Source: Clostridia bacterium (GTDB lineage: Bacteria; Bacillota; Clostridia; Oscillospirales; CAG-272). Taken from it: a stretch of 47,567 nucleotides of DNA. The translations under genes were made by a program, and so were the position numbers. The notes under the pieces are model-generated. The model ran no database searches. It saw only the letters and a list, made by a program, of their open reading frames with translations, and was not told the DNA's origin. Positions 1-47,567 of the stretch are shown here, piece by piece. Position 1 is the first letter of the stretch, and each line of letters opens with the position of its first letter. Location: NCBI GenBank assembly GCA_017412045.1, contig JAFQOX010000099.1:1-47567 (forward strand), given 5' to 3'.

Positions 1-534
1 CCACGCGCCTTTGGTGGAGCGCGAGAAGATCGGCGTTTGGAACTGCTTTACCTTGTTGCGCCACTCCTTGTCAAAGCCGTTTGAAAGTGCTTCACAGTTG
101 TTTTGCGCGGTCTTGCTTACAAATGCAGGATTGTCCTTCACAAAGTCAATAATACCGTGAACGTGACGGTAGAACCAACCGCTACCGTTGTCATCCACAA
201 GTGCGGGAAACTCGTTGCTATACTCCCGAAAGTCAGTTCGGTACTGCCACTCCTCTTTAGGGGTGGCTTTTTTGCTGTCGGGGATACTGCACCAAGCAAG
301 GAGTGCGCGGCGGGCAAGGTCGATTCTATCTTTCGGATTTTCGTCGAGGATATTGCCGTCTGAATCGTGAAAGAGATACCCACGGGCAAGGATAGTTAAT
401 ATCCGCGCCATACCTTCAAAGTCGGTCAAGGTGGTGTAAGTAAACCTCCCGAGATAGGAATTGTCGCGCTTTCCAGCCGCCGTGTATGTTACGGGTCTTG
501 TATATTGTAAAAACTCTGTCCATTCGTTTAGCAT
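1..534 (-). CDS. Hypothetical protein of an integrated element, C-terminus off the window
   Basis: The minus strand stays open from an ATG at 534 to the left edge of the window, giving 178 codons with no stop. The product begins MLNEWTEFLQYTRPVTYT and is rich in aromatic and charged residues, with no signal peptide or membrane segment. I do not recognise the family. Its ATG overlaps the stop codon of the upstream gene (ATGCTAA, 528-534), which points to translational coupling. Its place beside a recombinase relic suggests cargo of a conjugative or mobilisable element. That the frame is coding is well supported by the clean coupling and length; the function is unknown. Confidence 0.7.
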   Translation of the reverse strand, partial: MLNEWTEFLQYTRPVTYTAAGKRDNSYLGRFTYTTLTDFEGMARILTILARGYLFHDSDGNILDENPKDRIDLARRALLAWCSIPDSKKATPKEEWQYRTDFREYSNEFPALVDDNGSGWFYRHVHGIIDFVKDNPAFVSKTAQNNCEALSNGFDKEWRNKVKQFQTPIFSRSTKGAW

Positions 535-1169
535 AGCGGCACCTCCTTGGCATATTTTTCGATCATATCGGGCAGAACCTCAAAGGCAAACTTGCGGTTT
601 CCAAGCTCGATAGCGCACATGAGTGCCTTGTCGGGATCAAATTCGTGATTGATGGCGGTACGGCAGCCTCGCGCAATATGTGTTTTGAAGTTATAGTCCA
701 TACCCGAAAGTTTCTCCGAATTGATCATAATTTTGCGATAAAAATTATCGCCCTTGCGCTCAAAGATATGTTTCTTGGTTTCCTCATACTGATAGGCATC
801 GTCAAGATCGCAGATGATATCTCCAAGAACCCGATAACCGCCGTGTCGGAAGTCTGCAAAGAGGTCGAAATATTCTCTCGGTGTGTCAAGTGGTAGATGA
901 GCGAACAAGAATATCTCCCGTTCTTCCTCGGTCATCAAGTGCCATTCGGATACTGTCAGATCTTCGCGGAACTTTGCAATCGTATCCATATCGTAATGAG
1001 CAAACAGATTGTAAAGCTCGTCGGTGGTAAAGGTGTTTTCCTGCCCACGAGCATACAAAATGCGCTCAATATCGTTGCGGTGCGTCATCGTTTTACGCTC
1101 GATGTTGAGAAGCCGAGCGCGTTTGAGGATTTCTTCGTAGTCGGCAATCAAAGCGCGCATATAGTCCAT
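528..1169 (-). CDS. Hypothetical protein of an integrated element, probably cut at its 5' end
   Basis: This is a 213-residue acidic, helix-rich protein with no signal peptide or membrane segment that I can see, and I do not recognise its family. The frame stays open upstream of the ATG at 1169 for about 26 more codons that still look like protein (KPATDKELFTFAEKDGW), then meets a TAG near 1249. No ATG lies in that extension. This suggests the visible gene is the 3' part of a longer one whose beginning was removed at the junction near 1250, where the TnpW/recombinase module starts. The stop overlaps the start of the next gene by seven bases. Codon use resembles the recombinase module more than the core genes. 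Confidence 0.6.
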   Translation of the reverse strand: MDYMRALIADYEEILKRARLLNIERKTMTHRNDIERILYARGQENTFTTDELYNLFAHYDMDTIAKFREDLTVSEWHLMTEEEREIFLFAHLPLDTPREYFDLFADFRHGGYRVLGDIICDLDDAYQYEETKKHIFERKGDNFYRKIMINSEKLSGMDYNFKTHIARGCRTAINHEFDPDKALMCAIELGNRKFAFEVLPDMIEKYAKEVPLC

Positions 1170-1277
1170 ATCTTCTGCGGGAATAGCATCCTTCCAGCCG
1201 TCCTTTTCGGCAAAGGTGAAAAGTTCTTTATCCGTCGCAGGCTTTGGCTATAAAAAACGCTTGAAGAAATGTGAGAG

Positions 1278-1436
1278 ATGTATAAGGACAATACCACCGT
1301 CGCGAATGTGTATGAGATAGGCGGCGTGAAGTACACCGTAGTGAGCCATTACGTCGGAGAGAAGGATATCGACGACGTGATTCTAAAGCTTGCGGAAAGC
1401 TCCGCTTATGCGGATATGGATGCGGCAAGCGCGTAA
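1278..1436 (+). CDS. TnpW-like transposon-encoded small protein
   Basis: This is a 52-residue frame starting MYKDNTTVANVYEIGG and ending in TAA. The pattern IGG-x-x-Y-x-V, a short linker, then an acidic stretch and I-x-K-L resembles the TnpW family of small proteins found next to serine recombinases and integrases in Clostridia. Their exact role is not established. An in-frame TGA at 1272-1274 fixes the 5' limit, and a weak purine-rich site precedes the ATG. It lies 128 bases upstream of the serine recombinase and reads in the same direction, as is usual for this pairing. The family call rests on pattern alone, so it is moderate. Confidence 0.55.
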   Translation: MYKDNTTVANVYEIGGVKYTVVSHYVGEKDIDDVILKLAESSAYADMDAASA

Positions 1437-1472
1437 GTGATTGTCTTAACAAATTGTTATCATTTTAACAAA

Positions 1473-1540
1473 TCAAAGCGGCTGGACAATGAGGCTTTTT
1501 TATGATATAATGAAGGCACATACAAATCGAGCCGCTTTGA
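1473..1540. repeat. Perfect 11-base inverted repeat around the recombinase promoter
   Basis: TCAAAGCGGCT at 1473-1483 is repeated in reverse complement, AGCCGCTTTGA, at 1530-1540. The arms enclose the -35/-10 promoter of the recombinase. It could be an operator, a recombinase binding site at the element end, or a stem in a leader transcript; the sequence does not decide between these. Confidence 0.6.
1483..1511 (+). promoter_or_regulatory. Sigma-A type promoter of the serine recombinase
   Basis: TGGACA (1483-1488) and TATAAT (1506-1511) are separated by exactly 17 bases. The -10 is a perfect consensus and the -35 differs at one base. It lies about 54 bases upstream of the recombinase ATG at 1565, which has an AAAAGGAG ribosome binding site. 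Confidence 0.75.
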
Positions 1541-1564
1541 CAGAAAAGGAGTAAAATATTAAAA

Positions 1565-3220
1565 ATGTCAAAGCAACAACTAAATAAAGATGCAGGTCTA
1601 TACCTCAGACTATCCAAGGACGATGAGAGAGCAGGTGAATCGCTGTCCATCGAAAATCAAAGGCGAATACTTGAAAAGTACACGCTTGATAATGGCTTCA
1701 ACGTTGTAGATACTTATATCGACGACGGTTGGTCGGGCACGAGCTTTCAGCGCCCCGAGGTGCAAAGGCTTCTTGAGGATGCCAAGAACGGCAGGATCAA
1801 TGTCATCATCGTGAAGGACCTCAGCCGATTCGGAAGAAACTACATTGAGGTAGGTCAGTACACCGACTATATCTTCCCAATGTATAACGTCCGCTTTATC
1901 GCCATCAGCGACAACGTAGACTCGGCAAACTCCGAAAGCTCGGGAATGGACATGATGCCGATCATGAACGTATTCAACGAGTGGCACGCTGCCAACACCT
2001 CAAAGAAGATCCGCTCGGTCATTGAATCCAATGCCAAGGCAGGCAAATATCGTGCAAGCGTTGCCCCTTACGGTTATGTAAAGAGCGACGATGAGAACAG
2101 GTTACCTATCCGCGACGAGCCTGCGGCAAGTACGGTTCTGCGCATCTTCGAAATGAAGGCGAAAGGGATAAGTCCACAAAAGATTTCCGATACTTTGAAC
2201 GATGAGGGGTTACTTCCTCCCGCAGACTACAAGGAGCAGAAATTCGGCATTCCCAACACGCGCAAATCTCATCACCTTTGGTCGAACTCGGTAGTCAAGC
2301 AGATATTGACTATTCCAATCTATCTTGGAAACTTAGTACAGTTCAAGACCTACACGCTCTCCTACAAGAACAGAAAGCAGGTCAAGAACGATCCCGAGGA
2401 TATGGTTACGATCTACAATACTCATGAAGCCATCGTAACACAAGAGCTTTGAGACAAGTGCCGTGAGATGGAAGCCTCGGTAAGCCAAGGAAAGAAGAAC
2501 AAGACGGGATATGTCAATCCCTTGTCGGGACTTGTGTATTGTGCCGATTGCGGTAACAAGATGTATATCGCGTGGAACAATACAAGGCACAAGAGAACCG
2601 ATCCGAGAACCTACCACAGAGAAAACTTCAAGTGCGGAGCCTATTCAAAATTTGGTGATAGAGTGTGTTCGAGCCACTATATCCAAATTAAGATTCTCAA
2701 TCAGATCGTCTTGCAGGATATACGATCCAAGATCGGCTTGGTCGAAGCGGATGAAAACAAAGCGAGAAAAGCATTTCTCAGCCGTAGTGAGAAGCTTGCT
2801 GCCGATACACTTGCTGCCGACCGCAAGAGAGAAACGCAGGTCAATCGTCGCCTTGCCGAACTTGAACGCTTAATCTCCACCGTGTACGAGGACAAGGTGC
2901 TTGGCAAAATCTCCGAGGAAGTCTGCATCAACCTACTTTCAAAGTATCAAGAAGAAAAGAAAAATCTCACCGTCGAACTCTCCGAGATCAAACGCCGCCT
3001 CAATAGCGAGGTCGAGCGTCACGCGGATGTAGATGAGTTTATCCGTCGTTTGAAAAGCTATATCGGCGTTCCCGAGCTGACGCGAGAGATGTGTATGGAG
3101 CTGATCGAATTCGTTACCGTTGACGAGTGTCCGGGCAAGTATAGCAAAGAGCCCCGCGAAATCCACATCTACTATAAGCTCATCGACAAGAACCAATCAA
3201 AGCCTACCCATAAGATGTGA
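1565..3220 (+). pseudogene. Large serine recombinase (TnpX-like), interrupted by one in-frame TGA
   Basis: The frame would encode 551 residues, a normal length for this family, if the TGA at 2450-2452 (codon 296) were read through. The N-terminal resolvase domain (about 1-150) has the Y-x-R-x-S motif with the nucleophile at Ser17 (YLRLSKDD) and the downstream DLSRFGRN segment. A recombinase domain follows (about 165-265). After the TGA, in the same frame, come the zinc-ribbon cysteines (CADCG, then C...C) and a long coiled coil (about 390-480). Family members usually carry Trp at this point (EL-W-DK), so TGG to TGA is the simplest explanation. An ATG at 2468 could restart the C-terminal half but has no good ribosome binding site. 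Such enzymes excise and insert transposons; this copy is probably inactive. Confidence 0.85.
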
Positions 3221-3235
3221 CGATTTTTGATGTTC

Positions 3236-3589
3236 ACTACGCTGAACATTTACTCGCACGTCACAGACACCATGCGAACGCAAGCCTCGGTGAAGATCGA
3301 CCGCAAAATCGGCGGTACAAACGCAGAAATGCCAAATACACAAATCAATATCGCCGAGCAATTTGAGCCGTATGTGCCCAAGATACGCAAAAGCGGAACG
3401 GGTTGTCTGTATCAGATCAATGAAAATCTGTGGGAAGGAAGCTTCTATCCGAAAATGCCGAATGGTAAACGGAAGAAATTCAACGTCTACGCCAAGACGA
3501 AAGAAGAATGCGAGCAAGCGCCCACGGTGATGATTGAAGAAAAGAAAGCGGAGATCGCAGCGGAAAAGGCGAGGATAGCAAGGGCGTGA
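3236..3589 (+). pseudogene. C-terminal fragment of a tyrosine integrase
   Basis: The fragment opens with TTLNIYSHVTD, the region of tyrosine recombinases that contains the catalytic tyrosine. It continues into a basic DNA-binding region with GTGCLYQINENLWEG and PNGKRKKFNVYAKT, typical of integrases of Clostridia conjugative elements. The catalytic R-H-R portion is missing. The frame begins only 15 bases after the serine recombinase stop, so the N-terminal two thirds were lost at this junction. Only a TTG at 3227 could start it, without a ribosome binding site. It ends in a lysine/alanine-rich helix at the TGA of 3587-3589. I read it as a relic; the local ECEQAPTVMI looks degraded compared with relatives. 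Confidence 0.75.
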
Positions 3590-3630
3590 ATGAGGAGAGG
3601 GCTGACCGAATGGTCAGCCCTCAAAAATTG
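3547..3630 (+). repeat. Integrase 3' end plus hairpin, copy 1
   Basis: This stretch holds the last codons of the integrase relic and a following palindrome (AGGGCTGACC...GGTCAGCCCT, about 3598-3622) ending in CAAAAATTG. A diverged copy lies at 4571-4651 in the same orientation. The most similar part runs from AGCAAGGG to CAAAAATTG, about 54 bases with few changes. Sequences just downstream of an integrase gene are where attachment sites often lie, so this may be an att-type repeat. Confidence 0.6.
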
Positions 3631-3745
3631 GTGTGCGGTAGGCAAAGAACAGCATTTTTCAATGCCTTAAACTTCATTTAAGTTTGCATATACGCAAAAA
3701 CCAATATTGAAACTTCTGACGAGAAATCCTTGTCGTAGGCAAGTA

Positions 3746-4480
3746 TTATTCCTTATTCAAGAATTCGCTGTATCGCATCAAAAACTCCTCGTATTCTTCA
3801 TTTTCCGTAATCCAAACAATAACGGGATATTCGGTAATACCGAGACGTTTATAAGCTTCATGCCGATGATTGCCGTCGTTAAGTTCCCATTTGTGATCAT
3901 AAAAATGAACGATCAACGGGGGCATATCTTTGTTATTTTGAATGACATCCATAAGCTTTTTGACATGCTTTTGAAAATAATTTTCGGGTATCGAATAACG
4001 CATGCCTTCTTCCGGACCAACACATCTCGGAAATTCGGAAAGCGGCATGGTAATTGGACCAATCCAATAACGGTCAAACAGTTTGAGCCCATCAGAAAAA
4101 GCTTTATTGTGTCCGTCCGAGAGAAGATAGGTATGTACCCATTCTTCGATTTTTCCTACTTTGGCAAATTGCATGGCACTTGAAAGCGTGGCTTTGTATT
4201 CGAGCATAAAGACCTCCTTTTTGCTGTAAACAATTTTTTTGACAGAATCAAAAGAGAGATGGTATTCTTCTGCTAAAGCTTCTATGGTGGTGCCTTCCGA
4301 GAATTTAGCTTTGATATCTCGATTCCTTTCGTATAAATAACGACGGTATCCCGAAGTTTCTCCCCATTCCTTTTTCTTTTGCGTATCGGACGGAATGTAG
4401 ATGAGTTCACCCGAAACGTATTTTTGAATTTGTCGTAAAAGATTTTCGGGGAAAATATCCTTGGCGTTTTTGTATTTCAT
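3746..4480 (-). CDS. CD3324-family helix-turn-helix protein fused to a ParB/sulfiredoxin-like domain
   Basis: Residues 1-88 match the CD3324 family pattern: MKYKNAKDIFPENLL, then SGYRRYLYERN, then a helix-turn-helix ending in SFDSVKKIVY. Residues 92-244 form a separate domain with DGNHRHEAYKRLG, the signature loop of the ParB/sulfiredoxin-like fold. CD3324 proteins usually end soon after the KKIVY segment. At residue 92 there is an ATG (4205-4207) preceded by AAAGGAGG at 5 bases, an ideal ribosome binding site. This may therefore be two former neighbours joined in frame, with the 153-residue C-terminal part still translated on its own. The gene is flanked by the two integrase-end repeats, so it is likely cargo. 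Its biological role is unknown. Confidence 0.75.
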   Translation of the reverse strand: MKYKNAKDIFPENLLRQIQKYVSGELIYIPSDTQKKKEWGETSGYRRYLYERNRDIKAKFSEGTTIEALAEEYHLSFDSVKKIVYSKKEVFMLEYKATLSSAMQFAKVGKIEEWVHTYLLSDGHNKAFSDGLKLFDRYWIGPITMPLSEFPRCVGPEEGMRYSIPENYFQKHVKKLMDVIQNNKDMPPLIVHFYDHKWELNDGNHRHEAYKRLGITEYPVIVWITENEEYEEFLMRYSEFLNKE

Positions 4481-4570
4481 GGAATCACTCTCCTTTGTGA
4501 TTATATTATATCAAAAGCTATTTCAAAAGAAAATACCGCGAATGGATATGTAAGAAAAATGCACAAAAAA

Positions 4571-4651
4571 AGCGGAGAGCTCAATTGAAACGGAGAAAAT
4601 GGCAAGGGTGAATGGAGAGAGGGCTGATCGATGGTCAGCCCTCAAAAATTG
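4571..4651 (+). repeat. Integrase 3' end plus hairpin, copy 2
   Basis: This is a diverged direct repeat of 3547-3630, sharing AGCGGAGA, GGCAAGGG, GAATG, the palindrome AGGGCTGATC...GGTCAGCCCT, and the trailing CAAAAATTG. Only the last codons of the integrase are recognisable. With copy 1 it brackets the CD3324/ParB gene, as expected for tandem integrations or for a duplicated attachment region. Confidence 0.6.
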
Positions 4652-4692
4652 ATACGCGGAACACACAGACGTTTTTTCCAAAATTTTCACAA

Positions 4693-5466
4693 TCAGCGCT
4701 CTAATGATATTTCCTCTGCGAGTTGCTTCAACTTTAACGTTTTTTCACTGTTCTTTCGAATTTTATTTGCGTATAAAATTCCTTTCACAGATAACAATTC
4801 CAAAAGAATCTCTTCCGGCGTAAAATAATTGCTTGCTATTTCAGTCAGGACGATACCGACATTTCGATACTCTTTATAAATGGATGTAATATCTGCACTA
4901 TTTGTAATCCCACGAACCTGATCCGCAACTCGATACCATTGTAATCTTTCCTTATGCTCAAAATCCTTATTATTTGAACATAAGAAAATTAATAACCCAC
5001 GTTTATCCGCTTGGCTGTAAACGTCAAGCAAATGCAAAGAAATATCGTCCTTATTACGCAAGCATTGATTGTAAAATTGCAAAAAATCCTCGGATGAATA
5101 TTCGTCCGACAAGTAATATCTTCTAGCCAATGTATACACGGGCGCGTCATCATACGCCATCAATTTCATTAACCATTTGTCCTTCAATTGCATATGGCAA
5201 AGCATCGGCAAAGAAATATGATTTCTTATGAGATAATTTAATACGTCTTCTGACAATTCATTTGGTGACATGATTGATAGCAGACGATCCCAAACGTCTT
5301 CCTCCAATTTGTTCGTTGCCAAACGTATTCTCAATTCATTCTGCAATTGAAAATTCAATGAAATCATTTCATCTGTTGTGAAATCTTCGCACATCTGCAA
5401 TATTTCAGCAGCAACATCACCGGCTTTTGACAATATCTCATTCAGTTTACTTTCCATTACATTCAC
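4693..5466 (-). CDS. Hypothetical all-helical protein, unrecognised
   Basis: The product is about 257 residues, almost entirely predicted helix, acidic, without a signal peptide or membrane segment. I recognise no family. The AGGAGG at 5474-5479 sits 7 bases before a GTG at 5466, so I chose that start; an in-frame ATG at 5472 is only one base from the site and the next ATG (5457) is far. The gene is more AT-rich than the core genes beyond the tRNA, which fits horizontally acquired cargo. It lies between the second integrase-end repeat and tRNA-Pro, and no partner is obvious. The final residues (KLKQLAEEISLER) continue the helical pattern, so the C-terminus appears intact. Confidence 0.7.
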   Translation of the reverse strand: MNVMESKLNEILSKAGDVAAEILQMCEDFTTDEMISLNFQLQNELRIRLATNKLEEDVWDRLLSIMSPNELSEDVLNYLIRNHISLPMLCHMQLKDKWLMKLMAYDDAPVYTLARRYYLSDEYSSEDFLQFYNQCLRNKDDISLHLLDVYSQADKRGLLIFLCSNNKDFEHKERLQWYRVADQVRGITNSADITSIYKEYRNVGIVLTEIASNYFTPEEILLELLSVKGILYANKIRKNSEKTLKLKQLAEEISLER

Positions 5467-5561
5467 AATCATTCCTCCTATCCGCTGAACCTCTTGAGAT
5501 TACATTTTGAACCTTTTCCGTAAATGGTCAAAGGTGTGGTCAACCTTATTTTGAGAAAAAG

Positions 5562-5598
5562 AAAAAGCCTTGTAAACTTAGCATTTACAAGGCTTTTT
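5562..5598 (-). terminator. Intrinsic terminator after tRNA-Pro
   Basis: A 15-base inverted repeat (AAAAAGCCTTGTAAA and its complement, with a 7-base loop) lies directly after the tRNA CCA end, with a T tract in the minus direction. It can also work in the plus direction. Confidence 0.8.
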
Positions 5599-5599
5599 G

Positions 5600-5676
5600 T
5601 GGTCGGAGTGAGAGGATTTGAACCTCCGGCCTCTTGGTCCCGAACCAAGCACTCTACCAAACTGAGCCACACCCCG
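5600..5676 (-). tRNA. tRNA-Pro, anticodon CGG
   Basis: A complete 77-base cloverleaf including an encoded CCA (5600-5602). The acceptor stem CGGGGTG pairs with CACTCCG (one G-T pair). The anticodon stem CTTGG/CCAAG encloses the loop TTCGGGA, so positions 34-36 are CGG, reading CCG. The T loop contains GGTTCAAATCC. It has its own consensus promoter and terminator. The mobile island lies on its 3' side, where elements often insert into tRNA genes, but I see no repeat of the tRNA 3' end in the window. Confidence 0.95.
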
Positions 5677-5716
5677 AAAACAATATGAAACTTTGCTGTT
5701 TTTTCACAGCCTAATT

Positions 5717-5745
5717 ATTATACTATATGAAAAACCATTTGTCAA
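5717..5745 (-). promoter_or_regulatory. Consensus sigma-A promoter of tRNA-Pro
   Basis: On the minus strand TTGACA (5740-5745) and TATAAT (5717-5722) are separated by 17 bases, a perfect consensus, about 40 bases upstream of the mature tRNA start. Confidence 0.85.
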
Positions 5746-5770
5746 TACCTTTTTGAAATTTTTTGGAAAA

Positions 5771-5817
5771 AGAAAAAACGCTTTGCCCCGTTACGGTGAA
5801 GCAAAGCGTTTCTTTTT
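5771..5817 (-). terminator. Terminator of the thrS-Nudix operon
   Basis: GAAACGCTTTGC and its complement form a stem with a 14-base loop, followed in the minus direction by a T-rich run (TTTTTTCTTTTT). It lies about 35 bases after the Nudix stop. Confidence 0.75.
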
Positions 5818-5852
5818 ATACCATAGGAAAACCTACGGTCGTTGCCCGCTTT

Positions 5853-6341
5853 TTAAAAAGCGAAATACTGCGGAATTCCTTCCCAGGAGGATCCGTCCCA
5901 TTCAAAAAAGAGCTCGGAATAGCCGCCGTCCAGAAAGAGCGGGAGATAATGCGCAAAATTCGGAGAAAGTCTGTCGGAAGCGCGGAGTGCATCGGGCTTC
6001 ATCCAGAATACCTTGCCTTCGTTCGTTTCTCCGATCAGCTCGCCTGTATACGAGGTGGCTTTATAGAGAAATTCGATATAGCGGTGTCCCGTCCTTTTGT
6101 CAGCCCAATGGACCGTTCCGCACGGGATCACGGAGAAAACGGAAAGTCCCGTTTCCTCACGGATTTCTCTGATCGCGGATGCGGCAAAGCTCTCGCCGTT
6201 CTCCACCTTTCCGCCCGGAAACGTCAGTCCCGGCCAGTCGGTTTTGATCCTGTCAAGCACGAGAACCTCGCCCGCTGCATTCACGACCATGGTCATATTG
6301 TAAAATTTTGCGCCCTTGCCGAAGGGCTTCGGCTCGCTCAT
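5853..6341 (-). CDS. Nudix hydrolase
   Basis: This 162-residue protein carries a complete Nudix box: Gly44, then Glu50, then REIREETGL (58-66), matching Gx5Ex7REUxEExGU. The glutamates bind the divalent metal that activates water. The family hydrolyses nucleoside diphosphates linked to other groups; residues 1-40 (NMTMVVNAAGEVLVLDR) resemble MutT/8-oxo-dGTPase-like members, but the substrate cannot be read from the sequence. Its ATG overlaps the thrS stop in ATGA (6338-6341), so it is translationally coupled to thrS and under the same T-box. A housekeeping role in nucleotide pool cleaning is an inference. The protein is soluble, with no signal peptide. Confidence 0.9.
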   Translation of the reverse strand: MSEPKPFGKGAKFYNMTMVVNAAGEVLVLDRIKTDWPGLTFPGGKVENGESFAASAIREIREETGLSVFSVIPCGTVHWADKRTGHRYIEFLYKATSYTGELIGETNEGKVFWMKPDALRASDRLSPNFAHYLPLFLDGGYSELFFEWDGSSWEGIPQYFAF

Positions 6342-8137
6342 CTGACCTTGTTTTCGATCTCGTTCAGAGCCTTGGCGATGAATTCGTCGACGGAGATCGC
6401 GCCGAGGTTCTTACCGTCACGGGTACGAACGGAAACGGTGCCGTTTTCAACTTCCTTATCGCCGATCACGAGCATATAGGGGATCTTCTCCAGCTGTGCG
6501 GCGCGGATCTTGTAGTTTGCGCTTTCTGCGCGCGCGTCAAGCTCACTGCGGATGCCCTTTGCGCACAGAGCGGCGTTGACCTTTGCGGCAAATTCGTTGG
6601 AGCGGTCGGTAATGGTGATGACCTTCGCCTGGGTGGGAGCCATCCAGAGCGGGAGCGCGCCTGCGTATTTTTCAATGAGAAGCGCGAGGGTACGCTCGTA
6701 GCAACCCATGGAGGTACGGTGGATGATATAGGGGTTGACGAGCTTATTGTTGGAATCAACGTATTCCATGCCGAATTTCTTCGCGAGAAGCATGTCGATC
6801 TGGATGGTTACGATGGTATCCTCCTTACCGAATACGTTCTTGCACTGGATATCGAGCTTAGGACCGTAGAAAGCGGCTTCGTCGATACCGATCTCATACT
6901 TGATGCCGTTTTCGTCGAGAAGTCTGCCCATGATCTCCTGCGCTTCGTTCCACTGTTCAGCGGTGCCTTCGTACTTGTCGGTACGGGCGGGATCCCACTG
7001 GGAGAAGCGGAAGGTGCAGTCCTCGAGAAGTCCGAGCGTATCCAGGCAGTATTTTGCGAGTTCCAGACAACCCTTGAATTCTTCCTCGAGCTGGTCGGGA
7101 CGGAGAACGAGGTGACCCTCGGAGATCGTAAACTGACGAACGCGGATCAGACCGTGCATTTCGCCGCTGTCCTCGTTACGGAAAAGCGTGGAGGTTTCAC
7201 CCAGACGCATGGGAAGCTCTCTGTAGGAGCGCTTCTTATTGAGGAACACCTGATACTGGAAGGGGCAGGTCATCGGACGGAGCGCGAAGCATTCCGCTTC
7301 TTCGTCGTCGGGATCGCCGAGAATGAACATACCGTCGCGGTAGTGATCCCAGTGACCGGAGATCTTGTAGAGCTCTCTCTTTGCCATGAGAGGCGTTTTG
7401 GTAAGGAGATAGCCTCTCTTCTGTTCCTCGTCCTCGATCCATCTCTGGAGAAGCTGGATCACGCGCGCGCCCTTGGGAAGCAGGATCGGGAGACCCTGAC
7501 CGATGGAATCGACGGTGGTGAAGAATTCGAGTTCGCGTCCGAGCTTGTTGTGGTCGCGCTTTCTGGCTTCCTCAACGGCGGCAAGGTGCTTTTCGAGCTC
7601 GTCCTTCTTTGCGAAGGCGGTACCGTAAATACGGCAGAGCATCTTATTGTTTTCATTGCCTCTCCAGTAAGCGCCCGTAACGGAGGTCAGCTTGAACGCC
7701 TTGACGGCAGAGGTATAGGTGAGGTGGGGACCTGCGCAGAGGTCGGTGAAATCGCCCTGCTTGAAGAAGCTGATTTCCGCATCCTCGGGAAGATCGCGGA
7801 TGAGCTCAACCTTGTAGGGCTCGCCCTGTTCCTCCATAAACTTGATCGCTTCCTCTCTGGGGAGCGTGTAACGCTGGAGCTTGATATTTTCCTTGACGAT
7901 CTTTTTCATTTCTGCTTCCAGCTTGGTGAGATCGTCCTCCGTGAAGGGTGTTTCACGGTCGAAGTCGTAATAGAAGCCGTCCTTGATCCAGGGACCGATG
8001 GCGAGCTTGGTCTCGGGATAGAGGCGCTTGACAGCCTGCGCGAGAATATGCGATGCCGTATGACGGAGCGCGTTTCTGCCAAGCTCTTCTTCAAATGTGG
8101 ACTCTACGATGAGTCCGTCCTGTCCGATGATTTTCAT
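6338..8137 (-). CDS. thrS: Threonyl-tRNA synthetase without TGS domain
   Basis: Charges tRNA-Thr with threonine. The ATG at 8137 follows an AAGGAAA site; frames further upstream run into the T-box leader and are rejected. The product has 599 residues. It starts only about 20 residues before the editing domain, so the N-terminal TGS domain of typical enzymes (about 60 residues) is absent. The editing domain keeps HTASH (26-30) and CAGPH. The class II catalytic core has RPMTCPF with the zinc cysteine, SEGHL and HRTSMGCYER with the two zinc histidines, and motif 3. The C-terminal anticodon-binding domain begins near PLWMAPTQAKVI. It is the first gene of an operon with the overlapping Nudix gene and is controlled by the T-box at 8173-8405. 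Confidence 0.97.
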   Translation of the reverse strand: MKIIGQDGLIVESTFEEELGRNALRHTASHILAQAVKRLYPETKLAIGPWIKDGFYYDFDRETPFTEDDLTKLEAEMKKIVKENIKLQRYTLPREEAIKFMEEQGEPYKVELIRDLPEDAEISFFKQGDFTDLCAGPHLTYTSAVKAFKLTSVTGAYWRGNENNKMLCRIYGTAFAKKDELEKHLAAVEEARKRDHNKLGRELEFFTTVDSIGQGLPILLPKGARVIQLLQRWIEDEEQKRGYLLTKTPLMAKRELYKISGHWDHYRDGMFILGDPDDEEAECFALRPMTCPFQYQVFLNKKRSYRELPMRLGETSTLFRNEDSGEMHGLIRVRQFTISEGHLVLRPDQLEEEFKGCLELAKYCLDTLGLLEDCTFRFSQWDPARTDKYEGTAEQWNEAQEIMGRLLDENGIKYEIGIDEAAFYGPKLDIQCKNVFGKEDTIVTIQIDMLLAKKFGMEYVDSNNKLVNPYIIHRTSMGCYERTLALLIEKYAGALPLWMAPTQAKVITITDRSNEFAAKVNAALCAKGIRSELDARAESANYKIRAAQLEKIPYMLVIGDKEVENGTVSVRTRDGKNLGAISVDEFIAKALNEIENKVR

Positions 8138-8172
8138 AATCCGGTTTCCTTTCTCTGAAAAATTTTCATAAA

Positions 8173-8405
8173 CAAAAAACCTCAAACCGCACGAAAAGGT
8201 ACGGTTTGAGGTGCAAAAGCACGGTTCCACTCAAAGTTTCACTCATTCCCGCTTTAACGGGCGGACCCGATGCGCCATTTCCTGCGCACAGCCGTGCGGG
8301 TGGTATCCTCCTGCGCTTGTACCGAACGCGCTTTCAGCCGGTGACGCGTTTCTCTGTGCCGACAGCCTGCAGGGGCTTTGTCCCATACGATTGCATTTCA
8401 TTTAT
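8173..8405 (-). promoter_or_regulatory. Threonine T-box riboswitch leader of thrS
   Basis: On the minus strand the leader contains the T-box core GAGTGGAACCGTGC (8219-8232), whose TGGA bulge can pair with a UCCA tRNA end. It is followed by an intrinsic terminator: CCTCAAACCG and its complement (8180-8189 and 8202-8211), then TTTTTTG. Upstream lie several paired segments that should form stem I. Uncharged tRNA-Thr would stabilise the antiterminator and allow thrS transcription. The specifier triplet is not certain; an ACC lies in a plausible position in GTCACCGG. Confidence 0.9.
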
Positions 8406-8411
8406 TATATC

Positions 8412-8440
8412 ATTATACAAAGATTCTATTCGTTTGTCAA
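8412..8440 (-). promoter_or_regulatory. Consensus sigma-A promoter of thrS
   Basis: TTGACA (8435-8440) and TATAAT (8412-8417) on the minus strand with a 17-base spacer, a perfect consensus. Transcription would start near 8405, giving a leader of roughly 270 bases before the thrS start. Confidence 0.9.
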
Positions 8441-8581
8441 GAGGATTTTTCAGATTTTCCATGGCGACAGTATTTACTTTTTATAAAAATCAATGATAAA
8501 TTCTTGTTTGAATACCCTTTCAAACAATAATGTATCGAAAAAAAGTAAATGCTGTTGTCCTGTATTTTCATCCCGTTTCTC

Positions 8582-8610
8582 TTGCTATAGGGCGCGGCGT
8601 ATGGTATAAT
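8582..8610 (+). promoter_or_regulatory. Promoter of the first LRR gene
   Basis: TTGCTA (8582-8587), 17 bases, TATAAT (8605-8610). The -10 is perfect and the -35 matches at four of six positions. It lies 57 bases before the ATG at 8667. Confidence 0.6.
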
Positions 8611-8666
8611 GATCACGGTAAAAAATCCCAAAAACAAGCGCCTTGATACGGCGGAGAGGAAATCGT

Positions 8667-10487
8667 ATGAATGATCGTGATTTTGATATAGAAAACGGGA
8701 TATTGATAAAATATCGGGGCAAGGGCGGCGACGTGACCATCCCCGACGGCGTAACTGCCATTGGAAACGGGGTTTTCAATGGGCGCGACACTCTGACGAG
8801 CGTGACCATCCCCGACGGCGTGACGAGCATCGGACAGTTTGCGTTCTGCGATTGCTCAAGTCTGAAAAGCATAAAGATTCCCGAAGGCGTGACGAGCATT
8901 GGACAGTTTGCGTTCTGCGATTGCTCAAGTCTGAAAAGCGTAAAGATCCCCGACGGCATGACGAGCATTGGGGACTTTGCGTTTTGCGATTGCTTTGCTT
9001 TGGAAAGCGTCTTCGTTCCCGACAGCTTGACGCACGTCAGCGAAAATGCGTTCATCGGCTGCCGCGGTATGACGGATAAAAACGGTATGGTCATCATCGG
9101 CAACGTCCTTTTTGATTATTTCGGGAAGGACGGTCGGGTCACGGTTCCCGATGGTGTGACGGTCATCGGAGAGTCTGCCTTCTATTGCTGCGACAGTCTG
9201 ACGAGTGTGACCATGCCGGACAGCGTGACGAGGATCGGAAAATCCGCGTTCTACGATTGTCAGGGGCTGACGAGCGTGAGGTTTCCCGACGGCGTAACGA
9301 GCATTGGAGAGGAGGCGTTCTACGATTGCAGAGCCCTGACGCGCGTGACGATTCCCGAGGGGGTAAAGGAGATCGGGAAAAACGCCTTCGGCGGTTGCCG
9401 CGGTCTGGCGGATGAAAAAGGCATGGTCATCGTCCGAAACGTGCTTTTTGACTATTGCGGAAAAGGCGGTCGGGTTACGGTGCCAGACGGTGTAACGGTC
9501 ATTTCCGATTCCGTTTTCAGCGGATATACGAATCTGACGGACGCGGTCATTCCCGACGGCGTGACGAGCATTGGGGATATGGCGTTCTTTCATTGCTTGC
9601 ATTTGGAAAGCGTGACCGTTCCCGATAGCATCAGAACGATGGAAAAAGACGCCTTCCCGTCCAATATGAAGCTTCGGGCGTGTACGTTTGCGCCGACGTC
9701 CGCCGACGAAGCGCAAATCAAAATGCTTATGGACAGCTTTGGCACGAAGAATCTCGCGCTCCCGTTTCTTCTGGGCGCGTTGCAAACGAATGGGATTCTG
9801 GAAAAGAAGCTGGAAGCTCGCGTGAAGCATAAGACGTTCCGCGAAGCGTTCATTCCCGAACTGATCGCGGGCGGCGAAGCGAAAGCCTTGCAGAAGCTGC
9901 TTTCCATGCTCAAAAAGCCCGCTCCCGAGGAGATCGACCGTTATATCGGCGCGGCGGAAAACAGCGCGGAAATCCGGACCATGCTTCTGGAATATAAAAA
10001 CCGTCTGTACCCGCCGGAAGCACTCGAAAAAATGGAAGAAATTCAGACGGAAAAGGATTTTGGCTTGCGTGAAAAAACGCTTGCCGATCACAGAAAGATT
10101 TTCACCGTCAAAAGGGTCGGCGATGCCTACGTCATTACGAATTACAAGGGAGAAGCGGACGCGGCGATCGTTCCGTCCGTCATCCGCAGACTTCCCGTCC
10201 GGATCGCAATGCGCGGCTGTAAAACGCTCCGCGAGGTCTATCTGGAAGAGGGACGTCTCCAAATCGAAAGCGAAGCTTTTTCGAAATGTCCCAATCTGCG
10301 AAGCGTCATCGTTCCCGACGGCGTGACGCGTATTGGAAAAGAGGCGTTCAGCAAGTGTAAGCGCTTGCAAATCGTTCGCTTCACAGGCTCGAAAGCGGCT
10401 TGGCAAGCAATCGAGAAGGGAGAAGGTTGGAACGCAGACGTTCCTGCGCAAAAGGTCCTCTGCGCCGACGGTGAGGTGGATCTGTAA
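8667..10487 (+). CDS. BspA-type leucine-rich repeat protein (LRR_5), no signal peptide
   Basis: The protein has 606 residues. Residues about 20-330 are tandem 23-residue repeats of the TpLRR/BspA type (pattern IPDGVTSIG-x-x-AF-x-C-x-x-L). A non-repeat helical region follows (about 340-480). A short second repeat block is near the C-terminus (about 530-575), capped by a segment ending SKAAWQAIEKGEGWN, a usual ending in this family. The ATG at 8667 follows GGAGAGG; a TTG at 8643 is less likely. There is no signal peptide, lipobox or sorting signal, although most BspA proteins are exported, so this one probably acts in the cytoplasm. Such repeats bind proteins. It heads a cluster with a second LRR protein and a TIR-LRR protein. 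Its partner is unknown. Confidence 0.88.
   Translation: MNDRDFDIENGILIKYRGKGGDVTIPDGVTAIGNGVFNGRDTLTSVTIPDGVTSIGQFAFCDCSSLKSIKIPEGVTSIGQFAFCDCSSLKSVKIPDGMTSIGDFAFCDCFALESVFVPDSLTHVSENAFIGCRGMTDKNGMVIIGNVLFDYFGKDGRVTVPDGVTVIGESAFYCCDSLTSVTMPDSVTRIGKSAFYDCQGLTSVRFPDGVTSIGEEAFYDCRALTRVTIPEGVKEIGKNAFGGCRGLADEKGMVIVRNVLFDYCGKGGRVTVPDGVTVISDSVFSGYTNLTDAVIPDGVTSIGDMAFFHCLHLESVTVPDSIRTMEKDAFPSNMKLRACTFAPTSADEAQIKMLMDSFGTKNLALPFLLGALQTNGILEKKLEARVKHKTFREAFIPELIAGGEAKALQKLLSMLKKPAPEEIDRYIGAAENSAEIRTMLLEYKNRLYPPEALEKMEEIQTEKDFGLREKTLADHRKIFTVKRVGDAYVITNYKGEADAAIVPSVIRRLPVRIAMRGCKTLREVYLEEGRLQIESEAFSKCPNLRSVIVPDGVTRIGKEAFSKCKRLQIVRFTGSKAAWQAIEKGEGWNADVPAQKVLCADGEVDL
8821..8958 (+). repeat. 69-base tandem duplication inside the LRR gene
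   Basis: Two adjacent 69-base units (8821-8889 and 8890-8958) are nearly identical, each encoding one 23-residue repeat containing SIGQFAFCDCSSLKS. The near-identity at the DNA level indicates a recent duplication, so the repeat number may vary between strains. Confidence 0.85.
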
Positions 10488-10517
10488 GCTCGATGCGGAA
10501 TCATTTTCCGTAAAAAT

Positions 10518-10567
10518 AAATGCGGTTGTCCTGCTTTTTTCAACAGGGCAACCGCATTTGCTTTTTT
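10518..10567 (+). terminator. Terminator of the first LRR gene
   Basis: AAATGCGGTTG at 10518-10528 pairs with CAACCGCATTT at 10549-10559, extended inward by CCTG/CAGG-type pairing, then CTTTTTTG. It lies 31 bases after the stop. Confidence 0.8.
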
Positions 10568-10670
10568 GTGAGCCGGAACGATAAATGTTACTTCCGGCTT
10601 TCACAACATAAAAACAGAGACAAAAAAATTCGACGGACAAATGTGTTTAAAATTTTTTCAAAAACTACTC

Positions 10671-10713
10671 ATCCACCGCTCAACGCGGTTGAGAGGTCGC
10701 GGTAGCGGTGGAT
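10671..10713. repeat. GC-rich 10-base inverted repeat between LRR genes
   Basis: ATCCACCGCT (10671-10680) and AGCGGTGGAT (10704-10713) form a perfect 10-base stem around a 23-base loop that can itself fold (CAACGCGGTTG). It has no flanking T tract in the plus direction, so it is not an obvious terminator for the upstream gene. The remaining bases of the 342-base gap (10488-10829) hold only the terminator and the next promoter. Confidence 0.55.
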
Positions 10714-10760
10714 AAGGTGCGCTATTGCCCGACGTGTGAAAAAACCGCAAAAAAAATTTC

Positions 10761-10788
10761 TTGCATTTCCGCGCATCTATGGTATAAT
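10761..10788 (+). promoter_or_regulatory. Promoter of the second LRR gene
   Basis: TTGCAT (10761-10766), 16 bases, TATAAT (10783-10788), 41 bases before the ATG at 10830. Confidence 0.65.
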
Positions 10789-10829
10789 GAAAATATAAAA
10801 TATCTCGTTTGAGAAAGAGGTTTTGTGCT

Positions 10830-11786
10830 ATGAAAACGAAAATATCTGCCATGGGACTTGCCTACGCGGTCAATAAGGACCGGGTGACCTGTCGGATCAC
10901 GGGGATCGGCGTTTATGAGAAGGAGCACCTTCTGATCCCCGACAGCCTTGACGGCTATCCGGTAACGAGCATAGCGAAGGAAGCGTTTCTGGATCGCGCG
11001 GAGCTGATTTCCGCAGAGATCGCGGACGGCGTGACGGTCATCGGCGCGGAAGCCTTCCGCGGCTGTTCCCGACTCGCCTGCGTGAAAATCGCCGATACCG
11101 TAACGGAGATCGGATGGGGCGCATTTCTGGACTGCGCGTCCCTCTCCTCACTTTCGCTCGGACGCGGCGTGCAGGAGATCGCGGCTTGCGCGTTCTGCGG
11201 CTGTCCCGCAAAAATGGAGATCCCCGCCGGCGTGACTTCGATCGGGGAACAGGCTTTTCTCGGTACGTCCGAGATCGCCGTTTCGGAAAAAAATCCGCGT
11301 TTCGTCTCCGTGGACGGCAATCTCTACACCTCGGACGGCAAAACGCTGCTGCAATATGCGGTCGGTAAGCAGGATCCGGTTTTTCGGATTCCCGATGCCG
11401 TCACGGAAATCGGCAGCTTTGCCTTCAGCGGCGCAGAGCGCCTTTCGGCGGTTCGCTTCGGTCGGAGCGTGAAGAGCATCGGAAGCAACGCCTTCCACGG
11501 ATGCACCTCGCTGTGGGCGGCGGTCCTTCCCGACGGCGCGCGAAGCATTGGAGATTCCGCGTTCTACGGCTGTACCTCTCTTTCCGTCGTTTCCGTTGAC
11601 AACGGTATGCAGAGGATCGGCAGAGGGGCGTTCGATCAATGCCCGAAGCTTTCCCGCATCCACCGCAGAGGTAAAAAGCCGATCTGGCAAAAGGTCCTTT
11701 TCGGCAAAAAGCGCGGCGCGTCCTTCCCGCTCTGTGAGATCCAATGCAAAAATCTGAAGATCAAATTTTTATTTCCGCAGAAGTGA
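10830..11786 (+). CDS. LRR_5 (BspA-type) leucine-rich repeat protein, cytoplasmic
   Basis: The protein has 318 residues from the ATG at 10830, which follows AAAGAGG; an earlier frame start at 10809 is rejected. The N-terminal 40 residues lead into BspA-type 23-residue repeats (for example IADGVTVIGAEAFRGCSRL and LPDGARSIGDSAFYGCTSL) that fill nearly the whole length. A short basic tail ends KNLKIKFLFPQK. There is no signal peptide. A non-repeat insertion near residues 155-185 (VSVDGNLYTSDGKTLLQYA) is common in this family, where it often marks a repeat with a hairpin. Only 42 bases separate it from the TIR-LRR gene, whose C-terminus also ends in IKFLF, so the two are probably co-transcribed and related by duplication. 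Confidence 0.87.
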   Translation: MKTKISAMGLAYAVNKDRVTCRITGIGVYEKEHLLIPDSLDGYPVTSIAKEAFLDRAELISAEIADGVTVIGAEAFRGCSRLACVKIADTVTEIGWGAFLDCASLSSLSLGRGVQEIAACAFCGCPAKMEIPAGVTSIGEQAFLGTSEIAVSEKNPRFVSVDGNLYTSDGKTLLQYAVGKQDPVFRIPDAVTEIGSFAFSGAERLSAVRFGRSVKSIGSNAFHGCTSLWAAVLPDGARSIGDSAFYGCTSLSVVSVDNGMQRIGRGAFDQCPKLSRIHRRGKKPIWQKVLFGKKRGASFPLCEIQCKNLKIKFLFPQK

Positions 11787-11828
11787 CGCCGTCAAGCCGA
11801 AACAGAATCAGACCGTGAGGAGATTAAC

Positions 11829-13346
11829 ATGAATCAGAATATATGCTATAACTGCGGCGGCGAATACGTTTTGCGAAAGGGCAGACGTGTTTGCGCATAC
11901 TGCGGATCCAATATGCCCGAGATGATCTCGGGTGAAGAAAGCACCCTTCTTTTCAACGCCTTTCAGCGGCTTCGCCTGGCAGAATTCGCCGATGCGGAGC
12001 AGGATTTCGACGATATCATCCGCCGTTATCCGCGCAACGCCAACGCCTATTGGGGCAGACTGATGGCGCGGTACGGCATCAAATACGAGAGGGATTACGA
12101 CGGCAAGCAAATTCCGACCTGCTACGCGGCATCCATCGAAAGCGTATGGAACGCCGAGGATTATCGGAAGGCCGTGGAATACGCCGACGAGGAGAGCCGC
12201 GCCGTATTCCGCGCGCACGCGGAGTATATCGAGAGCGTCCGTCGGGAATGGCTGGACAAGGCAAGCCGCGAGAAGCCCTACGATATTTTCATCAGCTACA
12301 AGGACAGCGACGCGGAAAACGGCATCGACCGTACCGCCGACAGCGATGAGATGCGAGAGCTCTATATCTATCTGCTCGGCAAGGGCTACCGCGTATTTTT
12401 CAGCAGGGAGAGCCTGCGCGGCAAAGCCGGCGAGAAATACGAGCCCTATATTTACGGCGCGCTTTCGACGGCGAAGGTCATGCTGGTCTACGCCTCCAAG
12501 CCCGGCTACGCCAACGCGACGTGGGTGAAAAACGAATGGTCGCGTTATCAGCGGCTGATCCGCGCGGGCGCGAAGCATCCCGATTCCCTGATCGTGGCTT
12601 ACAAGGGCTTTTCCCCGAAGGAGCTTCCCCTCGCGCTCTGCGAATCGGGCAGACAGCATCTCGATGCCTCCAAGCCCGGATTTTATAATGAATTTCTGGA
12701 AGCGGTCGCGCGGATCACGGAGCAATCCGATGCGCTGACAGCGCCTCCCAAACCGACGCCCAAGACCGCACCCGCAGAAAAGCCGAAGGACAAGCCGCTT
12801 TCCGCGCAGCCTTCGCAAGGCTTGCGGTTCTCCTATAACGGCGTTCTTCTGGGCATTGGAAGCTGTACGGATTCGGATATCGTGACGCCGAAGGGAACGT
12901 TCGGCGTTTACGAAAGGGCGTTTGCCGATTGCGCACAGATCACGGGACTATACGTCCCCCACTTTATGGACCGTATCGACGATTTCGCATTTGAAAACTG
13001 CGAAAACCTGAAATATCTGACCGTGGACAACAACCTCGATGCCATCGGCGAGGGCGCGTTCCGTGGCTGCGCGGGTCTGGAAAAGGTAACGATCCGCAAT
13101 TCCCGCGGACTCCTCATCGTGCAATACGCCTTCTATGGCTGTTCGAGTCTGCGCGAGGTCACGCTTCCCGCCTCCGTGACGGGTATCGGACCGTACGCCT
13201 TCGGTATTTGCCGCGCGCTGACGAGAATCCGATTCAAGGGGACGAAAAAGGATTGGAAAAAGATCCCTCTTCATTCCAGATGGAGAGCCAAATCCGTCAT
13301 CCGCGAGGTCGAATGCACGGACGGAACGATCAAATTTCTCTTCTGA
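11829..13346 (+). CDS. Zinc ribbon-TIR-LRR protein
   Basis: The protein has 505 residues. Cys6/Cys9 and Cys22/Cys25 form a zinc ribbon. Residues 35-145 are helical and TPR-like (AEFADAEQDFDDIIRRYP). A TIR domain (about 149-290) opens with YDIFISYKDSDAE and has FFSRESLRG, KYEPYIYGAL and TWVKNEWSRY. Glu236 in the last motif is in the position of the catalytic glutamate of NAD-consuming TIR domains. A Pro/Lys linker (303-325) joins it to BspA-type repeats (about 335-480). Bacterial TIR domains cleave NAD+ or make signalling nucleotides, often in phage defence. Here the repeats could sense a ligand as in eukaryotic TIR-LRR receptors; that is inference. No signal peptide is present. The ATG follows GTGAGGAG. 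It is probably in an operon with the preceding LRR gene. Confidence 0.9.
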   Translation: MNQNICYNCGGEYVLRKGRRVCAYCGSNMPEMISGEESTLLFNAFQRLRLAEFADAEQDFDDIIRRYPRNANAYWGRLMARYGIKYERDYDGKQIPTCYAASIESVWNAEDYRKAVEYADEESRAVFRAHAEYIESVRREWLDKASREKPYDIFISYKDSDAENGIDRTADSDEMRELYIYLLGKGYRVFFSRESLRGKAGEKYEPYIYGALSTAKVMLVYASKPGYANATWVKNEWSRYQRLIRAGAKHPDSLIVAYKGFSPKELPLALCESGRQHLDASKPGFYNEFLEAVARITEQSDALTAPPKPTPKTAPAEKPKDKPLSAQPSQGLRFSYNGVLLGIGSCTDSDIVTPKGTFGVYERAFADCAQITGLYVPHFMDRIDDFAFENCENLKYLTVDNNLDAIGEGAFRGCAGLEKVTIRNSRGLLIVQYAFYGCSSLREVTLPASVTGIGPYAFGICRALTRIRFKGTKKDWKKIPLHSRWRAKSVIREVECTDGTIKFLF

Positions 13347-13382
13347 TCGCGCAAAATACCGCTTTGACGGTCTGATAGAACG

Positions 13383-13430
13383 AAAACCTTCCGCCGCCGC
13401 GTTTTTCTGCGGTGACGGAAGGTTTTTTCG
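13383..13430 (+). terminator. Bidirectional terminator between the TIR-LRR and Sel1 genes
   Basis: AAAACCTTCCG (13383-13393) pairs with CGGAAGGTTTT (13416-13426), with inner GCCGC/GCGG pairing and T tracts on both sides. It separates convergent genes and can serve both. Confidence 0.8.
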
Positions 13431-13446
13431 TCCGTTTGGGGAAATA

Positions 13447-14274
13447 TCAGATATGATACGTATAGTCCTTGATCGCTTTGATGATCTGCTGGGCGACGTT
13501 GACCGCAAATTCACGGCGTTCAGGCTCGTCAAGCCGTTCGGAGGACACCTTCAGTGTGCGCCCGAGAAGCGTCTGCTCCGTGAGCACCTCCTCGTTTTGC
13601 AGACAGAGTCCCAGACAGTATACGGCGTAGGGAAAGGGGATGGTTGCCGCCTTCGCGTACCAATAGATCATCATCGGTCCGTTTGCCGAAACGCCGCGTC
13701 CCGTTCGGTAGGCGATAGCGAGATTCACCATTGCCTTTGCGTTTCCGCCCTTGGCGGCGATGAAGTACCAGAACGCGCCCTCCAGCGGGTCAGGCTCTCC
13801 CAACTCGCCCTTTGAAAGAGAAACGCCGTAATTGTATTGCGCGTCCCTGTGACCGCATAGCGCGGCGTTCTTGAAATGCGCGCCCGCCGTCACGTAATCC
13901 TTCTCTCTGACCGCCGCCAGCGCCGCCCCGTATTCGGCTTCCGCGTATTGACGGTCGTAGCATTCGGCGGTCTGACGGACCGCGGCATCGTGATACGCAT
14001 CGTCAAAGCAAAAGCCGCAAAGATCCACGCCGACGTGCGGAAGGATCATATATTTCGCCTCATACAGACGAAAAAGGGCTTTTTCCGTTCGGGCGGCGGC
14101 AGGGCGGAAGGCATCGTTTTTGCTGCTCTCGTAATTTTCCTTCATCTTCAGGATGGTTTCATCCACGTCGGACGAAAAAAAGAGCGGTAAGGTCTCTACG
14201 GTCAGTTTGTTGATAAAGTCCAGACCGTCTGTTTCGGGGAATCCGTTGATTTTTTCGGAATAAGCAATCGTCAT
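13447..14274 (-). CDS. Sel1-like repeat protein
   Basis: The protein has 275 residues. The middle (about 125-230) contains Sel1/TPR-type helical repeats with the A-x-x-x-Y-x-x-G pattern (HRDAQYNYGVSLSKGE, AKAMVNLAIAYRTGRGV, YAVYCLGLCLQ), which usually mediate protein-protein contacts. The N-terminal 90 residues and the last 35 are unrecognised. I chose the ATG at 14274; GTG codons at 14286 and 14283 are possible and no site has a strong ribosome binding sequence. There is no signal peptide. The gene converges on the TIR-LRR gene, and its repeat-adaptor nature fits with that cluster, but a joint function is unproved. The 283 bases upstream (14275-14557) hold no gene or clear signal that I can support. 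Confidence 0.8.
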   Translation of the reverse strand: MTIAYSEKINGFPETDGLDFINKLTVETLPLFFSSDVDETILKMKENYESSKNDAFRPAAARTEKALFRLYEAKYMILPHVGVDLCGFCFDDAYHDAAVRQTAECYDRQYAEAEYGAALAAVREKDYVTAGAHFKNAALCGHRDAQYNYGVSLSKGELGEPDPLEGAFWYFIAAKGGNAKAMVNLAIAYRTGRGVSANGPMMIYWYAKAATIPFPYAVYCLGLCLQNEEVLTEQTLLGRTLKVSSERLDEPERREFAVNVAQQIIKAIKDYTYHI

Positions 14275-14557
14275 TTTACGCACCACGCTTTCATCGGATT
14301 TGTCGATAACCGAAAAGCAAAGATAAGTTTATCTTTCTATTCTTCGTCAAGTTCAGGTTATCAAGCACGTCCGTTTATTTTCTGGCTCTATTATATCAGG
14401 GAACCCAAAAAAGCGCAAGGCGAAAGTATCGAATCCGGGTAGAAGTTCGCCGGCGGATTTTATTCGTACGGGACGTTTACCGTATAAAGAAAAAGGACAG
14501 AACGTTTTTTGTGGGTACAGTTTTTTTGCATTCGGACTGATCGCAAGGAAGCGGGCA

Positions 14558-15043
14558 TTATCCGCCGTAAGCATCGGCGGGAGTCGCATCCTCGTAAGAT
14601 ACGGTTTTTTGATTCAGATCGTAGATCCGGACATCTCCGCAAATGATGTTGCCCGCGGCATCAAAGATAACTTTTTCGCGGACCTCTTTCGCGTCGGGAT
14701 CGAAATCGTGCAGATCGAAGCCGAGCGTTTTCAGATATGCGCCCGCATCCTCGCCGTCCATCACCCAGCCGAATGCATAACGAATCTTCACGACGTCCTA
14801 CAAGGAGATCTCTTTTGGGTCTACCGTGGCGAACAGAAGATCGTCCTCCGTCATGGAGAAAAAGCGGTAAAGCGCCTCGCGGTCCGGAAGCTCCGTCAGA
14901 AGCCTCAGCGTCGCTTCGTCGTTCGGGGGCATGACGAAATCTTCGTCAAGATCGTATACTGCGGTTCCTTTTTTCGTGTAAATTTGAACCGTCACAAAGG
15001 AGCTGCTGCTCGAATTGGTGACAAAATCCGTTCTGATTTTCAT
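14558..15043 (-). pseudogene. Small protein gene split by an in-frame TAG
   Basis: The 5' part begins MKIRTDFVTNSSSSSF, a start shared by a group of small Firmicute proteins of unknown function, and runs 81 codons to a TAG at 14798-14800. The same frame continues for another 80 codons to 14558 (VVKIRYAFGWVMDGEDAG and on). A single change such as AAG to TAG would explain the break, giving an ancestral protein of about 161 residues. The ATG at 15043 follows AAAGGATG. A GTG at 14791 preceded by AGGA could start the second half separately, so two short genes remain possible. The next gene (metallophosphoesterase) ends 46 bases upstream. Function unknown. Confidence 0.55.
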
Positions 15044-15089
15044 AAAATCATCCTTTCTCTTTGTTCCATGGTAAATTGCGCGGAATGGG

Positions 15090-16136
15090 TCAGGACTCCT
15101 CAACCAACCGCAGGCGTAAATCAAAGCTTTCGTCAAAGGTATATACGAAGGTTTTGCAGACCTTATCCCGATTGGAGCTCACGCCGATCTGCGGACAGAA
15201 GCCGAGAAGGATGCCGTCCATTTTTACGTGATAGGAAAGTCCGTGCATATGACCGCAAAGATAGGATTTCGCGCTCCCCATCTCCTTCATCGCCGTATAA
15301 AAGGGGGACGGCTCCGCATTCTCCTGCCCGAAAACCGCGTTTTCCATCCAACCGCCGAGCGTCTGCCGATAGACGAAGTCTGCGCCGTCTCCGTCAGCCG
15401 CTTTTCGGTAGGCGGTGAAATGCTCGGGGAGCTGTATATGCCCGTAGGTGAGCGTCGGAATGATCTCGTGCGCGTTGTTTTTCTGTTCGGCATAAATGCC
15501 GTTCAATCTGACGATCTCGTTTTTATACCACGCGATCTGTCCCTCCGTGATGGATTGATAGCGTCCCGCCTCATAATCGTAAGTACCCGTATCCACGATC
15601 ACGATCGCGCCGAGGAGCGCGCCCGTCTCCTCGTCTGTCAGAGAAATCGAAAAATTGCCGTATCGGTTTTCGGCGGTATTCTCAATATAGCCGGCGCGGT
15701 ACAGTAGCCACGGCGAATCGCAACGCTCCAGATAATCCGAAACGTCTCGCTTGCGGTATCCGGGAAGCGTCGTTTCCGCATCGTGGTTGCCGAATACGAG
15801 GGTATACGGCGTTTGATAGGCATCCATGATGGCGATCAGCTCCTTGATGCCTTCCACACCCGTATTCATGATATTATCTCCGCTCAGAACGATCAGATCG
15901 GGCTTTTCCTTTTCCACGAGATCGTTCATGAATCCGACCGTCCGCGCCTCATCCGCGTTATGGAATTGCTCTCCCTCCGTGCCGAAATGCAGATCGGCAA
16001 ATTGAATGATTTTGAATTCCTCGCCGCGCGTCATCGAAAGCGAAAGCTCCTCGCTTTCCTCGTTGCGGGAGCGACCGCAGGAGACGAGCGGAAACAGCAG
16101 GGAAAAGCAAAGTAGAAAACAAAGTGATTTTTTCAT
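15090..16136 (-). CDS. Lipoprotein metallophosphoesterase
   Basis: The protein has 348 residues. It begins with a lipoprotein signal peptide (MKKSLCFLLC..., lipobox LVSC with Cys20), so it is anchored on the outer face of the membrane. The calcineurin-like phosphoesterase motifs are present in order: DLHFG, GDN, GNHD, then GHIQLPEH and GHMHG, which together hold two metal ions. It resembles DcrB/purple-acid-phosphatase-like exported phosphodiesterases. The substrate is unknown; extracellular phosphate esters or nucleotides are likely. It is the second gene after a membrane-anchored XRE regulator (57-base gap), which suggests co-transcription from the promoter near 17127. Confidence 0.9.
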   Translation of the reverse strand: MKKSLCFLLCFSLLFPLVSCGRSRNEESEELSLSMTRGEEFKIIQFADLHFGTEGEQFHNADEARTVGFMNDLVEKEKPDLIVLSGDNIMNTGVEGIKELIAIMDAYQTPYTLVFGNHDAETTLPGYRKRDVSDYLERCDSPWLLYRAGYIENTAENRYGNFSISLTDEETGALLGAIVIVDTGTYDYEAGRYQSITEGQIAWYKNEIVRLNGIYAEQKNNAHEIIPTLTYGHIQLPEHFTAYRKAADGDGADFVYRQTLGGWMENAVFGQENAEPSPFYTAMKEMGSAKSYLCGHMHGLSYHVKMDGILLGFCPQIGVSSNRDKVCKTFVYTFDESFDLRLRLVEES

Positions 16137-16193
16137 GTTGAAATGATAACCTTCTTTTTATTTTTTGATGGACCGTCCGTCGGGGATTTTCGA

Positions 16194-17093
16194 TTATAAG
16201 ACTTTTCGTTCCTTTCGCATATGAATCAGGGAAACCGTGATCACCAGCAAGATCGGAAAAGCAACGATCTGTATCCACTCGGTCACGAACCCAACCGTAC
16301 CCATCAGATCGACGTAAAAGCGATACTGCTCGTAGAGCTCGGATCCTACCGTGAATACGCCTCCCGCGGCTTCGGTCAAAGCCATAAGCTTTTTTCCCAC
16401 CCATCCGGAAAGGATAAAATGGATCAGAGGCAAAACGCCGAACGCTACAATCCAGCCAAGCGCAAGTCCCGTCCTTCCACGAGCGGTAAGGGCACAGCGA
16501 ACGCGACGGAAGGTCAAAACCGTCCAGCCGATCAAAGCAACGAGAAGCAGCAGATATACCCAATGCACGATCATGCGAATGCCGTATTCCCCATAAGCAT
16601 GGGGCGAAAAAACAGCTCTTCTGCTGATCGCCGTACCCGTAACCAAAAAAGTATCCAAGGAAAAGTACGTAAACCATGCGCACCAAAGAAGCGTATGCTT
16701 GCGGAAGATGAAGCAGATCGCGCCGAGCGCTGCCGCAAAAACGGAAAGCGGCCACGCGATAAAGAGCAAAATGAAAGCACCGACGAACAGGATCGCGCCG
16801 AACAATTTTCTGATCGGAAACACTTCCTTGACGATAACGGTATTTTGAGCCACGGGCTCATCTGACCGTTGCGTATTTTCCGATACGGCTTCCCGTTCCT
16901 CGCGCACAAGGTAATCCATCGTTACGCCGAAAAGATCGCTCATCTTCACGAGCTTATCCAGGTCGGGGATCGAAGCGCCCGTTTCCCATTTGGAAACGGA
17001 TTGGCGCGAAACGTCCAGACTCTCCGCGAGATCGCCCTGGGACATCTTTTTTTCCGTGCGGAGACGGTAAATTTTTTCATGCAGTTTCATCAT
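16194..17093 (-). CDS. XRE-family regulator with a C-terminal membrane domain
   Basis: The protein has 299 residues. Residues 4-60 are a helix-turn-helix of the Cro/CI type (KKMSQGDLAESLDVSRQSVSKWE...PDLDKL). An acidic linker (70-90) leads to a hydrophobic domain with four or five membrane segments (about 98-300) that ends in basic residues. Such membrane-tethered repressors occur widely in Clostridia and are thought to sense envelope or small-molecule signals. AAAGGAG precedes the double ATG at 17093. A perfect dyad, TAGCAAC-CGACA-GTTGCTA, lies at 17176-17194 upstream of its promoter and may be its operator. The downstream partner is the lipoprotein phosphoesterase. Confidence 0.88.
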   Translation of the reverse strand: MMKLHEKIYRLRTEKKMSQGDLAESLDVSRQSVSKWETGASIPDLDKLVKMSDLFGVTMDYLVREEREAVSENTQRSDEPVAQNTVIVKEVFPIRKLFGAILFVGAFILLFIAWPLSVFAAALGAICFIFRKHTLLWCAWFTYFSLDTFLVTGTAISRRAVFSPHAYGEYGIRMIVHWVYLLLLVALIGWTVLTFRRVRCALTARGRTGLALGWIVAFGVLPLIHFILSGWVGKKLMALTEAAGGVFTVGSELYEQYRFYVDLMGTVGFVTEWIQIVAFPILLVITVSLIHMRKERKVL

Positions 17094-17126
17094 GGAAACT
17101 CCTTTCTTTTTCCTTTTTCCGCACTG

Positions 17127-17155
17127 ATTATAGCATGAAACCCGTCAAAAAGCAA
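17127..17155 (-). promoter_or_regulatory. Promoter of the XRE regulator operon
   Basis: On the minus strand TATAAT (17127-17132) carries an extended TG-C element and is preceded at 17 bases by TTGCTT (17150-17155). Confidence 0.6.
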
Positions 17156-17175
17156 CCAATCGCACTTGGAAATTT

Positions 17176-17194
17176 TAGCAACCGACAGTTGCTA
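17176..17194. promoter_or_regulatory. Candidate operator dyad upstream of the XRE regulator
   Basis: TAGCAAC (17176-17182) and GTTGCTA (17188-17194) are perfect 7-base inverted half-sites separated by five bases, lying about 20 bases upstream of the -35. Cro/CI-type regulators bind dyads of this size, so autoregulation is plausible. Confidence 0.5.
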
Positions 17195-17230
17195 CGTTCA
17201 AATCTTACAAATCAGACCGTCTGTTTTTGT

Positions 17231-18091
17231 TCACATTTTCTTTTCCGATGCCTTTATATCCCGCAATTCTATCGAAGAAATGAAAATCCCCAAAAGATAT
17301 ACGCCTATGATCTTCAGAGAATAATAAAAGTAAAAGTTCGGAACAAAAAACCAGAGCCAAACGCACAGAGCGTTATAAAGAAGTCTCGCAACAAACAAAA
17401 ATATCAGCAGAAATATCGCAGGACGCATCTTATATTCGGTGACTGATAAATGCCTGTGTAAAAAAGAAAACAACGGCACGATATTCAAAAGAGGAACAAA
17501 ACGGTAGCGCTTGGCAAACGGAGCGCGTTTTTTTCTCTGAATTCCCTGTATCATTTCCCTGCGCTCCCGCTCACGGGAAGCGACTCCCCAAGCATAACAA
17601 GCATAAGATACCGAAATATAAACGGCTACGGAAACGGCAAGCAACGCCATCACGCATCCGAAAGATTCCATACTCAATACAAAAATCCGATGTCCCATCA
17701 AGGCAAACGCCCACCCCAACACGAACGTAAACAATGCAAGATTGCCCAATCGAAGGACCTCAAACATCTCGTAGAGAAAATGACGGTACAAAAAAGCAAA
17801 TACCAAATATACGCAAAGATAAAACAAAACGTGAATGATTTGCGAGGGAATCATTCCCATCAGAAAATCGCGCAAGGTGCATCGATCCTTCACGGATAAA
17901 TCGTGTCCCCAGTTCCAATATCTGTAGGCCAACACGCCAATGTGGATCAAAGCGCAAAGCGCAGTACGCATTCCGCCCGATAATCCGATCGAACCCAAAT
18001 AAAGGTAGAAATTTATGAAAAAAACAGTCAGAAAGCAAATAATCAACGTATGAATATGGAAAGCAGAATGGAAATATTTTTTCATAGTCAT
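17231..18091 (-). CDS. Polytopic membrane protein, unrecognised
   Basis: The protein has about 286 residues with roughly seven hydrophobic segments: 9-31, 41-58, 78-105, 112-133, 142-166, 222-245 and 248-275. A basic cytoplasmic loop (REREREMIQG..KKRAPFAKRY) lies between segments five and six. I do not recognise the family and see no catalytic motif. Starts at 18094, 18091 and 18085 are all close to GAGGAG; I chose 18091 as a compromise with 4-base spacing, and 18085 is equally possible. It begins 15 bases after the MerR-type regulator stop, so the two are probably one operon. A transport or efflux role is only a guess. Confidence 0.75.
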   Translation of the reverse strand: MTMKKYFHSAFHIHTLIICFLTVFFINFYLYLGSIGLSGGMRTALCALIHIGVLAYRYWNWGHDLSVKDRCTLRDFLMGMIPSQIIHVLFYLCVYLVFAFLYRHFLYEMFEVLRLGNLALFTFVLGWAFALMGHRIFVLSMESFGCVMALLAVSVAVYISVSYACYAWGVASRERERREMIQGIQRKKRAPFAKRYRFVPLLNIVPLFSFLHRHLSVTEYKMRPAIFLLIFLFVARLLYNALCVWLWFFVPNFYFYYSLKIIGVYLLGIFISSIELRDIKASEKKM

Positions 18092-18106
18092 CATACTCCT
18101 CAAAAA

Positions 18107-19396
18107 TCAATCTCTTACAAACACGTAACACCAAGGCTCACAGCCGCCGTACACGTAATCTCCGTTTTTCCACTCCATAAAGAGATATTCCTTTCCTTCG
18201 ATCCATCGGATCTCGTACGCGCAAGCGGCAAGCTCTCCGCGTATGAGCGTTCCCGCGGTCCAGCGGCAAGGCTCTCTATGTGCATTCTTTTTCTCAAGCG
18301 AGGATCGAATCAGCGCCGCCGTTCCGTCCTCGGAAAATTCCAGAGTATGGAGCGCAAACGGCTCCATCGTCGGATGCGCGGGATCAAAGCGCTCCTTTGA
18401 CTTCACGCAATCGAAAACGCGCCAGCTTCCCATTACCGCAGGGTCGGGAACAAACGGCAAATCCACGTTATCCTTCCTTCGGACGTCCTCCGCCGTATAC
18501 GCAATGCGATCGATCTGCCGCAGCACCAGAACCGTAGGTCTGCCCCCGTAGCGGTATTCAAAGGATTTCATTTCCACGAACATATAGACGGTATTGTCAT
18601 GAGCTTCTATCGTATAGGAATTGACGGTAGAATCCCCGCCCGAAAACCATAGGATCTTGCCCTTCGTCCACGCATAGCACCAATACCGTTTTCCTTCCGG
18701 CAGAAAATACAGCGTCTTCACGGTGTCGGATACCGTATGCCCTCCCTTGGGAAAGCCCTCGTAAAAATCACTTTTCACCGCATATTCCCCGAGCAGCTCC
18801 CATTTTCCGACGATGCGCCCGTCATGCTCGAACGGAAGCCCGAAATGCTCGTGGACGTTCATCGCGTTCATATTCAGCTTGATCACACGACAGATGAGAT
18901 AGGCGTAATTGGAATTGGGGATACTGCGCGTTTCGTACGAGGATATCCTCTGGTATTTCTTTGCGCAGAGCGCGTGTTCCATCAGTTCCCTTGCTTTTCT
19001 CTCATCGTGAGCGCCGAACACCGTGGACTGCGCTTCCGACGCGCCGTCCTTTTCCGTAAAAATGACGTCAAAGTCCTTTTTTTCGCAGGTCACGATCTTT
19101 CTTGCCTCGTCGAGATCCGCGATCATGCGGGCAAGCTCCGCCTGCTTCTTCTCAAATAAGCCCAACAAAGCTTCGTTCGTTTGCCCGGAAGCCAATATCG
19201 CCTTGATCTCCGTCAGGGAAAAGCCCGCTTTTTTCAGCGCCGCAATGCGAAAGAATACGGGAATCTGTTCGTCGGAATAATAGCGGTAGCCCGTAAAGGC
19301 ATCCACGTAGTCCGGCTCCAGAAGTCCCTCTTTATCGTAATGGCGCAATACCGTTATTTTCGTACCGCAAATTTTTGCGAATTCTCCAATTTGCAT
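18107..19396 (-). CDS. MerR-family regulator with C-terminal lipocalin-like repeats
   Basis: The protein has 429 residues. Residues 1-70 form a MerR winged helix-turn-helix (MQIGEFAKICGTKITVLRHYDKEGLL, GYRYYSDEQI). A dimerisation coiled coil follows (about 75-108). Residues 110-170 are a linker. Residues 185-429 contain two related beta-rich segments (GRIVGKWELL...WTKGKILWF and VMGSWRVFD...WTAGTLIRGELAACAYEI), a ligand-sensing arrangement seen in Firmicute MerR proteins; the ligand is unknown. The ATG at 19396 has GGAGG at 6 bases. Its promoter has a 19-base spacer with a dyad, the classic MerR arrangement, so it is probably autoregulated and also controls the membrane protein gene downstream. 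Confidence 0.9.
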   Translation of the reverse strand: MQIGEFAKICGTKITVLRHYDKEGLLEPDYVDAFTGYRYYSDEQIPVFFRIAALKKAGFSLTEIKAILASGQTNEALLGLFEKKQAELARMIADLDEARKIVTCEKKDFDVIFTEKDGASEAQSTVFGAHDERKARELMEHALCAKKYQRISSYETRSIPNSNYAYLICRVIKLNMNAMNVHEHFGLPFEHDGRIVGKWELLGEYAVKSDFYEGFPKGGHTVSDTVKTLYFLPEGKRYWCYAWTKGKILWFSGGDSTVNSYTIEAHDNTVYMFVEMKSFEYRYGGRPTVLVLRQIDRIAYTAEDVRRKDNVDLPFVPDPAVMGSWRVFDCVKSKERFDPAHPTMEPFALHTLEFSEDGTAALIRSSLEKKNAHREPCRWTAGTLIRGELAACAYEIRWIEGKEYLFMEWKNGDYVYGGCEPWCYVFVRD

Positions 19397-19430
19397 CTCA
19401 AACCTCCGTAAGATTTTCTTTTCTGAAACC

Positions 19431-19461
19431 ATTATAAGCCTAAAGTTAAGGTGAGAGTCAA
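19431..19461 (-). promoter_or_regulatory. MerR-type promoter with 19-base spacer and dyad
   Basis: On the minus strand TTGACT (19456-19461) and TATAAT (19431-19436) are 19 bases apart instead of 17. The spacer contains the dyad CCTTAACTTTAGG (19439-19451). Over-long spacers carrying a dyad are the hallmark of promoters that MerR proteins activate by DNA distortion. Confidence 0.8.
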
Positions 19462-19588
19462 TAGGGATTTCAAATTTTTTCCGACTTTATTCCATGGAAA
19501 ATCGCGTAAAGCCTCACAAAAGGAAAAATGATCTTGCCAACGGATCCAAAAAGTAAACGGCGCTATCCCTTTAAATTGGATAAAACGC

Positions 19589-19617
19589 TTGACAAGAAAA
19601 AGCGTTTGTGATACTAT
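19589..19617 (+). promoter_or_regulatory. Promoter of the ilv operon
   Basis: TTGACA (19589-19594), 17 bases, TACTAT (19612-19617). The leader of about 95 bases before ilvB shows no T-box. The rest of the gap from 19462 to 19588 shows nothing I can identify. Confidence 0.75.
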
Positions 19618-19647
19618 AAATTAATATAAAAGTATACTCTCATCCGT

Positions 19648-19690
19648 TTGCCGACTTGTTTTTTTCGTTGTTTTAGACGAAAAGCGGCAA
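19648..19690 (+). other. Stem-loop in the ilvB leader
   Basis: TTGCCG (19648-19653) pairs with CGGCAA (19685-19690), and inside it TTTTCGT pairs with ACGAAAA. The outer arms close a two-part hairpin ending 29 bases before the ilvB start. It has no T tract and no leader peptide rich in Ile, Val or Leu, so attenuation is not evident; a protein-binding or stability role is possible. Confidence 0.4.
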
Positions 19691-19719
19691 TATTCCAAAC
19701 CCACAAGGAGTTCCCATTC

Positions 19720-21429
19720 ATGCAATTGACAGGCTCAAAAATTCTGATGGAATGTCTTCTGGAACAGGGTGTCGATACGATCTTCGGCTATCCCGGCGGA
19801 ACCATTCTGAACGTCTACGACGAACTTTACAATTACAGCGACCGCATCAAGCATTATCTGACCGCTCACGAGCAGGGCGCGGCTCACGCAGCCGACGGCT
19901 ATGCCCGCTCGACCGGCAAGGTCGGCGTATGCTTCGCTACCTCCGGTCCCGGATGCACCAATCTGACCACGGGCATCGCAACCGCCTACATGGACAGCTC
20001 TCCCATCGTTTTCATTACCTGTAACGTCAACGAGGGATTGCTTGGCAAGGATGCCTTCCAGGAGGTCGACATCACAGGCATTACCATGCCGATCACCAAA
20101 AGCAATTATATGGTGCGCGACGTCCGCAAGCTTGCAGACATCATCCGCGAAGCCTTCGCGATCGCGCGCAGCGGCAGACCCGGCCCCGTTCTGATCGACA
20201 TCGTGAAAAACGTGACGGCGGAAAAGGCGGAATTCACGCCGCTCTCAAGAGAAGAACATTCCAAGCAGGGCAGACTCGGCTCCCTGATCAAGCGCGCAAG
20301 CCACGATCTCAAAACACCCGAGCCGGACCTGAACGATATCAATATCCTCACGAATATGATCCGCGAATCGAAAAAACCGCTCCTGATCTGCGGCGGCGGC
20401 GTCGTACGCAGCAGAGCGCATGAGGAATTTCTTACATTTGCGGAACGCATTGACTCCCCCGTCGCCATCACCGTCATGGGCGGCGGCGGCTTCAAGGGCA
20501 GAAACCCGCTGACGACGGGTATGATCGGTATGCACGGCTCCCAGGCGTCCAATATGGCCTGCGATGCCTGCGATCTTCTGATCGCCGTCGGATGCCGCTT
20601 CTCCGACCGTGTCGCGCTCGATCCTCCGACCTTTGCCAAGCAGGCGAAGATCGTACAAATCGATATCGACCGCTCCGAAATCAATAAGAACGTAGAGGTC
20701 GACCACCATATCATCGGCGATGCCAAGCGCGTGCTTGAGCTTCTCAACGAAAGAGTCGAGCAGCAGAACCACGCCGCATGGAAGGATTACGTTTTCTCCT
20801 TCAAAACGGAAACGGAATACGATGAGGGCGGACATACCCTCACCCCCAAGCAGATCTCCGACGCCGTCGCGCGTATCTGTCCGCAGGACACCATGGTTGC
20901 CACGGACGTCGGACAGCATCAAATGTGGGTCGTTCAGCACTTCCATTACGATTATCCGGGTCAGCTTCTGACCTCGGGCGGCTTTGGAACGATGGGCTTC
21001 GGACTCGGCGCGGCGATCGGCGCAAAGGCGGGCAATCCCGACAAGACGGTCATTCATATCACGGGTGACGGTTGCTTCCGTATGAACTGCCACGAGCTCT
21101 CCACGGAGCAATTCTACAATCTTCCGATCATCACGATCATTTATAACAATCAGACCCTCGGCATGGTCCGTCAGTGGCAGACCCTGATCTATAACGGTCA
21201 TTATTCGCAGACCACGCTCGACCGCGGTCCAGACTTCGTCAAGCTCGCCGAGGCGTACGGACTCGGCGGCAAGCGCGTTACCTCCGTCAGCGAGCTGGAG
21301 GAAGCGCTGAAGGAGGCGCTTGCCTGCGGTCACGGCTACGTCATCGACTGCGCGATCGAAATGGACGAGATGGTTCGCCCGATGGTTCCCGTCGGCGGAC
21401 GCATCACGCAATTCCTCGTGAATTCTTAA
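19720..21429 (+). CDS. ilvB: Acetolactate synthase large subunit
   Basis: Condenses two pyruvates to acetolactate, or pyruvate with 2-ketobutyrate to acetohydroxybutyrate, the first shared step of valine/leucine and isoleucine synthesis. The 569-residue product has the N-terminal pyrophosphate-binding domain (TIFGYPGGTILNVYDEL with the catalytic Glu near 50 in AHEQGAAHAADG), the central FAD domain, and the C-terminal thiamine-binding motif GDGCFRMN...N. It retains the usual length. The ATG at 19720 follows AAGGAG; a longer frame from 19648 runs into the leader hairpin. It is the first gene of the ilv operon, with ilvN starting 13 bases later, and the two form the holoenzyme. Confidence 0.97.
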   Translation: MQLTGSKILMECLLEQGVDTIFGYPGGTILNVYDELYNYSDRIKHYLTAHEQGAAHAADGYARSTGKVGVCFATSGPGCTNLTTGIATAYMDSSPIVFITCNVNEGLLGKDAFQEVDITGITMPITKSNYMVRDVRKLADIIREAFAIARSGRPGPVLIDIVKNVTAEKAEFTPLSREEHSKQGRLGSLIKRASHDLKTPEPDLNDINILTNMIRESKKPLLICGGGVVRSRAHEEFLTFAERIDSPVAITVMGGGGFKGRNPLTTGMIGMHGSQASNMACDACDLLIAVGCRFSDRVALDPPTFAKQAKIVQIDIDRSEINKNVEVDHHIIGDAKRVLELLNERVEQQNHAAWKDYVFSFKTETEYDEGGHTLTPKQISDAVARICPQDTMVATDVGQHQMWVVQHFHYDYPGQLLTSGGFGTMGFGLGAAIGAKAGNPDKTVIHITGDGCFRMNCHELSTEQFYNLPIITIIYNNQTLGMVRQWQTLIYNGHYSQTTLDRGPDFVKLAEAYGLGGKRVTSVSELEEALKEALACGHGYVIDCAIEMDEMVRPMVPVGGRITQFLVNS

Positions 21430-21442
21430 AGGAGGTGCGGAT

Positions 21443-21994
21443 ATGGATCAGGTAAAAAGACAATCTCTTTCCGTTCTGGTAGACAACGAATCCGGCGTGC
21501 TTTCGCAGGTTTCCCGTATGTTCTCCAGAAAGGGCTACAATATTGAATCTCTGGCAGTAGGAACGACGGAGGATCCCACCGTCTCCCGTATCACCATTGA
21601 GGTGATGGCGGATCAAAGACAGACGAATCTGCTTTCCAACCAGCTTCGCAAGCTCTTCCCCGTTCACTCGGTCAAGGTTCTGGATCTGGATAAAGCGATC
21701 CGACGCGAGTTGATCCTGCTGAAGGTCAACGCAGTCAGTCACGATGCGTGCAACCGTATCATCCAGATCGCGAATATTTTCCGCGCAAACATCATCGACG
21801 TTTCCACCACGACGCTGACCATCGCTATGATCGGCGATGCCAGCAAGGCGGAGGCGATCATCGACCTCGTCAAAGAATTCGGCGTGCTCGAGCTTGTACG
21901 CACCGGCATGGTTGCGCTCGAACGCGGCGCCGATACCATTTATGAAGCAACCAAAGAAAAAGGAGAATTTGATTATGGCAAAAATGTATTATGA
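21443..21994 (+). CDS. ilvN: Acetolactate synthase small (regulatory) subunit
   Basis: The 183-residue protein begins with an ACT domain (about 7-80: [29 protein letters not shown]), the site of feedback inhibition by valine in this family, followed by the C-terminal small-subunit domain. It has AAAGGAGG before the ATG. Its last 20 bases overlap ilvC, so the two genes are translationally linked. The cytoplasmic holoenzyme with IlvB carries out the first common step. Length and motifs are normal, and I see nothing degraded. Confidence 0.96.
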
Positions 21995-22994
21995 AAAGGA
22001 CTGTGACATCAGCAAATTGGATGGCAAAAAAATCGCCATCGTCGGATACGGCTCCCAGGGACACGCACACGCGCTGAACCTCCGCGATTCCGGATGCGAC
22101 GTCATCATCGGTCTCCGCCGCGGCGGCAAATCCTGGCCCGTAGCGGAAAGAGACGGCTTCACCGTCATGACCGTTCCGGAAGCAACGCAGGCGGCTGATA
22201 TCATCATGATCCTCATCAACGACGAAAATCAGGCGGATATGTACAAAAAGGACATCGCACCCTACCTCACCGAGGGCAAGGCGATCGCCTTCGCGCACGG
22301 CTTCAACATCCGTTACAAGCAGATCGTCCCCCCTGCAAACGTGGACGTTTTCATGGCGGCTCCCAAGGGTCCCGGTCATACCGTCCGCTCCCAGTACGTC
22401 GCGGGCAAGGGTGTTCCCTGTCTGATCGCGGTTGAACAGAACGCGACCGGTAAGGCTTACGACATCGCTCTCGCTTACATCGCGGGCATTGGCGGTGCAA
22501 GAGCCGGCATCATGGAAACCACCATGCACGACGAAACCGAAACCGACCTCTTCGGCGAACAGGCTGTTCTCTGCGGCGGCGTGGTTGACCTCATGCGTTG
22601 CGGCTTCGAGGTTCTCGTGGAAGCAGGCTACGAGCCCGAAAACGCTTACTTCGAATGCATCCACGAAATGAAGCTCATCATCGACCTCATCAATAAGGGC
22701 GGCGTTGCGGCTATGAACTACTCCATTTCCGATACCGCGGAATTCGGCGAATACGTTTCCGGTCCCCGCGTCATTCCTCACGAGCAGACCAAGGCAAATA
22801 TGAGAGCCGTTCTCAGCGATATCCAGGACGGCACCTTCGCAGGCAAGTGGATCGCGGAAAACAAAAACGGCCGTTGCTTCTTCAATTCCAAGCGCGACAA
22901 TCTCGCAAAGCACCAGATGGAAATCGTCGGTCAACGTTTGCGTGAGCAGATGCTCTGGAAGAACGACAACGACCTCGACAGCGCATCGAACTGA
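21975..22994 (+). CDS. ilvC: Ketol-acid reductoisomerase
   Basis: Isomerises and reduces acetolactate to dihydroxy-isovalerate (and the isoleucine equivalent) with NAD(P)H and Mg2+. The 339-residue product is the short class I form. The Rossmann motif [17 protein letters not shown] (about 26-42) is clear, the C-terminal knotted domain has [12 protein letters not shown] and [12 protein letters not shown] with the metal glutamates and aspartate. The ATG at 21975 follows AGGAGA and lies inside the end of ilvN; the frame stays open upstream but has no better site. A double hairpin follows the stop before ilvD. Confidence 0.97.
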
Positions 22995-23010
22995 TTTCAT
23001 TCCAAAAACG

Positions 23011-23098
23011 CTTTATCCCGAGGCTTTCCTCGGGATAAAGCAATGACAAAACGATTCAAGACCAACAATGCTCCGTCAAGCCTGACGGACCATTGTTG
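23011..23098 (+). other. Two consecutive stem-loops between ilvC and ilvD
   Basis: The first has a perfect 13-base stem (23011-23023 with 23028-23040) and a CTTT loop. The second has CAACAATG/CATTGTTG (23063-23070, 23091-23098) around an inner CCGTCA/TGACGG stem. Neither is followed by a strong T tract (the second is followed by ATTTTC). They may slow or attenuate transcription, or protect the mRNA ends, and could set different levels of ilvBNC and ilvD. Confidence 0.6.
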
Positions 23099-23132
23099 AT
23101 TTTCAATCAGAAATACTTTTTTGGAGGTCCTT

Positions 23133-24794
23133 ATGCTTTCCGATCAAATCAAGAAGGGCGTAAACCGCGCGCCCAACAGAAGCCTTCTGTTCGCCCTCGG
23201 GCTGACGGAAGAAGAAATGAGCCGTCCTCTCGTTGGTATCGTCAGCTCCCACAACGAGATCGTTCCCGGTCATATGAATATTGACAAAATCGTGGAAGCC
23301 GTCAAAGCGGGCGTTCGCGCCGCAGGCGGCACGCCTATCATGTTCCCCGCCATCGCCGTTTGCGACGGTATCGCGATGGGACACGTCGGCATGAAATATT
23401 CCCTCGTCACCAGAGACCTGATCGCGGATTCTACGGAAGCCATGGTCATGGCGCATCAGTTTGACGGTCTGGTCATGGTCCCGAACTGCGATAAAAACGT
23501 CCCCGGTCTGCTGATGGCGGCGGCAAGACTCAATATCCCGACGATCTTCTGCTCGGGAGGTCCCATGCTCGCAGGTCATCTGACCGACGGCAGAAGAACC
23601 TGTCTGAGCCATATGTTCGAGGCTGTCGGCGCTTATCACGCAGGCACGCTCGACGAAAAAGGCGTTCTCGACTACGAGGAAAACGCTTGTCCTACCTGTG
23701 GCTCCTGCTCGGGTATGTACACCGCAAACTCCATGAACTGTCTCACGGAAGCCATCGGCATGGCGCTCCCCGGCAACGGCACCGTTCCCGCCGTTTATTC
23801 CGCGCGCATCCGTCTTGCCAAGCACGCGGGCATGAAGATCATGGAGCTGATCGAAAAAAATATCCGTCCCCGCGATATTATGACGGCGGCGGCTCTGCAT
23901 AACGCCGAAACCGTCGATATGGCGCTCGGCTGCTCCACCAATACCATGCTTCATCTTCCCGCCATCGCGCACGAGGCAGGCGTGGAGATCAGCCTGGACG
24001 AATCCAACAATATCAGCAAAAACACCCCCAATCTCTGTCATCTTGCGCCCGCAGGCGATACCTTCATGGAGGATCTCGACCGCGCGGGAGGCGTATACGC
24101 CGTTATGAAGGAGCTCACGAAGAAAAATCTTCTCGATCTCTCCGTCATGACCTGCACCGGCAAGACCATGGGTGAAAATCTCGAATATATCGTCAACCGC
24201 GATGAAAGCATCATTCGCCCCATCGAAAATCCCTATTCCGAAACGGGCGGCATCGCCGTTCTGAAGGGCAATCTCGCCAAGGACGGCTGTGTCGTCAAGC
24301 AGTCCGCCGTTGCGCCTGAAATGATGGTCCACGAGGGACCCGCGCGCGTATTTGATTCCGAGGACGAAGCCATCGCCGCCATTTACGCAAAAAAGATCGT
24401 GGCAGGCGACGTCGTCGTCATCCGCTACGAAGGACCGAAGGGAGGTCCCGGCATGAGAGAGATGCTCAACCCGACCTCCGCCATCTGCGGTATGGGTCTC
24501 GGAGAAAGCGTCGCGCTCCTCACGGACGGCAGATTCTCCGGCGCGACCAGAGGCGCGTCCATCGGTCACGTCAGCCCCGAAGCCGCCGCAGGCGGCACGA
24601 TCGCGCTTGTGGAGGAGGGCGATCTCATCTCCATCGACATTCCAAACTGTAAAATCGAGCTTCACGTTTCCGACGAAGAGCTTGCGCGCCGCCGCGCGGC
24701 GTGGGTATGCCCCGAGCCCAAGGTCAAAACGGGCTATCTCGCGCGCTACGCAAAGCTCGTTTCCTCCGCCGATAAGGGCGCGATATTGGAATAA
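23133..24794 (+). CDS. ilvD: Dihydroxy-acid dehydratase
   Basis: Dehydrates dihydroxy-acids to 2-ketoisovalerate and 2-keto-3-methylvalerate, the last shared step before transamination, using an Fe-S cluster. The 553-residue protein carries [16 protein letters not shown] and [18 protein letters not shown], which contain cluster cysteines, then [14 protein letters not shown] and the C-terminal GGRFSG-type motif ([15 protein letters not shown]). The ATG at 23133 has GGAGG at 6 bases; a TTG at 23121 is rejected. It follows the double hairpin and is followed after two bases by the AAA ATPase gene. Such clusters are oxygen-sensitive, in keeping with an anaerobic host. Confidence 0.97.
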
Positions 24795-24796
24795 TC

Positions 24797-26119
24797 ATGT
24801 ACCGCGAAGCCTCACGTTTATTGCTTTTCAGCGAGCTCGGCGAGAATGAGATTCTTTGCAAACTCTCGGAAATTTTTCGTGATTTCCGAGAACAGAAAGC
24901 AGACGAAATCTCCCTCGTCCGCCGCATTTATACGCAGGTCAAGCGTCTGCTCGACCTTGCCACAACGTATGGGTTTGACAAAAACCTCTGGCAGAATTAC
25001 CTCACTTTCCTTTTGATCACAAACGAAAACTCCTTCACCCTGACCGCCGAACGCAGAGGCGCGGGCGAAGGCTCCGTCAATCATTTCGCAAAGAACGATT
25101 TCCGTATCTTTCACAGGCTCTTCCGTTTCGATTTTTCCGAGATTGAGGAAGCGCTCGGCATCGATTGCTTCACCACGCTGACGAATTACCGCGCTATCGC
25201 GAAATCCGAGAAAAATTATTATCGGAGCGTCAGCGAAAAGGTGCAAGTTCTCAGTGAAAAGCTGGCGCAGGCGCAGGATGAAAACGTATTTTTTGACCTC
25301 GTCACGGAATTTTACCGTCTGTACGGCGTCGGTATGTTCGGACTCAACCGCGCCTTCCGTATCAAAAACGACGGGAACGGCATCGTATTTCTCCCCATCA
25401 ACAATACGGATAAGGTCATGCTTTCCGATATGGTGGGCTATGAGCTCCAGAAAAAATCGCTGACGGAAAATACGGAGGCTTTTCTCCGCGGCGTTCCCGC
25501 GAACAACGTGCTTCTGTACGGCGATGCCGGAACGGGAAAATCCTCCTGCGTCAAGGCGCTGATCAACGAATATCACGATGCGGGACTCCGGATGATCGAA
25601 ATCTACAAGCATCAATTCCGCGATCTTTCCGAGATCATCGCCACCGTCAAAAACCGCAATTACCGATTCATCATCTTCATTGATGACCTTTCCTTCGAGG
25701 AAAACGAGCTGGAGTACAAATTTCTCAAGGCGGTCATCGAGGGCGGTGTGGAAACGCGCCCTGACAATATCCTGATCTACGCGACCTCCAACCGACGTCA
25801 CCTGATCAAAGAAACCTGGAACGACCGAAACGATATGGAATACGAGGGAGACGTCCATCGCTCCGATACGATGGAGGAGAAGCTTTCTCTCGCCGCGCGT
25901 TTCGGTGTCGCCATCAATTTCAATACGCCGTCCAGACAGCTTTTCCACGACATCGTGCGCGAGCTTGCCAAGCGTCGGCCGAATATTCGGATCGACGAAT
26001 CGGAGCTGATCGCGCTCGCCAACCGCTGGGAGCTTCGCCACGGCGGCATCTCCGGACGTACCGCGCAACAATTTATCAATTACATAGAAGGAAGGGAGTC
26101 TTATCATGTTAACACTTGA
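24797..26119 (+). CDS. AAA-type ATPase, DUF815 family
   Basis: The protein has 440 residues. The N-terminal half (1-200) is helical and unrecognised. The AAA core has Walker A GDAGTGKSS (242-250) and Walker B FIIFIDDLSF (291-300), then ATSNRRHLI as a sensor-1 motif, and an arginine-rich C-terminus. The DUF815 family has no assigned biochemical role. Its ATG follows the ilvD stop by two bases and its end overlaps ilvA by 14 bases, so it belongs to the ilv operon at the level of translation. A chaperone or remodelling role for one of the ilv enzymes is an inference from position alone. Confidence 0.92.
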   Translation: MYREASRLLLFSELGENEILCKLSEIFRDFREQKADEISLVRRIYTQVKRLLDLATTYGFDKNLWQNYLTFLLITNENSFTLTAERRGAGEGSVNHFAKNDFRIFHRLFRFDFSEIEEALGIDCFTTLTNYRAIAKSEKNYYRSVSEKVQVLSEKLAQAQDENVFFDLVTEFYRLYGVGMFGLNRAFRIKNDGNGIVFLPINNTDKVMLSDMVGYELQKKSLTENTEAFLRGVPANNVLLYGDAGTGKSSCVKALINEYHDAGLRMIEIYKHQFRDLSEIIATVKNRNYRFIIFIDDLSFEENELEYKFLKAVIEGGVETRPDNILIYATSNRRHLIKETWNDRNDMEYEGDVHRSDTMEEKLSLAARFGVAINFNTPSRQLFHDIVRELAKRRPNIRIDESELIALANRWELRHGGISGRTAQQFINYIEGRESYHVNT

Positions 26120-27299
26120 CAAAATCTATCACGCCGCATTTATCCTCAAGGAGGTCGCGCGCAAAACCGACCTGATTTACGCCCCCAATCTCAGCAGCGA
26201 AACGGACATCTACCTCAAAACCGAAAACCTTCAGGTAACGGGTAGCTTCAAGCTCCGCGGCGCTTATTACAAGATCAGCCAGCTGACCGAAGAACAGAAA
26301 AAAGCGGGCATCATCGCTTGCAGCGCGGGTAACCACGCGCAGGGCGTCGCCCTTGCCGCAACCCGTCAGGGCGTCAAGAGCGTCGTTTGTATGCCTGACA
26401 GCGCTCCCATCAGCAAGGTAGAGTCCACCAAGCGTCTCGGCGCGGAGGTCGTTCTCACAAAGGGCGCATACGACGATGCGTATATGAAGGCGCTTGAGCT
26501 TCAGAAGGAAACCGGCGCGACTCTCATTCACCCCTTCGACGATGATCTCGTCATCGCAGGTCAGGGCACGGTCGGTCTGGAAATTCTCGATGAAATGCCC
26601 GACATTGATGCCGTGATCGTTCCGATCGGCGGCGGCGGTCTGATCTCCGGCGTTGCCTTTGCCATCAAGCAGCTCCGACCCTCCATTAAGGTTTACGGCG
26701 TACAGGCGGCGAACGCACCCAGTATGTACGAAAGCCGTAAAAAGGGCGAACAGATCACGCTCTCGAGCGTATCGACCTTTGCAGACGGTATTGCCGTCAA
26801 GCACCCCGGCGACACCACCTTCAAAATGGTCCAGGCATACGTTGACGACATCGTGACCGTTTCCGAGGACGAGATCGCGGCGGCGATCCTCGCCATGATC
26901 GAAAAGCAGAAGCTCGTTTCCGAGGGCGCAGGCGCCGTTGCCGTCGCGGCGGCGATGTTCAATAAGCTCCCCATCAAGGGAAAGAAGGTCGCTTGTCTCG
27001 TTTCCGGCGGTAATATCGACGTCAATATCCTCTCCCGCGTCATCACCCGCGGTCTGGTGACCTCCGGCAGAATGGCTACTCTCCTCGTCGCGCTCGACGA
27101 TAAGCCCGGTCAGCTCGTCCGCGTTTGCGATACGATCTCCGGTTGCGGTGCGAATATCACCTCCGTTCGACACGAGCGCTCCGATCCCAATATGGCGATC
27201 GCAAGCTGCTACGTCAGAATCAACGTCGAGACGCGTAACTTCGACCACATCGAGGAAATCAAGGCTGCGCTTGCCAACGCAGGCTACCGCACGATTTAA
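26106..27299 (+). CDS. ilvA: Threonine dehydratase (ammonia-lyase)
   Basis: Converts threonine to 2-ketobutyrate and ammonia, the entry to isoleucine. The 397-residue protein has the PLP lysine at Lys49 in GSFKLRGAYYK, the PLP phosphate loop GGGGLISG, and a C-terminal single ACT-type domain (about 330-397, TLLVALDDKPGQLVRVCD) typical of the shorter catabolic/biosynthetic forms rather than the two-domain E. coli IlvA. GGAAGGGAG precedes the ATG at 26106. The overlap with the ATPase gene and placement in the ilv operon support a biosynthetic role. The next gene starts at the base after the TAA. Confidence 0.95.
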   Translation: MLTLDKIYHAAFILKEVARKTDLIYAPNLSSETDIYLKTENLQVTGSFKLRGAYYKISQLTEEQKKAGIIACSAGNHAQGVALAATRQGVKSVVCMPDSAPISKVESTKRLGAEVVLTKGAYDDAYMKALELQKETGATLIHPFDDDLVIAGQGTVGLEILDEMPDIDAVIVPIGGGGLISGVAFAIKQLRPSIKVYGVQAANAPSMYESRKKGEQITLSSVSTFADGIAVKHPGDTTFKMVQAYVDDIVTVSEDEIAAAILAMIEKQKLVSEGAGAVAVAAAMFNKLPIKGKKVACLVSGGNIDVNILSRVITRGLVTSGRMATLLVALDDKPGQLVRVCDTISGCGANITSVRHERSDPNMAIASCYVRINVETRNFDHIEEIKAALANAGYRTI

Positions 27300-27578
27300 A
27301 TGCAATATTCAATTTTTATTCCAACAAATCTTTCCGAGCTTCCTGACGACCGCAACGATAATATCGACGTTTGCGTAACGCTTGAAAACGGCGCAGCCTA
27401 TACAGTTGTCTTTGCTACGCCTGCCAATCTGGAAGCGCTCATGAAAAAAGACGGTGTTTCTCATATCGATCCTCGCTTCAGATTCATCGTTGTTGAGCGG
27501 CTTTCGGAGGATATCGTCAAGACTGTCATAAAAGATCTGATCGCGGACGAACGCTTGCTCCGGGAATATGGGATATAA
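27300..27578 (+). CDS. Small hypothetical protein of the ilv operon
   Basis: The 92-residue protein starts in the base immediately after the ilvA stop (TAAATG) and ends at 27576-27578 shortly before the operon terminator. It has a soluble alpha/beta pattern (IDVCVTLENGAAYTVVFATPANLEALM, RFIVVERLSEDIVKTVIKDLI) and no signal peptide. I do not recognise it, and the name of any family would be a guess. Lack of spacing implies coupled translation with ilvA. A role in branched-chain synthesis is possible only by association. It has no visible metal or catalytic motif. Confidence 0.75.
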   Translation: MQYSIFIPTNLSELPDDRNDNIDVCVTLENGAAYTVVFATPANLEALMKKDGVSHIDPRFRFIVVERLSEDIVKTVIKDLIADERLLREYGI

Positions 27579-27581
27579 TAG

Positions 27582-27612
27582 AAAAACGGATGGTTTCGAC
27601 CATCCGTTTTTC
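27582..27612 (+). terminator. Terminator of the ilv operon
   Basis: AAAAACGGATGG pairs with CCATCCGTTTTT around a 7-base loop, immediately after the 92-residue gene. It is symmetric and can also stop the convergent SGNH hydrolase gene. Confidence 0.85.
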
Positions 27613-27654
27613 CGTTGGTATATATTTGATCGGATATACACCCGATTGACAGCT

Positions 27655-28725
27655 TCAATCCTTAAAAATCTTTGCAAGCTCCGCGCCGACGGCATCCGCC
27701 ATCACGCGGAATCCGTAGTCCGTGGGATGCGATCCGTCAACCGTACAGCCGTCCGCGTAGAAATTCGCATAGACCTTTTTTCCGTCCACGAAATAGACGT
27801 TTTCGTCGCCCTCCGCCAGCGCGCGCTCGTAAGTCTCGGCGATCACGTCGCGTCTTTCGGGAAATTCGGGATTTTTCAGATTGCCGTACGCCGTACTGGT
27901 ACACATGATGATGGGAAGATCGGGATTGGCATCTCTGACGGTACGGTAGCCCTTATAATGCGTAGCACGAAGATGATCCGCATTCGGCGCGTTATGGTCG
28001 TAATCGTAAACGAAAACGCTCATCTCAAGTCCCGCGATATAATCCATCATCGTCTGCTCGCCCTTTGCGCTTCCCGAAAAGCCGAGATTCACAACGTCCG
28101 TATCAAACCTTCTGGAGAGTACGCTGATATAATCCGTCGCGGGCGTGGTTGCGGATGCGCCCTGCGTGATCGAGGAGCCGTAGAAAACGACGGGCTTTTC
28201 TTCTCGTTTGTAGCCGTTCCATTTTTCAAGCTTCGCATCGTTCTGCAAGCCGATTTCCAAGGATTTCACGCCGCAGTAGAGAGGCATATGGATCACGATC
28301 TCTCTCATTTCACGGCTCGGGAAGGTCACGATGGAATCGTAGCCCTCTGATTTTTTGAAATCGGGTATAAAGCTTCCGTAATAAACGAGCTTGCCGTCCT
28401 TACGGATATACAAATTCAGACCGGCAGAGCCTGCAAGCGCCATATGGGGCATTCTCCAGAGAGAAGGTCTGCGGTAAGAGATCGCAACGCAATCGGAATC
28501 CGTCGCAAAGCAGACGCGGCCGCCTGCCGTGTTGGTGGAAAGCTCCGCTACGCCGGGATTGACCGTCTTGGCAATCTCATCAGGCATACGGCGGTAAAGT
28601 CCGTCCTCGTAACGAACGCCGTAAAGCTTGAACGGCTCCTTCGTCGGATCGTACCAGACGACGTCGTCTCTACCGATGTTGGTATTGACCGCCAGGGCTT
28701 TATCAATCAAAGAAATATCGCTCAT
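27655..28725 (-). CDS. SGNH/GDSL-family hydrolase
   Basis: The protein has 356 residues with an N-terminal beta-sandwich domain (about 1-165) and a C-terminal SGNH domain. The catalytic block GSSIT (183-187) contains the nucleophile Ser185, and DGSHPTDYG (about 332-340) supplies the Asp-His pair; VNLGFSGSA is the glycine block. Such enzymes are esterases or carbohydrate deacetylases. There is no signal peptide, so the substrate is probably taken up or internal. The ATG at 28725 follows AAAAGGAG; a longer frame from 28758 is rejected. It converges on the ilv operon and is single. Confidence 0.9.
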   Translation of the reverse strand: MSDISLIDKALAVNTNIGRDDVVWYDPTKEPFKLYGVRYEDGLYRRMPDEIAKTVNPGVAELSTNTAGGRVCFATDSDCVAISYRRPSLWRMPHMALAGSAGLNLYIRKDGKLVYYGSFIPDFKKSEGYDSIVTFPSREMREIVIHMPLYCGVKSLEIGLQNDAKLEKWNGYKREEKPVVFYGSSITQGASATTPATDYISVLSRRFDTDVVNLGFSGSAKGEQTMMDYIAGLEMSVFVYDYDHNAPNADHLRATHYKGYRTVRDANPDLPIIMCTSTAYGNLKNPEFPERRDVIAETYERALAEGDENVYFVDGKKVYANFYADGCTVDGSHPTDYGFRVMADAVGAELAKIFKD

Positions 28726-28893
28726 GGTAAAAATCTCCTTTTCAATCGTAATCGGCATCCAAAACCAACGATCGGACGCCCGTACATCCTTATTTTACCT
28801 TTTTAACGAAAGAATGTCAAGATTTCTCTTGTGTTTTTTCAAGGCGTTATTACAAAGTAAACGCTGTCGCCCTGATAATTTGGCGGATACTTG

Positions 28894-28922
28894 TTGACAC
28901 TTCTTCAAAATTCATATATAAT
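28894..28922 (+). promoter_or_regulatory. Consensus sigma-A promoter before the ASKHA-addA operon
   Basis: TTGACA (28894-28899), 17 bases, TATAAT (28917-28922), a perfect consensus, 67 bases before the start at 28990. Confidence 0.88.
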
Positions 28923-28989
28923 AAGTATTACGATTGGAGCGAATGCTCCTATGAATTTGAAATGAACGCTTCGCGGAGGGATAGAGATT

Positions 28990-30666
28990 ATGATAGAAGG
29001 AATAATCCGAATCAAGGGAAAACGGCATTTTGTGCAAGCGCAAAAGGGCGTGACGGCGCTCTCTCTGTTCCGTGAAACGGGAGGAGCGATCTACGCGCCC
29101 TGCGGCGGCAACGGAACCTGCGGAAAATGCCGTATGTATATCAAAGGCGATGTTTCCGAGCCCGACGAGCGGGAACGGTCTTTTCTCAGTCCTCGGGAAT
29201 TGGAAAGCGGCATTCGCCTTGCCTGTATGTGCCGATTGCTCGGTGATTTTGAGATCGTGCCGATGGATGAAGCAATGCGGATTCAAACGTCATCCAAATG
29301 CGTATCCTATACGCCGTCCCCGATTCTTCGCACGAAAAGAACGGAAAACGAAACCGTTTTCTATCGGGATCGGGCAGAATTCTGCCGTGCTTCCGCCGAC
29401 GCCGGCAATCTCGGCCTTGCCGTAGACCTCGGCACGACGACGGTCGCGGCGTATTTATGCGATATGGACAGCGGCGAGATCCTCAGCGCCCGCGGTTTCA
29501 AAAATCCGCAAAGCGCTTACGGCGCGGACGTGATTTCCCGCATGGATAAGATCATGAAGGACGAGTCCCTGCTTGCCGTTCAGCAAAAGCTCGTTTGCTC
29601 GGCGATCCGCGAGGCGGCGCAAGCGATGTGTGAAGAGAAAAGCGTCGAGATCCTCAACGTCCGCGCCGCCGTCATCTGCGGTAATACCGTTATGCAGCAC
29701 GTTGCGGCGGGAATCAATCCCGTTTCCATTTCGGTCGCGCCCTTCACCGCGCCGACGCTGTTCGGAGAAGAATACGATGCGCACGCGCTCGGTTTGCTTC
29801 CGAATGAAAAAGCGATCGCTTATTTTGCGCCCTGCTTTGCCTCTTACGTCGGCGGCGATATCGCTTGCGGTATGATCGCGACGGGGCTGGACGTCTGTCG
29901 GGAGCGCGTTTTGTTCGTAGACGTCGGAACGAACGGAGAAATCGGTCTTTCCACGGAGAAGGGACTGTATTTCTGCTCCGCGGCGGCGGGTCCCGCCTTT
30001 GAAGGTGCGCACATCGCTTGCGGTATGGCGGGCATTTCCGGCGCGATCAGCAAAGTCTCCGTCCGGGACGGAGAAATCACGTATGAAACGGTAGACGGCG
30101 CGCCCGCCGTCGGCATTTGCGGATCGGGCATCGTGGACGCGGTCGCCGTCATGCTCGATACGGGATTGCTCGACGAAACGGGTCTGATCGCGGAATCGGA
30201 CGAAGCGGGCACTTTTGCCTCCTATATCGGCGAGGACGAGGACGGCAATCCCGTATTTTTCTTGGACAAAAAAAGAAATATTTATATTTGCGCGAAGGAT
30301 ATTCGTGAGATCCAGCTTGCAAAGGCGGCGGTCTGCGCGGGTGCGCTGACGCTTCTGCACGAATCGGGAATCGATGCGCAAAGCGTTTCCCGCGTGGTCA
30401 TCGCGGGCGGCTTCGGCTCTCATCTGCGTGCCGAAAGCGTACGGCGCATCGGGCTTTTACCGCCGATCGCAGTTGAGAAATACGAATTCGTCGGCAACGC
30501 CGCCGGCGCGGGCGCAGTCGCGGTCCTGCTCGGAGAAGAGCCGAGAGCGTCGACGGGAACGATCTGCGAAAAATCGGAATATACGGAGCTTTCCAAAAGT
30601 TCGTATTTTATGGAAAAATACATTGAAGAAATGATGTTTTCAGAGGAAAACGGAGAGGAGATTTGA
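28990..30666 (+). CDS. Ferredoxin-ASKHA protein, corrinoid-activator (RACo/RamA) like
   Basis: The protein has 558 residues. Its N-terminal 2Fe-2S domain has Cys38-x5-Cys44-x2-Cys47 (PCGGNGTCGKC) and Cys79 or Cys81. The rest is an ASKHA (actin-like) ATPase: DLGTTTVAAYL near 145, GNTVMQH, DVGTNGEIGL, and a C-terminal GGFGSH. Relatives reduce the cobalt of corrinoid methyltransferases back to Co(I) with ATP. No methyltransferase or corrinoid protein lies in the window, so the partner is unknown. GGAGGG precedes the ATG at 28990. It stops one base before addA, so they are likely co-transcribed, an odd pairing. Confidence 0.92.
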   Translation: MIEGIIRIKGKRHFVQAQKGVTALSLFRETGGAIYAPCGGNGTCGKCRMYIKGDVSEPDERERSFLSPRELESGIRLACMCRLLGDFEIVPMDEAMRIQTSSKCVSYTPSPILRTKRTENETVFYRDRAEFCRASADAGNLGLAVDLGTTTVAAYLCDMDSGEILSARGFKNPQSAYGADVISRMDKIMKDESLLAVQQKLVCSAIREAAQAMCEEKSVEILNVRAAVICGNTVMQHVAAGINPVSISVAPFTAPTLFGEEYDAHALGLLPNEKAIAYFAPCFASYVGGDIACGMIATGLDVCRERVLFVDVGTNGEIGLSTEKGLYFCSAAAGPAFEGAHIACGMAGISGAISKVSVRDGEITYETVDGAPAVGICGSGIVDAVAVMLDTGLLDETGLIAESDEAGTFASYIGEDEDGNPVFFLDKKRNIYICAKDIREIQLAKAAVCAGALTLLHESGIDAQSVSRVVIAGGFGSHLRAESVRRIGLLPPIAVEKYEFVGNAAGAGAVAVLLGEEPRASTGTICEKSEYTELSKSSYFMEKYIEEMMFSEENGEEI

Positions 30667-30667
30667 T

Positions 30668-33600
30668 ATGGGAGAAGTTGTTTGGACACCCGCCCAAAAG
30701 GAAGCCATTGATTCACGCGGCTATTCCATCGCCGTATCTGCGGCGGCGGGGTCGGGAAAGACGGCAGTTCTGACGAATAGAATCATTGAGCGCGTTTGCG
30801 CGGAGGACGGTGATATTTCGCGCATCCTGGTCGTAACCTTTACAAAAGCGGCGGCGGCGGAATTGGTTTCCCGTATTGCCGATGCGCTTTCCAAGAAGCT
30901 TGCGGAAAATACGGAGAACGCGCATATCCGAAAACAGAGCCTGCTCGTTTCCTCCGCGCAAATCAGTACCATCCACAGCTTTTGTCTGGATCTGATCCGT
31001 ACGAACTTCCAGAAGCTGAACATTCCCCCCGATTTTTCTGCTGGAGATGAAGCAGAAATCAATCTGATGATGAGCGAGATCGCGGAGGAATTGATTGAGG
31101 ATTATTTTGAAGGAACACTCGCACCCGATGAAGAAGCCATCGAGGATTTCGGCGCGTTTGCCGATCTTTTCGGTGACGTTGCGCGCACCGATCAGCTTTC
31201 CAAAACGCTGATCTCTCTCTATTTATCCGTTTTTCCGACCGTGGACTCTCTGGATCGGATCGAGCATTTCCGCGCCCTTGCGGAAAAGGCGGCGAAGGAC
31301 GGATTCGACGGTACGCCTTGGGAGCTTTGCGCGCGCGAGTATCTGCTCCAGCTTCTTTCTCACTATTCACGCATTTACGAGGATGCCGTGCAACGGGCGC
31401 GGTCTGATAAGAAATTTGCCAAGCCGCTTGCCCAGATCGCTTTCGAATGGGATGAGATCGAAAAGCTCCGCACGTCCCTGGAAAAGGGCATCCCCTATCG
31501 GGAGATCTATCCCATGATTTGCTCGTTACAGAGCGCATTCGGCAAATTGACGGGTATCTCGGGCGATATGCATCTGAAGACCTTTATGAAAAAGTTCCGA
31601 TCGGATTTCAAGGATCATCTGAAAAAAATCGCTCCGAAATATTATTCTTATTCGGAAGAATCGCTGAAAGCTTGCTTCATCGCGACGGAGGAGGCGATGC
31701 GCAAGCTCGGCTGTTTCCTGCGCACCTTTGACAAGCGATTCTCCGAAGAGAAAAAAAGAAGAAAAGTAATCACCTTCAACGATATGGAGCTGTTTGCTTT
31801 CCGTCTGCTCTACGATAAAGACAAAAATGCGCCGACGGAGCTTGCGCTTTCGCTCCGCGACGCGTACGATGAAATCTATATTGACGAATATCAGGATACC
31901 AACGAATTGCAGGACACGATCTTCCGCCTGATCTCCAAGGAGAACAACCGCTTCAACGTTGGTGACATCAAGCAGAGCATTTACTCCTTCCGCGGCGCGA
32001 AGCCGGATATTTTTTCCGAGCTTCTGGACAGCCGACCGAAGTATCGGGACGGCATGGAGGAAAACCAGGCAAAGATCTTCCTTTCCCAGAACTTCCGCTC
32101 CTCCACGGAGATTCTCGAATTCTGCAACGGTGTTTTCGATAAACTGATGAACGCCAAAGAGGTTCGCTACGGAGAGGACGAGCGTCTGTATCCGGGCAGA
32201 GGTCTGCACACCGCCGTCCCCGAAATGTATCTGATTCCGAAGACTTCCTCCAATTCCGGCAATTCCGGAGACGACGAGGCGGAGGAGATGATCGGAGAAG
32301 CGGATTTCGTCGCCTCCAAGATCGAATTCCTTCTGAAAAACGAAACGAAGGCCGACGGTACCCCCATTAAATGCTCGGATATCGTCATTCTGCTCCGCAG
32401 TACGTCGAATGCCGCCAAGGCGTACGAGGATGCGCTGACCGCCAGAGGCATTCCCTGCAAAAACAGCGGCGACAAGGAGTTTTTTGAAAGCCCCGAGGTT
32501 CTGCTGATCGTCTCCCTGCTCGGCGCGATCGACAATCCTGCGCGGGATATTTATCTGGCGGCGGCTTTGAAAAGCCCGATTTACGGCGTCACGCTGGACG
32601 AGCTGATCTTTATACGGCGCTCGCTGAAGGAAGGCTCGCTCTTCGATGCGCTCCGCGCTTTTACGAAGGAAACGGGATTTGCAAAGGGACAGAAATTCCT
32701 CGACGATTATGAAAAATACGCGCTACTCTCCGCAGAAACGCCCTGCGATGCGCTGATCTGGGAAATTTATAACGATACGGGCATCTTTTCCGCGATCGCC
32801 TCGGATGAATCGCTCTCAATGTACGAGATCGAGCAGGCGAACGCAAACCTGATGACGCTTTACAATTACGCGCGCGGATTTGAAAGGGGAGGCTTCAAGG
32901 GACTTTCCGGCTTCATCGCCTTTATCAACGACGTGCTCGCGCGCCGCGCGCAGATGGATATTTCGGGCTTCGCTTCCCCCGGCGACGTGGTCAATATCAT
33001 GACCATTCACAAATCCAAGGGATTGGAATTTCCGATCTGCTTCCTTTGCAACCTCGGAAAAAAGATGGCATTCCCCGAATCCAAAGAAAAAACGGTCTAC
33101 CACAGTGATTTCGGTATTTCCCTGAAGCTGACCGCCGAGCACGGCATGGTCCGTCTGGATACGCCTCTGCGCGAAATTGCACTTCTGGACAAGAAGCGCG
33201 CGCTGGTCGAGGAGGAGCTTCGCGTACTGTACGTCGCGCTGACGCGTCCGAAGGAAAGACTCTATATGACCGCTTCCGTCAACGCCAAGAATCTGTCAAA
33301 CGGCGATTACGAGCTTTGGCGAGACGATTGCGTTTACGCATGGAAAAACAAATATTTTTCGGAATTTGATCTGCGCGAGCCCACGACGTATCTGGAGCTT
33401 CTCCTGACGGCTATGGCGGATCACACGGATTCCTTCCTCATGGACATCGTATCAGATTCCGCAGACGGAGACGACACGCCGGCAGATGCAGACGAAGCAA
33501 ATGCCGTTCCGACGGAAACCAATGAGGAAGAGCCGACGGATATGACCTATTACGAGGCGAAAAAGCTGGTTTCGGAGCGGCTGGATTATACCTATCCTTA

Positions 33601-34288
33601 CCGCCGTCTGAGCGAAATCCCCTCCAAGCTTTCCGTTTCCGAGCTCTATCCGACGATTCTGGATGAAGCCGATCGAGGCGCAGAGCTTTCCGAGGACGTC
33701 GATCTGACGATGACGGTTCCGAATTTCCTGCTTCGAGAGAAAGATGAAACCGTCACAGCCGCGCAAAAGGGTACTGCCATGCATACCTTTATGCAGTTCT
33801 GCGATTTCGACCGCGTTCTGAAAAACGGCGTTTCGGCAGAAATTGATTATCTGGCAAGCAAACGCTTCATTTTCGAAGCCGACAAGGAAAAAATGGACGT
33901 CCGCCGATTGGAGGCGTTCTTCCAAAGTACGCTTGCCGAGCAGATCATGGCGTCCGACGAGGTTTTCCGAGAAAAACGCTTTATGATCAAATTCCCCGCG
34001 AATCTCTTCACGGAGGACAGCTCAGACATTCCCGAAAACGAAAAAATTCTGGTACAGGGCGTTATTGACTGCGCGTTTATCGACGGAAACGGCGAATTGA
34101 TCCTCGTGGATTACAAAACGGACTTTTTCTCCAAAGGAACCTCACGCGCCTTCGTTGAAAAAACGCTCCGCGCGCGTCACAGCCGCCAGCTCGGCTATTA
34201 CAAGCTGGCTTGCGAAACGATGTTCGGCAAGCTTCCCGCGCACACCTATATTTATTCGTTTGCGCTGAACGATACGGTGGAAATTTAA
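30668..34288 (+). CDS. addA: AddA, ATP-dependent helicase/nuclease subunit
   Basis: One subunit of the AddAB helicase-nuclease that processes double-strand breaks for RecA and degrades linear phage DNA. The 1206-residue protein has the UvrD-type helicase core (Walker A AAAGSGKT 25-32, VTFTKAAAAEL, the DEYQDT motif, LSQNFRSS, TIHKSKGLEFP and VALTRPK). Near the C-terminus it has the nuclease motif ILVDYKTDFF and a QLGYYKLA segment. Length matches the family. GGAGAGGAG precedes the ATG. AddB, usually the immediate upstream gene, is not in the window; the ASKHA gene is in its place. No truncation is visible. Confidence 0.96.
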   Translation: MGEVVWTPAQKEAIDSRGYSIAVSAAAGSGKTAVLTNRIIERVCAEDGDISRILVVTFTKAAAAELVSRIADALSKKLAENTENAHIRKQSLLVSSAQISTIHSFCLDLIRTNFQKLNIPPDFSAGDEAEINLMMSEIAEELIEDYFEGTLAPDEEAIEDFGAFADLFGDVARTDQLSKTLISLYLSVFPTVDSLDRIEHFRALAEKAAKDGFDGTPWELCAREYLLQLLSHYSRIYEDAVQRARSDKKFAKPLAQIAFEWDEIEKLRTSLEKGIPYREIYPMICSLQSAFGKLTGISGDMHLKTFMKKFRSDFKDHLKKIAPKYYSYSEESLKACFIATEEAMRKLGCFLRTFDKRFSEEKKRRKVITFNDMELFAFRLLYDKDKNAPTELALSLRDAYDEIYIDEYQDTNELQDTIFRLISKENNRFNVGDIKQSIYSFRGAKPDIFSELLDSRPKYRDGMEENQAKIFLSQNFRSSTEILEFCNGVFDKLMNAKEVRYGEDERLYPGRGLHTAVPEMYLIPKTSSNSGNSGDDEAEEMIGEADFVASKIEFLLKNETKADGTPIKCSDIVILLRSTSNAAKAYEDALTARGIPCKNSGDKEFFESPEVLLIVSLLGAIDNPARDIYLAAALKSPIYGVTLDELIFIRRSLKEGSLFDALRAFTKETGFAKGQKFLDDYEKYALLSAETPCDALIWEIYNDTGIFSAIASDESLSMYEIEQANANLMTLYNYARGFERGGFKGLSGFIAFINDVLARRAQMDISGFASPGDVVNIMTIHKSKGLEFPICFLCNLGKKMAFPESKEKTVYHSDFGISLKLTAEHGMVRLDTPLREIALLDKKRALVEEELRVLYVALTRPKERLYMTASVNAKNLSNGDYELWRDDCVYAWKNKYFSEFDLREPTTYLELLLTAMADHTDSFLMDIVSDSADGDDTPADADEANAVPTETNEEEPTDMTYYEAKKLVSERLDYTYPYRRLSEIPSKLSVSELYPTILDEADRGAELSEDVDLTMTVPNFLLREKDETVTAAQKGTAMHTFMQFCDFDRVLKNGVSAEIDYLASKRFIFEADKEKMDVRRLEAFFQSTLAEQIMASDEVFREKRFMIKFPANLFTEDSSDIPENEKILVQGVIDCAFIDGNGELILVDYKTDFFSKGTSRAFVEKTLRARHSRQLGYYKLACETMFGKLPAHTYIYSFALNDTVEI

Positions 34289-34320
34289 AAATTTATATAT
34301 TTTAAGAAAGGAAATCCTTT

Positions 34321-34905
34321 ATGAAAAACAAATTCACCTTCAAGAAAGTCTATCTGCTTTCTCTCGTCCCCCTGCTTTCCACGGCGCTTTATCTGGTTTC
34401 GATGATATTCTGCTCGGATGCCATCCTGTATTTTGCGGAATACGGCTTTACGCCCGCAGTCTATCTGGCGCTGGCGATCCTGATCGGCGTGATCGTGCTC
34501 TGGGCATACTGCGGCGTTCTCTTTTCCCGCTCCAATACGAAGATCGGCGTTTCCGTTCTGATTGCCAACGCGATCCCGATTCTGACGACCTTGATTTTTA
34601 TGGTTCTCTATATCATCTATAAATACAGCGGCTCCGAAGCCCTGTTTACCGTCGCGGAGTTGATCGGCTGTCTGGGTACGGGCGCCTTCGGTATTCTCAG
34701 CGAGGTCGCTTATATGCTCTTCTCCGTATCCACGCTGATGCAGATCTTCATCAGCTTCGTCGCTTGCATTCTCGTCTTTATGATGGGTTACGCGATCGGC
34801 GGTCCCGTGGAAGGCAAGAAAAAGGATAAGGCAGCCATTGCCGCCGAGCTGGAAAGAGACAGACAGCGCAAGGAACAGAGAAAGGCGCAGAGAAGAAAAA
34901 AATAA
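34321..34905 (+). CDS. Small membrane protein with charged tail, unrecognised
   Basis: The protein has 194 residues with about four membrane segments (11-32, 43-67, 77-100, 138-165) and a highly charged lysine/arginine tail (KKKDKAAIAAELERDRQRKEQRK). No family is recognised. GAAAGGAAA precedes the ATG at 34321, which lies 32 bases after addA, so it may belong to that transcript. The tail is likely cytoplasmic. No catalytic residues stand out. A function cannot be suggested from sequence alone. Confidence 0.75.
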   Translation: MKNKFTFKKVYLLSLVPLLSTALYLVSMIFCSDAILYFAEYGFTPAVYLALAILIGVIVLWAYCGVLFSRSNTKIGVSVLIANAIPILTTLIFMVLYIIYKYSGSEALFTVAELIGCLGTGAFGILSEVAYMLFSVSTLMQIFISFVACILVFMMGYAIGGPVEGKKKDKAAIAAELERDRQRKEQRKAQRRKK

Positions 34906-35042
34906 TTCCGAAAAATACGAAAGGTCTGTCACAATTTTTCCTCCCGTTCATAGTATGATAACAGAGAGGGGAAGAAAACGCTTCTTCTTTCTGAATTTAC
35001 TTTTTGACAACGTCGCCGTTCGAACGGCGAAGGGAGGATATT

Positions 35043-35207
35043 ATGAGCTGTCTTTGCAATATTTTCGACAACAACAACGTGATCTGGCTTCTCATCATCG
35101 TATTTCTTTTGATCTACTGCTGCGGTAACGGCTGCGGTTACAACACCAACGGCTGCACCGGCGGCTGCGGATGCAACGATTATCACCCGGGCGGCTGCGG
35201 CTGCTGA
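35043..35207 (+). CDS. Small Cys/Gly-rich membrane peptide
   Basis: The 54-residue peptide begins MSCLCNIFDNNNVIWLL and has one hydrophobic segment (about 13-24) followed by a tail built from repeats of C-G and G-G-C-G (GCTGGCGCNDYHPGGCGC), about 13 cysteines in all. GGGAGG precedes the ATG at 35043. Short peptides of this design with cysteine/glycine tails occur in sporulating Firmicutes, some linked to spore assembly, but I cannot name the family. The tail could bind metal or form disulfides. A strong stem-loop follows the stop. Confidence 0.75.
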   Translation: MSCLCNIFDNNNVIWLLIIVFLLIYCCGNGCGYNTNGCTGGCGCNDYHPGGCGC

Positions 35208-35230
35208 GTGAAAAACCTCATATAAAAGCC

Positions 35231-35266
35231 ACGCCCCTATCGCGTAAGCGATAGGGGCGTTCCCTT
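35231..35266 (+). terminator. Strong stem-loop after the Cys-rich peptide gene
   Basis: ACGCCCCTATCGC pairs perfectly with GCGATAGGGGCGT (35231-35243, 35248-35260) around a GTAA tetraloop, then TCCCTTAT. It lies 24 bases after the stop. The T tract is weak, but the stem is very stable and also faces the convergent gene at 35265. Confidence 0.65.
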
Positions 35267-35456
35267 ATCTTTCATATCCGGGAAATCTCTTTTTCAGATA
35301 AGCGTTGCGCTCTTCTTCGGTTTCAAGCTCCCAGAGAATATCACAGTCGCGGGAATCCAGATCGATGATGCCGTAGCTGCGACGGAATTCCGCTTCGACT
35401 TCGGCAATGAATGCGACATTGTAATTTTCAAGAGAGTCACGTTTTTTATTTTGCAT
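35265..35456 (-). CDS. Small hypothetical protein
   Basis: The 63-residue product (MQNKKRDSLENYNVAFIAEVEAEFRRSYG) is acidic and helical and unrecognised. GGAAGGA at a good distance from the ATG supports translation. It lies 60 bases downstream of the 105-residue Cys-rich gene and reads in the same direction, so they may be co-transcribed. Its stop touches the strong stem-loop at 35231-35266. No domain or motif is visible and no function can be offered. Confidence 0.6.
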   Translation of the reverse strand: MQNKKRDSLENYNVAFIAEVEAEFRRSYGIIDLDSRDCDILWELETEEERNAYLKKRFPGYER

Positions 35457-35516
35457 AGTGAATCCTTCCTTTCTATTAAGATGGAGCAGAATCGTCTTTC
35501 GGCGGAGTGTGTCTGC

Positions 35517-35834
35517 TTATAGATCCGAGACCTCCGGATGTATGCGTATATACTCCGCCCACGCCTCTTTGATCTTTTTTCTGCAAATCGTTTCCCATAG
35601 CTGTAGGTCATCCTCCTCGCTCAGTAAAATTTCTTCCGTGGAGGAGGAATCTTTTCCAACGTATGCAAATGCGTTTTCGGCAGAGGTGAAATCAAGATAC
35701 GGGCAGTTATTCCGTATACACGGATATCCGGGAATACAGTCGCGCGTACAAAAATCGGGAAATTCTTTCGCATCGTTTTCTGCAAAACGCTTTAAACAGT
35801 AGGTTTCCAAAAAAACAAAATTCATCAAATTCAT
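35517..35834 (-). CDS. Small hypothetical protein with a Cys cluster
   Basis: The 105-residue product from the ATG at 35834 (GGAGAAA upstream) begins MNLMNFVFLETYCLK. It has a cluster of cysteines in FCTRDCIPGYPCIRNNCPY, spaced C-x3-C-x5-C-x4-C, which could bind a metal ion. The rest is acidic and helical. The family is unrecognised. A longer frame from 35861 exists but its start lacks a site. It lies upstream of the 63-residue gene, and just beyond the tsf terminator, which separates it from tsf. Confidence 0.65.
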   Translation of the reverse strand: MNLMNFVFLETYCLKRFAENDAKEFPDFCTRDCIPGYPCIRNNCPYLDFTSAENAFAYVGKDSSSTEEILLSEEDDLQLWETICRKKIKEAWAEYIRIHPEVSDL

Positions 35835-35869
35835 ATTTTTCTCCGCATTGATTTTGCGCAATTTTTATA

Positions 35870-35912
35870 GAAAAAATAAAACTACGAGAACGTTTCCATT
35901 CTCGTAGTTTTT
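35870..35912 (-). terminator. Terminator of the rpsB-tsf operon
   Basis: On the minus strand AAACTACGAGAA pairs with TTCTCGTAGTTT (35899-35910 and 35879-35890) and is followed by TTATTTTTTC. It lies 25 bases after tsf. Confidence 0.85.
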
Positions 35913-35936
35913 CACATCCTTGTGGATGATTCAGGC

Positions 35937-36863
35937 TTATTTGCCGAGCATCTTAGCAACTTCGTCGCCGAGGTTGTCTTCTCTCTTTTCGATTCCTTCG
36001 CCCTTTTCAAATCTTGCGAATTCAACGACCTTGATGGAGGTGCCGAGAGCCTTTGCGGTGCTTGCAATGTACTGGCTTACCTTCATGTTGTCTTCCTTGA
36101 TGTATTCCTTGTCAACAAGGCAGTTTTCTTCGTAGAATTTGCCGAGCTTACCGATAGCCATCTTTTCGATGATAGCGGCGGGCTTGGAAGCGTTCTTGGG
36201 ATCGTTCTTGATCTGACCCATGATAACTTCCTTTTCTTCGTTGATTACGCTTGCGGGAACGTGATCTCTGTCGAGGTAGGGAGTAGCGTATGCGCCTGCC
36301 TGGAGAGCGATGTTCTTAGCGAATTCAACGAATTCAGCGGTTTCAGCAACAGCAGCGTCAACGTCGAACTTAACGATAACACCGATGGAGCCGTTGCCGT
36401 GAATGTAGGTGCTGGTGATACCTTCGATAACGGTGAAGCGGCGGAGGGTGATGTTTTCGCCGATGGTGTAGATCTTGTCCTTGATGGTTTCTTCAACGGT
36501 GTATTCGGTGCCGTCGAACTTGCAAGCCTTGAGCTCTTCGATGGTTGCGGGCTTGAACGCGATAACGGTTCTGAGGATGCCCTGAACGAATTCTACGAAG
36601 GTAGCGTTCTTTGCAACGAAGTCGGTTTCAGAGTTTACTTCAACCATAGCAACGGTGTTGCCGTCCTTGAGAACGGAAACGAGACCGTCAGCAGCGATTC
36701 TGTCTGCCTTCTTGGCAGCAGCAGCGAGACCCTTTTCTCTGAGGATTTTGATAGCAGCGTCAACGTCGCCGTTGGTTTCAACGAGCGCGCGCTTGCAGTC
36801 CATAAGACCTGCGCCGGTCTTCTTCTTGAGGTCGCCTACCATTTTTGCGGAAATGTTAGCCAT
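35937..36863 (-). CDS. tsf: Elongation factor Ts
   Basis: Exchanges GDP for GTP on EF-Tu. The 308-residue protein has the N-terminal UBA-like domain with ISAKMVGDLKKKTGAGLMDCKRAL (4-27) and the TDFVAKNATFVEFV segment of the core dimerisation domain (about 80). Length is normal for Firmicutes. AGGAGG precedes the ATG at 36863. It follows rpsB after 45 bases, the usual arrangement, with the terminator immediately downstream. Nothing is unusual. Confidence 0.98.
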   Translation of the reverse strand: MANISAKMVGDLKKKTGAGLMDCKRALVETNGDVDAAIKILREKGLAAAAKKADRIAADGLVSVLKDGNTVAMVEVNSETDFVAKNATFVEFVQGILRTVIAFKPATIEELKACKFDGTEYTVEETIKDKIYTIGENITLRRFTVIEGITSTYIHGNGSIGVIVKFDVDAAVAETAEFVEFAKNIALQAGAYATPYLDRDHVPASVINEEKEVIMGQIKNDPKNASKPAAIIEKMAIGKLGKFYEENCLVDKEYIKEDNMKVSQYIASTAKALGTSIKVVEFARFEKGEGIEKREDNLGDEVAKMLGK

Positions 36864-36908
36864 TTTATATGTCCTCCTCTGTATGATGGATGATGATCGG
36901 AATTTGAA

Positions 36909-37622
36909 TTAAGCTTCAGCGGGAGCTTCGGTGGTCTGTTCGCCCTGCTTGCCTTCGAGAACGGCATCAGCGAGAACGCCGGAGATGAGCTTGATCGCAC
37001 GGATCGCGTCATCGTTACCGGGGATGATGTATTCAGCATCGTCGGGATCGCAGTTGGTGTCAACGATAGCGATTACGGGGATGTCGAGCTTCTTAGCTTC
37101 GAGAACAGCGTTGTGTTCCTTTCTGGGGTCAACGATGAAGATTGCAGCGGGGAGACCTGCCATGTTCTTGATACCGCCGAGGTTCTTTTCGAGGTCTTCC
37201 ATTTCTTTGGTGAGCTTAGCAACTTCCTTCTTGGGGAGAAGATCGAAGGTGCCTTCTTCTTTCATTTTTTCGAGAGCGTTGAGACGGTTGATGCTTCTCT
37301 TGATGGTCTTGTGGTTGGTGAGCATACCGCCGAGCCAACGAACGTTTACGTAGTACTGACCGCAACGTTCAGCTTCTTCCTTGATTGCGTCAGCAGCCTG
37401 CTTCTTCGTACCAACGAAGAGAAGGTCGCCGCCGTTTGCGGAAATTTCTTTTACGAAGTTGTAAGCTTCGTCGATCTTGCCAACGGTCTTCTGAAGGTCG
37501 ATGATGTAGATACCGTTTCTTTCGGTGAAGATGTATTCAGCCATTTTAGGGTTCCATCTTCTCGTGTGGTGACCGAAGTGTACACCTGCTTCGAGCAGCT
37601 GTTTGATAGAGATAACTGCCAT
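36909..37622 (-). CDS. rpsB: Ribosomal protein S2
   Basis: Small-subunit ribosomal protein. The 237-residue product begins [25 protein letters not shown], the usual S2 start, and has the [11 protein letters not shown] and [13 protein letters not shown] segments. AAAGGAG precedes the ATG at 37622; longer frames to 37703 run into the leader. It heads the rpsB-tsf operon with promoter at 37768-37796. The C-terminal tail ([15 protein letters not shown]) is short and acidic. Confidence 0.98.
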
Positions 37623-37624
37623 GA

Positions 37625-37736
37625 TAATAGTCTCCTTTTTCTTGGTTTTTCCTCCACAGGGGCGGAGCATAGCCGTGCAAGGCCTCGCAGGCACCAAACG
37701 CACGCCGCCGCTGTGTGCGGATTCATAATATTTTTA
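37625..37736 (-). promoter_or_regulatory. GC-rich structured leader of rpsB
   Basis: The roughly 140-base leader is much more GC-rich than the promoter region. It contains several complementary blocks such as GGCGGCGTGCGTTTGG, GCCTTGCACGGC and CCACAGGGGCGGAGC (as read on either strand). S2 represses its own operon in many bacteria by binding its leader, so this may be such a site. I cannot match it to a named motif by eye. Confidence 0.35.
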
Positions 37737-37767
37737 TTCGATTTCCGTAATTTCGAAAATCCAATAA

Positions 37768-37796
37768 ATTATATCATAAATATTCTCAAAAATCAA
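37768..37796 (-). promoter_or_regulatory. Promoter of rpsB-tsf
   Basis: On the minus strand TTGATT (37791-37796), 17 bases, TATAAT (37768-37773), with an extended TG-A before the -10. Confidence 0.8.
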
Positions 37797-37814
37797 TAGG
37801 TTTTTTCAAAAAAA

Positions 37815-38099
37815 TCAGTTTTTTTCAAACTTTTTTTCGCCTTTTCCGTTGCCGTAGCAGGAAACGTCAAGCTTGACCAGGACGGTATCCTTGCCGAAGC
37901 AGCAGATATTCTCCCACGGAATGACGAGCTCCTCCCCCTTTCCGAGCGGAAAAGGACGGCATTCGCAAAGTACGACGACCGCCTTCACGCACCCGGAGCA
38001 TACGTCGATGATCACGTCGCGGATATAGCCGAGACGTCTTCCGTCGCAGATATTGACGACGTCCTTCGTTTGAAGCTGACAGATTTTGCATTGTTCCAT
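37815..38099 (-). CDS. YlmC/YmxH-family PRC-barrel protein
   Basis: The 94-residue protein has the pattern LQTKDVVNICDGRRLGYIRDVIID...C-x-G-x-V-K-A-V-V-V and ENICCFGKDTVLV, typical of the sporulation-associated YlmC/YmxH family with a PRC-barrel fold. AAAGGAG precedes the ATG at 38099. Its exact role is not established; family members are expressed during sporulation in Firmicutes. It is single, upstream of the rpsB promoter, and contains seven cysteines, a higher number than usual. The last residues (GKGEKKFEKN) are basic. Confidence 0.85.
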   Translation of the reverse strand: MEQCKICQLQTKDVVNICDGRRLGYIRDVIIDVCSGCVKAVVVLCECRPFPLGKGEELVIPWENICCFGKDTVLVKLDVSCYGNGKGEKKFEKN

Positions 38100-38243
38100 A
38101 AGATTTGCTCCTTTTTGCCGGATTCGATAGCATGCTCGGTTCGTGTCCGAGATCTTGCTACCAAATTATATTATGCATACGGGAGCAATTCAGTCAATCC
38201 TTGAACGGGCGCTTGTGCACGAAGAAACCCGTTTGTATGCAGA

Positions 38244-39395
38244 TCAACGGGCGAAAAACGCCTCGATTTCGGCTTTGGATTTGTCCGCGTGGCCGAAGAG
38301 CATTTTATCGGAGCCGCCGCATTTGCCGCCGAGCGCGCTTTTGAATTCGGGAATTCTGGCTTTGAGCTTGATGCCTTCGGACCCGATCACGAATTGATAC
38401 CCCGTCTCGTCCGTTCCCGCAAAAACGGCAAAGACCGCGGAGGTTTTTTTCATACCGCCCGTCGCAAACTCTCTCATCGTATTGCCGTCCATGGAATCGT
38501 CGAAAATGCAGATATTTTCATCCGTCCGCTCGATCGATGCCAGCTTCATCGCGTTCAGCTCGCGCTTGAGCGCGCCGACCGTCTTTTTCAGCTCGCCGAT
38601 CTCGTCAAGCTTGGATTTGACCGCCTCCGCGATCTCCGTCGGCTTGGCGGAAAGGAGAGCGGAGACCTTTCGGATCTCCGTCAGTCGATGATCGTAATCG
38701 GCAAGCGCATCGAAGCCGCAGAGCGCCCAGAAGCGCATACCGCCCTTGTATTTCATCGCATCGACGATTTTGATCAGTCCAACCTTGCCCGCTTCGTCCA
38801 GATGGGGCGCGCAGCAGGCGCAACGGTCGAATCCCTCCACCTCTACGATGCGGATTTCGGAAACGTCCTCCAGCTTTTCGCTCTTGGCGCGGTAGTCAAG
38901 CGCGCTGACGTTTTCGGGATAATAACAGCGTACGGGCGCATTTTCCGCAACGGCGCCGTTGGCGAGAAGTTCCGCCTCGTAAATCTGCTCGGCGGTCATG
39001 GGACCGCTGACGTCAAAGGTCATATAGTCCGCGCCGAGATGAAAGCCGACGTTTTCGTAGCCGTACAGCTTATGGATCGCGCCGCAGAGCAAATGCTCTC
39101 CGAGATGGTTCTGCATCTTACGGAAGCGTTCGTCGGCATCCAATCGGCAAGAGACTTCCTTCTCTTTGGGCAGACGGTCAACGAAGTGGACAATCTCTCC
39201 GCCCACGATCTGCACGTCGAGAACGCGCGCATCGTCGATATATCCCGTATCGGCAGTCTGGCCGCCGCCTTCGGGGAAGAACGCGGTTTGATCGAGAACG
39301 ATCCCGTATCCTTTCTCCGTTTCTCTTGTTTCCATGATATTGGCGCGGAAGGAAAAGAGCATTCCGTCCGTTTCGTATAATTTTTTCGTTTTCAT
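38244..39395 (-). CDS. Alanyl-tRNA editing protein, AlaX type
   Basis: Hydrolyses mischarged Ser- or Gly-tRNA-Ala in trans. The 383-residue protein has the editing-site zinc ligands HLGEH (97-101) and Cys194-x3-His198 (CCAPH), and the N-terminal FPEGGGQTADTG segment shared with alanyl-tRNA synthetase. The C-terminal region (about 240-383) has a coiled coil and the DHHA1-like GGKCGGSDKMLFG of the long AlaX form. I chose the ATG at 39395 over a TTG at 39398. The ribosome binding site is weak. It is single, with its 3' end facing YlmC. Confidence 0.92.
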   Translation of the reverse strand: MKTKKLYETDGMLFSFRANIMETRETEKGYGIVLDQTAFFPEGGGQTADTGYIDDARVLDVQIVGGEIVHFVDRLPKEKEVSCRLDADERFRKMQNHLGEHLLCGAIHKLYGYENVGFHLGADYMTFDVSGPMTAEQIYEAELLANGAVAENAPVRCYYPENVSALDYRAKSEKLEDVSEIRIVEVEGFDRCACCAPHLDEAGKVGLIKIVDAMKYKGGMRFWALCGFDALADYDHRLTEIRKVSALLSAKPTEIAEAVKSKLDEIGELKKTVGALKRELNAMKLASIERTDENICIFDDSMDGNTMREFATGGMKKTSAVFAVFAGTDETGYQFVIGSEGIKLKARIPEFKSALGGKCGGSDKMLFGHADKSKAEIEAFFAR

Positions 39396-39597
39396 CAATT
39401 ATATCCATACCTTTCCTTAAAATTCAAAAAATCCGTTTCCGTATCATTGAACTATCATACCATATTTTTTTTGCGCGCGCAAGAAAAAAGAACGGAATTT
39501 TTTCAGATTAACAAAACGGAAACATTTCATCAACAAAACGAAAAAAACGGCAGTGTAAACTATAGCCATCACAGGACGAAAAAGAAAGAAGGTCTCT

Positions 39598-39987
39598 ATG
39601 GAAAACAATAACGTATTCACCTATCAATATTCTGCCAATCAAAATCCGGAGGTCGAGCGCATTCGTAAAAATTATCTTCCGCAGGAAGAAAACAAGCTCG
39701 ATACGCTCCGCAAGCTGGACCGCCGCGCACAGACTGCGGGAACGGTCGAGAGTCTTTCGCTGGGGATCGCCGGTATTCTGATCTTTGGCATCGGTATGTG
39801 CTTCGGGCTTGACGTCTTTGTCGGCGCAGATTGGCTGTCCGTTCTCTTCTGCCTGATCGGCATAGCAGTCATGCTTCCCGCCTACTTCGTTTACCGCAGA
39901 ATATCCGTCAAAGCAAAAGAGGCGCTGACCCCCGAAATTCTGCGCTTATCCGAAGAAATTCTGACGTCGTCAGGCGCGAAAAATTAA
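39598..39987 (+). CDS. Small membrane protein, module A of the transporter operon
   Basis: The 129-residue protein has a charged N-terminal 50 residues, two membrane segments (about 57-75 and 80-100) and a basic cytoplasmic C-terminus ending with EILRLSEEILTS. It resembles its neighbour at 40046 throughout, notably in LDTLRKLDRRA / LDALRALDAKV and EILRLSEEI / EILALSEKI. GAAGG lies upstream of the ATG. The family is common next to ABC-2 type transporters in Clostridia, without a proved function. It is the first gene of the transporter operon. Confidence 0.78.
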   Translation: MENNNVFTYQYSANQNPEVERIRKNYLPQEENKLDTLRKLDRRAQTAGTVESLSLGIAGILIFGIGMCFGLDVFVGADWLSVLFCLIGIAVMLPAYFVYRRISVKAKEALTPEILRLSEEILTSSGAKN

Positions 39988-40045
39988 CCCATATCCGTTT
40001 CATATTTTCATTTTATAAAATAATCAGAAAAAAGAGGTAATCATC

Positions 40046-40423
40046 ATGAACAAAAACGATCAGCAATTCATCGCTCAGAAAATCCGCACGCAGTATACAG
40101 AAAAGCCGTCTACCGAGCTCGATGCCCTCCGCGCGCTCGATGCAAAAGTAAAACGCCCCGCCAACGTATTCGCTTACGTATTCGGAAGCGTTTCCGCCGT
40201 TGTCATGGGCGCGGGCATGAGCCTCGTGATGACCGAAATCGGCGCGATTCTCGGTATCGCAAACGCGCTGATTCCCGGTATCGTCATCGGTATCGCGGGA
40301 ATGGGAATGGCTCTCATCAATTATCCGATCTATAAGAGCATTCTGGCAAGCCGTAAAAAGAAATACGGCGCGGAAATTCTCGCGCTCAGCGAAAAAATCA
40401 TGAATGAAGAAGCAGCAAAATGA
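40046..40423 (+). CDS. Small membrane protein, paralogue of the preceding gene
   Basis: The 125-residue protein has two hydrophobic segments (about 44-66 and 70-93) between a charged N-terminus (STELDALRALDAKVKRPANVFAY) and a lysine-rich C-terminus. It is a duplicate of the 39598 gene by order of motifs, though diverged. GAGG lies upstream of the ATG at 40046. It is followed by a hairpin and then the first ABC ATPase. The two copies may form a pair matched to the two ATPase-permease cassettes; that is inference. Confidence 0.78.
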   Translation: MNKNDQQFIAQKIRTQYTEKPSTELDALRALDAKVKRPANVFAYVFGSVSAVVMGAGMSLVMTEIGAILGIANALIPGIVIGIAGMGMALINYPIYKSILASRKKKYGAEILALSEKIMNEEAAK

Positions 40424-40471
40424 GAATCGCAGAAGCAAACGCCCGCTGCGAGGCTGCAAAAAACAAGTAAA

Positions 40472-40518
40472 TACGCAACAAAAAGCGAGGCGTACGTACG
40501 GCTCGCTCTCGTTGCGTA
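40472..40518 (+). other. Stem-loop before the first ABC ATPase gene
   Basis: TACGCAAC/GTTGCGTA (40472-40479, 40511-40518) surrounds AGCGAG/CTCGCT (40484-40489, 40502-40507). No T tract follows. It lies 20 bases before the ATG at 40538 and could attenuate or stabilise the downstream mRNA. Confidence 0.5.
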
Positions 40519-40537
40519 AAATCAAAAGGAGAAAACA

Positions 40538-41440
40538 ATGAACGCCATTGAAATCAGAAATCTTTCCAAAAGCTTTCGCGGTATGTATGCGGTCGACAGT
40601 CTGAATATGACCGTACCGCAGGGCGCGATCTACGGCTTCATCGGAGAAAACGGAAGCGGAAAATCCACGACGGAGAAGCTCATTTGCGGTCATCTCGTTC
40701 CGGACGGCGGCGAAATCCGTCTTTTCGGCAGGGATTACACCGATCCCGGCGTGCGTGTCCGCGTCGGCGCCCTGATCGAGAATGCAGGCTGCTTCCCCGG
40801 CTCGACCGTATACCGTAATCTGATGATGCAATGCATCAATCTCGGTATACCGAATGCCGATGAAGAGATCCGCCGCGTGCTGGAAATCGTCCGCATGGAG
40901 GACAACGCCAATCTCAAATTCAAGAGCTGTTCGCTCGGCATGAAGCAACGCATCGGCATTGCGATGGCTCTGCTCGGCGATCCCGCGCTCCTCATTCTCG
41001 ACGAGCCGATCAACGGTTTGGATACCGACGGTATGCGCATGATGCGTGAGATCCTCGTCGACATCACGAAAACGTACGGATGCACCGTCCTCATCTCCTC
41101 TCACCTGCTCGGTGAGCTGGAGAAGATCGCCACGCATTACGGCATCATCCGCCGAGGCCGGATGATCATGGAGCTTTCCGCTGAAGAAATGGAAGCGAGA
41201 GCGCAGGTCTTCGTATCGCTTCGGACTGCGGATATGCAGGGTGCAAAAAACGCGCTCAAAAAGCGGTTTGCGGACGTCCGCGAGGAAGAGGAATATCTCC
41301 GCGTTTACGACGTTGACGATACCGCCGCCATCGTGGATTACTTAATGCAAAACGGTCACGCGGTCAGCGAGATCACCAAAAACAAGATCGGTCTGGAAGA
41401 ATATTATATCGAGCTGATGTCCAAAAAGGAGGCTGAATAA
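40538..41440 (+). CDS. ABC transporter ATP-binding protein, cassette 1
   Basis: The 300-residue ATPase has Walker A GENGSGKST (36-44), a signature CSLGMKQRIGIA near 125-137, and Walker B LLILDEPINGLD (about 148-159), with a switch histidine in SSHLLGE. The C-terminal 80 residues form a regulatory region common in bacitracin/lantibiotic-export ATPases. AGGAG lies before the ATG. It powers the permease encoded one base later. It is very similar to the cassette 2 ATPase at 42297. The substrate is unknown; export of a peptide or antibiotic is a family-based inference. Confidence 0.94.
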   Translation: MNAIEIRNLSKSFRGMYAVDSLNMTVPQGAIYGFIGENGSGKSTTEKLICGHLVPDGGEIRLFGRDYTDPGVRVRVGALIENAGCFPGSTVYRNLMMQCINLGIPNADEEIRRVLEIVRMEDNANLKFKSCSLGMKQRIGIAMALLGDPALLILDEPINGLDTDGMRMMREILVDITKTYGCTVLISSHLLGELEKIATHYGIIRRGRMIMELSAEEMEARAQVFVSLRTADMQGAKNALKKRFADVREEEEYLRVYDVDDTAAIVDYLMQNGHAVSEITKNKIGLEEYYIELMSKKEAE

Positions 41441-41441
41441 C

Positions 41442-42284
41442 ATGACCCGTCAAAAAGAAATCCGATTTGAATCGCCTACCTTTGCCCGTCGCATCAAGGG
41501 TATGCTCGGCGTAGACTTCTACCGTCTGTTCCATACGCCCCTTTTTTACATATTCCTTGCCATTGCCGCGATCATTCCCGCGATGGTTTCCGCGATGACG
41601 ATGATGCCCGACCAAAACGGCAATACGATGGAGCCTCTCTATTCCAACGTCTGGCAGATCGTCGCCGCTTCCAAATCTCTTTACGTGATCGAAACCATTG
41701 CCGACTACGCCAACATGAATATGGTATTCATCTTCGGCGGCATCATGGTTTCCATCTTCATCGGTCACGATTACAAGAGCGGTTACGTCAAGCAGCTCTT
41801 TACCACGCACGCGAAAAAGCAGGACTACATGATCTCCAAAAGCCTCGTTTGCGCCTTTGCCATGGCTTGTATGTGCGTTTCTTATCTGATCGGCGGCACG
41901 GTTGGCGGTCTGCTCGTCGGCTACGACACCGCGGTGAACGTCGGCTCTCTGCTCCTCGCCATTCTCGGCAAGATGGTCATGAGCCTCGGCTGGGCAAGCC
42001 TTTACACCTTCCTGAACGTCATTTTCAGAAAATATTTCGGTATTTCCATCGCTTCGTCCTTTTTCTTCGGCACGGGTATTCTGATCATCGGCGTGGCGGC
42101 AATCGTGGAAAACCTTTCCATTCCCACGGGCTTTCTCAATATCTTCCTTTACGGCGCGTCCGTAAACGCCAACCTTTCCTGCGGAATCGGCGCACTCCTG
42201 ATCTGTATTACCGTATCGGCGGCGTGGGCGTTCTTGTATAATTTTCTTGGAACGAAGATCCTTTCCAAGAGTGACGTATATTAA
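41442..42284 (+). CDS. ABC-2 type permease, cassette 1
   Basis: The 280-residue membrane protein has about six hydrophobic segments (32-52, 85-110, 133-158, 168-190, 204-225, 248-270). The N-terminus RIKGMLGVDFYRLFHTPLFYI is the usual amphipathic start of this family. Its start is one base after the ATPase stop. The cassette 2 permease at 43199 has the same start motif (MKSMLRVDFRRMF) and similar topology, so the two cassettes are duplicates. Substrate unknown. No sign of truncation. Confidence 0.9.
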   Translation: MTRQKEIRFESPTFARRIKGMLGVDFYRLFHTPLFYIFLAIAAIIPAMVSAMTMMPDQNGNTMEPLYSNVWQIVAASKSLYVIETIADYANMNMVFIFGGIMVSIFIGHDYKSGYVKQLFTTHAKKQDYMISKSLVCAFAMACMCVSYLIGGTVGGLLVGYDTAVNVGSLLLAILGKMVMSLGWASLYTFLNVIFRKYFGISIASSFFFGTGILIIGVAAIVENLSIPTGFLNIFLYGASVNANLSCGIGALLICITVSAAWAFLYNFLGTKILSKSDVY

Positions 42285-42296
42285 GGGGGCAAAGCA

Positions 42297-43196
42297 ATGA
42301 ATGCAGCTGAAATCAAAAATTTGTCTAAAAACTTCGGTCCCAAGCAGGCGGTATGCGGTCTGAACATGACCGTTCCGATGGGCGCGATTTACGGCTTCAT
42401 CGGCGAGAATGGGTCGGGCAAATCGACCACCGAGAAGATGATCTGCGGTCTGATCCCGACGGGCGGCGGCTCGATCAAGCTTTACGGCAAGGATTACACG
42501 GATGAAACGGTCAGAGCAAAAATGGGCGTGCTGATCGAAGCACCCGGATGCTTTCCCGGATTGACCGTTTGGGACAATATGATGCTCCAGGCGGAAAATC
42601 TCTCGATTCCCAACGCGAAGCGGGAGGTCATCAAGGTTCTGAAAACCGTCCGCATGGAGGGCGCCGCGGGCAACAAATACAAAAATTGCTCGCTCGGCAT
42701 GAAGCAGCGCGTCGGTATTGCGATGGCTCTGCTCGGCGATCCCACGCTTCTCGTCCTCGACGAGCCGCTCAACGGATTGGATGCCGACGGTATGCGTATC
42801 ATGCGCGAGGTCTTTACCGACGTCGTCAAGGATGGCAAGCGTTCCATCATCGTGTCCTCCCACCTGCTCGGCGAGCTCCAGAAGGTTGCGACCCATTACG
42901 GCATCATCCGCCACGGAAAAATGATCGTGGAAATGACCGCAGAGGAGTTGGACGCAAGCTGCCGCACCTACGTGGCGCTTCAAGCCGCGGATATGGGACG
43001 CGCCAAACGGTGTCTCGGTCTGAAATACTCCCGTGTGGAGGAGGACGAGGCGGGCTATATCCGCGTTTACGATCTCACGACACCCGAGGACGTCGTGACC
43101 CATCTCTATCAAAACGGAATCTGCGTGACCGAAATCAAGACCGACAAGATCGGTCTCGAGGAATATTATATCGACCTGATGAAAGGGGGCAGATAA
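42297..43196 (+). CDS. ABC transporter ATP-binding protein, cassette 2
   Basis: The 299-residue ATPase matches cassette 1 almost residue for residue around GENGSGKSTTEK, GVLIEAPGCFPG, CSLGMKQRVGIAMALLGDP, LDEPLNGLDADGMRIMRE and SSHLLGE. It has all nucleotide-binding motifs and the same C-terminal extension ending IGLEEYYIDLM. AAGGGGGC is upstream of the ATG. The duplication covers both ATPase and permease, which may give a heteromeric transporter or two specificities. Substrate unknown. There is no sign of decay. Confidence 0.94.
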   Translation: MNAAEIKNLSKNFGPKQAVCGLNMTVPMGAIYGFIGENGSGKSTTEKMICGLIPTGGGSIKLYGKDYTDETVRAKMGVLIEAPGCFPGLTVWDNMMLQAENLSIPNAKREVIKVLKTVRMEGAAGNKYKNCSLGMKQRVGIAMALLGDPTLLVLDEPLNGLDADGMRIMREVFTDVVKDGKRSIIVSSHLLGELQKVATHYGIIRHGKMIVEMTAEELDASCRTYVALQAADMGRAKRCLGLKYSRVEEDEAGYIRVYDLTTPEDVVTHLYQNGICVTEIKTDKIGLEEYYIDLMKGGR

Positions 43197-43198
43197 TC

Positions 43199-44008
43199 AT
43201 GGAAAGCAAGATCGTTTTTGAAAAAAATCCTTTTTCCAAGCGCATGAAAAGTATGCTTCGCGTAGATTTTCGCAGAATGTTCAAATCCTTACTCCTCTAT
43301 ATCCTGATCGCTTCCGCGCTTCTCATGCCCGTTCTGATGACGGTCATGATGGCAATGATGGACGGCAGCGTTTCGGTCGATCCGCAGACGGGCGCGGAAA
43401 CCGTCATGCAGGGCCCCGAAAACACGTGGCAGAATCTCGGCACGCTTCCCGGCGGCGAAGCCATGGGCGGCGGTGAGGTCTTTATGATGTGCAATATCAA
43501 TATGATGTTTATGGCGGTTGCCGTATTGATCTGTCTTTTCATTTCCGACGATTTCCGAAGCGGTTATGCAAAGAATCTTTTCACCGTCCGCGCGAAAAAA
43601 GGCGATTACGTGATTTCCAAAACGCTTTGCGGCTTCGTTGCCGGCGCGATCATGCTGATTGCGTATTTCGTCGGCTCTGTGCTCGGCGGCGCGATTGCGG
43701 GGCTTTCCTTCGACCTTCACGGTTTGAACGCGGGCAATCTTTTCATGTGTATGCTCGCCAAGATTTTCCTTATGCTCGTTTTCGTTTCGATCTTCGTTCT
43801 GATCAGCGTAGCGGCAAAGCAGAAGGCATGGCTTGCGCTCTGCGGCTCGCTCGGCGGCGGTATGCTTCTTTTTATGACAGTTTCGATGATCACGCCTCTC
43901 GGCTCCACCTTCATTCACGTCGTGCTCTGCGCGGCGGGCGGCGCACTGTTTGCTCTCGGTCTCGGCGCTGTCAGCAAGGTTGTTCTGAATCGGTCGAGCC
44001 TCGTATAA
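43199..44008 (+). CDS. ABC-2 type permease, cassette 2
   Basis: The 269-residue membrane protein starts with the ATG at 43199 after AAAGGGGGC; longer frames upstream lie inside the ATPase gene. It has about six hydrophobic segments and an external loop rich in Gly/Met between the first two (SVDPQTGAETVMQGPENTW...), larger than in cassette 1. The DDFRSGYAKNLF motif is shared with cassette 1 (HDYKSGYVKQLF). It overlaps no other gene and is followed by a strong terminator, so it ends the operon. Substrate unknown. Confidence 0.9.
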   Translation: MESKIVFEKNPFSKRMKSMLRVDFRRMFKSLLLYILIASALLMPVLMTVMMAMMDGSVSVDPQTGAETVMQGPENTWQNLGTLPGGEAMGGGEVFMMCNINMMFMAVAVLICLFISDDFRSGYAKNLFTVRAKKGDYVISKTLCGFVAGAIMLIAYFVGSVLGGAIAGLSFDLHGLNAGNLFMCMLAKIFLMLVFVSIFVLISVAAKQKAWLALCGSLGGGMLLFMTVSMITPLGSTFIHVVLCAAGGALFALGLGAVSKVVLNRSSLV

Positions 44009-44015
44009 TGCCAAT

Positions 44016-44054
44016 AAAAATCGAGTAGGTTGAAAAATGACCTACTCGATTTTT
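44016..44054 (+). terminator. Bidirectional terminator between the transporter operon and dtxR
   Basis: AAAAATCGAGTAGGT pairs perfectly with ACCTACTCGATTTTT around a 9-base loop. It serves the transporter operon in the plus direction and the DtxR-family gene in the minus direction. Confidence 0.9.
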
Positions 44055-44057
44055 GCG

Positions 44058-44444
44058 TTATTGAATTTCTTCTGCTTTTTGATAATTCAGATAATGCGCC
44101 TTGACGGCTGCAAAGGATTTTTCACTGATGACGTGCTCCATACGGCAGGCATCCTCCGTGGCGGTTTCCTCGTCTACGCCGAGCGCCATCAGCATATTGG
44201 TCAGAACGGTGTGACGCTCGTACAATTGCTCCGCAAACGCTTCTCCCTTGGGAGTCATCTGAATATATCCCTCGGCATCGACCGAGATGTATTCGCCGTT
44301 TTTCAAAAGTCCGATCGCGCGGCTCACGGAAGGCTTGGTATAACCAAGATATGCGCCGACGTCGATGGAGCGGATCTTTCCATTCTTTTTCCACAAAACG
44401 TAAATGGCTTCCAGATACATTTCTCCCGATTCGTGCAGTGTCAT
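44058..44444 (-). CDS. DtxR-family metal-dependent regulator
   Basis: The 128-residue protein has a winged helix-turn-helix (GEMYLEAIYVLWKKNGKIRSIDVGAYLGYTKPSVSRAIGLL), then the dimerisation/metal domain with ERHTVL, DACRMEHVIS and the final His of KAHYL, which contain likely metal ligands. The SH3-like third domain of DtxR is absent, as in MntR-like members. It lies divergent from feoA-feoB and is the probable repressor of those genes in iron-replete cells. AGGAG precedes the ATG at 44444. Fe(II) rather than Mn(II) sensing is suggested by the neighbours, not by sequence. Confidence 0.92.
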   Translation of the reverse strand: MTLHESGEMYLEAIYVLWKKNGKIRSIDVGAYLGYTKPSVSRAIGLLKNGEYISVDAEGYIQMTPKGEAFAEQLYERHTVLTNMLMALGVDEETATEDACRMEHVISEKSFAAVKAHYLNYQKAEEIQ

Positions 44445-44487
44445 ATATGATCACTCCTTTCATGATTCTTATTTCGGATATTGCTTT

Positions 44488-44516
44488 ATTATATCATGTT
44501 TGCGGGGGGATTGCAA
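44488..44516 (-). promoter_or_regulatory. Promoter of the DtxR-family gene
   Basis: On the minus strand TTGCAA (44511-44516), 17 bases, TATAAT (44488-44493), about 44 bases before the start codon. Confidence 0.7.
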
Positions 44517-44530
44517 GCAAAAAATGAAAA

Positions 44531-44548
44531 AATTAGCATAAACTAACG
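44531..44548. promoter_or_regulatory. Weaker copy of the DtxR-type operator
   Basis: AATTAGCATAAACTAACG matches GGTTAGC-N4-GCTAACC at 10 of 14 half-site positions. It lies just upstream of the -35 of the regulator's promoter, so it may weakly autoregulate. Confidence 0.45.
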
Positions 44549-44648
44549 ATTTTGTGCAACAACGCATCCGCATTCCTCCATCCGCGCGGCGTGGTTTGTG
44601 AAACCCTACGAAATTCACGCAAACGCATAAAAATCGCGTCAAAAACAG

Positions 44649-44677
44649 TTGACTTTGCACCCGAAATGCAGTATAAT
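44649..44677 (+). promoter_or_regulatory. Promoter of feoA
   Basis: TTGACT (44649-44654), 17 bases, TATAAT (44672-44677), followed 7 bases later by the operator at 44685. Transcription would begin inside the operator. Confidence 0.85.
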
Positions 44678-44684
44678 GCTTTTC

Positions 44685-44702
44685 GGTTAGCAAATGCTAA
44701 CC
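44685..44702. promoter_or_regulatory. DtxR-type operator of feoA
   Basis: GGTTAGC-AAAT-GCTAACC is a perfect 18-base palindrome with 7-base arms. It resembles the TTAGGTTAGCCTAACCTAA type sites of DtxR/IdeR. Its position over the expected start point fits repression. The same arms recur at 45068-45085. Confidence 0.85.
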
Positions 44703-44744
44703 ATGATTCCGATCAAAAATCCGAAACGAAGAAAGGAACCCGTA

Positions 44745-44957
44745 ATGAATCTCAGAAAAGCTGAAGAAGGAAAAGAATATATCATCAAAAGCATTGAAAC
44801 CGATGACGAGGAGTTGGATGCGTTCCTTTTCTCGCTCGGATGCTACAGCGGCGAAGCCATCACCGTCGTTCGCCACATGAAGCGCGGTTGCATCGTCGCC
44901 ATCAAAGATGCGCGATACAATATTGACGATCAGCTTGCGGAAGCGATCGTGATATAA
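44745..44957 (+). CDS. feoA: FeoA, ferrous iron transport accessory protein
   Basis: The 70-residue cytoplasmic protein has the SH3-like fold signature LRKAEEGKEYIIKSI...LFSLGCYSGEAITVVRHMKRGCIVAIKDARYNID..LAEAI. It is thought to help FeoB. The ATG at 44745 follows AAAGGAA; a longer frame from 44694 would start inside the operator. It lies 182 bases before feoB, with a second operator between them. Confidence 0.92.
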   Translation: MNLRKAEEGKEYIIKSIETDDEELDAFLFSLGCYSGEAITVVRHMKRGCIVAIKDARYNIDDQLAEAIVI

Positions 44958-45067
44958 GCTTTATAAAACCCAATGGCATAATCGGCATTTTCCGAACCCC
45001 TTGAACGGTAAATCATGACCAATGAACCGCGAGGAGCGTTCCGCCTGCCGATTCCTTTTTGCCCAAC

Positions 45068-45085
45068 GGTTAGCGGTTGCTAACC
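45068..45085. promoter_or_regulatory. Second DtxR-type operator, upstream of feoB
   Basis: GGTTAGC-GGTT-GCTAACC has the same arms as the feoA operator, with one extra pair of bases on each side (ACGGTTAGC / GCTAACCGT). No convincing promoter overlaps it, so feoB may have its own weak promoter or the site may block elongation from feoA. Confidence 0.8.
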
Positions 45086-45139
45086 GTAATAAAAAACGTA
45101 ATCTATATCCGTAAGGATTAAAAAACAGGAGGACATTTC

Positions 45140-47155
45140 ATGAGAATTGCTTTAACAGGCAACCCCAACTCAGGTAAGACCACCATGTACAATGCTTTGA
45201 CCGGACGCAGTGAGAAGGTCGGCAACTGGGCAGGCGTTACCGTTGACAAGAAAGAGCACCTCATCAAAAAGGTGTATGCAGGAAGCGAGCAGTTGATCGC
45301 CGTTGACCTTCCCGGTGCATACTCCATGTCGCCCTTCACGAGCGAGGAAAGCATCACCAGCTCCTACGTGAAGAAGGAAAATCCCGACGTCATCATCAAC
45401 ATCGTGGACGCAGACAATCTCAGCAGAAGCCTTTTCTTCACGACACAGCTTCTGGAGCTCGGCGTTCCGATGGTGGTCGCGCTCAACAAGAGCGACCTCA
45501 ACAAGAAAAAGGGAACGAAAATTGACGTCGACGCGCTTTCCGCCAAGCTCGGCTGTCCCGTCGTCAACACCGTTTCCACCTCCGCCGACGGTCTCAAGGC
45601 GTTGATCGATGCCGCGACCGTAAGAATCGGCACGGTGCAAAAAGCACCTTACGCACAGGGCGACGTTGACCTGACCGACAAAGCCGCCGTGGAAGCGGCA
45701 GACCGCAAGCGTTTCGCATTCGTCAACGAAATCGTAAAATCCGTAGAGAGCCGTAAGGTTCTCACCAAAAACAGAAACGCGGGCGATAAGATCGACACCG
45801 TTCTGACGAACAAATGGCTCGGTATTCCGATTTTCGCGTTGATCATGTGGGCTGTTTTCTGGATTTCCCAGGCAGGCCCCGGCGTATGGCTGGCAGAAGG
45901 TCTTGACATCGGCGAAACCCATCTCTGGGGTCTCGTTGACTGCATCGGCTGGTTCAAGGAGCTCGTAGCAGGCTGGCTGGAAGGTGCGCACGATCTGATT
46001 CAGGCAATCATTCTGGAGGGTATCATTGAGGGCGTTGCCGCCGTCGTCGGCTTCCTTCCCCTCGTAATGGTCATGTACTTCCTGATCGCTCTGCTTGAGG
46101 ACTGCGGCTATATGGCTCGCGCAACCGTCGTTCTCGACCCGATCTTCAAGAAGGTCGGTCTCTCCGGTAAATCCGTTATCCCCTTCATCATCGGTACGGG
46201 CTGCGCAATTCCCGGCGTTATGGCTTGCCGTACCATCCGCAACGAGCGTGAAAGAAGAGCGACCGCTATGCTCACCCCCTTCATGCCCTGCGGCGCGAAG
46301 CTCCCCGTCATCGCTCTTTTTGCAGGCGCTTTCTTTGACGAAGCGGAATGGGTCGGCGTTACGATGTACTTCGTCGGCATTCTCATCATTCTCCTTTGCT
46401 CGCTTCTGATCAATGCGCTGAACGGTCACAAGGCAAGAAAATCCTTCTTTATCATCGAGCTTCCCGAATACAAAGCCCCCTCTCTCGGTCTGGCGTTCAA
46501 ATCCATGTGCCAGAGAGGCTGGTCCTACATCGTCAAGGCGGGTACCGTCATTCTCGTATGTAACTTCGTCGTTTACATGATGCAGACCTACGGCTGGAAT
46601 TTCCAAGCGGTAGAGGATCCTGCAAATTCCATTCTCGCAAGCGTTGCAACCCCGATCGCGTACGTGATTGCTCCGATCGTCGGCGTAGCGCTCTGGCAGC
46701 TTGCCGCGGCGGCTGTTACCGGCTTTATCGCCAAGGAATGCGTCGTTTCCACGCTCGCAACCGTATTTATGTTTGAACACCTGATCAACGAGGATCTTGA
46801 GGCTGTCGGCAGCATCGGCGCTGCGGAAATGGGCGGCATCTCGGTCGTTGCAGGTCTTGCTTTCCTGATGTTCAACCTCTTCACGCCTCCCTGCTTTGCG
46901 GCGCTCGGCGCGATGAACTCCGAGATCAAGAGCAGGAAATGGCTCTGGGCGGGCATCGGACTCCAGTTTGCCGTCGGTTATACGGTCGGCTTCCTCGTGT
47001 TCTTCTTCGGTACGCTTTTCACCGGCGGAAGCTTCGGCGCCGTTTGGATGCCGATCATCGGCTGGGCAATCGTTCTTGCCATTGCGGCGATCTTCACCGT
47101 GATGATCATCAGAAAGAACAGAGAGCTGAAAGCAGAATACGCTTTGAAGGCATAA
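45140..47155 (+). CDS. feoB: FeoB, ferrous iron transporter
   Basis: Imports Fe(II) across the membrane, driven by or gated by its N-terminal G domain. The 671-residue protein has G1 GNPNSGKT (7-14), G3 DLPG (56-59) and G4 NKSD (116-119), then a linker, then about 8-11 membrane segments from residue 230. Gate motifs typical of FeoB are present (GTGCAIPGVMACRTIRNERERR; TPFMPCGAKLPV). AGGAGGA precedes the ATG. It lacks the cytoplasmic C-terminal extra domain of E. coli FeoB and ends in a charged tail. It is followed by the Cys-rich partner 72 bases downstream. Confidence 0.97.
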   Translation: MRIALTGNPNSGKTTMYNALTGRSEKVGNWAGVTVDKKEHLIKKVYAGSEQLIAVDLPGAYSMSPFTSEESITSSYVKKENPDVIINIVDADNLSRSLFFTTQLLELGVPMVVALNKSDLNKKKGTKIDVDALSAKLGCPVVNTVSTSADGLKALIDAATVRIGTVQKAPYAQGDVDLTDKAAVEAADRKRFAFVNEIVKSVESRKVLTKNRNAGDKIDTVLTNKWLGIPIFALIMWAVFWISQAGPGVWLAEGLDIGETHLWGLVDCIGWFKELVAGWLEGAHDLIQAIILEGIIEGVAAVVGFLPLVMVMYFLIALLEDCGYMARATVVLDPIFKKVGLSGKSVIPFIIGTGCAIPGVMACRTIRNERERRATAMLTPFMPCGAKLPVIALFAGAFFDEAEWVGVTMYFVGILIILLCSLLINALNGHKARKSFFIIELPEYKAPSLGLAFKSMCQRGWSYIVKAGTVILVCNFVVYMMQTYGWNFQAVEDPANSILASVATPIAYVIAPIVGVALWQLAAAAVTGFIAKECVVSTLATVFMFEHLINEDLEAVGSIGAAEMGGISVVAGLAFLMFNLFTPPCFAALGAMNSEIKSRKWLWAGIGLQFAVGYTVGFLVFFFGTLFTGGSFGAVWMPIIGWAIVLAIAAIFTVMIIRKNRELKAEYALKA

Positions 47156-47226
47156 TCCGCTACGTTGATTTTGCTTCGCGAACCGCTCAACGTCTCTGAA
47201 ATCTCAAGAAAGGCAGGTCGTACCAA

Positions 47227-47409
47227 ATGAATATGGTAGACTATATCGCAATTGCCGCGATCGCGCTGATCGTCGGTCTGGCAGTATTCTATATCGTACG
47301 CGCAAAAATGCGTGGTGAAAAATGTGTCGGCTGTCCTTACGCAAAGCAATGCGGCGGAGGCTGTAACGGAAATTGCGGTCACAAGGAAACAAACGGCACG
47401 AAACAATAA
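47227..47409 (+). CDS. FeoB-associated Cys-rich membrane protein
   Basis: The 60-residue protein has one membrane segment (about 7-25) and a cytoplasmic tail with Cys33, 36, 42, 46 and 50 (KCVGCPYAKQCGGGCNGNC), the pattern of the FeoB-associated Cys-rich family that usually follows feoB in Firmicutes. The cysteines may bind iron at the transporter exit. AAGGCAGG precedes the ATG. It ends the Feo operon before a hairpin at 47462. Confidence 0.92.
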   Translation: MNMVDYIAIAAIALIVGLAVFYIVRAKMRGEKCVGCPYAKQCGGGCNGNCGHKETNGTKQ

Positions 47410-47461
47410 TTTTGCACCAATTCCAATAGGGCTTGTTTGAAAAATGACAACACGCCCAAAA

Positions 47462-47499
47462 AGCGGTTATTTTTCCGCATAACTGCGCTTATTTTTTTT
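47462..47499 (+). terminator. Probable terminator of the feo operon
   Basis: AGCGGTTAT pairs imperfectly (one bulge) with ATAACTGCGCT, then TTATTTTTTTT. It lies about 53 bases after the last gene. The final 68 bases of the window show no feature. Confidence 0.65.
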
Positions 47500-47567
47500 G
47501 AAATACATATCGTATTTCTGCAAAAAATCAGCTTGTTCTACGAAAAAATTCCTCACTTTTGGTCATA

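What the first reader, a model, noticed from the sequence alone, without database searches (positions are those of the whole stretch)
8667..14274. Intracellular TIR-LRR cluster with Sel1 adaptor
Two signal-less LRR proteins, a zinc ribbon-TIR-LRR protein with a candidate catalytic Glu236, and a Sel1-repeat protein lie together. The architecture parallels eukaryotic TIR-LRR receptors and bacterial TIR defence systems. I know of no described system with exactly these four parts.
Basis: inference. Interest (0 to 1): 0.75.

Follow-up and report, generated by a model that had tools for sequence, protein, structure and literature searches.

The report
Bacterial TIR-LRR receptor-like gene family
The window holds one probably soluble member of a multi-copy bacterial protein family that joins a TIR immune domain, likely able to cleave NAD, to leucine-rich repeats, and several relatives elsewhere look like membrane receptors; the four neighbouring genes do not look like one conserved system.

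Summary
The four genes and their domains are real. Reading them as one four-part system is not supported. The Sel1 gene is convergent, behind a shared hairpin, and unmatched in 6 of 6 congeners. The P0001 family has 12 copies in a congener with no TIR-cassette match. Only 1 of 79 relatives' loci has a Sel1 or P0001-like gene.

What is real is P0003, a zinc ribbon-TPR-TIR-LRR protein. Its cassette (first ~300 residues) has 8 copies in this genome, 532 relatives in a capped scan (78 of 79 held loci titled Bacillota) and differing C-termini (LRR_5, TPR, RCC1, MORN, DUF6273). Glu236 is E in 122 of 123 rows and aligns with a Glu of plant RUN1. Of 16 LRR-fused relatives from other genomes, 14 have hydrophobic segment(s) between TIR and LRR, more positive on the TIR side, predicting TIR inside and LRR outside as in Toll-like receptors. 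P0003 lies in a clade lacking this. Best reading: a lineage-expanded family of candidate TIR-NADase receptors, P0003 a soluble form. Activity, ligand and defence role are untested.

The parts
8667..10487 (+). P0001: LRR_5 - 'MID' region (residues about 336-505) - LRR_5 protein, no signal peptide; separate multi-copy family, judged not part of the system
   Evidence: Pfam; MID family; no PDB match below E 0.6 and no Pfam match above cut-off for MID
10517..10560 (+). hairpin followed by a T-rich stretch: probable terminator between P0001 and P0002
   Evidence: -29.4 kcal/mol for 10505-10572, z -6.40; the pattern scan did not list it
10830..11786 (+). P0002: LRR_5-only protein, no signal peptide; 42 bases upstream of P0003, likely co-transcribed
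   Evidence: no notable hairpin in the gap (z 0.40)
11829..13346 (+). P0003: zinc ribbon - TPR-like - TIR - LRR_5 protein, 505 aa, no TM segment
11844..11906 (+). zinc ribbon, residues 6-26 (CxxC...CxxCG)
   Evidence: Cys in 118, 119, 119 and 121 rows, one S at Cys25, the rest gaps; Pfam Zn_ribbon_3 below cut-off
12285..12677 (+). TIR domain, residues 153-283
   Evidence: Pfam TIR_2; profile of 14 TIRs matches a TLR TIR and plant RUN1 among PDB sequences
12534..12536 (+). candidate catalytic Glu236 codon
   Evidence: E in 122 of 123 rows that cover the column; aligned with the RUN1 Glu that is Ala in PDB entry 7s2z
12909..13247 (+). LRR_5 repeats of P0003, residues 361-473
   Evidence: Pfam
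13378..13430 (.). hairpin flanked by T/A runs: probable bidirectional terminator between convergent P0003 and P0004
   Evidence: -29.7 (+) and -34.2 (-) kcal/mol, z -5.65 and -6.25; not listed by the scan
13447..14274 (-). P0004: Sel1-repeat protein, convergent with P0003; judged not part of the system

Best explanation
P0003 is one member of a lineage-expanded family of candidate TIR-NADase receptors. A fixed N-terminal cassette (zinc ribbon, TPR-like helices, TIR) is joined to exchangeable C-terminal domains, probably sensors. In most LRR-fused relatives examined a membrane-spanning segment puts the LRR outside and the TIR in the cytosol; P0003 and three sister copies lack it and are probably soluble. 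Proposed working: the LRR (perhaps with the co-transcribed LRR-only P0002) senses a phage or envelope-damage cue, TIR domains come together, and the TIR cleaves NAD+ through Glu236, arresting or killing the cell or making a signal. Shown: domains, copies, conservation of Glu236, gene layout. Inferred: topology (hydropathy and charge), co-transcription, oligomerisation, NAD+ cleavage, cue and defence role. P0001 and P0004 are neighbours, not parts.
For: More than one cassette gene in 29 of 78 loci. Glu236 column E in 122 of 123 rows, aligned with RUN1's Glu. C-termini differ: LRR_5, RCC1, MORN, DUF6273, TPR. TM before LRR in 14 of 16 external and 3 of 8 own LRR-fused proteins, with more K/R on the TIR side in 17 of 17. 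Tree: P0003 in a clade of 4 own TM-less copies (97*) inside 6 own copies (97*) inside 23 rows, 12 of them LRR+TM (95*). In 4 of 4 congeners read, another gene sits upstream of thrS where the window has this cluster, so it is accessory. P0002 and P0003 are 42 bases apart without a notable hairpin.
Against: No activity or phage data exist. The neighbourhood is not a defence island, and PADLOC's best match to P0003 is E 0.055. Among 146 cassette neighbours PADLOC gave AAA-type models (IetA, TRIP13) in 8 and single hits to DpdF, PDC-S27, RT-Protease and RmrA models; no control set was scanned. No match to the P0003 cassette in 50,697 phage or 72,556 plasmid records. One own paralog has Asp in place of the Glu and a gapped TIR, and one distant relative, L049, has Ala there. 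Many cassette genes sit with SPFH genes, which fits envelope stress as well as phage defence. On the tree the LRR+TM label by itself is not clearly clustered (13 changes; 59 of 500 shuffles as low). No structure could be predicted.
Confidence: 0.55

Rival explanations
1. Envelope-stress module: the cassette works with SPFH/Band 7 and membrane proteins to sense membrane or wall damage of any kind, with the TIR as a regulated NADase or scaffold; phage defence is incidental.
For: An SPFH family in 40 of 78 loci (40 of 40 same strand) and a ~230-residue family, hydrophobic by eye, in 33 of 78 (33 of 33 same strand), 16 of 34 of the latter by profile within 100 bases upstream of a cassette gene; an AAA ATPase family in 9 of 78, the one member tested passing Pfam's Vps4_C cut-off.
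Against: The window and the other own TIR loci lack these partners within the stretches read. Patchy, multi-copy distribution and changing C-termini look more like conflict genes.
Confidence: 0.25
2. One reading: P0001-P0004 act together as an intracellular TIR-LRR defence with a Sel1 adaptor.
For: Physical clustering. One external locus (L072) has two TIR genes, a Sel1 gene and a P0001-like gene on one strand. At C101 of this genome one LRR gene lies 61 bases downstream of a TIR-LRR gene and a MID-bearing LRR gene about 2.7 kb upstream, with four predicted ORFs between. The same contig ends in a protein that fuses Sel1 repeats to LRR_5.
Against: 1 of 79 loci for Sel1 and for P0001-like; P0004 unmatched in 6 of 6 congeners, two of them 75 and 84% complete; P0001 family present without the cassette; probable terminators between units.
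Confidence: 0.07
3. The TIR is a non-enzymatic adaptor or a decaying copy: P0003 is a shortened paralog without function.
For: P0003 is the shortest of the own copies (505 aa, four LRR motifs) and a sister copy is changed at the active site.
Against: Intact ORF with a ribosome-binding-like stretch; the cassette residues listed as invariant or nearly so are kept.
Confidence: 0.13

Closest known systems
Plant TIR-NB-LRR receptors (RUN1, ROQ1)
   Same: TIR with catalytic-type Glu plus C-terminal LRR; second-best TIR sequence match in PDB after a TLR chain; lineage expansions (recalled for plants)
   Different: no NB-ARC match; BspA-type LRR; zinc ribbon and TPR-like stretch N-terminal to TIR; some relatives predicted in the membrane
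Animal Toll-like receptors
   Same: relatives: LRR predicted outside, TM, cytosolic TIR; a TLR TIR chain is the top PDB sequence match, E 4.7e-7
   Different: TIR is N-terminal, order reversed; P0003 itself has no TM; LRR type differs; likely convergent (inference)
Thoeris and other bacterial TIR defence systems (recalled; PMC12578639 and PMC11204291 seen only as starts of abstracts in the listing)
   Same: TIR with catalytic-type Glu in bacteria
   Different: no ThsA-like effector among 20 flanking proteins; ThcB4 model hit far below its cut-off
BspA-like LRR_5 surface proteins
   Same: same LRR_5 family
   Different: described ones are mostly surface proteins (recalled); P0001-P0003 have no signal; in this genome 9 of 27 LRR_5 proteins read that lack the cassette do have an N-terminal hydrophobic segment

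Membership tests
TIR NADase | TIR domain with Glu in the W-x-x-x-E region | tested here: met
TIR NADase | NAD+ cleavage that depends on that Glu | not testable with these tools
   needs an assay
Toll-like receptor | TM segment between LRR and TIR, LRR outside | tested here: not met
   P0003: no window above 1.04. Relatives: 14 of 16 external LRR-fused proteins have it
Plant-type TNL | NB-ARC domain between TIR and LRR | tested here: not met
   no such Pfam match up to E 0.1
Thoeris | ThsA-type effector beside the TIR protein | tested here: not met
   20 flanking proteins scanned with Pfam, none SIR2-SLOG or macro; the other window ORFs were not scanned
Known PADLOC defence protein | match to a PADLOC-DB model | tested here: not met
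   best E 0.055 for P0003, none for the other three
BspA-like LRR protein | LRR_5 repeats | tested here: met
Defence island | other defence genes nearby | tested here: not met
   Pfam on 20 flanking proteins; PADLOC on 10 of them gave only models hit through helix-turn-helix and MerR regulators and a weak Cas8b hit on a phosphoesterase

The most novel reading that the evidence does not exclude
Gut Clostridia carry a large, undescribed family of bacterial pattern-recognition receptors: TIR-NADase proteins with Toll-like membrane topology (TIR inside, LRR outside), exchangeable sensor domains, SPFH or Vps4-like partners, and soluble offshoots such as P0003; in effect a bacterial counterpart of the TLR and NLR repertoires.
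Probability: 0.3. Interest if true: 0.88.

Novelty: new variant of a known kind. Interest (0 to 1): 0.58.

Why it matters
Bacterial TIR defences are known, but in the listings of ten searches of an open-licence library (most show only the top of a longer list) I saw no report of a bacterial TIR joined to LRRs through a membrane segment. Subscription papers were not searched. A multi-copy family with one likely enzymatic cassette and swapped C-terminal domains would let one test how TIR-LRR receptors arise and whether the Toll-like layout evolved more than once. It also warns against reading a TIR-LRR-Sel1 'system' from adjacency in genomes full of LRR_5 genes.

Tried and rejected
Four-gene system: rejected on co-occurrence, strand and probable terminators. 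Defence island: rejected. Phage or plasmid carriage: no match in the phage or plasmid collections; a scan of IMG/VR gave 2 relatives, and the ORFs of the held part of one (L174) did not look viral to me, but I ran no test. Identifying P0001's MID region: no Pfam match above cut-off and no credible PDB match. Calling the 194-residue partner in six loci an ESCRT-III (Snf7) protein: dropped, no PDB or Pfam match; only the AAA protein has a Vps4_C match just above cut-off, and by PDB sequences the best-scoring chains are Cdc48/p97. I first took the ~230-residue 'UP' family as specific to TIR operons; it also occurs twice in this genome away from TIR genes. A first Sel1 profile, from four repeats, missed P0004 itself; the query recovered it.

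Papers: passages only of PMC7159879, PMC7075850, PMC9092222, PMC13142454, PMC11237479 (its 'Tir' means CesT/Tir chaperones) and PMC7282519; the passages shown did not describe this architecture. Other papers: search listings only.

Limits: gene calls in loci come from my own ORF scripts, TM calls from Kyte-Doolittle windows, LRR calls from home-made profiles; contig ends cut many loci, and held locus L105 gave no cassette ORF, hence 78 of 79 loci in some counts. One weak cassette row (L117, E 2e-4) was dropped between (117 rows; 116). The tree (quick method) used 64 rows: own rows, rows of L071-L093, LRR-fused rows and about a third of the rest, each covering more than 230 profile positions. 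Searches had 146 of the 151 neighbours that picked (at most two per locus). One search also showed TnpB-type domains in 5 and resolvases in 3 of these 146.
Full report
OBSERVATION. The four ORFs and domains exist as described. P0003 runs zinc ribbon (Cys 6, 9, 22, 25), TPR-like stretch (about 36-76 by profile match), TIR (153-283), a proline-rich linker and LRR_5 repeats (four motifs by my pattern). Glu236 lies in WVKNEW. P0001-P0003 show no signal peptide or TM segment by hydropathy. P0004 is on the opposite strand. Strong hairpins next to T runs lie after P0001 and between P0003 and P0004 (the simple scan did not list them). P0002 and P0003 are 42 bases apart with no notable hairpin, so they are the one likely co-transcribed pair.

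ARE THE FOUR GENES A SYSTEM? In 79 loci from other genomes holding a relative of the cassette, a Sel1 gene appears in 1 and a P0001-like MID gene in 1, the same locus, L072. An LRR gene that is not itself a cassette gene appears in 7 of 78 loci (8 of 856 other genes). P0004 has no match in 6 of 6 congeners, two of them 75 and 84% complete. The P0001 MID family has 5 copies here, 12 in congener G005, 7 in G002, 7 in G006, 2 in G003 and none in G001 and G004, while the cassette at E 1e-20 has 0, 2, 1, 0, 0 and 0 matches in those six in the same order. So the MID family does not need the cassette. In favour of a link: at contig C101 of this genome an LRR gene lies 61 bases downstream of a TIR-LRR gene, and a MID-bearing LRR gene about 2.7 kb upstream with four predicted ORFs between; and the end of C101 holds part of a protein that fuses Sel1 repeats to LRR_5. 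LRR_5 genes are common here: 35 in the stretches read, 27 without the cassette, of which 18 lack an N-terminal hydrophobic segment (two of the 27 run off contig ends, and two carry another TIR subtype).

GENOMIC SETTING. Gene names thrS and aldose epimerase are recalled from the sequences. In 4 of 4 congeners whose thrS upstream region I could read (G001-G004), the neighbour is an epimerase-like gene, not this cluster. The cluster is therefore accessory or rearranged. The 20 flanking proteins scanned with Pfam include recombinase parts, NUDIX, phosphoesterase, regulators, ilv-type enzymes, RACo, a UvrD-type helicase and FeoB; four had no match. PADLOC on 10 of them gave hits through regulators and one weak Cas8b hit.

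THE REAL FAMILY. The cassette (first ~300 residues of P0003) has 8 copies in this genome: P0003, five at 53-66% identity to it and two distant ones. It is patchy: 13 of 97 relatives' genomes at E 1e-20, 17 of 291 genomes in the class at E 1e-30, with at most 8 candidates scored per genome; up to 7 copies in one other genome. C-termini differ: LRR_5, TPR, RCC1, MORN, DUF6273 (ten and eight proteins picked by eye). 29 of 78 loci hold more than one cassette ORF.

ACTIVE SITE. Over 123 rows that cover the column (93 further rows are gaps there), Glu236 is E in 122 and D in one, the own C16 paralog, whose TIR is also gapped. In the 16-row alignment, distant relative L049, not among those 123, has Ala. 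The profile aligns the column with the RUN1 residue that is Glu in 6o0w and Ala in 7s2z (that this is RUN1's catalytic Glu100 is recalled). A 2020 review says all prokaryotic TIRs examined need this Glu for NADase activity (PMC7282519, passage).

TOPOLOGY. Of 116 external cassette proteins in 78 loci, 16 are LRR-fused. In 14 of these a hydrophobic segment (three in L079 and L090) lies between TIR and the first LRR; L084 has none, and L073 gave no LRR motif to place. Of 8 own LRR-fused copies, 3 have it and 5, P0003 among them, do not. In all 17 with it, K/R are more numerous on the TIR side of the first segment, predicting TIR inside and LRR outside. The tree puts P0003 with three other TM-less own copies (97*), within six own copies of which two have the TM (97*), within a 23-row clade of which 12 are LRR+TM (95*). 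TM-less LRR forms are clustered (3 changes, 0 of 500 shuffles as low); LRR+TM forms need 13 changes and are not clearly clustered (59 of 500), as if gained or lost repeatedly (SH-aLRT support only, several long branches). A soluble P0003 is probably a derived form; the direction is inferred.

PARTNERS ELSEWHERE. Cassette genes in other genomes have same-strand neighbours: an SPFH/Band 7 family in 40 of 78 loci and a ~230-residue family in 33 of 78. In 9 loci there is an AAA ATPase; the one member tested passes the Vps4_C cut-off. Of these 9, 7 also have a ~335-residue protein, 6 a 194-residue protein and 7 an SPFH or Band 7-like gene. Own TIR loci, including the window, lack all of these in the stretches read (the sole own hit was a weak AAA match at another locus). 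This points to action at the membrane and keeps the envelope-stress rival alive. No background rate for these neighbours was measured.

MECHANISM AND VERDICT. Most likely P0003 is a soluble TIR-NADase receptor of a lineage-expanded conflict family; the LRR senses, the TIR self-associates and cleaves NAD+. Sensing, oligomerisation, catalysis and defence are inferred. Not a TLR, a plant TNL or Thoeris by the tests above, though it may work like them. The four-part system is not supported.

Noticed in passing
L073, L074, L075, L076, L077, L082, L085; AAA gene also in L071 and L093: Neighbourhoods joining a cassette gene to an AAA ATPase (one tested, with a Vps4_C match), in most cases with Band 7-like proteins and two uncharacterised proteins of about 335 and 194 residues that look helical by eye.
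   Followed up: partly
L107:9280-9969 and 32 other loci: A ~230-residue family, hydrophobic by eye and, in the one member scanned, without Pfam match; 16 of 34 profile hits lie within 100 bases upstream of a cassette gene, and two copies lie away from TIR genes in the window's genome.
   Followed up: partly
L030:4576-7932 and 8491-11307 (own genome, C65): Two adjacent zinc ribbon-TIR-LRR proteins of another TIR subtype, one with a ribosomal L7/L12 C-terminal-like domain.
   Followed up: no
L026:6220-8295 (own genome, end of C101): A protein, cut by the contig end, that fuses Sel1 repeats to LRR_5 repeats; Sel1 matches also at the start of C134.
   Followed up: no
window 9672-10178 (P0001) and 4 own relatives: An uncharacterised region ('MID', LLEYKN motif) between LRR blocks, up to 12 copies in a congener, no Pfam match above cut-off and no credible PDB match.
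   Followed up: partly
window 1565-3220 and 5600-5676: A serine-recombinase N-terminal part and a recombinase zinc-ribbon part in two adjacent ORFs, a Mor-like regulator and a tRNA-Pro nearby: a possible remnant of an integrated element.
   Followed up: no
L024 (own genome, C16): A TIR-LRR paralog with Asp at the catalytic position and a gapped TIR, in an ORF with a long N-terminal extension.
   Followed up: partly
L174: A contig of the viral collection encodes a cassette protein 53% identical to the query in the best segment; it may be a host fragment.
   Followed up: partly
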